DNA from: Chloroflexota bacterium
GTDB taxonomy: Bacteria > Chloroflexota > UBA6077 > FW602-bin22 > CADDYW01
Direction of reading: 5' to 3'
DNA: 64,000 bases
Assembly: GCA_902810745.1 (NCBI GenBank)
Contig: CADDYW010000001.1
Location: forward strand, 62,001-126,000
Position 1 is the stretch's first letter. Each line of letters opens with the position of its first letter. The notes under the pieces are model-generated. The model worked only from the letters and a program-made list of their open reading frames with translations, searched no databases and was not told the origin of the DNA. This document shows positions 1 to 64,000 of the stretch, piece after piece. Both the position numbers and the translations under genes were made by a program.

Positions 1-1469
1 GCCACCGCGTCGATCTGCTCTCGCGGAACCTCGGCCTTTGACGCCAGTGCATCCAGGTCGAGCTTCGCAGCCCACGAGAGGACCGCCTCGGCATCGCGGA
101 CTCGGTTCTGGACAAAGTCGCCTCTGACGAGATCGCCCTGCACCACGGCGCCTAGCAACGCGTGTGCGACGTCGACCACGGCCTCACGCTCGGTCTTTAG
201 CCAGAGCGCCGCGTAACGCACCAGATCGATCTTCTCCGGTCCGATCACGACGATCTTTGCCCCTCGGTCCGCGGCTTTCTTGAGGCGAAGATCCAGGACT
301 GGCTGCTCGACGATGGGATTGACGTCGGCCAGAATGATCACATTCGCCCGTTCCAGACCGACGATCGACCCGCTCGCCGCATCGAATCGGAGGGGAGTGG
401 AGGGCGGGTGCGCCGCGAGCGTGTAATCCACGTTATTTGTCCCGATGGCCGTGCGCATCAGCTTCTGTAGGAGGTATCCCTCTTCGTTCGTCCCCTTCGG
501 CGAAGCGACCGCAGCGATGGCACCTGGCCCGCGCTTGACCAGCATCTCCTGAATCCGGTCGCGGACCTCGACGATGGCTTCGTCCCAGGTAGCTGGCTGC
601 AGCTCGCCGTTCCGACGGATCAGAGGCTGAGTCAGACGATCCGGGCTCGCCACGAACTGGTAGGTAAAGCGACCACGGTCACAGAGCCAGCCGTCGTCGA
701 CGGGCGTGTTCTCACGAGACAGGATGCGCTTGATCTCGTTGTTTCGAACGGTAAGATTGACGTTGCAGCCCACCGGGCAGAGAGAGCACACCGTCCCGAC
801 CGTCTTCACGTCGATATCCCACGGACGCGCGCGGAAGCGGTACAGGCTGCTGGTCAGCGCTCCAACCGGGCAAATCTCGATCGTGTTCCCCGAGAAGGGA
901 GAATCGAAGGTTCGGCCTTCCATGACGCCGATCTGACTCCAAGAGCCCCGCTCGAGGACGGTGAGCGTCTCGTCGCCCGCGATCTCGCGAGTGAAGCGGA
1001 CGCAGCGGTAGCACATGATGCACCGCTCGCGGTCGAGCAGAATCTTGTCACTCAGGGGGATCGGCTTCACAAAGTGCCGCTTCATCTCGGCGAAACGACT
1101 GGTACCGCGGCCGTACCCAAACGTGTTATCCTGCAGTGGGCACTCTCCGCCCTTGTCACAGACCGGACAGTCGAGCGGATGGTTGAGGAGCAGAAACTCG
1201 ATCGTGGCGTTCTGCCCGGCGATCGCGCGCGGCGAGTTCGTCCGAACCACCATTCCGTCGGCAACGGGTGTCGTGCACGCCGTCTGGAGCTTCGGCGCCT
1301 TCTCGATCTCGACCAGGCACATGCGGCAGGCGCCGACCGGTTTCATCTTCGGGTGGTAACAGAAAACCGGAATGTCGATTCCAACCAGCTTCGCCGCATC
1401 GACGAGAATCATACCCTTGGGAAGCTGATACTCTCGGCCATTGATTGTAACTTTGACGGTATTATCCAC
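1..1469 (-). CDS. nuoG: NADH-quinone oxidoreductase subunit G (partial, 3' end outside window)
   Basis: Iron-sulfur subunit of the peripheral arm of respiratory complex I. It carries electrons from the NuoEF flavin site toward the membrane arm. About 489 residues are present and the C terminus is cut by the window edge. The translation shows the [2Fe-2S] ferredoxin cysteines (C37, C48, C51, C65), the His-Cys3 site (H97, C101, C104, C110), a 4Fe-4S set (C150, C153, C156, C200) and the extra cluster at the start of the molybdopterin-oxidoreductase-like domain (C228, C231, C235, C263). The GTG at 1469 is preferred over the GTG at 1475 because AGGAG ends 5 nt upstream of it. It lies 84 nt after nuoF and is the last complete-start gene of the operon in view. 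Confidence 0.95.
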   Translation of the reverse strand, partial: MDNTVKVTINGREYQLPKGMILVDAAKLVGIDIPVFCYHPKMKPVGACRMCLVEIEKAPKLQTACTTPVADGMVVRTNSPRAIAGQNATIEFLLLNHPLDCPVCDKGGECPLQDNTFGYGRGTSRFAEMKRHFVKPIPLSDKILLDRERCIMCYRCVRFTREIAGDETLTVLERGSWSQIGVMEGRTFDSPFSGNTIEICPVGALTSSLYRFRARPWDIDVKTVGTVCSLCPVGCNVNLTVRNNEIKRILSRENTPVDDGWLCDRGRFTYQFVASPDRLTQPLIRRNGELQPATWDEAIVEVRDRIQEMLVKRGPGAIAAVASPKGTNEEGYLLQKLMRTAIGTNNVDYTLAAHPPSTPLRFDAASGSIVGLERANVIILADVNPIVEQPVLDLRLKKAADRGAKIVVIGPEKIDLVRYAALWLKTEREAVVDVAHALLGAVVQGDLVRGDFVQNRVRDAEAVLSWAAKLDLDALASKAEVPREQIDAV

Positions 1470-1553
1470 GTCCACTCCTGACCCGCTTCTGCGCCTGCTC
1501 TTGCCCGCTCCGCTTCACCTTGGGCACATCCGGGCGATCGATGAGCTTCATCA

Positions 1554-2855
1554 TTACGTCGCGACGAGCACGCGATTGACCAGACATTGCCCGGTCTTGG
1601 CGTGATATTCGAACTCCTCTCGGAACAGCCTGATCCCACTCGTCACGCAGCTCGTCGAAGCATCGCCGAGTGCGCACAGGGTGATGTTCGGCGGCCCAAA
1701 TCCAATCGTCTTGGCGACCCGGTCAAGCTGGTCGATGTCAGACGAATCGGCGTCACCATTCGTGATCCGCCGTAGGAGCTTGACCATCCACATCGTCCCT
1801 TCGCGGCAGGGAGTACACTTGCCGCAGGATTCGTGGTTGTAGAACTCCTCGATTCGCCGTACCGCGCACGGGATGCAGGTTCGGTCGTTCATGACGATCA
1901 CGCCTCCCGAGCCCAGCATCGATCCAAGACTGGCCAGTGTGTCGAAATCCATCTTTATGTCAAGATTTTCGCCGCTGAGCATCGCCGCCGACGATCCGCC
2001 CGGGATCACCGCCTTCACCGGTCGATCGTCGATCATGCCACCACTGTGCTCGTAGATCAGCTCGCGCAACGTCGTATCGAGGGGTAGCTCCTTGTTCCCG
2101 GGCTCGCGCACGTGCCCGCTCACACAGTAGATCTTCGGACCTGTGTTCCGAGGAGGCGTCCCGATGCTGGTGTACCACTCCACGCCACGGCTTATGAGCA
2201 TGGGGACGTTACAGATCGTCTCGACATTCTGCACGTTGGTCGGCATCCCGTAGACGCCGTATGACGCCGGGAATGGAGGACGGGGCCGCGGCATCGGCCG
2301 ATTCCCTTCGAGCGACTCGATGAGTGCCGTCTCCTCACCGCAGATGTACGCCCCGGCCCCGCGGAAGAGAATGATGTCCGTATCGAAACCGCTGCCGAGA
2401 ATGTTCTTGCCGACGTACCCGCGCTCGTACGCCTGCTTGAGGGCAAATGCCAGCCGCCGATAGCCGAGTGCGAACTCGCCGCGACAGTACACGATCGTCG
2501 TGGGTATCTGCATCGCGTACGCCGCGATCACAATCCCTTCGATGAGCTGGTGAGGGTCGTTCTCCAGGATCGCGCGGTTACTGAATGTACCGGGCTCGCT
2601 CTCGTCCGCGTTGACCAGCAGGTACTTCTCCCGTTTTCCCTTGGGAACGAAGCCCCACTTCATACCGGTCGGAGCTCCAGCTCCGCCGCGGCCGCGCAGG
2701 CCGGAATTCTTCACCATATCGATGATCTGGTCGGGCTGCAGCTCGCTGAGCGCCTTGGGGAGCGCCTGATAATCCCCGTGCGCGAGGGCCACGTCAATGT
2801 CCCACGAGTTCGGAACGCCGACGTTGCGTAAAAGTATCGGCTCATACTTGGCCAT
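1554..2855 (-). CDS. nuoF: NADH-quinone oxidoreductase subunit F
   Basis: NADH-binding and FMN-binding subunit of complex I, where NADH is oxidised. The 433-residue product has the glycine-rich nucleotide/FMN motif GRGGAGAPTGMKW near residues 55-67 and the 4Fe-4S (N3) cysteines C344, C347, C350 (CGKCTPC) and C394. Length is normal for the family. The ATG at 2855 is chosen because a GGAGGGG ribosome site lies 6 nt upstream. An upstream in-frame ATG at 2870 would place that site inside the gene. The start overlaps the 3' end of nuoE by 14 nt, so translation is probably coupled, and nuoG follows in the same operon. Confidence 0.96.
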   Translation of the reverse strand: MAKYEPILLRNVGVPNSWDIDVALAHGDYQALPKALSELQPDQIIDMVKNSGLRGRGGAGAPTGMKWGFVPKGKREKYLLVNADESEPGTFSNRAILENDPHQLIEGIVIAAYAMQIPTTIVYCRGEFALGYRRLAFALKQAYERGYVGKNILGSGFDTDIILFRGAGAYICGEETALIESLEGNRPMPRPRPPFPASYGVYGMPTNVQNVETICNVPMLISRGVEWYTSIGTPPRNTGPKIYCVSGHVREPGNKELPLDTTLRELIYEHSGGMIDDRPVKAVIPGGSSAAMLSGENLDIKMDFDTLASLGSMLGSGGVIVMNDRTCIPCAVRRIEEFYNHESCGKCTPCREGTMWMVKLLRRITNGDADSSDIDQLDRVAKTIGFGPPNITLCALGDASTSCVTSGIRLFREEFEYHAKTGQCLVNRVLVAT

Positions 2856-3363
2856 TCGCAGCCCCTCCATCGACCGGCTCGCTTCGCCGCCCTTTCGAAG
2901 CAGCGAGCGCCGCCAGAATCTCGTCCACGCGCTCCTCGGTCAGATTTCCGTAATAGGTCTCGTCCGCGATCATCATCGGGGCAAGGTCGCACGCCGCCAG
3001 GCACTCCATCGGCTGAAGGGTAAACTTTCCATCAGCGGTGGTCTCGCCGGGCCGAATCCCCAGGCGTCGGCAGATGTACTCGATGATTCCGTCGGCCCCC
3101 CGAAGATAGCAGGCGATATTCTTGCAAGGCATCAGAATGTGTTCGCCCACGGGGTGGTCGTAGAGCATGTCGTAAAAGGTGACGAGCATCTGCAGTGCAT
3201 TCGCGTCGATCTCTAGGATTTCCGCGGCCTCTTTGATACCCTCGGGATCGCACCAGCCATACTGACGCTGCACCGCCCGCAGCGCGTCAAGGACCGCGCT
3301 GCGAGGGCGAGGATATCGCCGCATAGCCGCTCGAATCTCTTGAACTGTCTCCTCCGACAGCAC
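2842..3363 (-). CDS. nuoE: NADH-quinone oxidoreductase subunit E
   Basis: Thioredoxin-fold [2Fe-2S] (N1a) subunit of the NADH-dehydrogenase module, working with NuoF and NuoG. The 173-residue translation carries the four expected cluster ligands C80, C85, C121 and C125 in the contexts MPCKNIACYLRG and ECLAACDLAP. Length is typical. It is separated from nuoD upstream by a 283-bp spacer that holds a perfect inverted repeat. It therefore begins the E-F-G sub-block and could be expressed at a different level from nuoA-D. Its stop codon lies inside the start of nuoF. Confidence 0.95.
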   Translation of the reverse strand: MLSEETVQEIRAAMRRYPRPRSAVLDALRAVQRQYGWCDPEGIKEAAEILEIDANALQMLVTFYDMLYDHPVGEHILMPCKNIACYLRGADGIIEYICRRLGIRPGETTADGKFTLQPMECLAACDLAPMMIADETYYGNLTEERVDEILAALAASKGRRSEPVDGGAANGQV

Positions 3364-3410
3364 ACGATCCTCCTGTTAACTCGTGTCTTCGCAAGGGACG
3401 TGTTTGGGAA

Positions 3411-3455
3411 TAGCCTTTGGAAAAATGGCCCTGCGGGCCATTTTTCCAAAGGCTA
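3411..3455. repeat. Perfect 21-bp inverted repeat in the nuoD-nuoE spacer
   Basis: Two perfectly complementary 21-nt arms (3411-3431 and 3435-3455) flank the 3-nt loop TGC. The arms include AAAAATGGCCC and its complement. No T-tract follows on either strand, so it is not an ordinary intrinsic terminator. It occupies the 3364-3646 spacer inside the nuo operon. Just beyond it lie C-rich pyrimidine runs and a second, bulged hairpin (CCCCTGGC at 3541-3548 with GCCAGGGG at 3568-3575). Plausible roles are an mRNA processing or stabilising hairpin, or an extragenic palindromic repeat. Confidence 0.85.
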
Positions 3456-3646
3456 AACCCTAACCTCTCCCCTGATCCTTCACTAGCGGGTGGGTCTCAG
3501 GCGCCAGGTGGCAGATCAAGGTGATCCACGGAGGGGACAACCCCTGGCGACAGCGAGATCGCACGCTGCCAGGGGGGAGGACTGACTTCCCCATGCGCGA
3601 ACGCTCGCCACTTATAACCCAGCACGCATCACCCGACCTCTCGTCA

Positions 3647-4828
3647 CTATCGGTCCACTTCGCCGAAGATCGGATCGAGACTTCCAATCATCGCGACCAG
3701 ATCTGCAACCAGCCCACCTTTCGCGATCACCGGCAGCGCCTGCAGGTTCGCGAACGACGGCGCACGCACGTGCAATCGGTACGGCTTCCCGGAGCCGTCC
3801 GCAATCAGATAGTATCCAAGCTCCCCACGCGGGGACTCGATCGGGAGATAGACCTCACCAGGCGGAACGCGGATGCCCTCGGTCACGAGCTTGAAATGAT
3901 GGATCAGGGCTTCCATGCTTGTCGCTAGCTCGGACCGTGGCGGCAGGGCAACCTTGCGATTATCGGTGATGTACGGCCCCTCCGGCAATCGGTCGAGCGC
4001 CTGGCGGATGATCTTGAGCGACTCGCGCATTTCGCGGATTCTGACAAGGTAGCGCTCGTAGATGTCGCCGCGGCTCCCGACGATGACGTTGAAGTCGTAC
4101 TCGTCGTATCCGCAGTACGGCCGATCCCGCCGCAGATCGAAATCGCCACCCGAAGCGCGAAGCGCGGGCCCGGTCACACACAGCCGAATCGCATCATCCA
4201 GCGGCAAGATGCCAATGCCAACCGTTCGGTCTCGCCAGATCTCATTATTTGTCAGCAACGCCTCGTATTCGTCGATACGAGCAGGCATCATGCCAAGTAC
4301 TTCCTGGACTGCCTCTTTGAACCCAGACGGGAGATCCATGGCCAGTCCGCCCGGTCGGATGTAGCTCGTCATCATCCGCTGACCCGAGCACATCTCGAAG
4401 ATATCGAGAATCCGCTCACGCTCGCGGAAGCAGTAGAGGAAGACGCTCATCGCGCCCAGGTCCATGGCCTGGGAGCCCACCGAGACGAGATGACTAGAGA
4501 TACGGGTCAGCTCGGCCAGGATCACTCGCGCCACCGTTGCCCGCGGGGGAATCTCCACCCCCAGGAGCTTCTCGACGGCGAGCGAGTATCCGAGATTGTT
4601 CGACAGGTTCGCCAGGTAGTCCATTCGGTCGGTCAGTGTGACGCCCTGCCAGTACGTCTTGGTCTCGTAGGTCTTCTCGAAGCCGGTATGGAGATAACCG
4701 ATCACCGGCTTGCAGCTGACGACGATCTCGCCATCCAGCTCCAGGACCAGTCGCAGCACTCCGTGCGTACTGGGGTGCTGCGGCCCCATATTCAGGACGA
4801 GGTTCTGCTCCTCGACTCTAGCTGCCAC
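3647..4828 (-). CDS. nuoD: NADH-quinone oxidoreductase subunit D
   Basis: The 49-kDa-type subunit of complex I, forming the quinone-binding chamber with NuoB. The 393-residue product begins with the family signature MGPQHPSTHG near residues 14-23 and ends with the conserved DPIFGEVDR tail. Length is standard for a stand-alone NuoD rather than a NuoCD fusion. Translation starts at GTG 4828 and overlaps the end of nuoC by 11 nt. The 283-bp spacer before nuoE is the only sizeable gap in the operon. Confidence 0.96.
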   Translation of the reverse strand: MAARVEEQNLVLNMGPQHPSTHGVLRLVLELDGEIVVSCKPVIGYLHTGFEKTYETKTYWQGVTLTDRMDYLANLSNNLGYSLAVEKLLGVEIPPRATVARVILAELTRISSHLVSVGSQAMDLGAMSVFLYCFRERERILDIFEMCSGQRMMTSYIRPGGLAMDLPSGFKEAVQEVLGMMPARIDEYEALLTNNEIWRDRTVGIGILPLDDAIRLCVTGPALRASGGDFDLRRDRPYCGYDEYDFNVIVGSRGDIYERYLVRIREMRESLKIIRQALDRLPEGPYITDNRKVALPPRSELATSMEALIHHFKLVTEGIRVPPGEVYLPIESPRGELGYYLIADGSGKPYRLHVRAPSFANLQALPVIAKGGLVADLVAMIGSLDPIFGEVDR

Positions 4829-5384
4829 GCTGCACCGCCTTTTGCCACTCGTCCGGGTTGAAGCTCCACTCGTGGGGCTCCCGGGGTGGCTGGTAATCCT
4901 TCCTGAGCGGATGCCCTTCCCAGTCGTCCGGCATCAGGATTCGCGTCAGGTCCGGGTGATTCGCGAAGCGAATCCCGAACAGGTCAAACACCTCACGCTC
5001 GTACCAGTTCGCCCCGGCCCAGAGCCCGGTCAGCGACGGCACCTCCACCTCGTCGTCTTCGACCGGAACCCGCACGCGAACCCATCGTTTCAGCGCGAAT
5101 GAATGGAAATGGTAGACGACTTCAAACCGAGCGCGGCGTCCCATCGCCTGCTCGACGCCGAGGAAGTCCGCGCCGCAGAGGTCTGCCAGCCGTGTGAACT
5201 GAAGCTGCGGGTCATCTCGGAGAAATGCCGCGAGGTCGACTAGCGTGTCGCGGCTGACCACGAACGTCGGCTGATCGTGCTCGACCGACGCTTCGAGAAT
5301 TCGATCGCCAAATCGCTCGTGAACGCGCGCGATGACGACGTCCGGTTCGGTTACCGCCTGCTCCCCGTTTGCCTGATCCGTCAC
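4818..5384 (-). CDS. nuoC: NADH-quinone oxidoreductase subunit C
   Basis: The 30-kDa-type connecting subunit of complex I. The 188-residue translation has the signature region [15 protein letters not shown] around residues 125-140 and the C-terminal HPLRKDYQ motif typical of NuoC. The family usually has 150-220 residues, so this is a separate NuoC. It starts at GTG 5384 within a 4-nt GTGA overlap with nuoB. Its stop lies inside nuoD, so translation through the B-C-D segment is tightly coupled. Confidence 0.95.
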
Positions 5385-5881
5385 CGTTCGCCTTCCTTGG
5401 AGCCCTGGGCAGCGATCTTCTTCTGAAGCTTGATGATTCCGTCGATGAGCGCCTCGGGCCGAGGTGGACAGCCCGGAATGTACACGTCGACCGGGATGAT
5501 CTTGTCCACGCCTTGCACGATTGCATAGTTATTGAAGATGCCACCGCACGAGGCGCAATCCCCCATCGCGATGACCCACTTCGGGTGGGGCATCTGATCA
5601 TACAGGTGCTTCACCACCGGCGCCATCTTCTGCGAGACACGTCCCGACACGATCATCAAATCGCTCTGGCGAGGAGATGCCCGAAACAGCTCAGCTCCGA
5701 AGCGCGCCACGTCGAATCGCGATGCGCCCGTCGCCATCATCTCGATCGCACAGCAGGCCAGGCCGAAGCTCATCGGCCACAGCGATTGGCTTCGACCCCA
5801 GTCTGCCAGCTTCGACAACAGGATGCCCGGCGTGCCGTCCTTCTGGTGGACAGACCCGTCGGTCGGTACCTCTACTCCCAT
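5381..5881 (-). CDS. nuoB: NADH-quinone oxidoreductase subunit B
   Basis: Carries the terminal 4Fe-4S cluster N2 that reduces quinone. The 166-residue protein shows the tandem cysteines C43-C44 ([10 protein letters not shown]), C109 in GDCASCGG and C138 in [11 protein letters not shown], all diagnostic of NuoB. The start ATG at 5881 lies inside the last codons of nuoA (10-nt overlap). The stop overlaps the nuoC start by 4 nt. Confidence 0.97.
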
Positions 5882-6228
5882 TCGAGGGCTCCCTTCTTCA
5901 CGATGTAAAAGTACCCGACCAGAAGAATGCCGATGAAGATCAGCATCTCGATGAATCCAAACAGGCGAAGCTGCCGAAAGGTCACGGCCCAGGGGTAGAA
6001 GAAGACCGCCTCGATGTCGAAGACGATGAACAGCATGGCGACGAGGTAGAACTTAACCGGAAAACGGATCCGCGCCGAGACTTGAGGAGTGATCCCACTT
6101 TCGTAGGGCACCATTCGGCGCGCGTGTCGATGGCGGGGCCCCAGATAGATCGAGATTCCGATGACCAGGAGACTGAAGGCTGCGGCAAGGACGCCGAGGA
6201 CGAAGATAGGAAGATAGTCAGTCGGCAT
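5872..6228 (-). CDS. nuoA: NADH-quinone oxidoreductase subunit A
   Basis: Small membrane subunit linking the peripheral and membrane arms of complex I. The product has 118 residues with three predicted transmembrane helices (about 6-28, 60-82 and 88-110). It includes the conserved acidic stretch [14 protein letters not shown] in the second helix. The ATG at 6228 is chosen because AGGTGA lies 4 nt upstream. An in-frame extension to 6330 would run across the promoter and adds unconserved residues. This is the first gene of the nuo operon. Confidence 0.93.
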
Positions 6229-6301
6229 ATCGTCACCTAAAAGTACCGGCGCCACGAGCCGACTGCGCCGGACGCGGGCGCCGATCGACCCAGGCGGCGG
6301 A

Positions 6302-6330
6302 AGTATATGCCAAATTTGGCCAATCGTCAA
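6302..6330 (-). promoter_or_regulatory. Predicted sigma70-type promoter of the nuo operon
   Basis: Reading the minus strand, TTGACG (6330-6325) and TATACT (6307-6302) are separated by exactly 17 nt. A start near 6295 would give a leader of about 67 nt before the nuoA ATG. The element lies immediately after the stop of the upstream zinc-ribbon gene (6340), which marks the operon boundary. Confidence 0.65.
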
Positions 6331-6339
6331 ATCACGCGA

Positions 6340-6729
6340 CTAGCCAAGCGAGTCCGCAGCCACGTCGTCGAGGCCATCTGCCGCGCTGCCTTCGCCCGCG
6401 GCGTCGTCCGGCATTTCACCCGCCTCCATGCGGTCGACCATCTCGTGAAACTCGTCGCCGAGATCTTCCCCGACCTCCTCGCCCATCCGCCGAGCCCATC
6501 GCGCGACACTGCGCGGATCGTTCTCGTCGACGTCGCCCAGGATCGAAGGGTCGGCCAGGCGCTCGAGGCGAGCCTCGTCCGAGTGAAGCACGGCGAATCG
6601 AGAGACCAGCTTGCGCATGTGCTCGCCTTTGCACCGCGGGCAACGGAGGTCGCTCGGATCGGCGAAGCCACGCACGAACACACTGAGGTAACCACCGCAG
6701 TCGGAGCAGCGGTACTCGTAGATGGGCAT
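6340..6729 (-). CDS. FmdB-type zinc-ribbon protein
   Basis: A 129-residue protein beginning MPIYEYRC, the hallmark of the FmdB/CxxC regulatory zinc-ribbon family. The four predicted zinc ligands are C8, C11, C30 and C33. The rest is acidic and probably flexible, unlike the short basic tails of many homologues. The exact function of the family is unsettled; regulatory or nucleic-acid binding roles have been proposed. It starts 22 nt after the stop of the hypothetical gene upstream, with GAGGAA as ribosome site, so the two form a small operon just before nuo. Confidence 0.8.
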   Translation of the reverse strand: MPIYEYRCSDCGGYLSVFVRGFADPSDLRCPRCKGEHMRKLVSRFAVLHSDEARLERLADPSILGDVDENDPRSVARWARRMGEEVGEDLGDEFHEMVDRMEAGEMPDDAAGEGSAADGLDDVAADSLG

Positions 6730-6751
6730 TCTGTTCCTCGCTCATCTTCCT

Positions 6752-7033
6752 TCAAGCGTGCCCGCTGGATCGCGCTCGGTTGATCTGCTGGCGCGCCTGG
6801 TCGGCAACACCCACCTCGATGCAGTCGCAGTAGGTCGAGTAGATCCCCTTGTGAATCAGCCGCGTGCGCCAATCTTGCGCCCCGCACTGCTCTGCCCACT
6901 CTTCCTCGAGCTGCAGAAGTCGCGAGAGCCGCCCCAAGAACAGCGCTTGCATCTGAGAGACCGAATTCTGACGCGTAGACGCAGGAAGCATCGGAGTCAC
7001 CACGTCGTCGTGCTGAGACTTCTGGCTAGCCAC
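6752..7033 (-). CDS. Hypothetical protein, first gene of a two-gene operon with the zinc-ribbon gene
   Basis: Family not recognised. Beginning at GTG 7033 it encodes about 93 residues. A low-complexity start is followed by a helical segment rich in Leu, Glu and Arg (about residues 28-55). The C-terminal half has Cys-Asp-Cys in YCDCIEVG and ends RSSGHA. GTG 7033 is preferred over an upstream in-frame start at 7057: GAGGT sits 5 nt before it, and the extended -10 element at 7071 would leave almost no leader for 7057. It is co-oriented with, and 22 nt from, the FmdB-type gene. Confidence 0.6.
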   Translation of the reverse strand: MASQKSQHDDVVTPMLPASTRQNSVSQMQALFLGRLSRLLQLEEEWAEQCGAQDWRTRLIHKGIYSTYCDCIEVGVADQARQQINRARSSGHA

Positions 7034-7070
7034 TGCGCACCTCGAACCTTCGGGCATCTTCCACCGCGGG

Positions 7071-7079
7071 ATTATAGCA
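7071..7079 (-). promoter_or_regulatory. Extended -10 promoter for the 7033-6340 operon
   Basis: The minus strand reads TGC-TATAAT (7079-7071), a perfect -10 hexamer with the TGn extension. No good -35 hexamer lies at 16-18 nt. A start near 7064 gives a 31-nt leader to GTG 7033. The rest of the 7080-7291 gap shows nothing further on either strand. Confidence 0.5.
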
Positions 7080-7291
7080 CAGCAGCCTGCGCCGAAACAG
7101 GTCTGCTCGGGGGTGAAAGTGAGAAGACATCCATCGCGGATGCCTCTCGACGATTCAGGGTCAGTGGGATCCGGGGAACCTACCGGTGAGGCACCCGACC
7201 GCGACGCGGCGATGGCATCGCGATCGTCCCGCGCCGAGCCGGCGTTCGGTACCTTTCGCCCTGGTGGCCAGCGGATGCTCAGTTCACCGCT

Positions 7292-7606
7292 TCATCGCGT
7301 CGTCGGCCGGATTCGCTCGATCCAATCGAGGGCTTCGAGAACCGCGCTGGTCCGGCGGTGGGCCTGCGCCAGCTCGTATGCGATCGCAGGATCCGGCATA
7401 AACGGAGTGTGCTCGTCGGCCAGAACTGAAAAATCTGCGACCATCCGCGCGACTTCGCCCGGTGTGAGGTTCATGATGTCGGGCCCCTCCGTGCGAAGCC
7501 AGTTCACGATCTCTAGCCAGGACGTCCACTCGCGGCGGCGGTACAGAGAGATTACATCTCGAAGCTCATAATCTTTCGCGAAGCGTACACGTGGTCTTCG
7601 AGGCAC
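7292..7606 (-). CDS. Hypothetical protein downstream of an RNA-binding protein gene
   Basis: Unrecognised family. From GTG 7606 it encodes about 104 residues, mostly helical, with a basic N terminus and a C-terminal helix ending LDWIERIRPTTR. The start is chosen because GGGGTGA lies 7 nt upstream and overlaps the stop of the RRM gene (7614-7616). A longer in-frame start at 7672 would overlap the RRM coding sequence by 59 nt. The 8-nt gap implies co-transcription with the RNA-binding protein, so a joint role in RNA metabolism is possible but unproven. Confidence 0.6.
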   Translation of the reverse strand: MPRRPRVRFAKDYELRDVISLYRRREWTSWLEIVNWLRTEGPDIMNLTPGEVARMVADFSVLADEHTPFMPDPAIAYELAQAHRRTSAVLEALDWIERIRPTTR

Positions 7607-7613
7607 AACGTTG

Positions 7614-7901
7614 TCACCCCGCTCGACTTCCGTATCCTCCTCCGCCACGCATCTCGCGCTCCTGCGCGACATTTACGCGTAGTGGGCGCCCGTCGAGAAC
7701 GTAGCCATTGAACATTTGAATCGCGGTGTTCGCCTCGGCGTCGGTCGTCATCTGCACGAATGCGAATCCGCGCGGACGCCCAGTCTGGCGATCGAGTGGC
7801 ATCGTTACCGACTCAACCGTGCCGGCCTGGCTGAAAAGACGCCTCAGCTCACTTTCGCTGACGCTGTAGGGCAGGTTGCCAACATACAATCGAGTCGCCA
7901 T
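7614..7901 (-). CDS. RRM-domain RNA-binding protein
   Basis: A 95-residue single RNA-recognition-motif protein of the bacterial/cyanobacterial Rbp type, expected to bind single-stranded RNA. RNP2 is LYVGNLPY at residues 5-12 and RNP1 is RGFAFVQM at 44-51. A short glycine-rich tail (MRGGGGYGSRAG) follows, as in cold-induced Rbp proteins. The ATG at 7901 is preceded by GGGAGAG at 4 nt; an in-frame extension to 8069 is rejected. It is divergent from rpsT and followed by a probable partner gene. Confidence 0.9.
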   Translation of the reverse strand: MATRLYVGNLPYSVSESELRRLFSQAGTVESVTMPLDRQTGRPRGFAFVQMTTDAEANTAIQMFNGYVLDGRPLRVNVAQEREMRGGGGYGSRAG

Positions 7902-7973
7902 CAAACTCTCCCGTGCGCAGTGGCGCAGCGTGTAGACAAGCCCGTGTGCAATGTCTGTGCCGACCGGCAACCA

Positions 7974-8002
7974 TGGACACCCGGCGAGGGATCGTGTATG
8001 CT
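7974..8002 (+). promoter_or_regulatory. Predicted promoter of rpsT
   Basis: TGGACA (7974-7979), a 17-nt spacer and TATGCT (7997-8002) lie upstream of rpsT. The predicted start near 8009 leaves a 30-nt leader containing GGGAGG, 9 nt before the TTG start. Confidence 0.5.
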
Positions 8003-8038
8003 TTATTCTAGCACTTCGTGTTCGGGAGGATACTCTCT

Positions 8039-8314
8039 TTGGCGAATACCAAGTCGGCGTTGAAGGCAATTCGCGTCTCCGAACGTCGCCGTCGCCGTAA
8101 TCAACCGATTCGCACGGGCGTCAAGACTGCGATTCGCAAGGCAGTCGGCTCGATCAATCAGGGAAATCTCGACGCCGCCCGCGAAGCGGTCGTGAACGCC
8201 GTGAGCAAGCTAGACAAGGCGGCGAGCAAGGGTGTGATTCACTGGCGGAACGCCGCTCGACGCAAGTCGCGACTGATGCGCAAGCTCAACAAGGCAGCCG
8301 GGACGGCGGGCTGA
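8039..8314 (+). CDS. rpsT: 30S ribosomal protein S20
   Basis: Primary 16S rRNA-binding protein of the small subunit. The 91-residue, very basic, all-helical product opens with (M)ANTKSALKAIR and has the conserved RTGVKTAIRKAV and HWRNAARRKSRL segments. TTG 8039 is taken as the start because the family begins MANTKSA and GGGAGG sits 9 nt upstream. A GTG at 8018 would add seven unconserved residues. It stands alone and is divergent from the RRM gene. Confidence 0.95.
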   Translation: MANTKSALKAIRVSERRRRRNQPIRTGVKTAIRKAVGSINQGNLDAAREAVVNAVSKLDKAASKGVIHWRNAARRKSRLMRKLNKAAGTAG

Positions 8315-8537
8315 GATCCTGGCGTCGAATGATCGGCCTTCCCCGACGGGAGAGAGCGAGGTAGCACGCGGAGCCGACCGACGATTCGAAGATGATCGCC
8401 GGAGCCCCTGTTTCCGGGACGGGCTGGTTATCCCCTCGAGCGTTCAGCGAGGTCGTTAGTCCGCGTGCTCGCGGCACCTGGTCTGGCGGTATGCATCTTG
8501 CCTCCTGGTTCGATCAATCAGATCGCAGGAGCGCGAG
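8315..8537. other. Intergenic region, no feature recognised
   Basis: This 223-bp gap between rpsT and the M50 protease gene holds no tRNA-like fold, terminator T-tract or convincing promoter that I could see. The only gene-like element is the GAGCGCGAGG stretch just before GTG 8538. Confidence 0.5.
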
Positions 8538-9260
8538 GTGCGCGGTGCCATCACGGTCTGTCGCGTCGCCTGCATTCCGGTGGAGATTCAGGTCTCCTGG
8601 CCACCGGTCTTCCTCTTCGTGAGCTGGGCACTCGCGGTTCGCTTCTTTCCTCGGCTCTATCCGGAGTGGTCCACGTCCAGCCACTGGATGGCCGGCGTCC
8701 TCTGCAGCGTCTTGCTGTTCGGGTCACTCCTCGCTCATGAGCTAGGCCACGCGCTCGTGGCACGCTGGCGAGGTCTTTCTGTCTTTCGGATCAGCCTGTT
8801 CTTTCTCGGCGGCATCGCGGAGATTGGCGTCGATGATGGGACGCCGGGCGACGAATTCTGGATGACACTGGCCGGACCAGCCACCAGCGTACTTCTCGCG
8901 GTCAGCTTCGTCGGGGTTGGACTGGCGATAGCCGCGACGGATCAACGTCTCGGTGCCGTTGCGCTGTACCTGGGGATCAGCAATGCGCTGCTGGCTGCCT
9001 TCAACCTGCTCCCGGGGTACCCACTGGATGGTGGTCGGCTGTTTCGCGCGGTCCTCTGGCAGATTTTTGGCGATCGGACGCGCGCGACTCGCTGGGCGAG
9101 CTGTCTGGGCCTGGGAATCGGCGTCGTGGGCATCGTCTCCGGCCTGGTCGACGTGATATCTGGCGACGCGCTCGTCGGGATCTGGCTGGCTGCCGTCGGA
9201 GCGTTCCTGATCTTGGCCGTGCGCGGCCGAATTTCCACGATCCTCACCTCTCCCTCTTGA
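8538..9260 (+). CDS. M50-family (site-2-protease type) membrane metalloprotease
   Basis: Predicted intramembrane zinc protease of the SpoIVFB/S2P-like group, with 240 residues and about five to six transmembrane segments. Zinc ligands are H67 and H71 of HELGH, with D164 of LPGYPLDGG as third ligand. It has neither the PDZ domain of RseP nor the C-terminal CBS pair common in this subgroup, so it is a minimal catalytic core. Its substrate cannot be told from sequence. The TGA stop overlaps the -35 hexamer of the imuA promoter, so the next operon is transcriptionally separate. A second M50 gene, rseP, lies at the right end of the window. Confidence 0.85.
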   Translation: MRGAITVCRVACIPVEIQVSWPPVFLFVSWALAVRFFPRLYPEWSTSSHWMAGVLCSVLLFGSLLAHELGHALVARWRGLSVFRISLFFLGGIAEIGVDDGTPGDEFWMTLAGPATSVLLAVSFVGVGLAIAATDQRLGAVALYLGISNALLAAFNLLPGYPLDGGRLFRAVLWQIFGDRTRATRWASCLGLGIGVVGIVSGLVDVISGDALVGIWLAAVGAFLILAVRGRISTILTSPS

Positions 9261-9285
9261 CACTAGAATATTTGTTCTATATGAT
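9257..9285 (+). promoter_or_regulatory. Consensus-like promoter of the imuA-imuB-dnaE2 operon
   Basis: A perfect -35 TTGACA (9257-9262) and a -10 TATGAT (9280-9285) are separated by exactly 17 nt. The spacer is almost completely filled by a palindrome resembling a LexA site. A bound repressor would block polymerase directly. The start would fall near 9292, with the imuA ATG at 9354. Confidence 0.8.
9264..9279. promoter_or_regulatory. Putative LexA/SOS operator
   Basis: The 16-bp sequence TAGAATATTTGTTCTA has 5-nt palindromic arms (TAGAA/TTCTA). It matches the Gram-positive/actinobacterial SOS core GAAC-N4-GTTC at seven of eight positions (GAAT-ATTT-GTTC). It sits between the -35 and -10 of an error-prone polymerase operon, the operon type controlled by LexA in other bacteria. 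The LexA specificity of this organism is not known from the window. Confidence 0.6.
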
Positions 9286-9353
9286 GGGAAGCAGGCAGCC
9301 TCACCCTCGATTCCTCTTCGAAAAAAGCTTCGATAAGTGGGAGAGTGCCATCG

Positions 9354-10460
9354 ATGAGCGACCAGACCTGTACTACAGGCCAGCCCACCACTCCACCCCT
9401 CGACCGGGAAGAACGCCTGCAGATCGTCCTCCGCGAACTCGAGCGCCGTTTCGGGCCATGGATCGTCTATCGGCTGAAAGATGCTCGGCCAGCGCTCGGC
9501 AATCTCGCCATCTCGACCGGCTCTCTATCGCTCGACCTCGCCACCGGTATCGGCGGTTTCCCGCGTGGTCGTATCACCGAGCTGATTGGCCCGACTAGCT
9601 CGGGCAAGAGCACTTTAGCCTTCCACCTCCTGGCGAACGCGCAGCGCCAACGGGGCTTTGTCACGCTTATCGACTCTACTCACCAGGTTAGCTTCGATCA
9701 GATGAAGCACTGTGGCGTCGACCTCGCAGATCTCTTTCTCGTCGTACCAGAGAGCGCTCGGGAAGCACTGGAGGTCGCGGCGCTACTGGTCGAGAGTAAA
9801 GGGTTGGATGCCCTGGTCATCGGCCCACTATCCGATCTGATTGGGAGATCAGCGCGAGTGGGCCAGAGCGCGGCAAGAAAGCTGGGACGCCTGAATGCGA
9901 TCATGCACGCCGCGCCGACCGCGGTCGTTTTCCTGTCCGACGACAGAATTCGGCCCCCCATGATCCCGGTCAGCCGAGCCCTTCGCCACTTTTCCTCTCT
10001 TCGAATCCAGATAACACCGCTGCGGCCTCTCCTCCATCCCTCTGGCGACGTCTTTGGGCTGCGCATCCGGGCCGAGACGGTTAAGAACAAGCTGGCGCCG
10101 GCGCATCGCCAGGCTGACTTCGACGTACGTCGCGAGCGAGGAGTTCATCGGGAAGCTGAGCTGATTGATCTCGGCCTCGCCAGATCGATTCTCGAAGAAC
10201 GATCACTCGGTATCTGCTTTGAGCGTCACTTCCTTGGGCGTGGGAGGACCCGGGCAATCGCCACGCTGGAGTGCGATCCAGCCCTGGCGCAGGACCTCGA
10301 AAATCGGATCACCGCGGGCTCTCCCTCTCTTCCCTCCTTCGATGCCCAGACCGAGCACTGTGCTGGCGCAGTACAGCCTTCCTCCGCGCCGCCAGAGCCC
10401 CACGTCTCCTTATCCTCCGACACGCGATTTCTGCCATCTCATCTCTGTACCCGGGAGTGA
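9354..10460 (+). CDS. imuA: ImuA-like degenerate RecA paralogue
   Basis: RecA-fold accessory protein of the translesion mutasome, 368 residues. It aligns with RecA through DREERLQIVLRELERRFG, STGSLSLDLATGIGGFPRGRI and the Walker A loop GPTSSGKST (residues 79-87). The usual catalytic Glu of RecA's GPESSGKT is Thr81. The Walker B Asp is Gly157 (LVIGP), and the NQLR region is not conserved. Nucleotide binding may persist, but canonical recombinase activity looks unlikely. The family link comes from synteny with imuB and dnaE2. ATG 9354 is preferred (GGGAG about 10 nt upstream) over GTG 9345. The C-terminal 80 residues are low complexity. The stop is 4 nt before imuB. Confidence 0.8.
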   Translation: MSDQTCTTGQPTTPPLDREERLQIVLRELERRFGPWIVYRLKDARPALGNLAISTGSLSLDLATGIGGFPRGRITELIGPTSSGKSTLAFHLLANAQRQRGFVTLIDSTHQVSFDQMKHCGVDLADLFLVVPESAREALEVAALLVESKGLDALVIGPLSDLIGRSARVGQSAARKLGRLNAIMHAAPTAVVFLSDDRIRPPMIPVSRALRHFSSLRIQITPLRPLLHPSGDVFGLRIRAETVKNKLAPAHRQADFDVRRERGVHREAELIDLGLARSILEERSLGICFERHFLGRGRTRAIATLECDPALAQDLENRITAGSPSLPSFDAQTEHCAGAVQPSSAPPEPHVSLSSDTRFLPSHLCTRE

Positions 10461-10464
10461 GGCC

Positions 10465-12000
10465 ATGCGTATCGGCTACGTCTGGTTTCCACATCTGTCG
10501 GTTCAGGTGGCCACGCTCCGCGATCCAGCGTTGCGTGGCCGGCCGCTCGTTATCGGCGGTGATCAGACCGGGCGAGGGCGGGTTGTCGACGCGAGCGACG
10601 ATTGCCTGGCAGCTGGCGTCACGAGCGGCATGGCCCTGCGCGAAGCAATCGAGCTGGTTCCAGCGGCGACGTTCCTGCCGGTTGATCCCAACGGCGACGC
10701 TGATATGTTCGCTCGAGCCCTCGATCTGCTTGACCGATTTGCCGAGGCAATCGAGGAGAATGGACGCCAGGGCGCATGGTTTGTTCCCGCTGGCCTCCCC
10801 TCGCACCCCCCGGCGCCGTGTGTCTCCGAAGCGCGGCGACTGGGTGCCACAATCGTCGATAGCATCGCGGCCGCGCTCGGTCTGAGCAGCCGGGTCGGGA
10901 TCGGGGCAGGGAAGTTCATCGCCCGCGTGGCCGCCGAGCGTGCTCCGGTAGGAGGCGTTGAAGTCGTTGCGACGGAATATTCAGCCGCGTATCTCGCGCC
11001 GCTGCCGGTCACGCTTCTGCCGCTCTCTCCCCGATCGATCGAACGGCTGAAGCTCCTCGGCGTTTCTACTATTGGAGACTTCGCTCACCTCCCCTCGGAT
11101 GCTCTACCGCGTCGTTTCGGTCCTGAAGCGGGCCTTGCCTGGCGTATCGCCCACGGTGATGACGATGCACTACTGATCCCGCGCCGCCGACCGGAAACGT
11201 GGTCGGCGCGGCAAACCTTCGAGCCACCAATCGAAGATCGTACGCTGATCCTCACCGCCTCTCGGGCGTTGCTGGACCGTCTCTGTCGGCCACTCCAGGA
11301 TCGAGGACGTGCGTTTCGGACGCTCTGGATCACGATCGGCCTGGAAGATGGACGGGTTCTCGATCAGCACGCCGACCTGCGCACACCGACGAGCGACCCT
11401 CGCCGATGCCTGCCAGTCCTCCAGAGTATGGTCGAGGCATTGACACTCGAACGGTCGGCAGCCTACGTGGCCGTGCGAATCGAGGCGATCAGGCACGAGC
11501 CAGCGAACCAAGGTGAGCTATTCGACCGCACAAGAGCCGAGCGCCGCGAGCGAATCGCCCAGACCCTCTCCGAGATCGCCCGACGCTATCGCGGGCGACT
11601 CCGCCGTGTCGTTCCGGGCGATAATCCGTCGAGCCTCTTCGTCGATCGCCGTCTCCTGCTCCTCCCATACGAGCCTGACGTGGGCCGTGGCTCGGTCAGC
11701 CATCACCTGGCCGAGCCGGCCACGCGCATCCGACCGATCCGGCTGATCGTACGTGACGGGCGAATCTACCTGGCAGGGCCGAGTGCAAGATCGGAGACGC
11801 GACCTGTCTCCTGGCAGGCTACTGGCGCATGGGAGAACGATGAGATCGTGGCGCTCCACGCTCGCTGGGAAGCTGACGACTGGTGGCCCGATACGACGCG
11901 GTGGACGTATTACCGAGTACGCACACGCCGTGGCCTGATCGCCACCCTGGCACGCGATCACGACCAACAGCGCTGGTTCTTGATCGAAAACTTCGATTGA
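10465..12000 (+). CDS. imuB: ImuB, inactive Y-family DNA polymerase homologue
   Basis: Adaptor of the ImuA-ImuB-DnaE2 mutasome, 511 residues. In Y-family polymerases the first motif is HVDMDCF; here the equivalent is YVWFPHL (residues 5-11). The SLDEAYLD region is QGAWFVPAG (102-110). All three catalytic acidic residues are therefore missing, as described for ImuB proteins. A sliding-clamp binding motif QGELF is visible at residues 349-353, consistent with recruitment by the beta clamp. The ATG 10465 lies just after the imuA stop with GGGAGTGAGG upstream; a longer in-frame opening into imuA is rejected. dnaE2 follows after 14 nt. Confidence 0.9.
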   Translation: MRIGYVWFPHLSVQVATLRDPALRGRPLVIGGDQTGRGRVVDASDDCLAAGVTSGMALREAIELVPAATFLPVDPNGDADMFARALDLLDRFAEAIEENGRQGAWFVPAGLPSHPPAPCVSEARRLGATIVDSIAAALGLSSRVGIGAGKFIARVAAERAPVGGVEVVATEYSAAYLAPLPVTLLPLSPRSIERLKLLGVSTIGDFAHLPSDALPRRFGPEAGLAWRIAHGDDDALLIPRRRPETWSARQTFEPPIEDRTLILTASRALLDRLCRPLQDRGRAFRTLWITIGLEDGRVLDQHADLRTPTSDPRRCLPVLQSMVEALTLERSAAYVAVRIEAIRHEPANQGELFDRTRAERRERIAQTLSEIARRYRGRLRRVVPGDNPSSLFVDRRLLLLPYEPDVGRGSVSHHLAEPATRIRPIRLIVRDGRIYLAGPSARSETRPVSWQATGAWENDEIVALHARWEADDWWPDTTRWTYYRVRTRRGLIATLARDHDQQRWFLIENFD

Positions 12001-12014
12001 TCGCGTGAATCGAT

Positions 12015-15000
12015 ATGACTACCAGGTACTCGCCCTTGCACGTTCACAGCAACTTCTCGCTGCTGCGTGGCGCATCCTCGGTCGAGGATCTGGTCGGGCG
12101 CGCGGCTAAGCTTGGCTACCGTTCGCTCGCGCTGACCGATCGTGATGCGCTCTACGGCACGGTCCGCTTCACCAAAGCGTGCGTGAACGCGGGGCTGCGA
12201 CCGATCCTTGGCAGCGAAGTAACACTCGAGGGGGGCTACCACCTTATTCTTCTGGCCGAGAACCAGGATGGCTACGCGAATCTCTGTCGACTGATCTCCC
12301 GAGCCCACGAGAACCAGCCCAAGGGCGAAGCCGTGCTCCCCTTCGACGCGCTTGCCGAGCGAGCGGGTGGGCTAATCGCGCTCTCTGGACCGCGCACGGG
12401 CGAGATCCCTCGGCTGCTCCTCGCCGGACGGCGTGCCGAGGCAGTCCGCGCCGCCAACCGCTACCGCGACGTCTTTGGCGATCGTTTCTACCTGGAGATC
12501 CAGAATCATTGCCTCCCCGACGATGGCTGGCTCATGGCCGAGCTCGCTGCCCTCGGGAAAGCCTGCCAGATCGATCTTGTCGCGACAACCGACGTTCACT
12601 ATGCCGAACCGGCGCGGCGAATGCTGCAGGATGTGCTCACCTGCATTCGAACCAAGACGACGATGGCCGCTCCGTCGCCCGAGCGTCTTCCCAACGGACA
12701 CTTCGGGTTGAAATCACCTGAAGAGCTACAGCACCTCTTCAAACAATTCCCAGAGGCCCTGGATCGAACCGCGATCATCGCCGAGCGCTGCGCCGTTTCG
12801 CTCGACTTCCACGGCGCGCGCTTTCCCCCGCTGAACCTGCCCGAGGGAGAGACCCCCGATACGTACCTCCGTCGGCTGTGTCTGGAGGGCGCGCGCAAGC
12901 GGTATCGTCCGCTATCCGAGAACGTTCTACGCCAGCTGGATCACGAGCTTTCCATCGTCGCTCAGGCTGGCCTGGCTCCTTTCTTCCTCATCGCTGCCGA
13001 CGTGGCCCGTCGATTTCACGGCCGCTGTCGGGGCTCGGCCGCGGGATCGCTGATCGTCTACTGCCTGGGAGTCAGCGCGGTCGACCCGCTTCGCTACGGA
13101 ATGCTCTTCGAGCGGTTCATCAATCCAGAGCGCCCAACTCTACCCGATATCGATATCGACTTCTCCGAGTGGCACCGCGAAGCCGCGATCGCCTACGTCT
13201 ACCAGACGTACGGAACCGAGCGCGCGGCGATGGTCTGCAACTACGTGCGCTATCGGGAACGGCTGGCAGTGCGCGATGTCGGGCGCGCGCTGGGCCTTCC
13301 CGCCGACCTGATCGATCGCCTGGCAAAATCGTTGGATCGTGGCTGGGGTCTACACGCCGGGGATCGGGGGTTGGCGGGAGAGAATCGGGCCGACGTCCAG
13401 GGTCAAGCAGCCGATCCCCACTCCCCGATTGCTACCTTGATGCGGCTCTGCCGGGAGATCGATGACTTCCCGCGCCATCTCAGTATTCACGTGGGAGGCA
13501 TGCTCGTGACCGGTCGTCCGCTGGTCGAGCTTTTCGGGCTGGAACCAGCCCGCAAGGAGGGAATCATCGTCGTCGGGGCCGACAAGGAAGACGTGGAGGA
13601 CGTCGGGCTGGGAAAGCTCGATCTACTCTGTCTGCGTGCGCTCTCAGTCGTCCAGGAGGCCGAGGCGCTAGAGCGTCGGCGTGGCGTACCACTCGATCTG
13701 CGACGGATCAATCTCGAAGACCCGGAGATCTACCGCATGCTCCGCCACGCTGACACAATTGGCGCATCACAGGTCGAGAGTCGCGCCCAGATGCAGAGCG
13801 TGGTCCGAACTCAGCCTCGCTGCTTTCGTGACTTGATCAATCAGTGCGCAATCATTCGCCCGGGCCCTATCGTCGCGGGCATGGTTCACCCTTACAACCG
13901 CCGCCGCCTGGGCCTGGAGAAGGTCGTCTACCTGCATCCTCTCCTCGAGCCGATCACCCGCGACACCCTGGGCATCTTCCTCTTTCAAGAGCAGGTGATC
14001 CTTGGAGTGATGGCCCTCACGGGCTGCACGGCCGGCGAAGCCGACGTCTTCCGACGGGCGATGGGATCGCATCGCTCCCGCGAAGCGATGCATCGGCTCG
14101 AGCCCTGGTTCCTCGAGCACGCACAAGCGAATGGAATCGATCACTCCATCGCCGCCGAGGCCTTTCGCCAGATCAGTGGCTTCGCCGATTTCGGGTTTTG
14201 TCGGTCTCACAGCGCAGCTCTCGCCCGGACTGCCTACGAAGGACTCTTTCTCAAGCGGTACCACCCTGCCGCGTTTTATGCTGCGCTCCTCAGCAACCAG
14301 CCGATGGGCTTCTACCCGGTCGAGGTGCTGGTCTGGGACGGCCGACGCCACGGTATTCGGTTCTTGCCAGCGGATATTAATCGAAGTGCTGCGCGCTGTA
14401 CGCTGGAGGATACCGTCTGCTGGATGGCGGGCGATGAAGGACAGGAAAGCACGAGAAATCACTCGCGGGCACCTCGCCTCCAGGGACCGACGCCGAGCGT
14501 GCGGCTCGGACTCGAGCAGGTTCGATGGGTCGGGCGAGAGATCGCAGCCAGGATCGTTGCCGAGCGAGAAGCAGGTGGCCCTTATCATTCGCTTCACGAC
14601 TTCTGTCAGCGTACTGGCATCACCGGCAAAGCGGCCGAGGGCCTCATCCTGGCCGGCGCCTTCGACTTCGAGGGACGCTCGCGGCAAGATCAGCTCTGGG
14701 AGCTGTATGGAAGGATCGGCGATTCGACCAGACGATCGCTGAGGCTCGCTGAAGAAAGCGCGACACTCCCCGAGCGCCCCGAGCACGAGCAGATCTTGCT
14801 CGATCATCTTGTCCTGGGCTTCAGCCTGGAGCATCACCTCGTCGAAGGCTACCGGCGCCGGCTGGACGCGCTCGGAGTCATCCGAAGCGACAAGCTCGAG
14901 CACCAGCCGGCTGGCCGCGAGGTGCGCGTGGGAGGTCTGGTCGTCTGCCGCCAGCACCCGATGACCGCGAAGGGGTACGTCTTTCTGACGCTCGAGGACG

Positions 15001-15230
15001 AGAAAGGACTGATCAACGTCATCGTACGTCCGGAGATCTATCGCCAGTATCGTGATGCCCTTCGGAATAGCTGCCTGGTCGCGGTCGCTGGAACGCTGCA
15101 GCGGGCTTTCGGTACGGTCAATGTCGTCGCTCAGCGAGCGATTGCGCTCGACCCGCGGGTTCCCAGCGCCCCGGTCGTGCGTACCGGCGAGCTCATCGAC
15201 GCGGGCGTGCGCTCGCACGATTTTCACTGA
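12015..15230 (+). CDS. dnaE2: Error-prone DNA polymerase DnaE2
   Basis: C-family replicative-type polymerase used for mutagenic translesion synthesis. The 1071-residue protein starts with a PHP domain (PLHVHSNFSLLRG near residues 7-19). The polymerase core has PDIDIDF (377-383, catalytic D378 and D380) and KLDLLCL (third Asp at 536). A helix-hairpin-helix region and a C-terminal OB fold follow. Length and the QVESRAQM motif fit DnaE2 rather than replicative DnaE1. It is last in the putative SOS-controlled operon, 14 nt after imuB. Confidence 0.94.
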   Translation: MTTRYSPLHVHSNFSLLRGASSVEDLVGRAAKLGYRSLALTDRDALYGTVRFTKACVNAGLRPILGSEVTLEGGYHLILLAENQDGYANLCRLISRAHENQPKGEAVLPFDALAERAGGLIALSGPRTGEIPRLLLAGRRAEAVRAANRYRDVFGDRFYLEIQNHCLPDDGWLMAELAALGKACQIDLVATTDVHYAEPARRMLQDVLTCIRTKTTMAAPSPERLPNGHFGLKSPEELQHLFKQFPEALDRTAIIAERCAVSLDFHGARFPPLNLPEGETPDTYLRRLCLEGARKRYRPLSENVLRQLDHELSIVAQAGLAPFFLIAADVARRFHGRCRGSAAGSLIVYCLGVSAVDPLRYGMLFERFINPERPTLPDIDIDFSEWHREAAIAYVYQTYGTERAAMVCNYVRYRERLAVRDVGRALGLPADLIDRLAKSLDRGWGLHAGDRGLAGENRADVQGQAADPHSPIATLMRLCREIDDFPRHLSIHVGGMLVTGRPLVELFGLEPARKEGIIVVGADKEDVEDVGLGKLDLLCLRALSVVQEAEALERRRGVPLDLRRINLEDPEIYRMLRHADTIGASQVESRAQMQSVVRTQPRCFRDLINQCAIIRPGPIVAGMVHPYNRRRLGLEKVVYLHPLLEPITRDTLGIFLFQEQVILGVMALTGCTAGEADVFRRAMGSHRSREAMHRLEPWFLEHAQANGIDHSIAAEAFRQISGFADFGFCRSHSAALARTAYEGLFLKRYHPAAFYAALLSNQPMGFYPVEVLVWDGRRHGIRFLPADINRSAARCTLEDTVCWMAGDEGQESTRNHSRAPRLQGPTPSVRLGLEQVRWVGREIAARIVAEREAGGPYHSLHDFCQRTGITGKAAEGLILAGAFDFEGRSRQDQLWELYGRIGDSTRRSLRLAEESATLPERPEHEQILLDHLVLGFSLEHHLVEGYRRRLDALGVIRSDKLEHQPAGREVRVGGLVVCRQHPMTAKGYVFLTLEDEKGLINVIVRPEIYRQYRDALRNSCLVAVAGTLQRAFGTVNVVAQRAIALDPRVPSAPVVRTGELIDAGVRSHDFH

Positions 15231-15386
15231 CTCCGACAACGAACATTCCCGGGCAATCGAGGACGTCGGACCGACACACCGTCAGCTGACGCGCCGAGAC
15301 GCCGTGCACTGCCAAACCCTGCGCATTGCACGCGGGAACAGCGTCGCATATGTGCACGCCGCTTCCGCAAAAACCAACGCTGACCG

Positions 15387-15415
15387 TTGCAGAACGCGCA
15401 CAAATCGCGTATAAT
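15387..15415 (+). promoter_or_regulatory. Promoter of tRNA-His
   Basis: TTGCAG (15387-15392), 17 nt, then a perfect TATAAT (15410-15415). Transcription would begin near 15422, about 19 nt before the tRNA. The gap from 15231 to here shows no gene. Confidence 0.7.
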
Positions 15416-15440
15416 GCAGGTACGGCGTCCAACGCCACGT

Positions 15441-15517
15441 GGTGAGCGTAGCTCAGCGGTGAGAGCACCTGACTGTGGATCAGGGGGTCGCGGGTTCAAA
15501 TCCCGCCGTTCACCCCA
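15441..15517 (+). tRNA. tRNA-His (anticodon GUG)
   Basis: A full cloverleaf can be drawn. The acceptor stem is GTGAGCG/CGTTCAC, the D arm GCTC...GAGC, and the anticodon stem CCTGA/TCAGG around loop CTGTGGA (anticodon GTG). The variable loop has 5 nt and the T arm is GCGGG-TTCAAAT-CCCGC. The extra 5' G (G-1 at 15441) opposite C73 is the identity element unique to tRNA-His, and the 3' CCA is encoded. It has its own promoter and terminator. Confidence 0.97.
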
Positions 15518-15518
15518 C

Positions 15519-15550
15519 ATCGCCTAGAGCTTCTAGGCGATTTTCTTTTT
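15519..15550 (+). terminator. Rho-independent terminator of tRNA-His
   Basis: A 10-bp perfect stem (ATCGCCTAGA, 15519-15528, with TCTAGGCGAT, 15532-15541) closes a 3-nt loop. It is followed by TTTCTTTTT, directly after the CCA end. Confidence 0.9.
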
Positions 15551-15646
15551 GCCCCGCGTGACCTTCCCGATCCGCGCCGATCCACCCCTCACGTTCGCGA
15601 TCTGACTGAAATCTGACTGAAAGCGGACGCCGGAGCCGATTCCGGC

Positions 15647-15928
15647 CTAGTGAGCCTGCACCGCCGCGCCCGCGACGACACGCTCGGCGCGTGTCACGCG
15701 ATTGTACAGCCAGCCAGTGACCCATCCCAGAGCGAACCCGGTCAGCAAACCATAGCCCGCACCGATCAGTCCGCCCATGAACGTTGGCCGATAGCCCGGA
15801 TAGAACGTCGTCATTACCTCGAACGCTCCGCCACCGACCTGAAACAGCCCGGCAGCCCACGCCAGCAGCGCCATGTAGGCGCCGTAGGCAGCCCCCGTAC
15901 TAACGCCGAGTGCCCACGCATTCAGCAT
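15647..15928 (-). CDS. Small membrane protein, bacteriophage-holin-like family
   Basis: A 93-residue integral membrane protein with two to three helices (about 5-28 and 50-74). The pattern FYPGYRPTFMGGLIGAGYG followed by GFALGWVTGWLYNR matches a widespread family of small chromosomal proteins often named bacteriophage holin. No phage genes occur nearby, so a lysis role is not supported; membrane-structural or transport roles are equally possible. The ATG at 15928 follows TGAGGAG at 8 nt. It stands alone and is divergent from the GntR gene. Confidence 0.65.
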   Translation of the reverse strand: MLNAWALGVSTGAAYGAYMALLAWAAGLFQVGGGAFEVMTTFYPGYRPTFMGGLIGAGYGLLTGFALGWVTGWLYNRVTRAERVVAGAAVQAH

Positions 15929-16012
15929 CTCTACAGCTCCTCACGTGAAATTGCCTTCTCGACGCAGGAGCCATGCCACCACCCCGATCGAAGGACCTGA
16001 GTGCCTGCCTTC

Positions 16013-16042
16013 TTGACGGGCTTTCGCACACCGTGGTAGGCT
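16013..16042 (+). promoter_or_regulatory. Predicted promoter of the GntR-family regulator
   Basis: TTGACG (16013-16018), an 18-nt spacer and TAGGCT (16037-16042) with a TGG extension. The leader to GTG 16082 is about 33 nt and contains GAGGGAG. Confidence 0.45.
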
Positions 16043-16081
16043 TACTGGCGAACAAGGTCTCGGGCCGAGGGAGTATAGCGG

Positions 16082-16801
16082 GTGCCGCGCTACGCCGTTA
16101 TCGAAGAGGAAATACGCCAGAAGATCGGAAGCGGAGAGATTCGCCCGGGCGAGCCCCTACCTCCCGAGCTCCGACTGTGCCGAGACTTCGGAGTCAGCCG
16201 CCACACGCTGCGTCGGGCTCTCGAATCACTGCAGCGCGATGGCCTGATCACCCGTCATCCGGGGCGTGGTACCTTCATCACCCGACCGCCACTCGTAACG
16301 CAGCCGCTTGGCGGATTCTACTCATTCGTTGGCTCGCTAACCCAGCAAGGTCTCGCGCCGCGCTCGATTACACTCGAGCGCGCCGTCGTACCCGCGTCCA
16401 AACAGTCACAGGAAAAACTGGCCATCGGCCCGAACGAGCAGGTTATCCGCCTGATCCGAAAGCGACTCGCGGACGAAACTCCACTCGCGCTCGAGATTGC
16501 CGAGATCCCGTATCGCCTCTTCCCATCACTGGCCACGCTGGACCTCGGCGACCGCTCGCTTTACGAGGCGCTCGAGCAAGAGTCCGGTCTTCTCATCACC
16601 GGAGCCGCCGAGACGATCCGACCGGTCGTGCTCAGCAAGGAGGAGGCCGCGCTCCTCGAGGTTCCGTCCGGCAGCGCCGCGTTCCACGTCGAGCGATTGA
16701 CGTCGGCGCGTGAGCAGCGTGTCGAATGGCGGCGCAGCCTTATCCGGGGCGACCGGTATCTTTATTCGGTCGAGCTACCGCGAACCCGATCGTCAAGCTG
16801 A
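16082..16801 (+). CDS. GntR-family transcriptional regulator, HutC/UTRA type
   Basis: A 239-residue DNA-binding repressor-type protein. It has an N-terminal winged helix-turn-helix (about 1-70; GEPLPPELRLCRDFGVSRHTLRRALESLQRDGLI) and a C-terminal UTRA ligand-binding domain (about 85-235). UTRA domains usually sense small metabolites such as sugars or amino-acid derivatives. GTG 16082 is the start, with GAGGGAG 8 nt upstream. No operon partner is present; the neighbouring dehydrogenase gene converges on it, so its targets cannot be named. Confidence 0.88.
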   Translation: MPRYAVIEEEIRQKIGSGEIRPGEPLPPELRLCRDFGVSRHTLRRALESLQRDGLITRHPGRGTFITRPPLVTQPLGGFYSFVGSLTQQGLAPRSITLERAVVPASKQSQEKLAIGPNEQVIRLIRKRLADETPLALEIAEIPYRLFPSLATLDLGDRSLYEALEQESGLLITGAAETIRPVVLSKEEAALLEVPSGSAAFHVERLTSAREQRVEWRRSLIRGDRYLYSVELPRTRSSS

Positions 16802-16959
16802 GCCGACGCCGTCGTCCAGCAGCGGGACCGGCTCCTGCTTCAATGTAGACGGGTGCTCCCCAGTGTCTTCACCCGGGAGAGGTATGGGAATCACCCCTGG
16901 AAGCAGCACACAGAGCTACGTCCCCCAAGCCAGACCCTGGTCGCTCTCCTGGTTCGGCA

Positions 16960-18021
16960 CTAGGCTGACGGCAATTCAGCCTCGGGTATGCCAACCGCGC
17001 GCGCTGTTGCCAGGATCCGCTCCCACGTCTCCTCGGCGAGGGGAATGCCATTGGTAAGTCGCTCGGCGCGGGACCGTGCTTCTGGCTCACCCGGAATCAT
17101 GACGCCCGCTGAGCCCGGCGCGGCGGGCACTGCCTTCAGACGGACCAACGTCTCATCCGCCGTGGCAGCGTAACGCTCTGGATCGACGAAAACGCTCGGA
17201 TCCATGGCGAGCATCAGCGTCCCGCTGTGTCCATACACCGGGCCACCACGCACGCCCTCGGCATACGAGTCAGCACCGGTCATGACGCGCCCCAGTAACT
17301 CGACCATCACGGAGAGAGCATACCCCTTGTGTCCCCCGAACGGCAGGAGAGCGCCGCCCCGATAGTAGTCTTCGGGATCGGTCGTCGGCCGGCCCTCCCG
17401 ATCGACGATCGAGCCGGGTGGGAGCGGGACCTTCTTCGCACGTGCGACCTCGATCTTGCCCGCCGCCACGGCAGTCGTCGCGAAGTCGACGAGAATGTCC
17501 GGCTGCACCCCAGCGGGAATCCCCACTGCGATGGGATTCGTCCCGAAAAGCGGCTTCGAGCCCCCGTAGGGAACCGCGCTCACACCGCGCCCGCCGAATC
17601 CACCTGCCATCACCATCAGCACGATGCCTGCATCCGACGCCATCGTTGCATATTCACCCAGGCGGCCGATGTGGTTGCACCGGACAATCCCGACCATGCT
17701 CACGCCGGACTGCTTCGCCTTCTCGATGGCAACCTCCGTGGCGTAGGCCGCCGACACCTGGCCGAACGTCCAGTGGCCATCTACCAGCGCGGTGACCGCG
17801 GTCTGGCGGATGATCGAAGGCCGGGCATCGGGCACGACGTGTCCCTCGCGCACGGCATCGACGTAGGTTGGAATCCGGATGACACCGTGCGAGTCGTGTC
17901 CGCAGAGATTCGCATCGACCAGTGCCGTCGTGACGCGTCGCGCAATGTCCGGGGGAGAACCGACGGCCTCGAAAATCTTCTGGCTCAGCTCGACCAGGGT
18001 GTTCGGGGACTGGACTACCAC
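16960..18021 (-). CDS. Ldh-family NAD(P)-dependent oxidoreductase (malate/L-lactate/ureidoglycolate dehydrogenase type)
   Basis: A 353-residue member of the LDH2/MDH2 family, structurally distinct from classical lactate dehydrogenase. The conserved catalytic His lies in GHDSHG (H45). VDFATTAVAAGKIEVA and the PFGGHKGYALSVMVELL segment are also typical. Substrates of relatives include malate, L-lactate, sulfolactate, ureidoglycolate and delta-1-piperideine-2-carboxylate; sequence alone does not decide. It is converging with the GntR gene and monocistronic. A TATACT hexamer at 18116-18111 may be its -10. Confidence 0.88.
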   Translation of the reverse strand: MVVQSPNTLVELSQKIFEAVGSPPDIARRVTTALVDANLCGHDSHGVIRIPTYVDAVREGHVVPDARPSIIRQTAVTALVDGHWTFGQVSAAYATEVAIEKAKQSGVSMVGIVRCNHIGRLGEYATMASDAGIVLMVMAGGFGGRGVSAVPYGGSKPLFGTNPIAVGIPAGVQPDILVDFATTAVAAGKIEVARAKKVPLPPGSIVDREGRPTTDPEDYYRGGALLPFGGHKGYALSVMVELLGRVMTGADSYAEGVRGGPVYGHSGTLMLAMDPSVFVDPERYAATADETLVRLKAVPAAPGSAGVMIPGEPEARSRAERLTNGIPLAEETWERILATARAVGIPEAELPSA

Positions 18022-18130
18022 GTGGATAACCTCCGTACGACGGAATCAATGGCGCCACAGAACGCCCGGTTCATCCACGGGCGTGAGGGGGATCCAGGGA
18101 AAAGCTCTCGAGTATAGTACACGGCCGAGC

Positions 18131-18610
18131 TCACCGACCTTCCACCGAGCCACCAGGCGCATCCCCGCGCGTGCTGGCCCGGCGAAGTGCCCGCAGCTCT
18201 CGCTCGAAATCCTCGATTCGACCTTTCAAGTTCTGCATATGCTCTGACACCGTCGTGCGCTCAGACTCGCGCACCGAATACAGATCCCAGCAGACCGCGA
18301 GCGCAGTTCGAAGCGTACCGATCACCTGTCGGAGGTTCTGCTCGTCGCCTGCGACCCGCGAGAGAATTTCTCCAGCCACCTCGTGCATCTGCAGTGCGAG
18401 CTCGGCCGGTGACGGCGCCCCCGCTCCCAGGGGAGCGCTCACCGCGGGTGACTCCCTGACGTCCGGAAACGCCTGCTCGATCTCGCTCAATGCCAATCCG
18501 ATGGCGAGGTTCAGACGCGCGAGCGCCGGATGCGGGTCCGGTCCGACGTCTCGCCAACTGCTCTCCGGTATCGAAAACGAGTCGGCTTCCATCCTGGACC
18601 GATCGTCCAT
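18131..18610 (-). CDS. Hypothetical protein with C-terminal coiled coil
   Basis: Unrecognised family. From ATG 18610 it encodes 159 residues. The N-terminal half is acidic and variable. The C-terminal half is helical with heptad-like spacing (MQNLKGRIEDFERELRALRR), suggesting a coiled coil. GAGGAGG lies 5 nt upstream of this ATG, which makes it better than the in-frame start at 18637. The opposite strand is also open here as an extension of the PLP-enzyme gene, but that gene has a clear start at 18786. An extended -10 lies upstream at 18686. Confidence 0.6.
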   Translation of the reverse strand: MDDRSRMEADSFSIPESSWRDVGPDPHPALARLNLAIGLALSEIEQAFPDVRESPAVSAPLGAGAPSPAELALQMHEVAGEILSRVAGDEQNLRQVIGTLRTALAVCWDLYSVRESERTTVSEHMQNLKGRIEDFERELRALRRASTRGDAPGGSVEGR

Positions 18611-18677
18611 AGCGCCCTCCTCGCTCGACGGGCACAAGGCGCAGCCACGACCGCGAGCGCCGCTGCCTGGTAGCGGT

Positions 18678-18686
18678 ATTGTAGCA
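18678..18686 (-). promoter_or_regulatory. Extended -10 promoter for the 18610-18131 gene
   Basis: The minus strand reads TGC-TACAAT (18686-18678). It is arranged back to back with the promoter of the PLP-enzyme gene on the plus strand, about 20 nt away. Confidence 0.4.
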
Positions 18687-18702
18687 CATCAGGATCTGGC
18701 GA

Positions 18703-18731
18703 TTGTTGCGACCGGCCATTCGTGCTACACT
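18703..18731 (+). promoter_or_regulatory. Predicted promoter of the D-cysteine desulfhydrase-family gene
   Basis: TTGTTG (18703-18708), 17 nt and TACACT (18726-18731) with a TGC extension. The leader is about 48 nt, with GGGAGGG near the GTG start. Confidence 0.45.
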
Positions 18732-18785
18732 CCACGCCAGCCAAGCGCTGCCCCACGACGCGTGATGCTACCAGGGAGGGACGAC

Positions 18786-19826
18786 GTGTCGACGATACCC
18801 GCTACTATCCGCCTGTCTGCTGATCAGATCCGCGAACGGATTGGCCGGCTTCCCCGCGTGCGCCTGGCCTTTACGCCGACGCCGCTGGAGGAGGTTCCAC
18901 GCTTCTCGGAAGCCCTCGGTGGACCACGTATCCTGATCAAGCGAGACGATCTCACCGGATTCGCGTTCGGCGGCAACAAAGTCCGTGCGATGGAGTTCCG
19001 GATGGCGGACGTACAGGCGAAGCACTGCAACGCCTTCGTTCTGGTCAATATCGGCCAGTCGAACCACGCGCGACTTCACGCGGCTGCCTGTGCCCGTCTT
19101 GGCATCAAGATGGTCATCGTGAAGCCAGGACCGAAGAACGAGCGCGTTCAGGGAAATCTTCTGCTGAATCACATCACCGGCGCCGAGATCGTCGAAACCG
19201 GGACTACCGATCCTGCCGAGCTAGAGCGAATTCTCGACGACGTCCTGGAAGATCTCCGGCGTCGAGGCTACAGGCCGTACGCGTCCACGCGGGATCCATT
19301 CTCGCCAATCGCGGGTACCATCGCCTTCACCGAGGCCGCGATCGAGGTCGTCGAGCAGATGTCGGCTGCCGGGATCGATTGCTGTCAGCTGTTCCTCGTC
19401 GGGGGAACGTCGGCCGCGGGTCTAGCTCTCGGCGGTAAGCTCCTCGGCGCGCCGTATCGCGTCCACGCCGTCAGCGTCGGAGGGTCCAGGCAGCAGCTTT
19501 TGAGCTCCGAGATCGCGCTGAGCAATCGCGTCGCGACCGAGGTACTCGACCTACCCCCGATCATGAGCGCGGATGATTTCGCCGTCTACGATGAGTACGT
19601 CGGATCGCGGTATGGAGATGCGACCCCCGAGGTTCTCGAGGCCATCAGGCTACTCGGGAGAACCGAGGGTATCTTCGTGGATCCGGTCTACACCGGCAAG
19701 GCACTGGCCGGGGTCATCGGGGAGATTCGCAAAGGAACCCTGACACGGGAAGATACCGTGATCTTCGTTCACACCGGGGGAACGCCGATCATCTTCGCGT
19801 ACGACGAGGTTCTGTCACGAATCTGA
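18786..19826 (+). CDS. PLP-dependent D-cysteine desulfhydrase / ACC deaminase-family enzyme
   Basis: A fold-type II pyridoxal-phosphate enzyme of 346 residues. The PLP lysine is K65 in FGGNKVR, and the glycine-rich phosphate-binding loop appears as VGGTSAAGLALGGK. Family members convert D-cysteine to pyruvate, H2S and ammonia, or deaminate 1-aminocyclopropane-1-carboxylate; the choice is not settled here. GTG 18786 has GGGAGGG 5 nt upstream. Upstream in-frame coding back to 18171 is rejected because it runs through the divergent promoters and the opposite-strand gene. Confidence 0.88.
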   Translation: MSTIPATIRLSADQIRERIGRLPRVRLAFTPTPLEEVPRFSEALGGPRILIKRDDLTGFAFGGNKVRAMEFRMADVQAKHCNAFVLVNIGQSNHARLHAAACARLGIKMVIVKPGPKNERVQGNLLLNHITGAEIVETGTTDPAELERILDDVLEDLRRRGYRPYASTRDPFSPIAGTIAFTEAAIEVVEQMSAAGIDCCQLFLVGGTSAAGLALGGKLLGAPYRVHAVSVGGSRQQLLSSEIALSNRVATEVLDLPPIMSADDFAVYDEYVGSRYGDATPEVLEAIRLLGRTEGIFVDPVYTGKALAGVIGEIRKGTLTREDTVIFVHTGGTPIIFAYDEVLSRI

Positions 19827-19909
19827 CCTTTCGGCCAGGAAAAGAGGCGATTGCCGGACCGCCAGCCCGTCCCGGGGTAGGTTGCCTGGGCATCCGGGAC
19901 TGAGGATGC

Positions 19910-20413
19910 TCAGCTACCGCCTTGAGCTGCTTGCTCGCTGAATGCGCGGTAGGCGTCTGGACCGTACAGCACGAAGGTGACCGATTGGACGTGCGGTCCC
20001 TGATGGCGGCGGACGACGTCAAGCATCAGGCGTGCACACTCCGCAACCGGAAATCCGCCAACGCCAGTTCCCAGAGCGGGAAAAGCGACACTGCGGATGC
20101 CTAGCTCCTCGGCGACGCGAAGGGCGCTGACGGTCGCCTGGCGAATCTTGTCCGCGTCGGTCTGGAGGTCCTGCCCCATCGCCGCGGCGTGGATGACGTA
20201 GCGGGCACGCAACCGGCCGGCGCCGGTCGCGACCGCCTCGCCGACCGGAATCGGTGCCTTGGAGATGGCCTCCACCTCGATCTCAGGTCCACCTTTCCGC
20301 TTGATCGCGCCCGCGACACCCGCGCCCATCCACAGGTGATTGTTCGCCGCGTTTACAATCGCGTCACAATCCGACTCGGTAATGTCGCCCTGGGTTATCG
20401 TGATCTGGACCAT
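19910..20413 (-). CDS. Macro-domain protein (ADP-ribose-binding / deacetylase type)
   Basis: A 167-residue single macro domain. ADP-ribose-binding signatures are visible: IVNAANNHLWMGAGVAGAI (about 19-37) and the ALGTGVGGFP loop (about 117-126). Characterised relatives hydrolyse O-acetyl-ADP-ribose or remove ADP-ribose from proteins or nucleic acids. It starts 6 nt after the stop of the Cys-containing hypothetical gene upstream, so the two are co-transcribed. It converges with the PLP-enzyme gene. Confidence 0.9.
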   Translation of the reverse strand: MVQITITQGDITESDCDAIVNAANNHLWMGAGVAGAIKRKGGPEIEVEAISKAPIPVGEAVATGAGRLRARYVIHAAAMGQDLQTDADKIRQATVSALRVAEELGIRSVAFPALGTGVGGFPVAECARLMLDVVRRHQGPHVQSVTFVLYGPDAYRAFSEQAAQGGS

Positions 20414-20419
20414 CGTGAA

Positions 20420-20878
20420 TCACGCAGGAACAAGCTCGAATCGACGGAAACCGTATGTCTGGTCGTTCTCCAGGATTGCCGTAATCAGTTCTGGCGCGTA
20501 GCCGTGGGGGCGCGAGGCAAGCGAGATGTAGCTGGCAAGCTGCTCGCGGATCCCGTCGACGTCGGTTGGCTGGTTGCTGTTCGCGAGAAACACCCGAAAG
20601 ATCGCTTCCGCCAGGGGTGTCTCTGGCGTGATATAGTCACGCTGCTTTGAGCAGTCAGCGCGGATCACCGACAGCGGATTACTCGCGAACGGAACGGACC
20701 GCATCTCGAACACCACACGACCACGCGAATCGACCGTGGGAATGCGTTCCTGCACTTCTGTTCCTAGCTTCCGGCGGCACGACGAGCACATCCGCGTGAG
20801 CGCGACGGCGCGAAACGATTTGTTGTGATCGGTGTACCACCGTTCATCGATGAAGTAACGGGGCTTGGACTCTTCCAC
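20420..20878 (-). CDS. Hypothetical protein with CxxC motif, co-transcribed with the macro-domain gene
   Basis: A 152-residue soluble protein of unrecognised family. It has an aromatic N terminus (PRYFIDERWY), a CSSC pair (C31, C34), a lone C76 and a C-terminal helical domain. The cysteines could bind zinc together with nearby histidines, or be redox active. GTG 20878 has AAGGAGT 7 nt upstream. The gene is divergent from lepB and forms a tight pair with the macro-domain gene, so involvement in ADP-ribose or stress signalling is a guess from context only. Confidence 0.7.
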   Translation of the reverse strand: MEESKPRYFIDERWYTDHNKSFRAVALTRMCSSCRRKLGTEVQERIPTVDSRGRVVFEMRSVPFASNPLSVIRADCSKQRDYITPETPLAEAIFRVFLANSNQPTDVDGIREQLASYISLASRPHGYAPELITAILENDQTYGFRRFELVPA

Positions 20879-20928
20879 GAAGTCGACTCCTTACTCGGGA
20901 AACGCTTAGAGCGGGATAGGGTTGCCTC

Positions 20929-20958
20929 TTGGCAGAACCCGTCGGGTAATATTATAAT
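20929..20958 (+). promoter_or_regulatory. Predicted promoter of lepB
   Basis: TTGGCA (20929-20934), 18 nt and a perfect TATAAT (20953-20958). A second TATAAT can be read on the minus strand at 20956-20951, so the AT-rich island may also serve the divergent gene starting at 20878, though without a good -35. Confidence 0.55.
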
Positions 20959-21029
20959 AGCACTAACGCAGGGTACAGGCATTGCGCTTGCTCAATTCGC
21001 ACGAAAGGGCGGAGTTTTAGCAGATAGCG

Positions 21030-21629
21030 ATGAAAGCGGCGCTGCGAGACATTTTCGAGACCCTCATCCTCACCGCGGTCATCTTTCTCATCGTTCAATC
21101 GGTCGTCAAGAACTTCAAAGTGGAAGGGACGAGCATGGAGCCGACCCTTCACGACAACGAGTTCCTTCTGGTAGACAAGGCGGTGTACTGGTCGGTGAAC
21201 CCGGCCGCGGCGCAACGCATCTTTCCAAATGCCAAGGCCGAGGAGGGTACAGGCCGCGTCTATCTCTTCCACGGCCCTCAGCGTGGCGACATTATCGTGT
21301 TCCGGTACCCTCACGATACGAGCCGCGACTTCATCAAGCGCGTGATCGGGCTTCCTGGCGACGTGGTCGAGGTACGTAACGAGCGCGTCTATGTCAACGG
21401 GCGAGCGCTCGTCGAGCCCTACATCCTCGCGGCCCCGCGCTACACGATGCCGCCCGTCCGCGTCCCGCCCGGGCAGTATTTCGTCCTCGGTGATAATCGG
21501 AACGACTCGAGCGACTCTCACGTCTGGGGGACGGTGCCCTGGTACGATATCGTCGGCCAGGCGTGGGTGTCATACTGGCCACTCGGCGACTGGCAGTTCT
21601 TCCCCTCGAGTGCGATGGCCGCACCCTAG
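21030..21629 (+). CDS. lepB: Signal peptidase I
   Basis: Membrane-anchored Ser/Lys protease that removes signal peptides from exported proteins. The product has 199 residues. One N-terminal transmembrane helix (about 9-27) is followed by the nucleophile S35 (GTSMEPTL), the general base K103 (FIKRVIGLPGD) and the signature GDNRNDSSDS (154-163). Length fits single-anchor Gram-positive-type enzymes. It is likely monocistronic and converges with xseB. Confidence 0.96.
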   Translation: MKAALRDIFETLILTAVIFLIVQSVVKNFKVEGTSMEPTLHDNEFLLVDKAVYWSVNPAAAQRIFPNAKAEEGTGRVYLFHGPQRGDIIVFRYPHDTSRDFIKRVIGLPGDVVEVRNERVYVNGRALVEPYILAAPRYTMPPVRVPPGQYFVLGDNRNDSSDSHVWGTVPWYDIVGQAWVSYWPLGDWQFFPSSAMAAP

Positions 21630-21683
21630 CGCCTGGCCACGGGCCCTGTTTCGGCTCACAGGCAGGTTGACGTTCCCGATCTC

Positions 21684-21947
21684 TTAGCTCGCGTCACGCG
21701 AGGGGACAACGAAGCCCTCGTTGAGATGCGGATCTTCTAGCTCTCGGTCGTCACGCGCGAGCAGGCGTACCCGCGTTTGGGCCTGGTCGAGCTTCTGATA
21801 GCACAGCTTGACCAGCGCCATGCCCTCTTCAAATCGAGTGACCATATCCTCAATGGTCAGGCCGCCCGCCTCGAGCCGCGTCACCGCCTCTTCAAGACGA
21901 CTGAACGCATCTTCGAACGACAGATTATCGGGCAGTTCGATCTGCAT
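21684..21947 (-). CDS. xseB: Exodeoxyribonuclease VII small subunit
   Basis: Short helical subunit of exonuclease VII, the single-strand-specific bidirectional nuclease. The 87-residue protein has the family pattern SFEDAFSRLEEAVTRLEAG and LTIEDMVTRFEEGMALVKLC. It follows xseA by 25 nt and ends the dprA-topA-pepP-xseA-xseB operon. Confidence 0.93.
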   Translation of the reverse strand: MQIELPDNLSFEDAFSRLEEAVTRLEAGGLTIEDMVTRFEEGMALVKLCYQKLDQAQTRVRLLARDDRELEDPHLNEGFVVPSRDAS

Positions 21948-21972
21948 GCCAGTCTACGCCCTCCGGTTCCGG

Positions 21973-23163
21973 TCACGAGATGACCCGACTTTCGAATTCG
22001 CCGTCAGCCACGCGCGTTCGGACGATCACCCCATCGGCGATCTGATTGGTGCTCATGATGATGTCTCCGGATTCCGCCAGCCAGCTCACGCTGTAGCCCC
22101 GTCTGAGCACCGCTCGGGGATCCAGTGAGATAAGCTGCATCTCGCGGGCATGCAGGCGCTCACGTGCAAGCTCGCATCGATGGAGGCACGCTGCCGCCGC
22201 CCGCGCCGCGAGATCTGACACGTCGGATCGTCTCCGCTCGATCAGCTCGAGCGGAGAACGCCGTTCCAGACTTTCCGCGAGATAGGTCACCTGAGCTGCG
22301 GCCTGCTCCAGCGCCGTTCGCGCCCGCCAGGCCAGTGCGCTCGCGAGGTTGTCCAGACGACTTCGGATCTCGCGAACGTCCGGAACGACCATCTCGGCAG
22401 CCGCCGATGGAGTCGGCGCGCGCTGATCCGCGACCAGGTCCGAGACGGTCACGTCGGTCTCGTGTCCAATCGCCGAGACCACGGGTGCCCGCGAAGCGAA
22501 AATGGCCCGTGCAACAACCTCCTCGTTGAACGCAGCCAGATCCTCGCGCGAGCCGCCGCCCCGCGCCAGAATGATGACGTCCACCTGGCCAAGCTCGTTC
22601 AGATCCTCGATAGCTTCGCTGATCTTCTCGGCAGCATCATCGCCTTGAACTGGCGTCGGCGCCAGAACGATCTCGACCAGCGGATATCGCCGCGAGATCA
22701 CAGTGCGAATATCGTGAATGACCGCTCCCGTCGCCGACGTCACCACGCCGATTCGCTTTGGCCAAACAGGTAAGGGGCGTTTCCGCGATGGCTCGAACAG
22801 CCCTTCGGCCTCCAGCCGAGCAAGCAGCTCCTGCAGACGAATCTGAGCGGTGCCAATTCCAGCCGGCGCCAGGAATTCCGCGTAGAGCTGGTAGACGCCT
22901 TGAACCTCGTACACGCGCACTGGTCCGCGGGCCACGCCGCGCTCGCCATTCTCCGGACGCTGTCGCATGCGCTGGACGAATGGCCGAAACATCACACACT
23001 TGAGCTGGCTCGCGTCATCCTTCAGGGTGAAGAACGCGTGACCGGACATGGAGATGGAGAAGTTCGAAACCTCTCCCTCGACCCAGACGTCCTGCAGGCG
23101 AGGATCTTCCTCAATCGCCTGCTTGACAACGCGGGTCACATCCGAAACGCCCAGGATCATCAT
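21973..23163 (-). CDS. xseA: Exodeoxyribonuclease VII large subunit
   Basis: Catalytic subunit of exonuclease VII, 396 residues. An N-terminal OB-fold (about 1-95, including DVWVEGEVSNFS) is followed by the catalytic domain with RIGVVTSATGAVIHDI, RGGGSREDLAAFN and APVVSAIGHETDVTVSD. A helical region then leads to the C-terminal segment RAVLRRGYSV. Length is slightly under the usual 400-450. It lies 26 nt after pepP and 25 nt before xseB. Confidence 0.96.
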   Translation of the reverse strand: MMILGVSDVTRVVKQAIEEDPRLQDVWVEGEVSNFSISMSGHAFFTLKDDASQLKCVMFRPFVQRMRQRPENGERGVARGPVRVYEVQGVYQLYAEFLAPAGIGTAQIRLQELLARLEAEGLFEPSRKRPLPVWPKRIGVVTSATGAVIHDIRTVISRRYPLVEIVLAPTPVQGDDAAEKISEAIEDLNELGQVDVIILARGGGSREDLAAFNEEVVARAIFASRAPVVSAIGHETDVTVSDLVADQRAPTPSAAAEMVVPDVREIRSRLDNLASALAWRARTALEQAAAQVTYLAESLERRSPLELIERRRSDVSDLAARAAAACLHRCELARERLHAREMQLISLDPRAVLRRGYSVSWLAESGDIIMSTNQIADGVIVRTRVADGEFESRVIS

Positions 23164-23189
23164 CAGCCCAGCGCACCTTCTGTCGAGCG

Positions 23190-24305
23190 CTACGAACCAC
23201 CAATAACCGGTTGTTTCGCTGCGGCACTCAGGACGTCGACGCCATCTGGTTTGATCAGCACAACGTCTTCGATCCGGACACCTCCCCAGCCGGGGCGATA
23301 CACGCCCGGCTCGACGGTCACGATCATTCCAGCGCGCAGCACGTCGCTGCTATTTTGTCCAATCGACGGCATTTCGTGGATGTCCAGACCGACCCCGTGC
23401 CCCAGCGAATGGCCAAACTCGTCACCCCGCCCGGCTGCTTTGATGACCTCGCGGGCAAGCGCATCGGCCTCTTTGCCCGTCAGGCCCGCACGCAGCTCCG
23501 CGATCGCTTTCTGCTGCGCCCGCAGAACCAGATCGTAGGCCTCCAGGTACTCCGGCGGTGCCGAGCCGACACAGAAGCTTCGGGTCAGATCAGCACAGTA
23601 ACCGTCGATGCGCGCCCCCATATCGATCCAGACGGGCTCGCCGATCCGAAGCGCGTAGTCCGAGTTCAGGTGGTGGGGCACCGCGGCGTGGGCCCCGGCC
23701 GCCACGGATGGCCCGAACGCCATCCCGTCGGCTCCCCCATCTCGTAACGCCCGCTCCAACGCCCAGGCGATCTCCTTCTCCGTCTGACCGGGCCGTAGCT
23801 GCTTCACGACATGGGTATAGGCTCGATCGGTCACGGCGATCGCGCGACGCATAATCGCAAGCTCGTCGGCATCCTTGATCGCCCGAAGCTGCTCGATCAG
23901 CCCATCCGCCGCCACCAGCTGTCGCTCCTGGCCGAGTTCTTCGACCAGCTTCGCGTAGACGGAATAGTTCACCCAGGAACCTTCAAAGCCGATGGCAGCG
24001 CCCGGAACTCTCTTCAAAAGATCGATCACGCCCGGGAGCGGGCGGGTCTCGGCACGCACGGGCTCGAGGTGGCGCATCGTCTCGCGAACACCCTCGAAGT
24101 AGAGGAAGTTCGTCACAAAGTAACCGGCGTGCGCTGTCAGGACGATCCAGGCAGCTGCCCCGGCAGCAGACGGGTCGTGGTTGGTAAAGCCAGAAAGATA
24201 CTGCCGATTGGCCGGGTTGCTGACGAGCAGCACGTCAAGACCGCGCTCGGCCATCAGCGCACGGGCCGCGTCGATTCTAGCCTGGTAGTTCACGATATCT
24301 CCCAT
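23190..24305 (-). CDS. pepP: M24-family Xaa-Pro aminopeptidase (pita-bread metallopeptidase)
   Basis: Removes N-terminal residues preceding proline. The 371-residue product has a creatinase-type N-terminal domain (about 1-140) and a catalytic domain with all five metal ligands: D228 (IDMGA), D239 (ADLTR), H303 (SLGHGVG), E332 (TVEPGVY) and E346 (RIEDVV). It lies between topA (13-nt gap) and xseA (26-nt gap) in a tight operon, a common arrangement without clear functional coupling. Prolidase (PepQ) is the alternative name. Confidence 0.92.
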   Translation of the reverse strand: MGDIVNYQARIDAARALMAERGLDVLLVSNPANRQYLSGFTNHDPSAAGAAAWIVLTAHAGYFVTNFLYFEGVRETMRHLEPVRAETRPLPGVIDLLKRVPGAAIGFEGSWVNYSVYAKLVEELGQERQLVAADGLIEQLRAIKDADELAIMRRAIAVTDRAYTHVVKQLRPGQTEKEIAWALERALRDGGADGMAFGPSVAAGAHAAVPHHLNSDYALRIGEPVWIDMGARIDGYCADLTRSFCVGSAPPEYLEAYDLVLRAQQKAIAELRAGLTGKEADALAREVIKAAGRGDEFGHSLGHGVGLDIHEMPSIGQNSSDVLRAGMIVTVEPGVYRPGWGGVRIEDVVLIKPDGVDVLSAAAKQPVIGGS

Positions 24306-24318
24306 CTAGCGTCGATCG

Positions 24319-26475
24319 TCAACGTCCCACTACCGCCATTGCATCTTCAGCCGCGATGGCGTCCACGGGGAACGTCTGACCGCACTGGTGACACCGTGCT
24401 TCGTTCCGCCCGGCCTCGACCAGCAATCCGCCGCACGCGGGGCACGGCGTGGGCAACGGCCGCTGCCAGATCGCAAACTCGCACGTCGGGTACAGCGAGC
24501 ATCCGTAGAACGGCCGACCGCGACGCGTCCGCTTCTCCACGAGGTCGCCCTCGTGGCACCTCGGGCACTTGACACCGAGCTTGAGCACGAGCGATCGCGC
24601 GTTTCGGCACGTCGGATAATTGCTGCAGGCGATGAACTTGCCGAAGCGACCGAGCTTGATCAGCATCGGGCTGCCGCACTTATCGCAGAGCTCCCCGGTC
24701 GGCTCCGGCTCGATCGAGACGGATGGCATCTGCTCATCCGCCCGTCGCAGCGTTTCCTCGAATGGTCCGTAGAACGCCGACAGCACCTCAACCCAGGGCG
24801 CACCATCATTGGCGATCTCGTCAAGCTTTTCTTCCATGTCCGCGGTAAAGCCGATATCGATGATATTCGGGAAATGCTCGGCCAGCAGGTCGGTCACGAG
24901 CTTGCCCAGCTCGGTCGGTCGAAGCTGGCGACCGTTCCGCTCGACGTAGCCGCGTTCCTGGATCGTGCTCAAGGTCGGTGCGTAGGTACTTGGCCGCCCG
25001 ACCCCATTTTCCTCCAGAGCCTTGACCAGCGTCGCATCGGTGTACCGAGGCGGCGGCTGGGTAAAGTGCTGCTCCGGGCTGACCTGGATCTGTCTCAGCT
25101 CCTCGCCCACCTCGACGCGTGGCAACGGACGCTGCTTCTCCTCGTCGCCGTCCTCCTCGTCGCGCCCTTCGGTATAGACCACGGTAAATCCCGCGAACTT
25201 GATCGTGGACCCGGTCGCGCGCACGAGATACGGACGCTTGTCGCGCGTCGGACCCGCACTCACGTCGACGGTGACGCTGTCGTAGATCGCGCTCGCCATC
25301 TGGCTTGCCACCATTCTCTGCCAGATCAGACGATAGAGGCGCGCCTGGTCCTGGGTCAGCTGCGCCTTGATCGAGTCGGGTGTCCGGCGAATCGCAGTCG
25401 GCCGGATGGCCTCGTGCGCCTCCTGGGCCCCCTTCGCCTTGGTCTTGTACACGTTGGGCGTCGCCGGGACGTACGCCGGGCCATAGACCTCGCGAATGAA
25501 ATCCAGCGCTTCCTTCTGAGCCGATTCCGCCACGTTGGTCGAGTCGGTCCGCATATAGGTGATCAAACCGACGTTACCTTCGCCACGCAGCGTCACGCCT
25601 TCGTACAGCTGCTGGGCCACGGCCATGGTTCGCTTGGCGCTAAAACCAAGCTTCCGCGAAGCCTCCTGCTGCAGCGTGCTCGTCGTGAAGGGCGCGGACG
25701 GGTGCCGCGTCACATCCCGCTGGCGAACGTCAGCAACGATAAACGAAGACTGTCGCAGCGCGTCGGCGACCGCCATGGCCGACGCCTCGTCGGCCAGCTC
25801 GGGCTTCTGTCCATCGATCTGCACGAGCTTTGCGATGAACGTTCGCGGCTTCGTTCGCCCGGGCTCCTTCAGCTTCGAGAGCTCGACGTCGATCGTCCAG
25901 TATTCCTGCGGGACAAAGTTCTCGATCTCGCGCTCGCGATCGACCACCAGGCGCACGGCGACTGATTGAACTCGGCCGGCCGAGAGTCCGCGCTTGCTGA
26001 TCTTCCGCCGCAGGAGCGGGCTCAAGCTGTAGCCGACCAGGCGATCGAGAATCCGTCGAGCCTGCTGGGCTTCGACGAGCCGCATGTTGATCGCCCGCGG
26101 CGACGCGAACGCGCGACGGATCGCGTCACGCGTTATCTCGTGAAACTCGACGCGATGGACCCGGGACGGATCTTTGAGATTCAGTGCTTCCGCGAGATGC
26201 CACGAGATCGCCTCGCCCTCGCGATCCGGGTCGGTCGCGAGATACACGTCCTCGGCCTCCTTGACGTGGCTTCGCAGCTTTCGCACGATATCTTTCTTCT
26301 TCTCTGGGATTACGTAGCGTGGCGCAAAGTTGTGCTCGATGTCCACGCCCAGTCGATTCGCCGGGAGGTCGCGAATGTGTCCGATCGACGCCTCGACGAC
26401 GTAATTTCGCCCGAGGAATCGTCCAACCGTTCGTGCCTTTGTCGGCGATTCGACAATAACAAGCTTCTTTGCCAT
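24319..26475 (-). CDS. topA: DNA topoisomerase I (type IA)
   Basis: Relaxes negative supercoils through a 5'-phosphotyrosine intermediate. The 718-residue product has the N-terminal TOPRIM domain (KLVIVESPTKA; acidic TDPDREGEAI near 81-90) and the active-site tyrosine Y307 in GLITYMRTDSTN. At the C terminus are three zinc-ribbon modules: CDKCG...C-x4-C, CPRCH...C-x4-C and a shorter CPACG...CHQCG. It is co-transcribed after dprA (25-nt gap), a frequent pairing. Confidence 0.97.
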   Translation of the reverse strand: MAKKLVIVESPTKARTVGRFLGRNYVVEASIGHIRDLPANRLGVDIEHNFAPRYVIPEKKKDIVRKLRSHVKEAEDVYLATDPDREGEAISWHLAEALNLKDPSRVHRVEFHEITRDAIRRAFASPRAINMRLVEAQQARRILDRLVGYSLSPLLRRKISKRGLSAGRVQSVAVRLVVDREREIENFVPQEYWTIDVELSKLKEPGRTKPRTFIAKLVQIDGQKPELADEASAMAVADALRQSSFIVADVRQRDVTRHPSAPFTTSTLQQEASRKLGFSAKRTMAVAQQLYEGVTLRGEGNVGLITYMRTDSTNVAESAQKEALDFIREVYGPAYVPATPNVYKTKAKGAQEAHEAIRPTAIRRTPDSIKAQLTQDQARLYRLIWQRMVASQMASAIYDSVTVDVSAGPTRDKRPYLVRATGSTIKFAGFTVVYTEGRDEEDGDEEKQRPLPRVEVGEELRQIQVSPEQHFTQPPPRYTDATLVKALEENGVGRPSTYAPTLSTIQERGYVERNGRQLRPTELGKLVTDLLAEHFPNIIDIGFTADMEEKLDEIANDGAPWVEVLSAFYGPFEETLRRADEQMPSVSIEPEPTGELCDKCGSPMLIKLGRFGKFIACSNYPTCRNARSLVLKLGVKCPRCHEGDLVEKRTRRGRPFYGCSLYPTCEFAIWQRPLPTPCPACGGLLVEAGRNEARCHQCGQTFPVDAIAAEDAMAVVGR

Positions 26476-26500
26476 GAATTGCGTGCTACCTCTCTGTAGG

Positions 26501-27586
26501 TCAGCGGCCCGTCGTCACGTAATGCATCCCGCCCACGTGCCGTGCCATTCCCTTCAGCTCGAGCAGCGCCAGCGCACTGCTCACGGCACTAACCGGCAGA
26601 TTCACCTGCCGCACGATCTCGTCGATGTGCAACGGCTCACCGGATAGAACGTCGAGAAGAGACCGCTCGACCGGATCATCGGGCGCGATCGACCGGAACG
26701 CAAGCTGCTGACCAACCGTGGTGACGTCCAGCTCGTCGAGAATGTCCTGAGCCTCCTGGACGAGCTTTGCTCCTTGCTGGATCAGACGATTCGTTCCGAC
26801 GCTGCTTGCCGCGAGGATACTCCCGGGAACAGCCAGAACATCACGCCCCTGCTCAACAGCAAAGTTCGCGGTGATCAACGCACCGCTCGTTTCACCCGCC
26901 TCGACCACGAGGGTCGCGCGAGTCATCCCACTGATGATCCGGTTTCGCGCTGGGAAGTTTCCTGCCTCGGGCGGAGTCCCACAGGGATACTCGGAGATGA
27001 TCGCGCCACTCTGAGCGATATCTCGCGCCAGTGCCCGGTGATCCGGCGGGTAGACGACGTCCACCCCGGACGCGACGACGGCAATCGTCCGGCCACCTGC
27101 CGCCAGCGCGGCGCGGTGCGCCACGGCGTCGATGCCCCGCGCCAGCCCACTCACGATCGTAACGCCACGCCCGGCGACTTCCTCGACGAGTCGCTCGCAG
27201 GCCTGCTTCCCATAGACCGTCGCGCGGCGCGTGCCGACGACGGCCAGCGACAGCTCGTCCGACGATCTCAGCATTCCCCGAACGTACAACAGCGGCGGGG
27301 CATCGGCGACGTGCTTGAGCAGCGCGGGATAGCTCTCATCCTGGAGAGTAACGAGAACGATCCCAGCTTTCTCGATTCGCTCCATCTCGCGGTCCAGGTC
27401 GATACGGACCCGCCGCGCGACGAGAACTTCGAGTGTTTTCGCGTCCAGTCCGGCTCGACCGAGCTCCTGGGGGCTGGCGCGCCAGGCAGCCTCGGCAGTT
27501 CCGAAGTAGCTCAGAAGGCGCCGAAACCGCGATGGCCCCACCCCGGATACGAGATTGAACGCAAGCCAGTACGGGACGTCACTCAT
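26501..27586 (-). CDS. dprA: DNA-processing protein DprA
   Basis: Loads RecA on incoming single-stranded DNA during natural transformation. The 361-residue protein has an N-terminal helix-hairpin-helix/SAM-like region, the Rossmann-like core (LAVVGTRRATVYG, GLARGIDAVAH, ISEYPCGTPPEAGNFPARNRIISG) and a C-terminal winged-helix domain (about 290-361). First gene of the operon with topA, pepP, xseA and xseB. A TACAAT about 40 nt upstream of the start may be the -10. It suggests, but does not prove, competence. Confidence 0.96.
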   Translation of the reverse strand: MSDVPYWLAFNLVSGVGPSRFRRLLSYFGTAEAAWRASPQELGRAGLDAKTLEVLVARRVRIDLDREMERIEKAGIVLVTLQDESYPALLKHVADAPPLLYVRGMLRSSDELSLAVVGTRRATVYGKQACERLVEEVAGRGVTIVSGLARGIDAVAHRAALAAGGRTIAVVASGVDVVYPPDHRALARDIAQSGAIISEYPCGTPPEAGNFPARNRIISGMTRATLVVEAGETSGALITANFAVEQGRDVLAVPGSILAASSVGTNRLIQQGAKLVQEAQDILDELDVTTVGQQLAFRSIAPDDPVERSLLDVLSGEPLHIDEIVRQVNLPVSAVSSALALLELKGMARHVGGMHYVTTGR

Positions 27587-27772
27587 CGCACCGTCGATGG
27601 ACGGCTGTTCGCTGGAGATATTGTACCACAGCCCGCGGGAGCGACCGGTCGTGCAGATCCGCTCTCCCAGGCCAGGTTACGGAACGGGGATCACGATGGC
27701 GGCACGTGTCCACGCTCGCTCTCTCGCCAGTATCACCGCTCGTCCGCCACTCCGGCCATCGTCCGGTCATCT

Positions 27773-28996
27773 TCAAAGATCCGCCCGATCGAGCTGAAAT
27801 GCTTCGTGGAGCGCGCGAACTGCCTCGACCACGTGTGCACTTCCAATCAAGCACGTGATCCGAATCTCCGACGTGGTAATCATGTCGATATTGACCTGAT
27901 GGTCGGCGAGTGCTCGGAACATGCGCGCGGCATAGCCGGGCGCGTGCTGCATCCCGGTCCCGACGATCGATACCTTGGCCAGATCCGTGCTGCTGACCAC
28001 ATCCGTGGCGCGGATCTCTTCCGACACGGACTGCACGATTCGGAGCGCCCGCTCCAGATCGCTCCGCGCCACGGTAAAGGAAAGATCCGTCACGCCGTGG
28101 ATACTCGCGTTCTGAACGATCACATCCACGCTGATATTGGCCTCGGCAAGCGGCTGGAACAGCGCCGCGGCGATGCCTGGACGATCTGGCACGCCCACCA
28201 CGGTAATCTTTGCCACGTCCGTATCGTGGGCAATGCCACGGACCTTGTTGCGAAGCTCCATCGCCGTTTCTCCATGAATCAACGTCCCCGGATTGGTATT
28301 GAAGCTCGATCGGACGACGATCGGGACGCCGTAGACGCTTCCAAGCTCGACCGCTCGCGGATGCATGACTTTCGCTCCCTGCTGGGCAAGCTCGAGCATC
28401 TCCTCGTACGAGATCTCCTTCAGCTTCTGCGCTCGGGGCTCGATCCGCGGATCGGCGGTGTACACACCGTCGACGTCCGTGTAGATCTCACACAGGTTGG
28501 CACCCAGGATCGCGGCCATCGCCACTGCGGTCGTATCGGAGCCGCCGCGGCCGAGCGTCGTTATGTCGAACTCTTCGGTGATCCCCTGGAAGCCTGCTAC
28601 GACGACGATCCGTCCGGCTGCCAGTTCACGGTGCACGCGTGACGGATCGACGGCAATAATCCGCGCCCGACTGTAGCTAGCGTCGGTCTTGATGCCGGCT
28701 TGGGCGCCCGTGAGCGAGATTGCCTCGTATCCCATGTGGCGGAGTGTCATCGCCATCAGAGTGCAAGAGATCGTTTCGCCGGTCGAGAGGAGCAGGTCGA
28801 GCTCGCGATCATCCGGCTCTTTCGCCAGCTGACGAGCGAGCCTGATCAGATCGTCAGTGGTATCGCCCATGGCCGATACGACCACGACGATGGGGCGGCC
28901 GGATTGGCGACTGGCAATGATTCTCTCGGCAACCGCCCGAATGCGCTCGGCGTTCGCCAGGGAGCTTCCGCCATATTTCTGAACCAGGATCTCCAT
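27773..28996 (-). CDS. lysC: Aspartate kinase
   Basis: First step of the aspartate pathway to lysine, threonine and methionine. The 407-residue product has KYGGSS at 7-12 and the kinase core (GFQGITEEFDITTLGRGGSDTTA). Two C-terminal ACT domains (about 255-405) imply feedback control by an end-product amino acid. ATG 28996 is chosen because GAGGAGAGG is 10 nt upstream and the family begins at this residue; an in-frame extension to 29029 is not conserved. A 186-nt gap without recognised features separates it from dprA. Confidence 0.95.
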   Translation of the reverse strand: MEILVQKYGGSSLANAERIRAVAERIIASRQSGRPIVVVVSAMGDTTDDLIRLARQLAKEPDDRELDLLLSTGETISCTLMAMTLRHMGYEAISLTGAQAGIKTDASYSRARIIAVDPSRVHRELAAGRIVVVAGFQGITEEFDITTLGRGGSDTTAVAMAAILGANLCEIYTDVDGVYTADPRIEPRAQKLKEISYEEMLELAQQGAKVMHPRAVELGSVYGVPIVVRSSFNTNPGTLIHGETAMELRNKVRGIAHDTDVAKITVVGVPDRPGIAAALFQPLAEANISVDVIVQNASIHGVTDLSFTVARSDLERALRIVQSVSEEIRATDVVSSTDLAKVSIVGTGMQHAPGYAARMFRALADHQVNIDMITTSEIRITCLIGSAHVVEAVRALHEAFQLDRADL

Positions 28997-29090
28997 GCGT
29001 TGCGTTCCTCTCCTCGTAGACGGCGACACATTCTATCATAGCCCATGGCAATCCAGACGGAATTCCTAGGACTATTATCTCGACGCCGCA

Positions 29091-29120
29091 TTGCCATCAG
29101 GGCGGGCATTCTGCTATAGT
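29091..29120 (+). promoter_or_regulatory. Predicted promoter of the glycosyltransferase gene at 29191
   Basis: TTGCCA (29091-29096), 18 nt and TATAGT (29115-29120) with a TGC extension, divergent from lysC. Confidence 0.45.
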
Positions 29121-29190
29121 CACGCACGCAAAACTTCCGCTCTGCCGAGCCGATAACCGTTGGCTGGTCGGCGGCTCGCTCGAGGAAACC

Positions 29191-30066
29191 GTGACACTTG
29201 TCGAGGTCCAGTCCACCATCGACTCGCTAAAGCCGCCTGCTATCACGTCCGAAACGATCGACGTCGGCGTTCTGACGAAGGGGAAGCCGACACTCGGGAT
29301 GGCTTTGACCAGTCTTCTCCTGCAGGAAGATGTGCAGCTTCGCATCCACATTGTCGATACGGCAGCGCGTCCGGTGGTCAGCCGCGATGACGTTCGCTTT
29401 GCTCTACGTCTGGCCAGCGACCGACACGTCCAGTGCAGCTATGAATACACCGGGGAGTCGGATCTCGCCTTTTCGACCGGGAAGGCCCGCCTGGTGAGGA
29501 TTCTCGACGGAAGCCACCTGTGCTTCATGGATGATGACGTGGTCGTGCCGTCCCGCGCGCTGCGATGCCTGCTCGAGACCGCTCGGCAGCACGGCACCTA
29601 CGGCTACATCAGCCCGTTGTGCACCAACTCCGCCAGCTTCCCGGGAGCACGGCCCGGAATCTCACCCGGTTCGCTCATCTACCAGGACGCGCTCGTGCGT
29701 CGCGTTCTACTCGAGTACTACGAGACGACTGTCGACGTTCTGGATCGGCGCCGAAGCAGCCAGAAAGTCTGGGAAACTGCCTTCCTCACCGCTCTGTTCG
29801 ACGAGCTCCAGCGGCCAAAGATTCGACAGCGAGATCTCGTCATCTACCACCTGGACTATCACGAGCCTCCGTGCTGTATCGACGAGGAGCCCACCGTGAT
29901 CGCCCGGTCGACTGCGCTCGCCCGGGAGCTTGCCGCGAAGGTCCGAACTCAGGATGGCTTGCTCCTGGACCCTGCTCGCCCGCGTCGACGGCCGATAGAT
30001 GAGCCGCGCCAGCCCCGACGTCGGTGGGCGCGGCGGGCTCTCCGAATGCTCTCCTGGGTACGCTGA
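29191..30066 (+). CDS. GT-A fold glycosyltransferase (family 2-like)
   Basis: Predicted nucleotide-sugar transferase, 291 residues. The N-terminal half has the GT2-like nucleotide-binding opening (IDVGVLTKGKPTLGMALTSLL) and a metal-binding acidic triad, D114-D116 in CFMDDDVVVP. The C terminus is strongly basic (RRRWARRAL), which could associate with membrane or polyanion. Acceptor and donor cannot be inferred. It is followed by heptose-phosphate enzymes and a GT4 gene, so a role in surface glycan synthesis is likely. No hydrophobic anchor is seen. Confidence 0.78.
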   Translation: MTLVEVQSTIDSLKPPAITSETIDVGVLTKGKPTLGMALTSLLLQEDVQLRIHIVDTAARPVVSRDDVRFALRLASDRHVQCSYEYTGESDLAFSTGKARLVRILDGSHLCFMDDDVVVPSRALRCLLETARQHGTYGYISPLCTNSASFPGARPGISPGSLIYQDALVRRVLLEYYETTVDVLDRRRSSQKVWETAFLTALFDELQRPKIRQRDLVIYHLDYHEPPCCIDEEPTVIARSTALARELAAKVRTQDGLLLDPARPRRRPIDEPRQPRRRWARRALRMLSWVR

Positions 30067-30103
30067 TCTCGCCTGGCACGTCCCGTGCCTCTTCGTCTTT
30101 GCT

Positions 30104-31105
30104 ATGGTATGGGCGTTGCCTGAGCTCGTTCGCCGCTTCTCCGGCGTTCGCGTCGCCGTCCTCGGCGACCTGATGCTGGACCGCTACATCACGGGCCGTG
30201 TGCGCCGAATCAGTCCTGAAGCGCCGGTGCCGGTCGTCGAAGTGGAGCGTACGTTCGAGCGACCTGGCGGCGCTGCCAATGTCGCGGCCAACGTGCGTGC
30301 TCTTGGGGCTGTCACGACCATCATCGGGCTGATCGGCACCGACCCCGACGGCGATCGGCTTCGCGCGGTGCTTGCCGAGGCCGGGCTCTCCGCCGATTGG
30401 ATAATCGCTCCGGTGGACCGGTCGACCACGGTGAAGACGCGAATCGTCGCCCACGGCCAGCAGATCGTTCGTGTCGATCGCGAGTCGACCCGGGTCCTGG
30501 ACGACGAGACGGCTGGTGCCCTCGTGGAGGCGTTTCTGCACGTCGACGGTCCCGACGTCGTGATTCTTTCCGATTACGGAAAGGGCGTGCTGTCGGCACC
30601 GGTGTGCTCGGAGATTATCTCTCACTGCCACAAGCGAGGGGTACCGGTGATCGTGGATCCCAAGGGCAACGATTACCGGCGGTACATGCACGCGACCGCC
30701 GTCACGCCCAATCAGCACGAAGCAGCACAGGCGCTCGGGGTCCAGAACGTCGCCGACCTTTCTTTTCAACGGGCGCGAGAGTACTTTCTCGACGAGCTGG
30801 AGATGGAGGCAGCCCTGATTACCCAGGGTGAGCTGGGAATGACGCTCCTCATCCCACGCCATTCCCCGATTCAGTTTCCCGCGACCGCGCGCGACGTCGC
30901 CGACGTGACCGGTGCTGGCGACACCGCTACCAGCGTCTTTGCCATGACCGTGGCGATCGGCGGATCGTTTCAGGACGCCGCGCTTCTGGCCAATGCCGCC
31001 GCGGGAATCGTCGTCGGTAAGGCAGGAACAGCCCTGGTCAGCCCTGACGAGCTGATCGAGGCCGTGCAGCCTCGCGCAGTCGTCCGTGGCCATCGGCCTC
31101 GATGA
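30104..31105 (+). CDS. hldA: PfkB-family D-glycero-beta-D-manno-heptose-7-phosphate kinase (HldE N-domain type)
   Basis: Ribokinase-fold sugar kinase of about 333 residues. It resembles the kinase half of HldE: GDLMLDRYITGRVRRISPEAPVPVV near the start, GGAANVAANVRALGA, SDYGKGVLS, and the catalytic DVTGAGDT. It lacks the cytidylyl/adenylyltransferase half of bifunctional HldE, so it is a stand-alone kinase. The ATG at 30104 is tentative because no ribosome site is evident; an open frame extends upstream to 29999 inside the preceding gene. Its last 68 nt overlap the convergent gmhB. Confidence 0.82.
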   Translation: MVWALPELVRRFSGVRVAVLGDLMLDRYITGRVRRISPEAPVPVVEVERTFERPGGAANVAANVRALGAVTTIIGLIGTDPDGDRLRAVLAEAGLSADWIIAPVDRSTTVKTRIVAHGQQIVRVDRESTRVLDDETAGALVEAFLHVDGPDVVILSDYGKGVLSAPVCSEIISHCHKRGVPVIVDPKGNDYRRYMHATAVTPNQHEAAQALGVQNVADLSFQRAREYFLDELEMEAALITQGELGMTLLIPRHSPIQFPATARDVADVTGAGDTATSVFAMTVAIGGSFQDAALLANAAAGIVVGKAGTALVSPDELIEAVQPRAVVRGHRPR

Positions 31106-31706
31106 TGACTCGGGCGGCATCGAGGAGGGAATCGAACCGCGGGTAGGCGGAAGAAGTCTCGCTGGTTCCTACCAGGAGCGCCCGGCAGCCAGCCGCTCGT
31201 GCAGCTTCTAAGTCGGTTGGCGTGTTCCCGATGAGCCAGGAGCGACCGAGATCAATCGCCCAGTCCGACGCCGCGCGAAAGAGCATGCCAGGCGCAGGTT
31301 TACGGCAGTCACACGGCACCGCCAGCGCGCGATTCGTCCCTTCCACGTGGTGCGGACAGTAATAGTACGCCGCGACGTTCACTCCCGAGTCCGCGAGAAT
31401 ACTATCCAGGCGCTCGTGCATCCGGCCGAGTGCGCTTTCGTCGAAGAAGCCCCTGGCAATTCCGGATTGATTGGTCACGACGATCAACAGATAGCCAGCC
31501 TCCTGCAAGACACTCAGCCCCTCGGCCACGCCCGGGAGCAGCTCGATCGTGTTCGGGTCCGCGGAGTACGGCCGATCGACGATCAGCGTGCCATCGCGAT
31601 CGAGGAAGACAGCGCGTCTCGGTTCGGACGTCGGGCAGGCTGCCCGACGATCCCCACAGGCGCGGATCGTTCGTCCGGAGGTCCTGCTTGCGCGATAGTC
31701 CGACAC
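31038..31706 (-). CDS. gmhB: D-glycero-beta-D-manno-heptose 1,7-bisphosphate 7-phosphatase (HAD family)
   Basis: Dephosphorylates heptose bisphosphate on the way to ADP- or GDP-heptose. The 222-residue protein has HAD motif I FLDRDGTLIVD (about 34-44), motif II VVTNQSGIARG, and the zinc-binding Cys/His cluster typical of GmhB (YYCPHH ... CDCRKPAPGM). GTG 31706 has GGTGA 6 nt upstream. The C terminus overlaps the convergent kinase gene by 68 nt. Together with hldA it covers two consecutive steps of the heptose pathway. Confidence 0.9.
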   Translation of the reverse strand: MSDYRASRTSGRTIRACGDRRAACPTSEPRRAVFLDRDGTLIVDRPYSADPNTIELLPGVAEGLSVLQEAGYLLIVVTNQSGIARGFFDESALGRMHERLDSILADSGVNVAAYYYCPHHVEGTNRALAVPCDCRKPAPGMLFRAASDWAIDLGRSWLIGNTPTDLEAARAAGCRALLVGTSETSSAYPRFDSLLDAARVIIEADGHGRLREAARPRSARQG

Positions 31707-31974
31707 GGCAGCTCACCCGGCACGGCGACGTGAGCCCGGGCGCGATCAGGCACACCCCCGGGAAAGCTCCAATCCGATGCCAGGATCGGGCACGCCCGCG
31801 AGTGTGCCGATTCGCCCCCTCGGCGGATGGGCGTTTCGTCGTGCCAGTTCGATGAGGCACTTTTGATGCCGTTCGACTCTCGACGGCGGGTGTGCTCGCG
31901 CTCGCCCTCCTCAAGCGGGCACGATGCTTGCGCTTCATCTTCAGCTGTAAGAGTGGCTGAGAACGGAACACTCC
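31707..31974. other. Divergent intergenic region, no element recognised
   Basis: A 268-bp gap between gmhB (minus) and the GT4 gene (plus). I find no clear promoter pair, RNA fold or small gene with a ribosome site. A long opposite-strand reading frame through it continues into GT4 and looks like a shadow. Confidence 0.4.
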
Positions 31975-33021
31975 ATGCGAATCGCGGTCATCTCCACGCC
32001 ACACATCCCTACTCCTCCACGTGGCTACGGTGCGTCCGAGCTCATCGCTGGCCTGCTGGCCGAGGGTCTCCAGCGCAGAGGACACGAGGTGCGCCTCTTC
32101 GCCTGCTCTGGCTCGACCGCGACGGTAAGCGAATGTCGAAGCTTTCAGGAGACGAAGCTCGCCACCACGTTCGAGCAGCGTGAGCTGATCCACGTGGGAT
32201 ACGCGATCGACGCCGCGCGCGGCTGCGATCTCATCCACAATCACTGTCTGGCCGTTGGACCGGCGTTCTCTCGCCTTGTCGAGACACCGTTCCTCACGAC
32301 ACTGCACTATCTCTCTCCGATCGTCAACGCGTTCCCGGCTGCTGCCTACGTGGCGGTCAGCGACCAGCAGATGCGCTCTCTCCCGGCACTGAATATCCTG
32401 GGGCGGGTTTACAACGGCATCGACCTGCGGCAGTTTCCGCTGTCTCTCCAGCACGACGATTATCTGCTGTTCCTCGGGCGATTCCACCCGAACAAGGGCG
32501 TGGACCGCGCTATTGACGTCGCGCGCACGCTGGACCGGCCCCTCGTCATCGCCGCTCCGGATCCCCCGGACGATCAGCGCGCCTGGTTCGAGCATCACGT
32601 TCGACCTCACCTGCGAGGACGGATCGAATGGATCGGGCCGGTCGAAGGCGAAGCGAAGGCGCGCCTGCTCGGGCGTGCCGCCGCGACGCTGCTTCCCGTT
32701 CGCTGGGATGAGCCGTTCGGCATCGTGGCGATCGAATCGATGGCGTGTGGCACCCCGCCGGTCGCGATCCGCCGGGGAGCATTTCCCGAGCTGATCGTCG
32801 ATGGCGTATCCGGCTATCTCGTCGACGACCCGGCCGATCTGGCCACGGCGGTCGTCCGGGTCTCGGACCTAGATCCCATCACCTGTCGCCTGCACGTCGA
32901 GCAGCACTTTTCCGCCGATCGGATGGTCGACGCCTACCTTGAGCTGTATCGGAACTACCTGATGAGATCCTGCGCAAGTCGGACGAAGACGAAGCTCGGT
33001 ACGGGAACCCCATCCTCGTAG
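31975..33021 (+). CDS. Glycosyltransferase family 4 (GT-B fold)
   Basis: A 348-residue retaining glycosyltransferase. The N-terminal acceptor-side opening MRIAVISTPHIPTPPRGYGASEL is typical. Later come FLGRFHPNKGVDRAI and the donor-site EX7E region (DEPFGIVAIESMACGTPPVA) with GVSGYLVDD following. Sugar specificity is unknown. The stop lies inside the convergent nucleotidyltransferase gene (67-nt overlap). Context with heptose genes and GT2 suggests surface or exopolysaccharide assembly. Confidence 0.9.
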   Translation: MRIAVISTPHIPTPPRGYGASELIAGLLAEGLQRRGHEVRLFACSGSTATVSECRSFQETKLATTFEQRELIHVGYAIDAARGCDLIHNHCLAVGPAFSRLVETPFLTTLHYLSPIVNAFPAAAYVAVSDQQMRSLPALNILGRVYNGIDLRQFPLSLQHDDYLLFLGRFHPNKGVDRAIDVARTLDRPLVIAAPDPPDDQRAWFEHHVRPHLRGRIEWIGPVEGEAKARLLGRAAATLLPVRWDEPFGIVAIESMACGTPPVAIRRGAFPELIVDGVSGYLVDDPADLATAVVRVSDLDPITCRLHVEQHFSADRMVDAYLELYRNYLMRSCASRTKTKLGTGTPSS

Positions 33022-33542
33022 GCGTGAACGATTGCCTGGAGTACCTTCCTGGGGTTTCGCGTGGCCCGCGACGAGAGATACTCCCAGTCCATCGGCTCGG
33101 AGGCGAGAAGTGAGATGGCGTCGAGCCAGTGCTTGGGCGCAGACGGGGTTGCCGCCGCCGCCTTCATCACGAACAGGTCCTCGGGCGGCATGATCGGCAG
33201 ACGCGCGTGGTCGATCGTCATCCAGCGTGCTCGACGAAAGGTCTCGTCGCCGACATGAACGACCCCGGTCGACTCGTAGATGATGTCCACGGTCACGTCG
33301 CTCTTGATTGCCTTGTAGAGCCAGCGGGGATCTTCGATCCAGACGTAGAACCCGCTCTCAGCGAGGGCGTCGAGCGCACGCGGCGCATCCACCGGGCGCA
33401 CGAAGAGATCGATGTCGTTGACTGTCTCCCGCAGGTGGTAGGCCTCGGCAGCCAGTCCGCCGCCTACGACGAACGGGATACGGTGTCGCTGGAGCGCCAG
33501 GCTCGCATCCTCCAGAATGGCGAACAGAGCTTCGCGCCTCAC
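32955..33542 (-). CDS. Nucleotidyltransferase-fold protein (MNT/AbiEii-like)
   Basis: About 195 residues with the NT-superfamily core: VVGGGLAAEAYHLRETVNDIDLFV holds the GG(A/G) and DxD metal motif near residues 25-48. Relatives include aminoglycoside-type nucleotidyltransferases and AbiEii-type toxins; no antitoxin gene is adjacent, so function is open. The start is uncertain. GTG 33542 forms a GTGA overlap with a 27-codon upstream reading frame that has a strong ribosome site. TTG 33551 with GAGGTGG 5 nt upstream is an alternative. The frame stays open to 33902. It overlaps the GT4 3' end by 67 nt. Confidence 0.7.
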   Translation of the reverse strand: MRREALFAILEDASLALQRHRIPFVVGGGLAAEAYHLRETVNDIDLFVRPVDAPRALDALAESGFYVWIEDPRWLYKAIKSDVTVDIIYESTGVVHVGDETFRRARWMTIDHARLPIMPPEDLFVMKAAAATPSAPKHWLDAISLLASEPMDWEYLSSRATRNPRKVLQAIVHAYEDGVPVPSFVFVRLAQDLIR

Positions 33543-33622
33543 CGCTGCCAAGAACACCACCTCGTCTGCGTAGCGGCTCGCAGATCTCGGCAAGACGCGG
33601 GCCAGCCTGTCGGAATCCTCAT
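33539..33622 (-). CDS. Possible 27-residue leader reading frame upstream of the nucleotidyltransferase gene
   Basis: ATG 33622 is preceded by AGGGAGG at 6 nt, the best ribosome site in this region. The product begins MRIPTGWPASC and is rich in Arg and Trp. Its TGA overlaps the GTG of the downstream gene by 4 nt (GTGA), the usual arrangement for coupled translation. It could equally be a chance frame, or indicate a frameshift at the true N terminus of the downstream gene. Confidence 0.25.
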   Translation of the reverse strand: MRIPTGWPASCRDLRAATQTRWCSWQR

Positions 33623-33824
33623 CGTGCGCCTCCCTGAGAAAGGCTGCCGCTCCGGCGGCCCCGGTCCGGGTACGGTTCGTGCGGTCAGCTGTCCCGTGGC
33701 GCCAGCGCCCGCTCGGTGACGCATCCTGGCCGCCACGGCGATCGACCGTGGGATCGGCTCGTCCAGGGAACGGGTGCTGCGCAAGGAATTGTGACACGCC
33801 TCTCTCGGCAGCTGTGGAGACTCG

Positions 33825-34022
33825 ATGACAGACCGCTGGGAGTTCACGTGGAGCGAGCTTGATCTTGAAAACGGTCTGGTGGGCGACCCACGCAGTCCAC
33901 ACCGCGAAACGATTAACGAGCGGGGCGCCCGAGGGTGGGAGCTGGTATCGGTCGTCTGCCTACCGAATCATGCTCACCATCGTGTGATCGCCTTCTTCAA
34001 GCGCCGGGCAGCCGACACCTGA
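33825..34022 (+). CDS. DUF4177-like small protein
   Basis: A 65-residue protein with the family pattern of aromatic-rich strands (WEFTWSELDLE), NERGARGWELVSVVCLP and a final AFFKRR. These match the short single-domain proteins grouped as DUF4177, whose function is unknown. ATG 33825 has GGAG at 5 nt. It is divergent from the nucleotidyltransferase gene; the 33623-33824 gap between them shows nothing else clear. Confidence 0.7.
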   Translation: MTDRWEFTWSELDLENGLVGDPRSPHRETINERGARGWELVSVVCLPNHAHHRVIAFFKRRAADT

Positions 34023-34091
34023 AACCGCGTCATAACGCCTGAATCACCCGAATCTGGTACTTTTGTCGCGCTCTGGCACGGCGGCCGGAGC

Positions 34092-34121
34092 TTGACAGTC
34101 GCAGCAGCCTCGTGATAGCCT
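34092..34121 (+). promoter_or_regulatory. Predicted promoter and 5' hairpin of the RlpA-LysM gene
   Basis: Perfect -35 TTGACA (34092-34097), 18 nt and TAGCCT (34116-34121) with a TGA extension. Immediately downstream, GGCGGGC-AGC-GCCCGCC (34132-34148) forms a 7-bp GC hairpin. That would be close to the very 5' end of the mRNA and just before the CAGGAGG ribosome site. Confidence 0.5.
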
Positions 34122-34164
34122 GCAGCAAACTGGCGGGCAGCGCCCGCCTGGCGCAGGAGGCTGC

Positions 34165-35088
34165 ATGCTTTCGCTACGTCGTTCGAGGGTTGGGTTGAGC
34201 GCCATGGCTCTGGCCACGGCGCTGGCGATGCTCTCCCCGGGGCTGGTGAACGCTGATAGCGGCTGGGCCACGTGGTACGGACCAGGCTTCCAGGGCAACG
34301 TTATGTACAACGGCCAGATCTTCGACATGTACGATCCCACCACGACCGCGTGCAACATCTACCCGCTGGGCACCTGGATCAAGGTTACCAATCCTGCCAA
34401 CGGACGATCGGTCGTCGTCCAGGTTCGTGATCGCGGGGCCTTCAAGCACGCGTTGGATCTCTCCTACGCGGCATTCAAGGCGATTGCGAACCCTGCGCTG
34501 ATGGCAATTCGCGTGAACTATGACGTCGTCTCTGGCCCATCTGGCGCTCCGCTGGCCTCCCGGGCGGCGCCGTCCACTCGCGGTACCCGTCCGGCCCCGA
34601 GCAGTCAGTATGTGGTTCAGCAAGGCGATACGCTCGACGGTATCGCGGCTCGGGTTGGAATCGATGCCAGCCGCCTGGCTGCGTGGAACGGTCTCGCGGA
34701 TCCCGACCACGTCGTCGTCGGCCAGGTACTGCGGCTGACCGCTCCGCCCGCACCCGCTCCAGCAAGATCGTCCCCTGGCACCTACGTCGTCCAGCCCGGT
34801 GACACCCTGGCGAGTATCGCCGACCACTTCGGCGTGTCGACCAGCAGTCTGGCCGCTGCTAATAGCCTGACCAATCCCGACAGTATTATCACCGGCCAGG
34901 TGCTGTCTATTCCTGGCGCGACCGTCAAATCTGCTTCGACCAGACGATACGTCGTTCAGCCCGGAGATAGTTTGTCCGGCATCGCCGATAGCTTTGGGAT
35001 CAACCTCGACCATCTGATCTCCACCAACCAGATCAGCGACCCGGCCCTGATCCAGCCAGGAATGGTCCTCACCATCCCTTCGAGCTAG
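34165..35088 (+). CDS. Secreted RlpA-like double-psi beta-barrel protein with three LysM domains
   Basis: A 307-residue exported cell-wall protein. A signal peptide (about 1-30, cleavage near VNA-DS) is followed by an RlpA/DPBB domain (about 33-122; WATWYGPGFQG, LGTWIKVTN, VRDRGAF). A Pro/Ser linker then leads to three LysM peptidoglycan-binding repeats at about 148-192, 207-250 and 262-305. RlpA-type domains in other bacteria are septal lytic transglycosylases or related barrels. D89 is in place, but activity is not certain. It is probably monocistronic, with aroA behind its own promoter. Confidence 0.9.
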   Translation: MLSLRRSRVGLSAMALATALAMLSPGLVNADSGWATWYGPGFQGNVMYNGQIFDMYDPTTTACNIYPLGTWIKVTNPANGRSVVVQVRDRGAFKHALDLSYAAFKAIANPALMAIRVNYDVVSGPSGAPLASRAAPSTRGTRPAPSSQYVVQQGDTLDGIAARVGIDASRLAAWNGLADPDHVVVGQVLRLTAPPAPAPARSSPGTYVVQPGDTLASIADHFGVSTSSLAAANSLTNPDSIITGQVLSIPGATVKSASTRRYVVQPGDSLSGIADSFGINLDHLISTNQISDPALIQPGMVLTIPSS

Positions 35089-35241
35089 ATCCTGGCGCAC
35101 CCGGGTGAATACCGGGGCTGCGATGCAGCGGCAGGGGTCGTCGGTGGCTGTCCTGAACCTCTCGGCGTGGGTCGGTTACCACAACGTGCCGGCCCACGCT
35201 GCCGATCTGTCTCGTTCCGGAGCGTGGCGGCGCCCATCGTG

Positions 35242-35271
35242 TTGACGGAGTCCGGATACGGATGGTAACCT
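35242..35271 (+). promoter_or_regulatory. Predicted promoter of aroA
   Basis: TTGACG (35242-35247), 18 nt and TAACCT (35266-35271) with a TGG extension. The leader to GTG 35314 is about 36 nt. The preceding 35089-35241 gap has no other recognised element. Confidence 0.45.
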
Positions 35272-35313
35272 TCGGACACGGCAACTGATGATCGCATCGG
35301 GTCCGAGGATAGC

Positions 35314-36609
35314 GTGAGCAAAGTTATTGATTCGATCGAGATCCGTCCCGCGACGAAGCCAGTCGATGCGACGATCAGCCTGCCAGGGTCGAAGAGCTAC
35401 ACCAACCGCGCTCTCTTGATCGCCGCCCTGGCCGATGGGGAATCCGAGATTCAGCACGCGCTGTTCAGCGACGACACCGAGCTGATGATTATTGCGCTTC
35501 GGTCACTCGGATTCTCGGTCGAGGCGTCGCCCGACCGTGAGATCATTCGCGTGCGGGGGACAGGCGGGACGGTTCCTGCCACGTCGGCCGACCTCTTCGT
35601 CGGAAACGCCGGGACGGCCGCGCGGTTTCTGACCGCCCTGGTCGCACTTGGCCACGGTCGTTACCGCATCGACGGCGTCCCGAGAATGCGCGAGCGTCCC
35701 ATCGGCCCATTGCTCGACGCCCTCAACCAGCTCGAGATCGATGCCGTCAGTGTAGACCACAATGATTGCCTGCCGATCGTGATCACGAGCCAGGGACTCG
35801 CGGGCGGAATAGCTGAGATCGACGGCAACGCGAGCAGCCAGTTCGTCAGCGCGCTGATGATGGTCGCCCCGTGCACGCCGCGAGGCATCAGTCTCCGCAT
35901 CCGCGGGACCCTCGTCTCTCAGCCCTACGTCGATCTGACTCGGAGCGTGATGTCTGCTTTCGGAGCCACGACGCAGAACGAGGGCTATCGGCATATTGTC
36001 GTTCCGGGAAATCAGACCTACCACGCGCGAACCTATCAGGTCGAACCGGACGCGAGCGGCGCATCGTACTTCCTGGCGGCGGCCGCTGTCACCGGAGGAC
36101 GTGTCAGGATCCTTGCGCTCTCACGATCGTCCGCACAGGGTGACTTGCGGCTGGCTCAGATCTTCGAGCGGATGGGCTGTCAGGTCGAGTGGGGTGATGA
36201 CTACGTCGAGCTGCGCGGTCCCTCGCAGCTGACCGGCGTCGACGTCGACATGGCAGATCTATCCGACGTTGCTCCAACCCTTGCCGCCATCGCACCGTTT
36301 GCCAGCAGCCCCGTGCGTATCCGAGGCATCGGCCACATCCGTCGAAAGGAGACCGACCGCATTCGCGCCGTCACCAGTGAGCTGCAGCGGCTGGGCGCGA
36401 CGGTCGTCGAGCACGAGGACGGCTGGGAGATCCAGCCGTCGGCACTAACACCCGCGGCCATCGAGACCTATGACGATCACCGCATGGCGATGAGCTTCGC
36501 GGTGACCGGCCTCAGAGTCCCGGGCTTGCGCATCTTGAATCCCCGCTGTGTCACCAAGACGTTTCCGGACTTCTTCGACCGGTTCGCTCGCTTGACCACT
36601 CCCGAGTGA
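35314..36609 (+). CDS. aroA: 3-phosphoshikimate 1-carboxyvinyltransferase (EPSP synthase)
   Basis: Sixth step of the shikimate pathway: shikimate-3-phosphate plus phosphoenolpyruvate to EPSP. The 431-residue product shows LPGSKSYTNRALLIAALA near the N terminus, LFVGNAGTAARFLTA, the IDGNASSQFVSALMM segment, and RRKETDRIRA with TYDDHRMAMSFA near the C terminus. Starts at GTG 35314 with GAGGAT just upstream. Other aro genes are dispersed in this window. The M1 peptidase gene follows after 10 nt. Confidence 0.97.
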   Translation: MSKVIDSIEIRPATKPVDATISLPGSKSYTNRALLIAALADGESEIQHALFSDDTELMIIALRSLGFSVEASPDREIIRVRGTGGTVPATSADLFVGNAGTAARFLTALVALGHGRYRIDGVPRMRERPIGPLLDALNQLEIDAVSVDHNDCLPIVITSQGLAGGIAEIDGNASSQFVSALMMVAPCTPRGISLRIRGTLVSQPYVDLTRSVMSAFGATTQNEGYRHIVVPGNQTYHARTYQVEPDASGASYFLAAAAVTGGRVRILALSRSSAQGDLRLAQIFERMGCQVEWGDDYVELRGPSQLTGVDVDMADLSDVAPTLAAIAPFASSPVRIRGIGHIRRKETDRIRAVTSELQRLGATVVEHEDGWEIQPSALTPAAIETYDDHRMAMSFAVTGLRVPGLRILNPRCVTKTFPDFFDRFARLTTPE

Positions 36610-36619
36610 CAGCTATCCG

Positions 36620-38338
36620 ATGCGAAACGTGATCGCCCAGGCCTGGCTGGTACTTGTACTGATCCTGCCAGCTGGCATCGGATTGGCCAATCACGGCGCC
36701 GCCGCGGAGGCGGCAGCCGCGCGGTCCGTCTCGATGTCGGCGCGCTACTCGCTCGACGTCACCGTCGACGATGTCCATCACCGCCTGGATGCTCACGAGA
36801 TCGTCGAGGCGACGAATCGAACCGATACCCCCCTCTCGTCGCTCGTCTTCAACGTTACACCACGACACTTTTCCGGCTTTGAGATCCTCGCTCTAACCGT
36901 GGACGGAACGGCACAGCAGCCCAAATTTGACGACGTTGTCATGGAAGTACCGCTGCCGATACCCCTCGGCCCTGAGCAGACGACCAGGATCGATCTACGT
37001 TTCCGCGAAACCGTCCCCTCGCCGGGCAATATCCGGTACGGCTACAGTGACGGGATCCTGGCGTTAGGGAATTGGTTCCCGATCCTCGCCGTCTACCGCG
37101 ATGATGGCTGGGATCGCCATCACTACTCGGACGTTGGCGATCCGTTCTTCACCGAGGCGGCTGACTACCAGGTGACACTCCATGGGGATCCGCATCTGGT
37201 GATTGCACACTCGGGCGTGCTCACAAAATATAGCAACGGGCAGTGGGAGTTCACTGGGAGCGGCATCCGCGACTTCGCCCTGGCCCTGTCACGCCGTTAC
37301 GAGTCCCACACGGTCGAGGTCGACGGAACCAGGATCACAAGCTACTATCTTCCAGAGGACAAGAACGGCGGTCAGAGCGCCCTGGAATACGCAAGAGAAG
37401 CGTTCGACTGGTATGTCGCTCACCTCGGACCCTACGGCTACCCTTCGTTTCAGGTTGCCGAGACGCCCAGCCACGTCGCCACCGACGTCGGACAGGAGTA
37501 CCCAAATCTCATCTTCATTGCGACGACGCAGGAGCATCAGCCACCGCCGCCTGGCAACTACCTGACCTACCTCGTGGCGCACGAGACTGCACATCAGTGG
37601 TTCTACGGACTCGTCGGCAGCGATCAGGTCCGCGAGCCCTGGCTCGACGAAGGTCCCGCGGTTCACCTCAGCTATCTGTTTCTGAGAGATCGCTACCCCG
37701 CCGCGTACGCCAGGGAGTGGGCGCAGGTCCAGGCTGACTACCAGAAGGCCGTTGCCTCCTGGGGGAAAAAGGCCCTGGACACCGAGGTCAGCGATTACCG
37801 CGGAGACGACCAGTACTTCGGGCTACTCTACCGCGGATCGGCTCTCTTTCTGGATCGCCTGCGCGAAGCCATGGGCACCGACAGCTATCTCACCTTCCTG
37901 CGTGATTACGTCGCCACGTATCGCGGGCAGACAGCAACGACTCGGGATTTCCTGCTTCTGGCCGAGCGCTACGCGGGTCGAGATCTTTCCGACCTCTACC
38001 GCGAATACTTCCGTCCCACCTCGTACGCGTCACCAACCGCCGTAGCCACCGCCACGCTGCCTATCAGCCGAACGCCCGCACCGACGGCAACGCAGCGCCC
38101 CGCGCCGACAGCGACCCCCAGCACGCTCGTGGCAACCCCCACCCCGCCTACCCCTATCGCGGCGTCACCCACGGCGCTGCCACCAGCGCCAGCTGTCATC
38201 GCCACGCCAACCGCTTCCGCACGGGACGAAGCCGGGTCGCAAGGGCTGGGATCCGCACTGGGTCTGATCGTTGCCAGCAGTCTGGCGGGCTTACTGCTCG
38301 TGGGATTGCTGTCCTTCCTGCTGATGCGCCGATCGTAG
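36620..38338 (+). CDS. Surface-anchored M1-family metallopeptidase
   Basis: Gluzincin aminopeptidase-like protein, 572 residues. Signal peptide about 1-30; beta-sandwich N-terminal domain; catalytic domain with HETAH (H321, E322, H325) and the downstream ligand E344 in WLDEGPA. The canonical GAMEN exopeptidase motif is replaced by GQEYPN (291-296), so aminopeptidase activity is not certain. A Pro/Thr/Ala-rich stalk (about 471-540) leads to a C-terminal transmembrane helix (about 549-567) and a short RRS tail. This predicts an outward-facing enzyme tethered to the membrane. It may share a transcript with aroA. Confidence 0.88.
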   Translation: MRNVIAQAWLVLVLILPAGIGLANHGAAAEAAAARSVSMSARYSLDVTVDDVHHRLDAHEIVEATNRTDTPLSSLVFNVTPRHFSGFEILALTVDGTAQQPKFDDVVMEVPLPIPLGPEQTTRIDLRFRETVPSPGNIRYGYSDGILALGNWFPILAVYRDDGWDRHHYSDVGDPFFTEAADYQVTLHGDPHLVIAHSGVLTKYSNGQWEFTGSGIRDFALALSRRYESHTVEVDGTRITSYYLPEDKNGGQSALEYAREAFDWYVAHLGPYGYPSFQVAETPSHVATDVGQEYPNLIFIATTQEHQPPPPGNYLTYLVAHETAHQWFYGLVGSDQVREPWLDEGPAVHLSYLFLRDRYPAAYAREWAQVQADYQKAVASWGKKALDTEVSDYRGDDQYFGLLYRGSALFLDRLREAMGTDSYLTFLRDYVATYRGQTATTRDFLLLAERYAGRDLSDLYREYFRPTSYASPTAVATATLPISRTPAPTATQRPAPTATPSTLVATPTPPTPIAASPTALPPAPAVIATPTASARDEAGSQGLGSALGLIVASSLAGLLLVGLLSFLLMRRS

Positions 38339-38377
38339 GCGGCAGACCTCACCGACGATCAGCGTGGCACGCGGGCC

Positions 38378-39022
38378 TCAGCGCGAGCGTAGAACCGCGC
38401 GTCCAAGGGCATCCTCCAGTGCAGGAATTGGAATCGCCCCTTCGCGATAGACGATCGGCGGATCAGTCGTCGGATCCATGACCGTCGACTCGATTCCGCC
38501 AGGGGCAGGGCCGGCATCGAGAACGATCGCGACCTGATCTCCGAGCTCGGAGAAAGCCTGGGCCGCGTCGGTCGGGCTGGGGCGACCGGAGCGATTTGCG
38601 CTCGTCGTTGGAAGCGGCTCGCCGAGGCGCCGCACCAGGGCGCGAGGGATCGGATGGTCGGGCATCCGCACGGCAATTGTTGGCCCTCCGGCCGCGACAA
38701 CGTCCGGGACGGAAGGCCTTCGCGGGAGGATCAACGTCAGACCGCCCGGCCAAAAGCGCGCCATGAGCGTCTTGGCCGCATCCGGCACGGCAGCAGCGAC
38801 CGATTCGACGTCCTCGATGCGGTCGACCAGGAGGGCAATTGGCTTCTCGGGAGGCCGGCCCTTGGCTACGAAAATGTTCTCCACGGCACTCGGTCGACTC
38901 AGCGCTGCCGAGACGCCATACACGGTGTCAGTAGGCAAGATCACAAGCTCGCCCGCGATCAGTGCCTCGGCAGCGAGGTCGATCGACGGCTGAGAAAATG
39001 CTGGCAGAATCTTGGCGCTCAT
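38378..39022 (-). CDS. tsaC: Threonylcarbamoyl-AMP synthase
   Basis: YrdC/Sua5-domain enzyme making threonylcarbamoyl-adenylate for the t6A37 tRNA modification. The 214-residue product has VILPTDTVYGVSAALS, the KGRPPEKPIALLV substrate-binding segment, WPGGLTLIL and PTTSANRSGRPS. There is no C-terminal Sua5 domain. ATG 39022 has GGGGAGC 5 nt upstream; an in-frame opening to 39097 is discarded. It lies downstream of prfA-prmC and a HAD gene, a common translation-related cluster. Confidence 0.94.
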   Translation of the reverse strand: MSAKILPAFSQPSIDLAAEALIAGELVILPTDTVYGVSAALSRPSAVENIFVAKGRPPEKPIALLVDRIEDVESVAAAVPDAAKTLMARFWPGGLTLILPRRPSVPDVVAAGGPTIAVRMPDHPIPRALVRRLGEPLPTTSANRSGRPSPTDAAQAFSELGDQVAIVLDAGPAPGGIESTVMDPTTDPPIVYREGAIPIPALEDALGRAVLRSR

Positions 39023-39130
39023 CGTCTGCTCCCCGTAGAAAATCAAACGTCGACCACACGACGACAGGCGCGGTGACCGCGCATCGTGCCGATGCACGGG
39101 GCCCGCGCTGCCTCGCCGATTCGGCGTTCG

Positions 39131-39961
39131 TCACTGGCGGTTGAGGATCCAGTCGATCGCCTCGGCGACCCCATCCTCTTCGACCGTTCCAACCACGCGC
39201 GTCGCCAGAGCCTTCAGACGATCGGTTCCGTTGCCCATCGCGAAGGAGAGACCCGCGGCTTGCAAGAGCGTCATATCGTTATCGCCATCGCCGATCGCCG
39301 CGGTCTCCTCCGTGGGCACGCCCAGGCGTTCGGCAAGCGCCCGAAGCGCCTTCCCCTTGTCCACGGACGGATTGACCATCTCGCAGTACTGCGGAACTGA
39401 GCTGGAAACAGAGAGGCTTCCTTCGAACTGCTTCGACAGCGCCGTCACCAGCCCGGACTCGACGGACGGCAGGCGCACGATCACCATCTTCGTCGGAGCC
39501 CGAACGAGAAAAGACTGGAGATCGGCCACGACAACCGGGTCGACGCGATTGAGCTGTCGCGTGAACTCGGCTTCGGGCGACAGGCGCTCGACGTAGATCG
39601 TATCGCCAACGTAGGCATTGACGTGCATCCGTGCTTGCCGCGCGTAGGCGACCACATTCTGTGCTACCGACGAATCGACCGGCAGGTGGAAGAGGGTTTC
39701 GCCGGCCGGGTCGCTCACGAGCGCGCCGTTGTAGTAGATCTGGGGCCCGTCGAGGCGGAGCAGGCTGACGAAGGGTGCTGCCGCCGATGGCATTCGCCCG
39801 GTGGCTAGGACGACGCGGATGCCCGCGCGCTGCGCTGCAGAAATGGCACTCTGAACCGCCTGGGAGATCCTGAGATCGCCTCTGAACAGCGTCCCGTCCA
39901 TGTCGCACGCCAGAAGGCGAACACGTCGGTGGTATGCGGACACGTCGACGTCACATCCCAC
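39131..39961 (-). CDS. Cof-type HAD-superfamily phosphatase (subclass IIB)
   Basis: Predicted small-molecule phosphatase, 276 residues. HAD motif I is LLACDMDGTL (near 16-25), the C2B cap follows, and the late motifs are VDKGKALRALAERLGV and IGDGDNDMTLLQAAG. Substrates of relatives include sugar phosphates and flavin or PLP phosphates; not determined here. It begins at GTG 39961, 11 nt inside prmC, or possibly at GTG 39943. It is in the prfA-prmC-tsaC cluster. Confidence 0.88.
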   Translation of the reverse strand: MGCDVDVSAYHRRVRLLACDMDGTLFRGDLRISQAVQSAISAAQRAGIRVVLATGRMPSAAAPFVSLLRLDGPQIYYNGALVSDPAGETLFHLPVDSSVAQNVVAYARQARMHVNAYVGDTIYVERLSPEAEFTRQLNRVDPVVVADLQSFLVRAPTKMVIVRLPSVESGLVTALSKQFEGSLSVSSSVPQYCEMVNPSVDKGKALRALAERLGVPTEETAAIGDGDNDMTLLQAAGLSFAMGNGTDRLKALATRVVGTVEEDGVAEAIDWILNRQ

Positions 39962-40901
39962 GCGGTGTGATCGCGAGCACGCGGTCCCGACCTTCCAGGT
40001 CTGGTTCTACTCGCGACTCTCGATCTGGGAAAGACATCCGCGCCAGTTCCAGCGCGGCAGCGCCCTGATGATCGCCAATCTCGGCAAACAGGGCACCATC
40101 AGGCGCAAGGACGCGCGACGCCTGGGCGAGAAGGCGTCGGTACAGATCGAGGCCATCCGCGCCGCCGTCCAGAGCCTCCCTCGGCTCACGCTGGACCTCG
40201 GTCGGAAGGCGCGCGATCTCATCCGTCGGAATGTACGGCAGATTGGCGACGATCAGGTCGATCGGCCCGACGAGGCCGTCGAGCAGGTCGGCCTGCACGG
40301 TCAGCACACGTCCATCGACGGCGTGTCGTCGGCAGTTCTCGTGGGCCACCGCGAGCGCGCTGGCGAACCGATCCACCAGTACGACCTGGGCGGACGCAAT
40401 CTCGAGCGCCAGGGAGATCCCAAGGATGCCGCTTCCGGTCCCGACGTCGACGACGCGAAGGCTATGGCTAGCATCGTCCGGGGACTCGCTCACGAGACCA
40501 TCTGAACAGCAGCCCTTACGCGACGACGTCGTCCCGGCCGGCTGAAGCACGAGGGGTGAACGCGCCCTGCTCCTGGCAAACCTGATCGCGTGCTCGAGCA
40601 GTGTCTCAGTTTCCGGACGCGGAATCAGGACGCGAGGGTCGACGAGGAACGAGCGACCGTAAAACTCGCGCGTACCGAGCAGGTAGGCGAGTGGCTCTCC
40701 TGCCAGGCGCCGGTCGACGAGAGCCTGCAGGCGTTCGGCGGACGCCGGGTCGACCATTGCATCAAGGTTCTGGTAGATCCAGACGCGAGATCGTTGGAGC
40801 GCGGCCGCGGCGAGCAGCCGCGCTTCGATCCATGCCTCATCGCAGCCGGACCGTTCCAGCTGCTGCGCGGCGCCCCGCAGTACCTCCGCGATCCGGCACA
40901 T
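39951..40901 (-). CDS. prmC: Release factor glutamine methyltransferase
   Basis: Methylates the glutamine of the GGQ motif in release factors. The 316-residue product has the N-terminal helical domain, LLGTREFYGRSFLVDPRVLIPRPETE, and the SAM-binding VVDVGTGSGILGISLA. The catalytic NPPY motif appears as NLPYIP. A 30-residue Ser/Arg/Cys-rich insert lies between the two domains (after RFARSRAR). It starts on the codon right after the prfA stop (TGA-ATG), so it is translationally linked to its substrate. Confidence 0.93.
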   Translation of the reverse strand: MCRIAEVLRGAAQQLERSGCDEAWIEARLLAAAALQRSRVWIYQNLDAMVDPASAERLQALVDRRLAGEPLAYLLGTREFYGRSFLVDPRVLIPRPETETLLEHAIRFARSRARSPLVLQPAGTTSSRKGCCSDGLVSESPDDASHSLRVVDVGTGSGILGISLALEIASAQVVLVDRFASALAVAHENCRRHAVDGRVLTVQADLLDGLVGPIDLIVANLPYIPTDEIARLPTEVQREPREALDGGADGLDLYRRLLAQASRVLAPDGALFAEIGDHQGAAALELARMSFPDRESRVEPDLEGRDRVLAITPRGM

Positions 40902-41978
40902 TCAGGCCACTCCCGCCGATCTACGTTCTTCCTCCGCGCGATCGGCAGCAATCAGTGCCTCGATCAGGTCGTCTAGCTCGCCATCGAGAAGTCCGTCGAG
41001 GTGGTGTCTCGTGAGCCCAATGCGGTGATCGGTCACGCGATCTTGCGGGAAGTTATAGGTGCGAATCTTCTCGCTGCGATCGCCAGTTCCGACCTGTGAT
41101 CGACGTGATGCGTCGATCTCCTGGTTCCGCTTGGTCTGCTCCATGTCGAACAGGCGGGCGCGAAGGACCGCCATCGCCTTGTTTCGATTCTTCAGCTGAG
41201 AACGCTCATCCTGACAGGTGACCACGATCCCCGTGGGCAGATGAGTGATCCGAATCGCCGTGCTGTTCTTCTGCACGTTCTGTCCGCCCGCACCAGACGA
41301 CCGGAAGACGTCGATTCGCAGATCATCCGGGTCGATCGTTACCTGCACCTCGTCGACCTCCGGGAGCACTGCCACTGTCGCGGTCGACGTGTGAATGCGA
41401 CCGTTTGCCTCGGTTGCCGGGACGCGCTGGACACGGTGCACACCGCTCTCGTACTTGAGCTGTGAATACGCACCGCGGCCTCGGATCTCGAAGATGATCT
41501 CCTTGAATCCGCCGATACCGGTCTCGTGGGCATCGATAACCTCGGTCGACCAGTGGCGACGCTCGGCAAATCGCGTGTACATGCGGAACAAATCCGCGGC
41601 GAACAGCGCTGCTTCTTCACCGCCTGCACCGGCCCGGATCTCGACGATCACATCACGGTCATCGTTCGGATCGCGCGGGGCGAGCATAGCCCGAATCTCC
41701 GCCATCAACCGTTCGGTCTCGTGCTCCTGCCTGGCTACTTCCTCCCGTGCCAGAGCAAGCAGATCCGGATCGTTCTCGGTCCTGCAGAGCAGCCGCGCAT
41801 CCTCGAGCTCCTTCTGAGCCTTCTGGTACGCTCGGTAGCGGGTGACAATCTCCTCGAGCTCGGCCCGCTCGCGCGATAACGCCTGCAATCGCTGCGGATC
41901 GGCGAGAACGTCGGGATCAGCCATCTGGATCAGGAGATCGTCGTAACGCTGCGCCATGCGTTCGAGAGCTTCAATCAT
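40902..41978 (-). CDS. prfA: Peptide chain release factor 1
   Basis: Recognises UAA and UAG and triggers peptide release. The 358-residue product contains the codon-recognition tripeptide PAT (187-189), which distinguishes RF1 from the SPF of RF2, and the catalytic GGQ (231-233). ATG 41978 has GGAGG 8 nt upstream. The frame remains open for 87 more codons to 42239, but without a ribosome site or conserved residues. A leader of about 300 nt precedes it. Confidence 0.96.
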   Translation of the reverse strand: MIEALERMAQRYDDLLIQMADPDVLADPQRLQALSRERAELEEIVTRYRAYQKAQKELEDARLLCRTENDPDLLALAREEVARQEHETERLMAEIRAMLAPRDPNDDRDVIVEIRAGAGGEEAALFAADLFRMYTRFAERRHWSTEVIDAHETGIGGFKEIIFEIRGRGAYSQLKYESGVHRVQRVPATEANGRIHTSTATVAVLPEVDEVQVTIDPDDLRIDVFRSSGAGGQNVQKNSTAIRITHLPTGIVVTCQDERSQLKNRNKAMAVLRARLFDMEQTKRNQEIDASRRSQVGTGDRSEKIRTYNFPQDRVTDHRIGLTRHHLDGLLDGELDDLIEALIAADRAEEERRSAGVA

Positions 41979-42285
41979 CGACGTTCCCTCCTTTCCAATA
42001 GCGTCTCCTGTTGCAAGCTTGAGCCGGGACGCGAGTGGCAGCGATGCGCGAAACATATCGCACCATTCGCCGCGCTGCTCCCTCGCTGGTCCCGGTCTCA
42101 TCACGAGCAAAACAAATCGGCCAGATTTGCCCAGCGGCCTGACAGGATGCCGGAGAACAAGAGGAAGTTCGACCGGAGGGATGCTCCGGTGCAAACCGCG
42201 TGTCCCTTCCGCCGATCGCGTTCCTGACCAGGAACGCAACGCTACCAGCGCACGTCAGGCGAATCACGGCCGTCTCCCTATTATA
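41979..42285 (-). promoter_or_regulatory. Long 5' leader of prfA with extended -10 promoter and inverted repeats
   Basis: The minus strand has TGG-TATAAT with the hexamer at 42285-42280 and no good -35. Transcription from there gives about 295 nt before prfA. The leader holds a 20-bp palindrome (42218-42237, arms GCGTTCCTG/CAGGAACGC) and a 7-bp hairpin (ACCGGAG/CTCCGGT, 42172-42190). The gap from here to 42296 has no separate gene with a ribosome site. Regulation of release-factor synthesis by this leader is only an inference. Confidence 0.45.
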
Positions 42286-42296
42286 CCACGCGCCGA

Positions 42297-42983
42297 TCAG
42301 GCAGCCCACGAGGCGAGCTTGTCACCGGCACGCAGCAGCCAGTGCTCGAAGCTTCGGCCGGCCGCGAGGACAGACTGCGGACGAGCGACCGTGAGGCTGA
42401 GCTGCGGCATGCGGTCCGCAACGGCCAGACGGAGAACGTTCGCTTCAACGGGCAGGTATCGATCATCCAGCGTGCGCAGGAGACGCTCGGCCGTGGTGGG
42501 ATCCGGCGAGATCAGCTTCAGGTCCTTCCCTTTCCACGACAGATCGACCACCGACCACCCGGATCGCATCGACCGCCGCAGTGCGCGCTGACCGACCGAC
42601 GACCGCGGATCTACCAGCTCGAGCTGCACGCGTGGCGATACCGCGAGATCGGCGGCAAATGCGATCAGGTCGGAACGTCCGCGCACCCGATCGAGGAGGA
42701 CTATCGGAAGAATGGAACGAGAGCGTAGCCAGATAACGATGCGGAGTCCGGTGAATGGGTGTCGCGTGTGCTTCAGCCGTAGCTCGCAGCGGCCCGGTCC
42801 GAGCCAGCGGAACGCCCCTTCGGAGCCAACCGCCCGGAGCAGCGCGGCAACGGCGTGGGAGAGACGGATCGCCTGCTGTCGCTCGATCTCACGGCCGACG
42901 AGATACCAGCCCAGCAGGACGATACAGATCGTGATCCCAAGAAAGGCCAGCGGGTTCGCTTGAAGCGCTTCCGGCAGACTCAT
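42297..42983 (-). CDS. Hypothetical protein with one N-terminal transmembrane helix
   Basis: About 228 residues of unrecognised family. A hydrophobic helix (about 11-31, NPLAFLGITICIVLLGWYLVG) is followed by a basic soluble domain with mixed alpha/beta character. There are no cysteine or acidic catalytic motifs that I recognise. The start is uncertain: ATG 42983 lies 14 nt after AGGAG, while GTG 42995 lies only 2 nt after it. A SOS-like palindrome lies about 75 nt upstream. It is between aroC and prfA on the same strand, but each neighbour has its own spacer. Confidence 0.65.
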   Translation of the reverse strand: MSLPEALQANPLAFLGITICIVLLGWYLVGREIERQQAIRLSHAVAALLRAVGSEGAFRWLGPGRCELRLKHTRHPFTGLRIVIWLRSRSILPIVLLDRVRGRSDLIAFAADLAVSPRVQLELVDPRSSVGQRALRRSMRSGWSVVDLSWKGKDLKLISPDPTTAERLLRTLDDRYLPVEANVLRLAVADRMPQLSLTVARPQSVLAAGRSFEHWLLRAGDKLASWAA

Positions 42984-43058
42984 CCGATCGAGCACGGCTC
43001 CTGATCATGAGCGGGAGTTCGACGTTCTTGACGCTGATGGAATGCAATAGGCAATGAG

Positions 43059-43078
43059 GCGAACAGGTGTTTGTTCGC
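43059..43078. repeat. 20-bp palindrome containing a near-match to the SOS box
   Basis: GCGAACAGGTGTTTGTTCGC has 7-nt perfect arms (GCGAACA/TGTTCGC) around 6 nt. Within it CGAACAGGTGTTTG fits the Bacillus-type DinR/LexA consensus CGAAC-RNRY-GTTYC except at the last base. It lies in the 42996-43149 gap upstream of the hypothetical membrane gene. No clear promoter could be matched to it. Confidence 0.45.
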
Positions 43079-43149
43079 GATGCTGCTAGCGTGGTCGGCA
43101 GCCGCGTGGAGACTGCCCTCGTCCCTCTGGATTGCTTCCAGGGAGAAGC

Positions 43150-44301
43150 TCAGGGAAGAGACCGGACGAAAGCGTCGACATTTCGGTGGGTCTCCACGAT
43201 GTTGTCCCCCCCGAACTTCTCGAGCAGGGCGTCGGCCAGAACGTATGCGACCATGGCCTCGCCAATGACCGCGGCCGCAGGCACGGCACAGACGTCAGAC
43301 CGCACGTACTGGCTCGGAACATTCTCACCGGTCGCGAGGTCGACGGTCGGCTGGGGTGTGGCGGTCGTCGAGATCGGCTTCTTCACCGCACGGACGACCA
43401 CGGGCTGACCGTTGGTGATCCCTCCCTCGAGACCACCGGCCCGATTGGTAAGTCGCGTGACCTTGCCCTCGCGCATCTCCATCCCGTCGTGGGCTTCGGT
43501 CCCGAATCGCTCGCCCGCCTGGAATCCATCGCCGATCGCGACGGCCTTGATCGCCTGGATACTCATGACCGCCTGAGCAAGGCGCCCATCGAGCTTACGA
43601 TCCCACTGCACGTGGCTGCCCAGCCCTGGCATCACGCCAAAGGCGACTACCTCGAACACGCCGCCCAGGGTGTCGTGGCGATCCTTGGCGCAATCGATCG
43701 CGGCTCGCAGCCGCTCTTCACTCTCCGGATCCGCGACACGTACCGACGATGCCTCGACGCGCTCCACGACCCTCGGATCGGAAAGATCGCCCGGCGTCGC
43801 GCGTGCTGTACCAATCTGGAGTACCTGGGATCGAATCACAATGCCGAATTCCGCGAGTAGCTTCTTCGCGATTGCGCCGATCGCGACCCGCATGGTCGTC
43901 TCGCGTGCGCTCGCCCGCTCGAGAACCGGGCGAATATCCTCCAGCCCGTACTTGAGCAGACCAGCCAGATCCGCGTGCCCCGGTCGCGGTACGGTCATCA
44001 CTGGAAGCTCATACTCCTTGTCCTTCCAGTTCGGCCAGTCGCGGTTCTCGACCCGGAGCGCGATCGGGCCACCAGTCGTCTTGCCCCGCCAGACGCCCGC
44101 GAGAATCTCGGCACGGTCGGACTCGATCTTCATTCGGCCACCACGTCCGTAGCCTTGCTGTCGACGCCAAAGATCGCGTGCCAGATCATCCGCCGAGAGT
44201 CCTAGTCCCGCGGGCATGCCATCGAGGATACCCGTGAGACACGGGCCGTGAGACTCCCCGGCCGTGAGCCACCGCAGAGCCACGCTCGTACCACCCTTCA
44301 C
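43150..44301 (-). CDS. aroC: Chorismate synthase
   Basis: Last step of the shikimate pathway, EPSP to chorismate, requiring reduced FMN. The 383-residue product has [51 protein letters not shown] and ETHRNVDAF-type motifs of the family. It begins at GTG 44301, overlapping the aroF stop by 4 nt (GTGA), so the two enzymes are made from one transcript. Length agrees with the longer, Gram-positive-type enzymes. Confidence 0.97.
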
Positions 44302-45311
44302 ATGCAGCGCCCGACCGCTGCAGCAAGCTGACGAAGCTCGACCATGAGCTTCTGAAACGACTCCGGCCGAATCGACTGGGCACCATCAGAAAGCGCCCGG
44401 TCCGGGTTCGGGTGCACCTCGATGATCAGACCGTCTGCACCGGCCGCCACGGCTGCCTTGGCCGCGGCCGCGACGAGATTCGCCTTGCCCGTCGCGTGGC
44501 TGGGATCGACGATAATCGGGAGATGGGTCAGCTGCCTTGCGACGGCGACCGCGTTGATATCGAGGGTGAACCGGGTCGCGGTCTCGAACGTTCGGATCCC
44601 ACGCTCGCAAAGAATGACGTTGTAATTGCGATTCGAGAGGATGTACTCAGCCGACATCAGCCATTCGTGAATCGTGCTGCTCATCCCGCGTTTGAGCAGT
44701 ACAGGCTTTGTCGTCTTGCCCACTTCCTGCAGCAGGCTGTAATTTTGCATATTGCGGGCGCCGATCTGAAGGATATCGACGTGCTTGCTGACCGCCTCGA
44801 TATCGCTTGCGGCCATGACTTCGCTCACGACCGGCAGCCCCACGGTCTCACTGACTTCGCCCAGAAGCTCCAGCGCGGGTACGCCCAGCCCCTGGAAGGT
44901 GTACGGTGAGGTTCGCGGCTTGAACGCTCCCCCACGCAGAATCTTGGCCCCCGCCTCCTTGACCGCCCACGCCGTCTCGAAAATCTGCTCTCGGCTCTCG
45001 ACGGCGCACGGCCCGGCCATGACGACGATCTCATCCCCGCCGATCTTGACGTCGCCGACCGTGATGATCGTCTTGTCGGGCTTGAAATCGCGCGACGCGA
45101 GCTTGAACGGATGCAGAACCGGCACGACCCGCTCGACCCCATCGAGCACCTCGAGGGCTTCGACGGAGAGGGGCCGCTCGTCGCCGATGATCCCGATGAT
45201 CGTTCGCTCTTCTCCGCGAGACAGGTGGGCGCGGAATCCCAGCTCCTCCACACGCGCGACAACATTCTGAATCTCGTCTTCAGTCGCGCGTCGCTCCATG
45301 ATCACGATCAT
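44298..45311 (-). CDS. aroF: 3-deoxy-7-phosphoheptulonate synthase (DAHP synthase, type I-beta)
   Basis: First committed step of the shikimate pathway: erythrose-4-phosphate plus phosphoenolpyruvate. The 337-residue product has a 70-residue ferredoxin-like regulatory N-domain ([14 protein letters not shown]...) and a TIM-barrel core with [21 protein letters not shown] and PSHATGK. The N-domain is linked to feedback inhibition in relatives. It is first gene of aroF-aroC behind a near-consensus promoter at 45480-45451 and a 133-nt leader. Confidence 0.96.
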
Positions 45312-45450
45312 GCGTTAGTACAGCCTTTCCTTAGCGTGTCATCGCACGTTTCCTTGCCCACGATCCAGCCTCAGGTCTGGCGGGGTCAGCCAGGCTCTCG
45401 CCGGGCTCGGACGGTCGCGGCGTCGATGCGCCGTTACTCGATTTGCCCGC

Positions 45451-45480
45451 ATTATAGGGAGGGATTTTCTTGCGTGTCAA
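45451..45480 (-). promoter_or_regulatory. Near-consensus promoter of aroF-aroC
   Basis: Both hexamers are perfect: TTGACA (45480-45475) and TATAAT (45456-45451), with an 18-nt spacer. Transcription would start near 45444. The resulting 133-nt leader includes a nested inverted repeat (AGCCT/AGGCT enclosing CTGGC/GCCAG, around 45365-45395), which could be a regulatory hairpin. Confidence 0.75.
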
Positions 45481-45493
45481 CGGACACCCCGCT

Positions 45494-45799
45494 TCATCGG
45501 TCGTGCTTCCCGGCCTTCGATCGGGATCCGCTTCGAATGTAACGCATCCCCAGCCACACGAGCCCGTAGAGAACGGCGATCGCGAGGAGAAAGTACGCCT
45601 CGGAGATAAGCTCGGACACGTCGCTGCCGCGCAGGCTGAGGAGCCGAAAGAAGACGATCAGCCCCGTGGACAGGCCCAGGAGCAACACCACCTGGTGGAA
45701 CCGACGGCGCGCGAATACAAACATGAAGATGAGCATACTACTCACGAAGAGCCAGAAGACACATCTGGCGACCAAGGGGGAGCTCCTGACCCACGCCAA
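45494..45799 (-). CDS. Small integral membrane protein, hypothetical
   Basis: About 93-101 residues with three predicted helices (about 8-29, 35-52 and 66-86), a basic loop ARRRFHQ after the first, and a charged C terminus RYIRSGSRSKAGKHDR. Not recognised. The start is unclear: TTG 45799 opens the frame, while TTG 45775 lies 7 nt after AGGAG and would give MVARCVFWLF. A promoter at 45854-45826 directs it, and its stop lies just upstream of the aroF promoter. Confidence 0.6.
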   Translation of the reverse strand: MAWVRSSPLVARCVFWLFVSSMLIFMFVFARRRFHQVVLLLGLSTGLIVFFRLLSLRGSDVSELISEAYFLLAIAVLYGLVWLGMRYIRSGSRSKAGKHDR

Positions 45800-45825
45800 G
45801 GGGAACCGTGATTCCCATTCACTTA

Positions 45826-45854
45826 AGTCTAGTCAACTTGCATTGACCGGTCAA
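45826..45854 (-). promoter_or_regulatory. Predicted promoter of the small membrane protein gene, overlapping a palindrome
   Basis: On the minus strand TTGACC (45854-45849), 17 nt and TAGACT (45831-45826). Its -35 is one half of the 12-bp perfect palindrome TTGACCGGTCAA (45843-45854), which also lies between the elements of the divergent larB promoter. Confidence 0.5.
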
Positions 45855-45866
45855 CCATGATAGATT
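45838..45866 (+). promoter_or_regulatory. Predicted promoter of larB with shared palindromic operator
   Basis: TTGCAT (45838-45843), 17 nt and TAGATT (45861-45866) with a TGA extension. The palindrome TTGACCGGTCAA (45843-45854) overlaps the end of the -35 and fills most of the spacer. A dimeric regulator bound there would cover both divergent promoters. Confidence 0.5.
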
Positions 45867-45889
45867 CCCAAATGGAGGAGCGTCACCGG

Positions 45890-46642
45890 ATGGGTTGTTC
45901 TCCCCTGGATGATCTCGTGTCGGCAGTGTCTCGCCTGGGCACGGATGCCGACGGTGTGGCGAACGGGCAGGCGCGCCCTGACCTGAATCGGGAGGGACGT
46001 ACGGGTGTCCCCGAGGTCGTGTACGCCCGCGGGAAAGACTTCGAGCAGATTCGAAGTGTCGTCACGGCATTCCTGGAGCGCACCGGCCGAGCCATCGTCA
46101 GTCGTGTCCCGGACGTGGAGGCGCGCCGGCTGATCGAGGCACTACCCTCGTACGAGGCGCGGCACGTTCCCATCGCGCACATGCTAGTCCTTCGACGCGC
46201 AGATTTCCGTCCCCCCGTGGGAGGGCGTGTTGGCGTGATCACCGCCGGCACGTCGGATCTGCCGGTCGCGATCGAAGCGCAGATCATGGCTGAAGAGATG
46301 GGCTGCACGGTGACGGTGGTCAGCGACGTCGGGGTGGCAGGAATTCATCGCCTGATCGCCCCCTTGCGCGAGATGCTCGACGCTGGGGTGGACGCGATCG
46401 TCGTCGCGGCGGGGATGGATGGGGCGTTGCCGTCGGTGGTCTCCGGTCTGGTCGACGTTCCGGTCATTGGTCTCCCGACGTCCACTGGTTACGGCGTGGG
46501 TGGGCAAGGGATCGCTGCGCTGCTGAGCATGCTCCAGACCTGCGCTCCGGGACTAAGCGTGGTCAACGTGGACAATGGGATTGGCGCGGGAGCCACCGCG
46601 GCACTCGTCGCAAACCGGGTAGCGCGAGCGCGTCGGACCTGA
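45890..46642 (+). CDS. larB: Nickel-pincer cofactor biosynthesis protein LarB
   Basis: Carboxylates and hydrolyses nicotinic acid adenine dinucleotide, the first step to the nickel-pincer nucleotide cofactor of lactate racemase-type enzymes. About 250 residues. A variable N-terminal part precedes the PurE-like domain (GRVGVITAGTSDLPVAIEA, AAGMDGALPSVVSGLVDVPVIGLPTSTGYG, VVNVDNGIGAGATAA). ATG 45890 has GGAGGAG 9 nt upstream; the in-frame ATG at 45857 would lie upstream of the predicted -10. larC follows, but beyond a terminator. LarE is not in the window. Confidence 0.92.
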   Translation: MGCSPLDDLVSAVSRLGTDADGVANGQARPDLNREGRTGVPEVVYARGKDFEQIRSVVTAFLERTGRAIVSRVPDVEARRLIEALPSYEARHVPIAHMLVLRRADFRPPVGGRVGVITAGTSDLPVAIEAQIMAEEMGCTVTVVSDVGVAGIHRLIAPLREMLDAGVDAIVVAAGMDGALPSVVSGLVDVPVIGLPTSTGYGVGGQGIAALLSMLQTCAPGLSVVNVDNGIGAGATAALVANRVARARRT

Positions 46643-46666
46643 CCTGCCAGACAGGTCGTCACGTCG

Positions 46667-46693
46667 GACCACCGCCAGCCGGTGGTCTTTTTT
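46667..46693 (+). terminator. Intrinsic terminator between larB and larC
   Basis: GACCACCG (46667-46674) and CGGTGGTC (46680-46687) form an 8-bp stem around CCAGC, followed by six T (46688-46693). A weaker hairpin (GACCTG/CAGGTC, 46641-46657) precedes it at the larB stop. larC therefore needs read-through or its own start. Confidence 0.85.
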
Positions 46694-46804
46694 GTGCCCT
46701 GGCACGTGCACCGTACGCGTCGAACCGGGGCCCGCTCGGACGAGCTCAGGCCTGAATGGCTCCCGAGCCCACGATCCCGCGGAGGGTTCGGCCTAGGATG
46801 TGAC

Positions 46805-48013
46805 ATGAAGGTAGTATTCGTCGACTGCTTCTCAGGAATCAGTGGCGATATGTTTCTGGGTGCGCTCGTTGATCTCGGACTCGAACCCGACGATCTCCGA
46901 AAGGCCGTGGCCCGCCTGCCAATCGATGGCTACCACATCCAGGCTGAGCCCGTCCAGCGACAGGGCCTTGCTGGCCACTCGGTCCGCGTCGTGCTTGACG
47001 AGCGTGTTCCGCAGCCAGCCCGTCACCTCGCGGAGATCGAGGCAATCATCGAGCGTAGCGATCTTGATCAGCGGGTGCGCGAGGACGCTTGCCGCGTCTT
47101 CCGGGCTCTGGCCGACGCCGAGGCATCGGTCCACGGCGTCTCGGCAGAAGAGGTACATTTCCACGAGGTCGGGGCGGTAGACTCGATCGTCGATATCGTC
47201 GGGGCAGTCTGGGGTCTGCACGCGCTGGGAGTTGAGAAAGTGTACGCGTCGTCGGTGCCGACAGGCTCGGGGATGGTTCAGACGGCACACGGACTGCTTC
47301 CCGTGCCCGCACCCGCCGCGCTGGAGCTTCTGGCAAGGTCCGGTGCTCCTCTTCGCCCGAGTCCGGCGACGACGGAGCTGGTCACACCCACCGGTGCCGC
47401 GCTGCTCGCGGCGCTCGCGAGCTTCGAACAGCCCGAGCTCCGCGTGAGCCGAATTGGCTATGGCTTTGGCCAGAAGGTCCTTCCCTGGGCGAATGTGATC
47501 AGGCTCTGGCTTGGCGAGACGGCGCCGGAAGGCCTCGACAGCGACGAGGTCGATGTCGTCGAGGCCAACCTGGACGACGAGCTGCCCGAGATCCTCGGCG
47601 CGACCATGCAAACCTTGCTGGCTGACGGCGCACTCGACGTGTACTTTACGCCCATTCAGATGAAGAAGAATCGGCCGGCCGTGAAGCTGACCGTCCTTGC
47701 ACAGCCGGAGCGAACCGAATCGCTCGCCGGTATCGTCCTGCGAGAGACGTCGACACTCGGGGTTCGGATCTACCGAGCGCGGCGCCTGAAGTCGCGGCGC
47801 TGGCAGATGGAGGTCCCGACACCGTGGGGCAGCGTGCGGGTGAAGGTAAAAGCGCTGGGCAGCGAGCGGGTCGCCGCGCCAGAATATGAAGACTGCCTGC
47901 GACTGTCTCGCGAGTCCGGTGTTCCGCTTGCCGAGATCTATCGTGTTGCGAGGAACGCTGCCGGGACGATGAACCGGGATGCGGAGAGAGGGATGAAACA
48001 TGATGAAGAGTAG
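46805..48013 (+). CDS. larC: Nickel-pincer cofactor biosynthesis protein LarC
   Basis: Nickel-insertion (cyclometallase) protein that places Ni into the sulfur-containing pincer nucleotide. The 402-residue product starts VVFVDCFSGISGDMFLGAL and has VHFHEVGAVDSIVDIVG, TPTGAALL and KKNRPAVKLTVLA, all typical of LarC. ATG 46805 is the family start; the frame is open further upstream to 46682 without conservation. The 3' end overlaps alaS by 14 nt. Confidence 0.93.
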   Translation: MKVVFVDCFSGISGDMFLGALVDLGLEPDDLRKAVARLPIDGYHIQAEPVQRQGLAGHSVRVVLDERVPQPARHLAEIEAIIERSDLDQRVREDACRVFRALADAEASVHGVSAEEVHFHEVGAVDSIVDIVGAVWGLHALGVEKVYASSVPTGSGMVQTAHGLLPVPAPAALELLARSGAPLRPSPATTELVTPTGAALLAALASFEQPELRVSRIGYGFGQKVLPWANVIRLWLGETAPEGLDSDEVDVVEANLDDELPEILGATMQTLLADGALDVYFTPIQMKKNRPAVKLTVLAQPERTESLAGIVLRETSTLGVRIYRARRLKSRRWQMEVPTPWGSVRVKVKALGSERVAAPEYEDCLRLSRESGVPLAEIYRVARNAAGTMNRDAERGMKHDEE

Positions 48014-50606
48014 CGAAATCAGAAGCCTGTTCCTTCAGTTCTTCCAGGAGAAGAACCACCTCGTGCTGCCCAGCTCTTCACTGGTCCCGGAGGCCGACCC
48101 CACCTTGCTGCTGACAAACGCGGGGATGGTTCAGATCAAACCGTACTTTCTCGGCGAGGCCACTCCTCCCTCTCCGCGGCTGGCAACGGTGCAGAAGTGC
48201 TTCCGCACCGTCGACATCGAGAAGGTTGGCAACGAGCGAACCTTGACCTTCTTCGAGATGCTTGGGAACTTCTCTGTCGGGGATTATTTCAAGGAAGGCG
48301 CCATCGCCTATGCCTGGGAGTTCTTGACTCGGAGAGTCCATCTCGCGCCCGAGCGCCTGTACCCGAGTATCTATCCCGACGACGACGAAGCATTTCAGGC
48401 GTGGCAGAAGATCGCAGGAGTCCCTGCCGAACGCATCGTCCGACTGGAAGATAACTGGTGGGAGATGGGCCCGGTCGGACCGAATGGACCCGACTCCGAA
48501 ATCTACTACGATCGCGGCGAGTCGTTCGGATGCGGCAAGCCGTCGTGCGGTCCGGGCTGCGACTGCCCTCGGTTCGTCGAGGTCTGGAACCTGGTCTTCA
48601 TGCAATACTACACCGACCCGACTGGCGTGAGGACGCCCCTGCCGACGAAGAACATCGACACCGGCATGGGCTTTGAGCGTCTCACGATGATCCTCCAGGA
48701 CAAGCCCACCGTCTATGAGACTGACCTGTTCATGCCGATTATCGAGCGGGCGGCCGGCGTTGCCGGCGTTCGCTACGGCACAAATGAGCGCGTCGATTTC
48801 TCTCTGCGCGTCATCGCCGATCACAGTCGGGCGGTTACCTTTCTGATCGCCGACGGAGTGCTGCCGAGCAACGAGGGGCGAGGGTACATCCTCCGTCGCA
48901 TTCTCCGGCGCGCGGTACGACACGGACGACTTCTGGGCCTCGAGCGGCCGTTCCTGTCGGAGATGGTCGGAGTCGTGATTCAGATCATGGGCTCGGCCTA
49001 TCCGGAGCTGAACCAGCGGCGTGACTTCATCCTGAAGATCGTCGAGATGGAGGAGGGTCGCTTCAGCCAGACCTTGACCGTTGGGCTGAGCGTGCTCGAC
49101 CAGATGATCGTGAAAGCTCGGGAGGTCGGTCAGGATCGCCTGTCCGGCGACGACGTGTTCCGCCTCTACGATACCTTCGGCTTCCCGGTCGAGCTGACGG
49201 TCGAGCTCGCGCGAGAAGCCGGTCTCTCCGTGGATCTGGAAGGATTCGAACGCGCCATGGAGCGACAGCGGGAAAAGGCCCGGGCGGCTGCCAAGTTCGG
49301 AGTTGGTCCGCGGCAGAGCTTGGAGGCGTATGCCCAGCTACCACTAGACGTGACCTTCCTGGGCTACGAGCGACTGGACGCGACCTCGCAGATTGTCGGC
49401 ATGATCGTCGCGGGACAGCTCGTCGGCAGGATGGAGGCGGGCGACGAGGGCGAGCTGGTTCTCCGAGAAACGCCGTTCTACGCCGAAGCCGGTGGCCAGG
49501 TCGGCGATACCGGGACGATCTCGAACGAGCGTGGCGTCGCCGAGGTGCTCGACACCCAGCGACCCGTGCCAAATCTGATCGTCCATCGCGTGCGCATCGT
49601 CGAAGGGGCTCTGCTTTCCGGCGATATCGTCGAGGCATCAGTCGACGCCGACCGACGCGCGGATATCGCACGCCACCACTCGGCGACCCATCTTCTGCAC
49701 AAGGCGCTGCGCGAGGTCCTGGGAACGCACGTACAGCAGGCTGGCTCGCTGGTAGCGCCCGATCGACTGCGGTTTGACTTCAGCCACTTTCGACCGGTCT
49801 CGCCCGACGAGATCGCGGCGATCGAGGCACGTGTTAACCACGAAATCCAGCGGAATGTACCGAAGCAGACCACGATCACGACCTACCAGGAAGCTCTCGC
49901 CGCGGGTGCCATGGCTCTGTTCGGGGAGAAGTATGGTGAGCGCGTTCGCATGGTATGCTTTGGCGACTACAGCTGCGAGCTATGTGGTGGAACGCACGTC
50001 GAGCGCACCGGTGATATCGGCTATTTCCTGATTACGTCGGAAGCAAGCGTCGGCGCGGGAGTACGCCGGATCGAAGCGGTGGCCGGTCAGCGAGCTGACG
50101 CGATTGTCCGTGAGAAGCTTGCCGTCCTCGATCGACTGTCCAAGCGGCTTGGTGGGGACGTCGAAGCGCGGGTACAGGCCTTGCTAGAGGAGTTGCAGGA
50201 AGAGCGCCGACATGTATCCCAGCTTCAGCGCCAGCTTGCCGCCAGTCAGGTCGATCGCCTGCTCCGACAGGCGACAAAGGTCGACGGCGTCAACGTTATC
50301 TCGGCGGCGGTTCAGGTGCCCAGTCAGGAGGCGCTCCGCGAGATGGGCGACATCGTGCGGGAGCGCGCCGGACGAGGGGTGGTCGTTCTCGGCAGCGTCA
50401 TCAACGGCAAACCTGGACTGGTCGCGATGGTCACGCCGGGGGTTGGCGTCAACGCCAGCGAGCTTGTTCGCAAGGTAGCCGGTACGATCGGCGGCAGTGG
50501 CGGAGGACGCCCCGACGTCGCCCAGGCCGGAGGACGCTTCCCCGAGAAGCTGGACGAGGCGCTCGGCCAGGTGGTGCCACTCGTGCGGGCGCAGCTCGAG
50601 CGCTGA
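48000..50606 (+). CDS. alaS: Alanine--tRNA ligase
   Basis: Class II synthetase charging tRNA-Ala. The 868-residue product has the catalytic domain (SSSLVPEADPTLLLTNAGM, FFEMLGNFSVGDYF, GPNGPDSEIYYDRG), a Cys-rich loop GCGKPSCGPGCDC around residue 180 and the tRNA-recognition domain. The editing domain follows with HHSATHLLH and CGGTHVERTGDIG, then a C-terminal DHHA1-like domain. It starts at the ATG-ATG pair (48000/48003) inside larC, so translation is coupled. Confidence 0.97.
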   Translation: MMKSSEIRSLFLQFFQEKNHLVLPSSSLVPEADPTLLLTNAGMVQIKPYFLGEATPPSPRLATVQKCFRTVDIEKVGNERTLTFFEMLGNFSVGDYFKEGAIAYAWEFLTRRVHLAPERLYPSIYPDDDEAFQAWQKIAGVPAERIVRLEDNWWEMGPVGPNGPDSEIYYDRGESFGCGKPSCGPGCDCPRFVEVWNLVFMQYYTDPTGVRTPLPTKNIDTGMGFERLTMILQDKPTVYETDLFMPIIERAAGVAGVRYGTNERVDFSLRVIADHSRAVTFLIADGVLPSNEGRGYILRRILRRAVRHGRLLGLERPFLSEMVGVVIQIMGSAYPELNQRRDFILKIVEMEEGRFSQTLTVGLSVLDQMIVKAREVGQDRLSGDDVFRLYDTFGFPVELTVELAREAGLSVDLEGFERAMERQREKARAAAKFGVGPRQSLEAYAQLPLDVTFLGYERLDATSQIVGMIVAGQLVGRMEAGDEGELVLRETPFYAEAGGQVGDTGTISNERGVAEVLDTQRPVPNLIVHRVRIVEGALLSGDIVEASVDADRRADIARHHSATHLLHKALREVLGTHVQQAGSLVAPDRLRFDFSHFRPVSPDEIAAIEARVNHEIQRNVPKQTTITTYQEALAAGAMALFGEKYGERVRMVCFGDYSCELCGGTHVERTGDIGYFLITSEASVGAGVRRIEAVAGQRADAIVREKLAVLDRLSKRLGGDVEARVQALLEELQEERRHVSQLQRQLAASQVDRLLRQATKVDGVNVISAAVQVPSQEALREMGDIVRERAGRGVVVLGSVINGKPGLVAMVTPGVGVNASELVRKVAGTIGGSGGGRPDVAQAGGRFPEKLDEALGQVVPLVRAQLER

Positions 50607-50626
50607 TCCGGAATATGCGTGGCGAT

Positions 50627-50656
50627 CCGCCCGGGGCTCGGTCGGACGCCGGGCGG
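50627..50656 (+). other. Inverted repeat after alaS
   Basis: CCGCCCGG (50627-50634) pairs with CCGGGCGG (50649-50656) across a 14-nt loop, 20 nt after the alaS stop. No T-tract follows, so it may be an mRNA 3'-end stabiliser. A second short repeat (GTCGGT/ACCGAC) follows directly. The remainder of the 50607-50769 gap shows nothing else. Confidence 0.5.
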
Positions 50657-50769
50657 AGTCGGTAGATTGCGACCGACGACATCGCGTTACTGCTGTCGGC
50701 CCCGATCGCATTACCGGGCACGCTCCGTGACTGCTTAGCCGGCCCGCCGATGGTCGTCGAGGAGGAGAG

Positions 50770-52281
50770 ATGGCCGTCGACGTCGTGTCTTCGGCTCGCC
50801 AACGCTCCGTTCCCGGCCAGACGCGTTATCTGGTTGCCGAAAGCTCCGATCACGCCGCCTCGCTGGCGTTGAAGCTTGCCGCTGCAGCGAGCCCGCGAGT
50901 GATCCTGGTGATTCCGGACGACAACGCCTACCTGGACTCGCCGGTGGCACTGCGGATCCTCGCGCGGGCGGCAAATCGCGAGTCGATCTCGCTGGCACTC
51001 GTGACGCGTCGTCGCCGCTTGCAACGCGCTGCCACGATCGAGGGAATTGCAGTCTTCCCGACTTTGTCGTCAGTCCCGCGCGATCAAGATCCGGATGCGC
51101 TGCCGAGCCCGGTGCAGGAGAGTATCGCCCGGCTGACCAGCGCGGCTCGCCAGAGCGTGTCCTGGCTCGTCGCGGTCAGCCTCGCAATCGTAATCGTGGC
51201 AGTCATTGCGCTGGGCGTGCCGCGAGCCGTCGTGTACGTCCGGCCCGTGACCGACCGTCTCAGCGGTACGGTGCGCGTTCAGGTATCGCCCGACATATCC
51301 GAACCCGATGTCACGCGCGTGCTCCTTCCCGGCCGTACGGTCTACCTGCTCGTGCAGTCTTCCGGGACGATTCCGGTCAGCTCGAAGGACCACCCGATGG
51401 ATGGACGGGCGGTCGGCTACATCACCTTCGAGAATCGTGTCAATGATCGTGTCACCGTCCCGAAGGGTACTGACCTGAGCACCTTTTCCGGCGTTCACTT
51501 CGAGACGACCCGGACCGTCGTCCTCGATGATCATCCGGGGGCCACCGCTGTCGTACCGATTGTCGCCAGTGCGCCGGGCGCCTTTGGAAACGTGTCGCGT
51601 GGCCAGATCGTCGTCATTGGAGGGAGACTCCGCTGGGTAATGGTCGCGGTGAATGAAGATCCGACGGCGGGCGGCGGTCCACCGGGCCAGCCGATTGTTA
51701 CTCCGTGGGAGACCCACAAGCTGCTGGATCAGGTCATGGCGGATACGAAGACCAAGGCGCAGCAGCGCCTGGCCGAGTCGCTTTCCAGCGACGAGTTCGT
51801 CATCCCCGAATCCGTCGAGATTACTCCCATCGAGGAGTCCTTCGACCACGCGATCGGCGACTCCGCTTCCAGTCTGGGCGTGCACGTTCAGTCGCGGGTG
51901 AAGGCTCTGATCATCAACCGTCGATCGCTCGACAATCTCGTGATGCAAGCCTGGCACCCGGTTCTGCGCAGCGGTTTTGTTCCGGTTCCGAACTCGATAC
52001 AGATCGGAACGCCCGCGGTTACCCGCGTCGACTCCACCGGTGCCACGCTCGACGTTCCGCTGACCGCGACAGCCTACGCGGAGGTCAATACTGATCGCAT
52101 TGCCTCTTATGCCCGCCTGCGGTCACCGGCCGCCGCCGAGCACGATCTGGCACGGCTGTACGGATTTGTCGCGCCGCCGAAGGTTACAATTGTGCCAGGA
52201 TGGCTACCCTTCGCCTATCGTGTCCAGGTGGTTGTCGATATGAGCGTCATGCCGACCACCTCGGCGGCATCAAAATCATAG
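50770..52281 (+). CDS. Membrane protein with baseplate J/gp47-like domain
   Basis: A 503-residue protein with three parts. The first is a cytoplasmic Rossmann-like N-domain (about 40-105; RVILVIPDDNAYLDSP, ISLALVTRRRRLQRAA). One transmembrane helix follows (about 131-153). The third is a long extracytoplasmic beta-rich region containing a baseplate J-like segment (RVTVPKGTDLSTFSGVHFETTRTVVL, then APGAFGNVSRGQIVVI). The same architecture is called baseplate J family protein in related genomes. No other phage or injection-system gene is nearby. It lies between alaS and ruvX-mltG, so a cell-envelope role is more likely. Strong GAGGAGGAG precedes ATG 50770. Confidence 0.75.
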   Translation: MAVDVVSSARQRSVPGQTRYLVAESSDHAASLALKLAAAASPRVILVIPDDNAYLDSPVALRILARAANRESISLALVTRRRRLQRAATIEGIAVFPTLSSVPRDQDPDALPSPVQESIARLTSAARQSVSWLVAVSLAIVIVAVIALGVPRAVVYVRPVTDRLSGTVRVQVSPDISEPDVTRVLLPGRTVYLLVQSSGTIPVSSKDHPMDGRAVGYITFENRVNDRVTVPKGTDLSTFSGVHFETTRTVVLDDHPGATAVVPIVASAPGAFGNVSRGQIVVIGGRLRWVMVAVNEDPTAGGGPPGQPIVTPWETHKLLDQVMADTKTKAQQRLAESLSSDEFVIPESVEITPIEESFDHAIGDSASSLGVHVQSRVKALIINRRSLDNLVMQAWHPVLRSGFVPVPNSIQIGTPAVTRVDSTGATLDVPLTATAYAEVNTDRIASYARLRSPAAAEHDLARLYGFVAPPKVTIVPGWLPFAYRVQVVVDMSVMPTTSAASKS

Positions 52282-52301
52282 ATCAACGGCGCGGTGCATC
52301 A

Positions 52302-52394
52302 ATGAATGCCCATCTGAGCCGGATCCTCTGGCGACGAGCTCGCCGCGGTAAGACTGGCGATCTCTCGCGCCGAATCACTTCGCGCGGGCAATGA
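52302..52394 (+). CDS. Possible 30-residue Arg-rich small protein coupled to ruvX
   Basis: ATG 52302 opens a 30-codon frame (MNAHLSRILWRRARRG...) whose TGA overlaps the ruvX ATG in an ATGA quartet. The product is highly basic. No convincing ribosome site precedes it, and I know of no family, so it may be chance. It nearly fills the 52282-52390 gap. Confidence 0.25.
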   Translation: MNAHLSRILWRRARRGKTGDLSRRITSRGQ

Positions 52395-52834
52395 CGGTTC
52401 TCGCGCTGGACGTGGGGGATCGTCGCATCGGAGCCGCGGTGAGCGATCCAACCGGACTGCTAGCCCGCCCGCTGACGGTCTTCGTCCGGAAGTCGAATGC
52501 CGACGACCTCGCGGTGATCCGTCGTCTGATCGACCAGAATGACGTGCATCAGGTCGTCGTGGGTATTCCCCTGAGTACCGACGACACGATTGGTCCGCAG
52601 GCCCAGAAGGCCCTGGCGTTCGCTCGCTACCTCCAAAAGCATCTCTCCGTGCCGGTCGAAACCTGGGACGAGCGCTTCTCGACCTCTGACGCCGAACGCG
52701 AGCTGATCGCGCTGGGGATTAGCCGTCGTCGCCGCAAGGCGCTGCTGGATGCTGCCGCAGCCGCGGTGATCCTCGACGACTGGCTGACCGCGCACCGAGC
52801 GCACCCGTCCTTTAGCATCGAACAGAAAGGTTGA
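52391..52834 (+). CDS. ruvX: Holliday junction resolvase-like protein RuvX (YqgF)
   Basis: RNase H-fold nuclease implicated in 16S rRNA 5' processing and, in vitro, Holliday junction resolution. The 147-residue product has ALDVGDRRIGAAVSDPTG at the N terminus, VVVGIPLS, and the active-site region WDERFSTSDAERELIALG; the final acidic segment is LLDAAAAAVILDDWL. Family synteny alaS-ruvX-mltG is preserved apart from the inserted membrane protein. Confidence 0.95.
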   Translation: MTVLALDVGDRRIGAAVSDPTGLLARPLTVFVRKSNADDLAVIRRLIDQNDVHQVVVGIPLSTDDTIGPQAQKALAFARYLQKHLSVPVETWDERFSTSDAERELIALGISRRRRKALLDAAAAAVILDDWLTAHRAHPSFSIEQKG

Positions 52835-52856
52835 ACTATCGGGCAGACGGCTGTCT

Positions 52857-52949
52857 CCCTCTCCCCGTGGGAGAGGGCCGGGGTGAGGGCGTGGATCCGC
52901 GGCGCACGATCTGCGACCCTCTCCCTTACCCTCTCCCAGAGGGAGAGGG
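52857..52949. repeat. Tandem C/G-rich palindromic repeat unit between ruvX and mltG
   Basis: Two identical 9-bp stem hairpins lie 51 nt apart: CCCTCTCCC-CGT-GGGAGAGGG (52857-52877) and CCCTCTCCC-AGA-GGGAGAGGG (52929-52949). A further CCCTCTCCC copy lies at 52917-52925. The unit resembles the extragenic palindromic repeats seen dispersed in many G+C-rich genomes. It fills part of the 286-bp ruvX-mltG gap and may also act as an mRNA end. Confidence 0.85.
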
Positions 52950-53097
52950 GAGTTGACGGCTGCCAGCTCATTCATACCGCCCCGCGCTCTAATGTCTTCG
53001 CCAGGGAGACGATTGGGAATTGCGCCGGGGTCCAGGTCACGACGCGCTATTTTCCCAGCCGCGCGTCACTCGGCTGGCCCTGCCCGGGCGGTCAATG

Positions 53098-53106
53098 TGA
53101 TACAAT
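53098..53106 (+). promoter_or_regulatory. Extended -10 element upstream of mltG
   Basis: TGA-TACAAT (53098-53106) lies 14 nt before the first possible mltG start and 29 nt before ATG 53136. No good -35 at 16-18 nt. Confidence 0.4.
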
Positions 53107-53120
53107 CCCGTTGACCTGAG

Positions 53121-54215
53121 GTGCCTCGATCGTCGATGCGGGCGCGAGCTTTCAAGTTCTTCGCTGCAGTTCTGATCGTCGCGGGCGTGGCTGCCGCGGC
53201 GGTAATCCTCCGCGCCGGCTCGCTCGACAACGCGGTGGTCCAGGCCCTGGATGCGACCGTTGGTCAGCCGGTTTCGAGTGATCCGCGCCCGGTGCATTTC
53301 GTCCTGCACGCGGGGCAGTCCGCGGCTGACGTCGGCCGCGATCTGCAGGCAGCCGGCCTCGTACGCAGCGCTCTTGGCTTTCGGCTTGTCGTTCGGCTGA
53401 GTGGTCTCGAGTCGCATCTCGAGGCCGGGGATTACGAGCTCAGTCCAAGTATGCCGCTGAATCAGATTGTCTCCATCCTCTCGCAGGGACGAATGGCCGG
53501 TGGCATGCTAACCATCCCGGAAGGATGGCGGGCTCTCGAGGTCGCCGATGCGTTGCAGCGCGAGCACGTGACCGCGCGCTCGGACTTCATTCGCGTCGTC
53601 GAGCATCCCGACTTCCCGCTGCCAGCTTTCCTTCGTGGTCTCCCCCGTGGAAGCTCGCTCGAAGGATTTCTGTTTCCAGACAGCTACCGGTTCGAGCCCA
53701 ACAGCCCGCCCGAGCGTGTCGTCGAAACGATGCTGACCAACTTCCAGCACCACTTGAGCCCTGACCTTGAGGCTGGCTTTCAAGCAAATGGACTAACGCT
53801 GTATCAGGCCGTCACCCTGGCGTCGATCGTCGAGCGCGAGGCAGTGCTTCCAGCAGAGCGTCCAACCATCGCCTCCGTGTATCTCAATCGACTCAAGCGC
53901 GGCATGCGACTGCAGGCAGACCCGACTGTCCAGTACGCTCTCATTCCACCTGACGGCTCCCTGGATCCGCCAGGCGGATACTGGAAGTCAGCTCTCTCGG
54001 TTGCAGATCTCGAGATCACCTCACCGTACAATACATACGTGGTGACCGGTCTCCCGCCAGGACCGATCTGCAACCCCGGCCTGGCGTCGCTGGAGGCCGT
54101 CGCGCACCCGGCGACGACCGATTATCTGTACTTCGTCGCGCGTCCGGACCGATCTCACGCCTTCGCGCGTACCCTGGACGAGCACGAGCAAAACGTGGCG
54201 AAGTATCAGCACTAG
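53121..54215 (+). CDS. mltG: Endolytic peptidoglycan transglycosylase MltG (YceG family)
   Basis: Membrane-bound enzyme that cleaves nascent glycan strands and sets their length. The 364-residue product has a short cytoplasmic N terminus, one transmembrane helix (about 11-31), a LysM-like subdomain (about 58-125) and the YceG catalytic domain with E238 in ASIVEREAV. FPDSYRF and GLPPGPICNPG are also present. The start is GTG 53121 or ATG 53136. The latter removes five residues and sits 12 nt after GAGGTG. aroE follows after 11 nt. Confidence 0.95.
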   Translation: MPRSSMRARAFKFFAAVLIVAGVAAAAVILRAGSLDNAVVQALDATVGQPVSSDPRPVHFVLHAGQSAADVGRDLQAAGLVRSALGFRLVVRLSGLESHLEAGDYELSPSMPLNQIVSILSQGRMAGGMLTIPEGWRALEVADALQREHVTARSDFIRVVEHPDFPLPAFLRGLPRGSSLEGFLFPDSYRFEPNSPPERVVETMLTNFQHHLSPDLEAGFQANGLTLYQAVTLASIVEREAVLPAERPTIASVYLNRLKRGMRLQADPTVQYALIPPDGSLDPPGGYWKSALSVADLEITSPYNTYVVTGLPPGPICNPGLASLEAVAHPATTDYLYFVARPDRSHAFARTLDEHEQNVAKYQH

Positions 54216-54226
54216 AGGACATTCCG

Positions 54227-55090
54227 GTGCGTGTCGGACTGATAGGCTATCCCGTTAGCCACTCGATATCGCCAGCATTCCAGCAGGCTGCTTTTGACGC
54301 CGTGGGTTTTGATGCCCGTTATGAGCTCTGGGAGACCCCTCCCGAGCGCCTCGCCGAGGTGGCGGCGAGACTGCGGCAGCCCGAATGCCTCGGCGCAAAC
54401 ATAACAATTCCCCACAAACAGGCGATGCTGCGCTTCGTGGACGAGGTTGATGGGAGCGCCGCGCTGGTCGGCGCGATCAATACGATCGTGCATCGGCAGG
54501 ATGGTCGTCTGGCTGGCTACAACACCGACGTCGAGGGCTTTGCACGCGCGATACGGGAAGACGGCAAAACACCATTGAAGGATACGCGCGTTGCCATCAT
54601 CGGATCCGGCGGCGCCGCGCGCGCCGTGGCCGCGGCGTCACTTACCGAAGGCGTGGCCGAGCTGGTCATCTGTGCTCGCCGTCCTGAGCAAGCCGAGCGG
54701 CTCCTCGACGACCTCGCGCCGCTCGGCATCCGGCCAGGGACTCGCGCGCGAGTCGCTCCACTGTATGAAGGCTCATCCCTGGCCGAAGACGCGATTCGTT
54801 CGTGCGACGTCCTGGTAAACGCTACCCCCGTCGGCATGGCGAATCACTCCGGCGATTCAGACCTGCCATTCCCGGCGGAGTGGCTCTCGTCTGGATCGCT
54901 CGTGTGCGATCTGATCTATAACCCGCCAATGACGCCCCTCCTTCAGCGAGCGCGCGCCGTTGGTGCTCGCACCCTGAACGGACTGCCAATGCTTATCTAC
55001 CAGGGAGCGGCCGCGTTCGAACGATGGACCGGGCGCCCAGCCCCGGTCGAGCTGATGCGACGAAAGGCCCTGGAGGCTCTACGTGTCTAG
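54227..55090 (+). CDS. aroE: Shikimate dehydrogenase
   Basis: NADPH-dependent reduction of 3-dehydroshikimate. The 287-residue product has [17 protein letters not shown] with the substrate-binding Sx[10 protein letters not shown] with the catalytic lysine, the dinucleotide fold [14 protein letters not shown], and NATPVGM. It starts at GTG 54227 with AGGA upstream. Its 3' end overlaps hslV by 8 nt; mltG-aroE-hslV form one expression unit. Confidence 0.96.
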
Positions 55091-55646
55091 ACTTCACGCG
55101 ACGACGATCCTGGCGGTCCGGAGAGACGGACGGGTCGCGATGGGCGGGGACGGTCAGGTGACGATGGGCGATGTGATCATGAAACACACGGCGCAGAAGG
55201 TTCGGACCCTTCACCACGGGAAGGTCATCGCCGGGTTCGCTGGAGCCGTTGCCGATGCACTGACACTCTTCGATCGCTTCGAGGCCCAGCTCGACAAGCA
55301 TCACGGGCAGCTCCGGCGCGCATCGGTCGAGCTTGCAAAAGAGTGGCGGACCGATCGTTTCTTGCGACGCCTGGAAGCCCAGCTCTGCGTCGCCGATCCA
55401 TCGCAGATCCTCGTGGTGTCGGGAGATGGCGAGATTATTGAGCCAGATGAGGATTTCGTCGCGGTTGGATCGGGCGGCGCTTTCGCCCAGGCAGCCGCCA
55501 AGGCACTTCTGACGAATACCGACCTGCCAGCGGTCGAGATCGTACGCAAGGCGATGGAGATCGCGGCGTCTCTGTGTATCTACACGAACAGTCATCTCAC
55601 GATTATCGAGCTTCCAGGACCGGGAGATACAGTCGTATCCGAGTAG
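55083..55646 (+). CDS. hslV: ATP-dependent protease subunit HslV (ClpQ)
   Basis: Proteasome-like peptidase of the HslUV complex. The 187-residue product begins MSRLHA followed by [10 protein letters not shown]. By homology T7 is the N-terminal nucleophile after removal of a six-residue propeptide, longer than the single Met of many enzymes. GDGQVTMGD and the [14 protein letters not shown] segment are conserved. GTG 55083 overlaps aroE by 8 nt. The ATPase partner hslU follows after 79 nt. Confidence 0.96.
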
Positions 55647-55657
55647 CGTTTGTCTGC

Positions 55658-55686
55658 TTGCTCTGTTGATTGTTGCGTGTTAAACT
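55658..55686 (+). promoter_or_regulatory. Possible promoter of hslU
   Basis: TTGCTC (55658-55663), 17 nt and TAAACT (55681-55686) in the only AT-rich stretch between hslV and hslU. A second reading, TTGATT-16-TAGATT, overlaps it. Confidence 0.4.
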
Positions 55687-55725
55687 TTAGATTCATGCGT
55701 GCTACCTCTTTCGAGGAGGGCAGTC

Positions 55726-57159
55726 TTGGAAAATCTAACCCCGCAGCAGATCGTCGCCGAGCTGGATCGCTACATCGTCGGACAGTCAGCGGCAAAGAAA
55801 GCAGTCGCCATCGCGTTGAGAAACCGTTACCGTCGACAGCAGCTCGCACCCGAGCTACGTCGAGACGTGATGCCCAAGAACATCCTAATGATTGGCCCCA
55901 CGGGCGTTGGAAAGACGGAGATCGCGCGGCGCGTCGCTCAGCTTGTCGACGCGCCCTTCATCAAGGTCGAGGCGACCAAGTTCACCGAGGCCGGCTACGT
56001 CGGACGCGACGTAGAGTCGATCATCTTTGATCTCGTCGAGGCGGCCATCGACCTCGTTCACGACCAGCGTCTTGCCCAGGTTCAGGACAAGGCCGAAGGC
56101 CTTGCGAAGGAGCGTCTGATTGGCTACCTGTACCAGCAGATGAACAGTCAGCGCGCGCCGCAGCGGCGTGCATCCGCGCGGCGTCGTCCAGGACGACGAG
56201 GTGGAGGCGCTGCCGAGGGGGCGCAGGTCGATACGGCCGTCGCGCGAAGTGACGAGTATGCGACGCCGGTCTACGAGCGATCGCGGCTGGTCGATATGCT
56301 CGAAAAGTCCCAGCTTGACGATACGCTGGTCGAGATCGAGCTCAGCAACGACAATCTTGGCTACAACGCCTACCTGGAGGTTCCACCGGGCCTCAGTCCC
56401 GAGGAGATCGACGAGACGTTTGATAATTTTGCTCGTCAGTATCAGTCGTTTCCAACCAAACGCATCCGTCGCGTGTCAGTCAAAGAGGCGCGTCGTCTCC
56501 TGACCCGCGAGGAAGCCAACAAGCTCGTCGATTTCGACGAGGTCATCGATCAGGCGATCGAGCGCGTCGAGCAGAGTGGCGTCGTCTTCATCGACGAGAT
56601 GGACAAGATCGCTGGACCGCGCGTCGAGGTTGGAGCGGACGTCTCGGGCGAGGGGGTGCAGCGGGATCTGTTGCCGATCGTCGAAGGATCCGTGGTGATG
56701 ACCCGCTATGGTCCGGTGAAGACCGATCACATCCTGTTCATCGGCGCCGGAGCGTTCTACCAGAGCAAGCCGTCGGATCTGATCCCGGAGCTACAGGGAC
56801 GGTTCCCGATTCGCGTCGAGCTATCCTCTCTGACCCGCGAGGATTTCCAACGGATTCTGAGCGACACCGACAACTCGTTGATCAAGCAGTATCAGGCTTT
56901 GCTCCGTACCGAAGGCGTGGATCTGGTTTTCACCGACGATGCGATCGCTGCTATTGCCGACATCGCCTGCCGCGTGAACGAGGCGACCGAGAACATCGGC
57001 GCGCGGCGGCTTCAGACCGTGCTCGAGCGCGTTCTGGAAGATCTATCGTTCCACGCCTCGGAGTATGCCGGCCAGAGGATCACCATCGACGCGGCCTACG
57101 TCCAGGAGCGGATGAAGGACGTTCTGGTGAATGACGACCTGGCCCGTTACATTCTGTGA
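55726..57159 (+). CDS. hslU: ATP-dependent protease ATPase subunit HslU (ClpY)
   Basis: AAA+ unfoldase that feeds substrates to HslV. The 477-residue product has Walker A GPTGVGKT (57-64), the FTEAGYVGRDVE pore region, an intermediate I-domain with an Arg/Gly-rich insert (around 145-170), Walker B VVFIDEMDKIAG, and the C-terminal YIL needed to activate HslV. TTG 55726 is the start: GAGGAGGG is 5 nt upstream and the family begins LTPQQIV here; a frame open to 55699 is ignored. Confidence 0.96.
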   Translation: MENLTPQQIVAELDRYIVGQSAAKKAVAIALRNRYRRQQLAPELRRDVMPKNILMIGPTGVGKTEIARRVAQLVDAPFIKVEATKFTEAGYVGRDVESIIFDLVEAAIDLVHDQRLAQVQDKAEGLAKERLIGYLYQQMNSQRAPQRRASARRRPGRRGGGAAEGAQVDTAVARSDEYATPVYERSRLVDMLEKSQLDDTLVEIELSNDNLGYNAYLEVPPGLSPEEIDETFDNFARQYQSFPTKRIRRVSVKEARRLLTREEANKLVDFDEVIDQAIERVEQSGVVFIDEMDKIAGPRVEVGADVSGEGVQRDLLPIVEGSVVMTRYGPVKTDHILFIGAGAFYQSKPSDLIPELQGRFPIRVELSSLTREDFQRILSDTDNSLIKQYQALLRTEGVDLVFTDDAIAAIADIACRVNEATENIGARRLQTVLERVLEDLSFHASEYAGQRITIDAAYVQERMKDVLVNDDLARYIL

Positions 57160-57192
57160 GCAGCGGAATGACGACAGGCGTGGCTGGCTGGC

Positions 57193-57221
57193 TTGCTCTC
57201 GACACACCGGAATGTTATACT
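57193..57221 (+). promoter_or_regulatory. Promoter of the rpsB-tsf-pyrH-frr cluster
   Basis: TTGCTC (57193-57198), 17 nt and TATACT (57216-57221). Transcription would start near 57228, followed by a leader of about 148 nt. Confidence 0.6.
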
Positions 57222-57227
57222 TTCGTG

Positions 57228-57375
57228 GCACCACAAACGGTGTACTCTGCACGTCTTCTGACTGAGTCGGTCGTGCCCTGACGCTGCCCGGCGTTGGGGC
57301 TCCGGCCAGGTTGACGGAGGCGGAAGGGATGGGCCTCTCACCGGGGCCCGCGATAACGAAGGAGGTTTGAACAAT
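57228..57375 (+). promoter_or_regulatory. Long 5' leader of rpsB
   Basis: About 148 nt precede the rpsB ATG, G+C-rich with several possible stems, for example GGGCC...GGCCC near 57330-57350 just before AAGGAGG. In other bacteria ribosomal protein S2 represses its own mRNA through leader structure; whether this leader does so is unknown. Confidence 0.35.
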
Positions 57376-58248
57376 ATGGCAAGTGTCGTTTCCATGAAGT
57401 TGCTGCTCGAGGCAGGGGTCCATTTCGGCCACCAGACGCGGCGATGGGATCCCCGCATGAAGCCGTTCATCTTCACCGAGCGCAACGGTATTCACATTAT
57501 CGACCTGCAGCAGACGGTCACCAAGCTAACTGAGGCGTACAACTTCCTACGGGATCTCGCCGCTCAAGGTGGGACCGTGCTTTTCGTCGGTACCAAGAAG
57601 CAGGCGCAGGAGGCGATCGAGACCGAGGCAAAGCGGGCCGAGATGTTTTACGTCAAGCAGCGCTGGCTCGGGGGAATGCTCACGAACTTCCGCACAATCC
57701 AGACGCGGATCAAGCGGCTTGAAGAGCTAGAAGCTGGCAAAGCCGCGGGACAGTTCGAGCGCCTACCGAAGAAAGAAGCGAGTCGACTGGAAGAGGAGAT
57801 CGTTCGGTTGAACCGCCTGCTCGGCGGCATCAAGACGATGCGTCGGCTGCCCAACGCGCTGTTCATCATCGATCCGCACAAGGAACGGCTCGCAGTAGCC
57901 GAGGCTCGACGGCTCGAAATCCCAATTGTCGCCCTTGTCGACACCAACTGCAATCCCGACGAGATCGACTACCCGATTCCTGCGAACGACGATGCAATTC
58001 GAGCGGTCAAGCTTCTCACCGCCAAGATGGCTGACGCGGTGATCGAAGGGATCAATATGCGAAAGGCTACCGAGGCGCAGGAAGCGGAGCAGGCGGAGGC
58101 CGAGGCCGAGGCTCTCGCCAAGCGCGAGTACGACGAGTTCGAAGAGGGAGAAGAGCCCGAGGTGGCCTACTCGGCATCGCCGGATGACGAGGACGTCGAG
58201 GAAGAAGATCAGGAAGATCTCGAAGCCGAAACATCTGCCGCGGTCTAA
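57376..58248 (+). CDS. rpsB: 30S ribosomal protein S2
   Basis: Small-subunit ribosomal protein needed for late assembly and S1 binding. The 290-residue product has the S2 signatures [34 protein letters not shown] and [15 protein letters not shown]. The last 55 residues form a strongly acidic Glu/Asp/Ala tail, longer than in E. coli. ATG 57376 follows AAGGAGG at 10 nt; a TTG at 57367 is too close to that site. First gene of the translation/lipid cluster. Confidence 0.97.
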
Positions 58249-58325
58249 CTCGGCTGGAACGAATGGTGCACCGGCGCGTCGGCAAAGACACGTTCGAGAA
58301 GCACCGTCGAAAAGGTGAAGCAGGA

Positions 58326-59569
<1,244 letters not shown>

Positions 59570-59650
59570 GCGGCGCCAGAACGATCGGGGCTACGTTCTC
59601 GTCGTCCCTGCGTCCAGCATCTGAAGGCGGGGCTTGCGGAGGGTCATTCG

Positions 59651-60220
59651 ATGTCACAGGATTCGGTTGCTGCGATCATTCAGCGCAGCGAGGAATGTAT
59701 GCGCCACGCCGAAGAGGCGCTCGGGCATGATCTCGCCGCCATCCGCACGGGACGCGCGTCACCGGCGCTCCTCGACCGCGTTCGCGTCGACTACTACGGC
59801 ACTCCTACCCCCATTCCGCAGGTTGCCGCGGTCACTACCCCGGAACCTCGCCTGATTGTCATTCAGCCCTGGGATCGATCAATCGTTGGCGCGATCGAAA
59901 AGGCCATTCTGAAATCCGATCTCGGCCTGACGCCGGTCAGCGATGGTCAAGTCATTCGTCTTCCTATCCCACCGCTCACGGAGGAACGTCGCCGGGAGCT
60001 CGTCAAGATGATCCGACGTCGCATCGAGGAAGGGCGCGTCGCGATTCGAAACTGCCGACGAGACGCGATCGAAGACTTCAAGAAGCTCGAACGGGAAAAG
60101 AAGATCTCCGAAGACGAGTCACGTCGCGGCCAGGAACGAGTACAGAAGGCAACCGACAGCGCGATCGCCGATATCGAGCGGCTTGGCCAGCGAAAGGAAC
60201 AAGAAGTGCTGGAAGTATGA
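59651..60220 (+). CDS. frr: Ribosome recycling factor
   Basis: Splits post-termination ribosomes with EF-G. The 189-residue product has the expected long helices and [52 protein letters not shown] and [23 protein letters not shown]. The 81-bp gap after pyrH holds GGAGG before the ATG. The stop overlaps the uppS start by 4 nt. Confidence 0.97.
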
Positions 60221-60963
60221 ACACGGCTGAATCGCTGCCCCGCGATTGGGTCCCGCCGCCGGACCAGCTTCCGCGGCACGTCGCGATCATCATGGACGGC
60301 AATGGTCGCTGGGCAACCGCCCGTGGCCTGCCGCGCCTGCACGGCCACCGCGCCGGGACCGACAACATCCGCGAGGTACTGGAAGCAAGTGTCGAGTTCG
60401 GTATCCAGTACCTGACAATCTACGCCTTCTCCACCGAGAACTGGACACGTCCACCCGATGAGGTCAACGGCCTTTTCCAGATCATGGCCGAGGTGATCCG
60501 CGACGAGACCGAGGAGCTCCACCGCAACGGCGTCTGCGTCCGACACATCGGCAGGTCAGAGGGTCTGCCCCAGGAGCTACTCGAGGCGATCAAGGGAGCG
60601 ACTGCTCTGACCCGCGCCAACCGGCGCATCATCCTGAACGTTGCATTCAACTACGGGGGGCGTGCCGAGGTTGTCGATGCCGTCCGGCGAATCATCCGCG
60701 ATGGTATTCCCGCGGACTCGGTGACCGAAGATCTTGTCAGTCGTTACCTGTACACCGAGGGTCAGCCCGATCCAGACCTCATCATCCGCACCGCGGGCGA
60801 GATGCGGCTGAGCAATTTCCTTATCTGGCAGGCCGCCTACGCCGAATACTATTCGACGTCGACCTGCTGGCCCGACTTTGGACGCGAAGAGCTGCGTCGC
60901 GCGCTTGCTGCCTACGCGCAACGACAGCGCAAGTTCGGCAGCCTCCTGAATGCGACGTGCTGA
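60217..60963 (+). CDS. uppS: Isoprenyl transferase (undecaprenyl diphosphate synthase)
   Basis: Cis-prenyltransferase that makes the lipid carrier for cell-wall precursors. The 248-residue product has [13 protein letters not shown] with catalytic D27, [22 protein letters not shown] and [22 protein letters not shown]. It starts at ATG 60217 within an ATGA overlap with frr and overlaps cdsA by 7 nt. Confidence 0.97.
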
Positions 60964-61880
60964 TCGCTCGGGTCGTGACCGCCCTCGTCGGCGCTCCAAT
61001 CGTGGTTCTTCTCGTCTGGACCGGTGGTCTGCCGCTCCTGGTCATGGCGGCTGCCGTCGCCGGCCTGGCTAGCTGGGAGGCGTTCAGACTGCTCGTCCGA
61101 GCACGCGCGGTAGAAGGATCCGATCGAGGCGAGCAGTCGTCGACGGCGCCCGCGGGGCCGCACGGGCCGGCTTCCTTCTCCGATCTTCTCTGGTCGACCT
61201 GCGCGATCGCCGGCAGTCTCGTACTTGTTCTCGCGGCAGCCGGCGGCCCCTTGGCTGAAACGGCCGCGCTGGCGATCGTGCTGCTGATCTGTCTGATTGC
61301 CTCGCTTGGTCTCCCGAGCACCCGCCCCGCGTCAGCCACCTGGTCTGACGCGTTCGCCGCGTCCGTCTACGGCGGACTTCCGCTGGCCCTCCTCGTCCTC
61401 ACGCGGCAGTGGCCGGGTCGTACGAGCTTCGAGGTAGCGATCCTCGGCCAGCTGAATCGCGGCGCCGCCTGGGTGCTGGTCGCCCTGACGACGGTCTGGG
61501 CGATCGACTCCGCGGCGTATATCGTCGGGAGACTCGTGGGGCGTCGACGACTCTGGCCACGGATCAGTCCAGGCAAAACCTGGGAAGGGACTGCCGCCGG
61601 CCTGATTGCAGGAATCATCGTCTGTGAGCTCTGGGCACCGGTGATCGAGATCGGCGACGGATTCGCGTTCATCCTTGGGCTGGTGCTGGCGGTGTGCGCC
61701 GTGCTGGGCGATCTCGTGGAGTCCGCGATGAAGCGGGCGGCACGGGTCAAGGATTCCGGGACGTTGCTTCCCGGCCACGGGGGCCTTCTCGACCGCGTGG
61801 ATAGTCTGGCCTTCGCGTTCGTCGTGGTATTCTTAAGTGGAGTACTGGTAACACCGGCTGGACCGCGACAGATTTTTTGA
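60957..61880 (+). CDS. cdsA: Phosphatidate cytidylyltransferase
   Basis: Makes CDP-diacylglycerol for phospholipid synthesis. The 307-residue polytopic membrane protein (about seven helices) carries the CDP-diglyceride synthetase signature near the C terminus: [10 protein letters not shown] followed by [26 protein letters not shown] lies earlier. GTG 60957 is the start, inside uppS. dxr begins 3 nt after the stop. Confidence 0.95.
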
Positions 61881-61883
61881 TGG

Positions 61884-63059
61884 ATGGTGCACTTGGCACG
61901 CGGAGTCATCATTCTCGGTAGCACCGGTTCAATTGGACAGCAAGCGCTCGAGGTGATCCGAGCGCACCCGGATGAGTTCCGGGTCATCGGACTGGCGGCT
62001 GGGAAAAATCTCGACCTGCTCGCCCGCCAGGTATCCTTGTACCGACCGCTGTACGTCAGCGCGCCGGTGCTCCCGGTTGGCACCACGTGGAACGGTGCCC
62101 AGACACTATCCCTCGTCGATCTCTGCCAGGTGCCGGAAGCTGAGCGGGTCGTGGTTTCCACGGTTGGCGCGACCGGTCTCCTGCCGACTCTGGCGGCGCT
62201 GCGAAGTCGGAAGACGGTCCTTCTCGCGAACAAAGAAGTACTGGTAATGGCTGGCGACCTGGTGATGGCAGAGGCGCGCCGCGCCGGAATCCCGATCCTA
62301 CCAATCGATAGCGAGCACAACGCCGTGTGGCAATGCTTTGCTGGCGATTGCTCGCTGGGCGCGGGAGCGATCGAGGGACCAGTCCGTCGGATCGTCTTGA
62401 CCGCGTCCGGCGGCGCATTTCGCGACCTGCCGCTGGATCAGCTCTCGCGGGTGACGCCGCAGCAGGCGCTGGCCCACCCGAACTGGGTAATGGGTCAGAA
62501 GGTGACCGTCGATTGCGCAACCCTGATGAACAAGGGGTTCGAGGTGCTGGAGGCGCGCTGGCTCTTCGGCCTTTCCTACGATCAGATCGACGTCGTCCTC
62601 CACCGCGAAAGCATCGTCCACGCACTGGTGGAATTCGTCGATGGGTCGGTGAAAGCCGAGCTCAGCCAGCCGGATATGCGCATTCCAATCCAGCACGCTC
62701 TAACCTATCCGGAGCGGCGGCCGAGCGCGTGGCCACGTCTCGCTATCGAACAGATCGGCCAGCTCAGCTTCGCGCCACTCGACCGACGGCGCTATCCCTG
62801 CTTCGACCTCGCACTGGCCGCCGCGGCAGCCGGAGGGACTGCGGCCGCGGCACTGAGCGCCGCCGACGACGTCGCGGTGGCGCGGTTCCTCAATGGAGAG
62901 ATTGCCTTCACGCAGATTCCTGAGCTCGTCGATCAGGTCCTGCAGTCCCATCGACCCATTGCGCACCCGACGATCGAGGACATCCTCGAGGTCGACCAGC
63001 AAGTTCGACGCGAGCTTGGTGCACGGCAGACTCAGGGCACACGGCGTGCGCAGGTCTAA
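61884..63059 (+). CDS. dxr: 1-deoxy-D-xylulose 5-phosphate reductoisomerase
   Basis: Second step of the MEP isoprenoid pathway, giving the precursors used by UppS. The 391-residue product has the NADPH fold ILGSTGSIGQQALEVI, LLANKEVLVMAG, PIDSEHNAVWQC with metal-binding residues, TASGGAFRDLP, HPNWVMGQKVTVDCATLMNKGFE and HRESIVHALVEFVDGS. It lies in the operon between cdsA and rseP. An alternative start a few codons downstream (TTG in LARGVIIL) is possible. Confidence 0.96.
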   Translation: MVHLARGVIILGSTGSIGQQALEVIRAHPDEFRVIGLAAGKNLDLLARQVSLYRPLYVSAPVLPVGTTWNGAQTLSLVDLCQVPEAERVVVSTVGATGLLPTLAALRSRKTVLLANKEVLVMAGDLVMAEARRAGIPILPIDSEHNAVWQCFAGDCSLGAGAIEGPVRRIVLTASGGAFRDLPLDQLSRVTPQQALAHPNWVMGQKVTVDCATLMNKGFEVLEARWLFGLSYDQIDVVLHRESIVHALVEFVDGSVKAELSQPDMRIPIQHALTYPERRPSAWPRLAIEQIGQLSFAPLDRRRYPCFDLALAAAAAGGTAAAALSAADDVAVARFLNGEIAFTQIPELVDQVLQSHRPIAHPTIEDILEVDQQVRRELGARQTQGTRRAQV

Positions 63060-63122
63060 TCGCGACAAACCGCCTTCCAGTGCACGACGTCGTGCAGTGG
63101 GAGCGACCGAGGGAGCAGTTGA

Positions 63123-64000
63123 GTGAACATCGTCGCCTTTCTCGTCTTCATCCTCCTGCTGAGTCTGCTGATTCTCGCGCACGAGCTAGGACACTTCGTC
63201 CTCGCCAAGCGGGCCGGGGTCAAAGTCGAAGAGTTCGCGATCGGATTTCCTCCCCGCCTCTTCTCGATTCGCCGTGGAGAGACGGACTACTCGATCAATC
63301 TGGTACCGCTCGGGGGCTACGTGAAGATGCTCGGCGAGGAAGATCCGTCGTTTCCCCGAAGCTTCGCCGCGGCGCCTCGGCGCTGGCGTGTTGCGATCCT
63401 CGTCGCCGGTGCATCGATGAACATTCTCGCCGCGATCTTTCTGTTCGCTGGTGCATACGCGGCGGGCTGGCCCCAGGCGACCGAGAGCGAGATCGTCATC
63501 ACCGAGGTGATGCCTGACTCCCCCGCCTCGGCAAGCGGACTTCGGCCCGGTGACGTGATTCTCGCGTTCAATGGCCAGCAGATCGAAAAACCGGATCAGC
63601 TACCGCGGATGAGCCAGAGCACGCTCGGCAAACGGGTCACGATCGAGATTCGGCGAGACGGACGAACGCTTGACGTGACTCTGACGCCACGAACATCGTG
63701 GCCAGAAGGAGAAGGTCCGATCGGCATCGGCATTATGAGCCATGCACTGAAGATCGAGCCCGTCTACTATCCAGTCGCGAGCGCCTTGATCAACGGCGTG
63801 AAGCAAACTATCCAGACCCTCTGGCTCACTCTGAGTATCCCGGTACTCGTCCTTCGGGGCCTGATCCCCGCCGACGTTGCCCGACCGGTTGGCCCCTTTG
63901 GTATCTACCAGATCACGAGCCAGGCGGCTACCGAAACCGTGTCGACCGGGTGGTGGTTCCCGATCTTGAGCGTCGCGGCGACGGTCAGCGCCGGCCTGGG
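63123..64000 (+). CDS. rseP: RIP metalloprotease RseP (site-2 protease), partial at window end
   Basis: Intramembrane zinc protease with a role in envelope-stress and signal-peptide-remnant processing. About 292 residues are visible. The zinc motif is HELGH at 20-24 in the first transmembrane helix. VPLGGYVKMLGEEDP and GASMNILAAI follow, then a PDZ domain (about 122-200; MPDSPASASGLRPGDVILAFNG). The C-terminal LDGG-type motif lies outside the window. GTG 63123 has GGGAG about 11-15 nt upstream. Last gene of the cdsA-dxr-rseP group. Confidence 0.95.
   Translation, partial: MNIVAFLVFILLLSLLILAHELGHFVLAKRAGVKVEEFAIGFPPRLFSIRRGETDYSINLVPLGGYVKMLGEEDPSFPRSFAAAPRRWRVAILVAGASMNILAAIFLFAGAYAAGWPQATESEIVITEVMPDSPASASGLRPGDVILAFNGQQIEKPDQLPRMSQSTLGKRVTIEIRRDGRTLDVTLTPRTSWPEGEGPIGIGIMSHALKIEPVYYPVASALINGVKQTIQTLWLTLSIPVLVLRGLIPADVARPVGPFGIYQITSQAATETVSTGWWFPILSVAATVSAGL

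Follow-up and report, generated by a model that had tools for sequence, protein, structure and literature searches.

A candidate LexA operator within the promoter of an imuA-imuB-dnaE2 operon in a Chloroflexota bacterium

The imuA-imuB-dnaE2 mutagenesis cassette, its control by LexA (PMC3323433, PMC6511836, PMC10421592), and the GAAC-N4-GTTC motif, which is the Gram-positive-type LexA operator of Bacillus subtilis and Mycobacterium (PMC3323433), are already well known in other bacteria. A LexA motif for Chloroflexota was not found in the open-access literature that we searched; RegPrecise, in which LexA is one of the widespread regulators and the Chloroflexi have a collection of their own, may hold one. 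A 64-kb stretch of DNA from a Chloroflexota bacterium (the window) contains genes of this type behind a promoter that encloses a palindrome. Is this palindrome a LexA operator, and if so, for which LexA protein? The genome from which the window comes, G000, is a 5.59-Mb assembly of 293 contigs, which we examined by pattern searches and in chosen stretches.

A palindrome between the promoter hexamers

The original prediction placed TTGACA and TATGAT 17 nt apart, with a palindrome filling the spacer, and this arrangement is exact at 9257-9285 (Table 1). The palindrome takes up 16 of the 17 bases of the spacer (CTAGAATATTTGTTCTA, 9263-9279) and abuts the -10 hexamer, an overlap with the promoter that is a mark of Gram-positive-type LexA operators. 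Six of the eight pairs in the 16-mer are self-complementary, and the predicted 7/8 match to GAAC-N4-GTTC was confirmed (GAAT-ATTT-GTTC). About 70 bases downstream begins a recA-like imuA, followed by imuB and dnaE2.

Table 1. Positions of the promoter elements, the imu genes, and lexA2
Feature	Position	Strand	Description
-35 hexamer TTGACA	9257-9262	+	Overlaps the TGA stop (9258-9260) of an upstream M50 peptidase-like ORF
Candidate LexA operator (SOS box) TAGAATATTTGTTCTA	9264-9279	none	11/12 match to TAGAAC-N4-GTTCTA
-10 hexamer TATGAT	9280-9285	+	
imuA-position gene	9345-10460	+	RecA-length RecA paralogue
imuB	10465-12000	+	Y-family polymerase-like; IMS and IMS_C domains
dnaE2	12015-15230	+	Error-prone DNA polymerase III alpha; one of two DnaE proteins encoded in G000
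lexA2	L002:1495-2109 (G000:C52)		The next gene (L002:2111-2782) encodes a sigma-70 region 4

The promoter hexamers scored 11/12 in a scan of 8 kb. At a looser threshold, the scanner found one promoter-like site in 8 kb, which is the chance number (1.2 +/- 1.0). Because hexamer-level matches equal the chance number, the promoter carries no significance by itself, whereas the palindrome exceeds chance. A matrix built from the lexA boxes of 22 other genomes ranked 9264-9279 first in the 64 kb, and 16 of 17 million simulated positions scored as high. With an enlarged matrix that adds 14 recA boxes, none of 17 million did. The lexA matrix gave the window site a score of 17.8, compared to 20.3 for the lexA box and 11.4 for the recA box of G000; the corresponding scores with the enlarged matrix were 19.8, 17.8, and 17.1. 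Since the window site scores near the lexA and recA boxes of its genome, a common repressor for the imu, lexA, and recA sites is plausible. The matrix boxes were picked by their GAAC-N4-GTTC core, so the matrix favors such sites, and 1 of the 14 recA boxes comes from G000 itself; for these reasons, orthologous promoters are the stronger evidence.

No perfect GAACN4GTTC lies within the 64-kb window (0.7 expected). Across the 5.59-Mb genome, a search for TAGAACN4GTTCTA that allowed one mismatch returned 2 sites, versus 12 for a reversed-pattern control. CGAACN4GTTCG occurs at 7 sites genome-wide versus 5 in the control, near chance apart from the site at lexA.

The genes of the imu operon

The three genes are separated by small gaps. 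Translation of imuA probably starts at ATG 9354, with GTG 9345 also possible, and GGGAG at 9339-9343 was read as its ribosome site. A separate recA and a separate dnaE are found elsewhere in G000. The dnaE2 product scored 971.5 bits against the "error-prone DNA polymerase" model (cutoff, 939). Inspection by eye of the N-terminal sequence of the imuB product did not reveal the acidic residues that active Y-family enzymes usually have, which would be consistent with an inactive protein of the ImuB type.

The imuA-position protein scored below the cutoffs of both the curated ImuA model NF033429 (39.7 bits; cutoff, 150) and the curated RecA model (184.1; cutoff, 325.3), and the gene owes the name imuA solely to its position and its homology to RecA. 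The protein keeps Walker A (GPTSSGKST). Elements whose roles in RecA are established have been altered: the catalytic Glu position (IDAEH to IDSTH) and the Walker B Asp position (AVDS to VIGP) are changed, and part of the region that RecA uses as loop L1 has been lost. The proteins in the same position in G004 and L090 resemble it, and the same features are seen at L041 and at L090:1946-2902. Whereas ImuA has been described as lacking Walker A and B and the C-terminal subdomain (PMC6511836), the protein in the window is of RecA length and retains Walker A. It may represent a stage between RecA and the shorter ImuA described elsewhere. In its gene order, its Y-family ImuB-type protein, its error-prone DnaE2, and the putative LexA box before its first gene, the locus is like the known cassette.

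Boxes at imuA, lexA, recA, and Y-family genes

The closest imuA relatives outside G000 are found in G004 (L091) and in the genome of L090. A scan of the contigs in the named collection yielded two imuA loci only, one of which is that of G004; both are labeled Chloroflexi bacteria. As the original prediction had proposed to check, the motif is also present at other imuA loci, where it is perfect. L090 has a 12/12 TAGAAC-N4-GTTCTA upstream of imuA (TAGAACTTTAGTTCTA), and G004 has a 12/12 copy in the same spacer position as in the window (TTGCAC-GATAGAACATTTGTTC-TATAAT). In G010, a recA-like gene beside a dnaE fragment is preceded by the perfect box TTGACATTAGAACAAGCGTTCTATTACAC. In these three relatives, the perfect sequence stands upstream of the recA-like imuA paralogue, with the core matched at 8/8 positions at the orthologous imuA sites versus 7/8 in the window.

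Both lexA and recA are encoded in G000, and their upstream regions, which the original prediction had singled out, contain a perfect CGAAC-N4-GTTCG box at lexA (CGAACTGCTGTTCG) and a 7/8 match to the core at recA (GCGAACGTTTGTGCTA). The core is complete (8/8) upstream of lexA in nearly all of the genomes of the order and class that we examined, and the lexA box is a perfect 12/12 TAGAACN4GTTCTA in G004, G006, G019, G025, and G026. In the window's own family, the lexA boxes have CG flanks (CGAACTGCTGTTCG) and not TA, which counts against the operator reading, although G003, of that family, has TA flanks on a perfect box at an imuB-like gene (see below). At recA, TAGAAC-N4-GTGCTA or close variants occur in many genomes of the order and class (e.g., L006, L049, and L065), one half-site repeatedly being GTGC instead of GTTC.

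The presence of the same motif at lexA, at recA, and at the imuA loci of relatives supports the proposed reading as a Gram-positive-type SOS box. In common with that operator, the predicted boxes have a GAAC-N4-GTTC core at the promoters of lexA, recA-type, and imu genes. They differ from it in the TA flanks (TAGAAC-N4-GTTCTA) found in much of this class, in the GTGCTA in one half of the recA copies, and in the GAAT in one half of the window copy. The suggestion that the lineage may have shifted its consensus to tolerate GAAT/ATTC is not supported: GAAT is a change of one base in one copy, and GAAC is kept in the imuA boxes of the relatives, in nearly all imuB-type boxes, and in nearly all lexA boxes.

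Nine imuB-type genes that align from residue 1 lie outside imuA operons (L075 and L101 being counted once). Eight of these have a full GAACN4GTTC upstream, and the ninth has a 7/8 match. No box was found upstream of seven Y-family genes that align only from residues 15 to 27 (DinB/UmuC type) or upstream of four that align from residues 2 to 7; the genes that lack the box provide an internal control for its presence at imuB-type genes. In G003, a member of the same family, a lone imuB-like Y-family gene (L101:615-1826, on G003:C206) has the perfect TA-flanked box TAGAACTTATGTTCTA at 1874-1889, and a protein search of that genome did not find imuA.

Two further sites were observed in G000. At L005:1500-1515 (G000:C63:16634-16649), CAGAACATGGGTTCTG lies approximately 85 to 100 bases before a gene and is a candidate SOS target; the opening sequence of this gene resembles that of a ribonucleotide reductase. 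At L116:1501-1516 (G000:C160), TCGAACGTACGTTCTA precedes an XRE-like regulator ORF by approximately 130 bases and may be a LexA site or a chance occurrence.

Two LexA proteins and the proposed control

G000 encodes two LexA proteins that are 45% identical. LexA1, a protein of 212 amino acids encoded by lexA on contig C44, scored 200 bits against TIGR00498 (cutoff, 111), and LexA2 also scored above the cutoff of this curated LexA model. Both have DNA-binding and S24 domains, the Ala-Gly cleavage pair, and the Ser/Lys pair, and in LexA1 these residues fall in invariant alignment columns. The recognition helix of LexA1 (STSVVDYNL) is kept or nearly so in the aligned LexA1-type proteins; that of LexA2 (TAALAH-V) is altered and one residue shorter. 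Pseudomonas putida, with LexA1 and LexA2, is an example of a genome with two LexA repressors. G000 is like such genomes in having two complete LexA proteins and, in one of them, a changed recognition helix, and unlike them in that lexA2 neither adjoins imuA nor has an imu-type box.

The palindrome is very probably a LexA docking site, judging from the conserved boxes, and we put at roughly 0.88 the probability that it is the operator of the canonical LexA1 at the imuA-imuB-dnaE2 promoter. LexA1 is the better candidate for the imu site because lexA1 has a perfect core box, lexA2 has none, and the genome of L090, with its perfect imu box, has a single LexA-domain match, which is of the LexA1 type. 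The deviating GAAT half-site and the existence of a second LexA count against this assignment.

The most serious alternative is that the site is the operator of LexA2 (C52). This paralogue would then recognize a sequence of its own and would provide a separate damage switch for the mutagenesis operon, an arrangement described for the lexA2-imuA-imuB-dnaE2 cassettes of some pseudomonads. LexA2 is a real, order-wide paralogue, with proteins 83, 81, 72, and 57% identical in G003, G001, G004, and G009, respectively, each of which has a second LexA. LexA2 was first suggested as the leading regulator by AATATTTGTT, which is common to the AT-rich lexA2 promoter of G000 and the imu box, and GAACAAATT half-sites are found upstream of lexA2 in G003 and G001. 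However, the LexA matrix gives these half-sites negative scores, and no sequence that matches GAACN4GTTC at 7 or more of its 8 positions lies in any of the lexA2 upstream regions examined. A search of these regions for a LexA2 motif returned only promoter-like -10 similarity. The same TAGAACN4GTTCTA is also used by single-LexA genomes, and we consider control by LexA2 unlikely; LexA2 may nevertheless bind the site in addition to LexA1.

Two other explanations are much less probable still. That the palindrome arose by chance in an AT-rich promoter and plays no part in regulation would agree with the chance number of hexamer-level matches and with a core match of 7/8 rather than 8/8, but it is very hard to reconcile with the matrix test and with the perfect boxes conserved in the corresponding position in imu-bearing relatives. 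The assignment to LexA rests on sequence, and another regulator with palindromic operators, such as a phage-type repressor, could be imagined, but the same motif stands before lexA itself and, as a variant, before recA in many genomes, which makes such a regulator highly improbable.

Under the LexA1 reading, LexA1 dimers would occupy the spacer between the two hexamers and block RNA polymerase at the imuA-imuB-dnaE2 promoter. DNA damage would activate RecA, LexA would cleave itself, and the promoter would open, giving rise to an ImuA-like/ImuB/DnaE2 polymerase set that may act as a mutasome in mutagenic lesion bypass. The strong expression and tight repression originally predicted from the architecture of the promoter are a weaker part of this reading.

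A broader scenario is that, in this order, the damage response was divided between the two copies of LexA after its duplication, with the AT-rich, GAAT-containing imu operator adapted to LexA2 (or read by both proteins) and the RecA-length ImuA standing between RecA and the short ImuA. We regard this scenario as unlikely; if true, mutagenesis would be switched independently of DNA repair. For a little-studied Chloroflexota lineage and its class, the results provide a sequence-supported SOS box (TAGAAC-N4-GTTCTA) tied to a putatively inducible mutagenesis operon. The genomes that combine a pair of LexA proteins with an ImuA of RecA length also offer a setting in which to test how targets change after LexA duplication and how ImuA originated from RecA.
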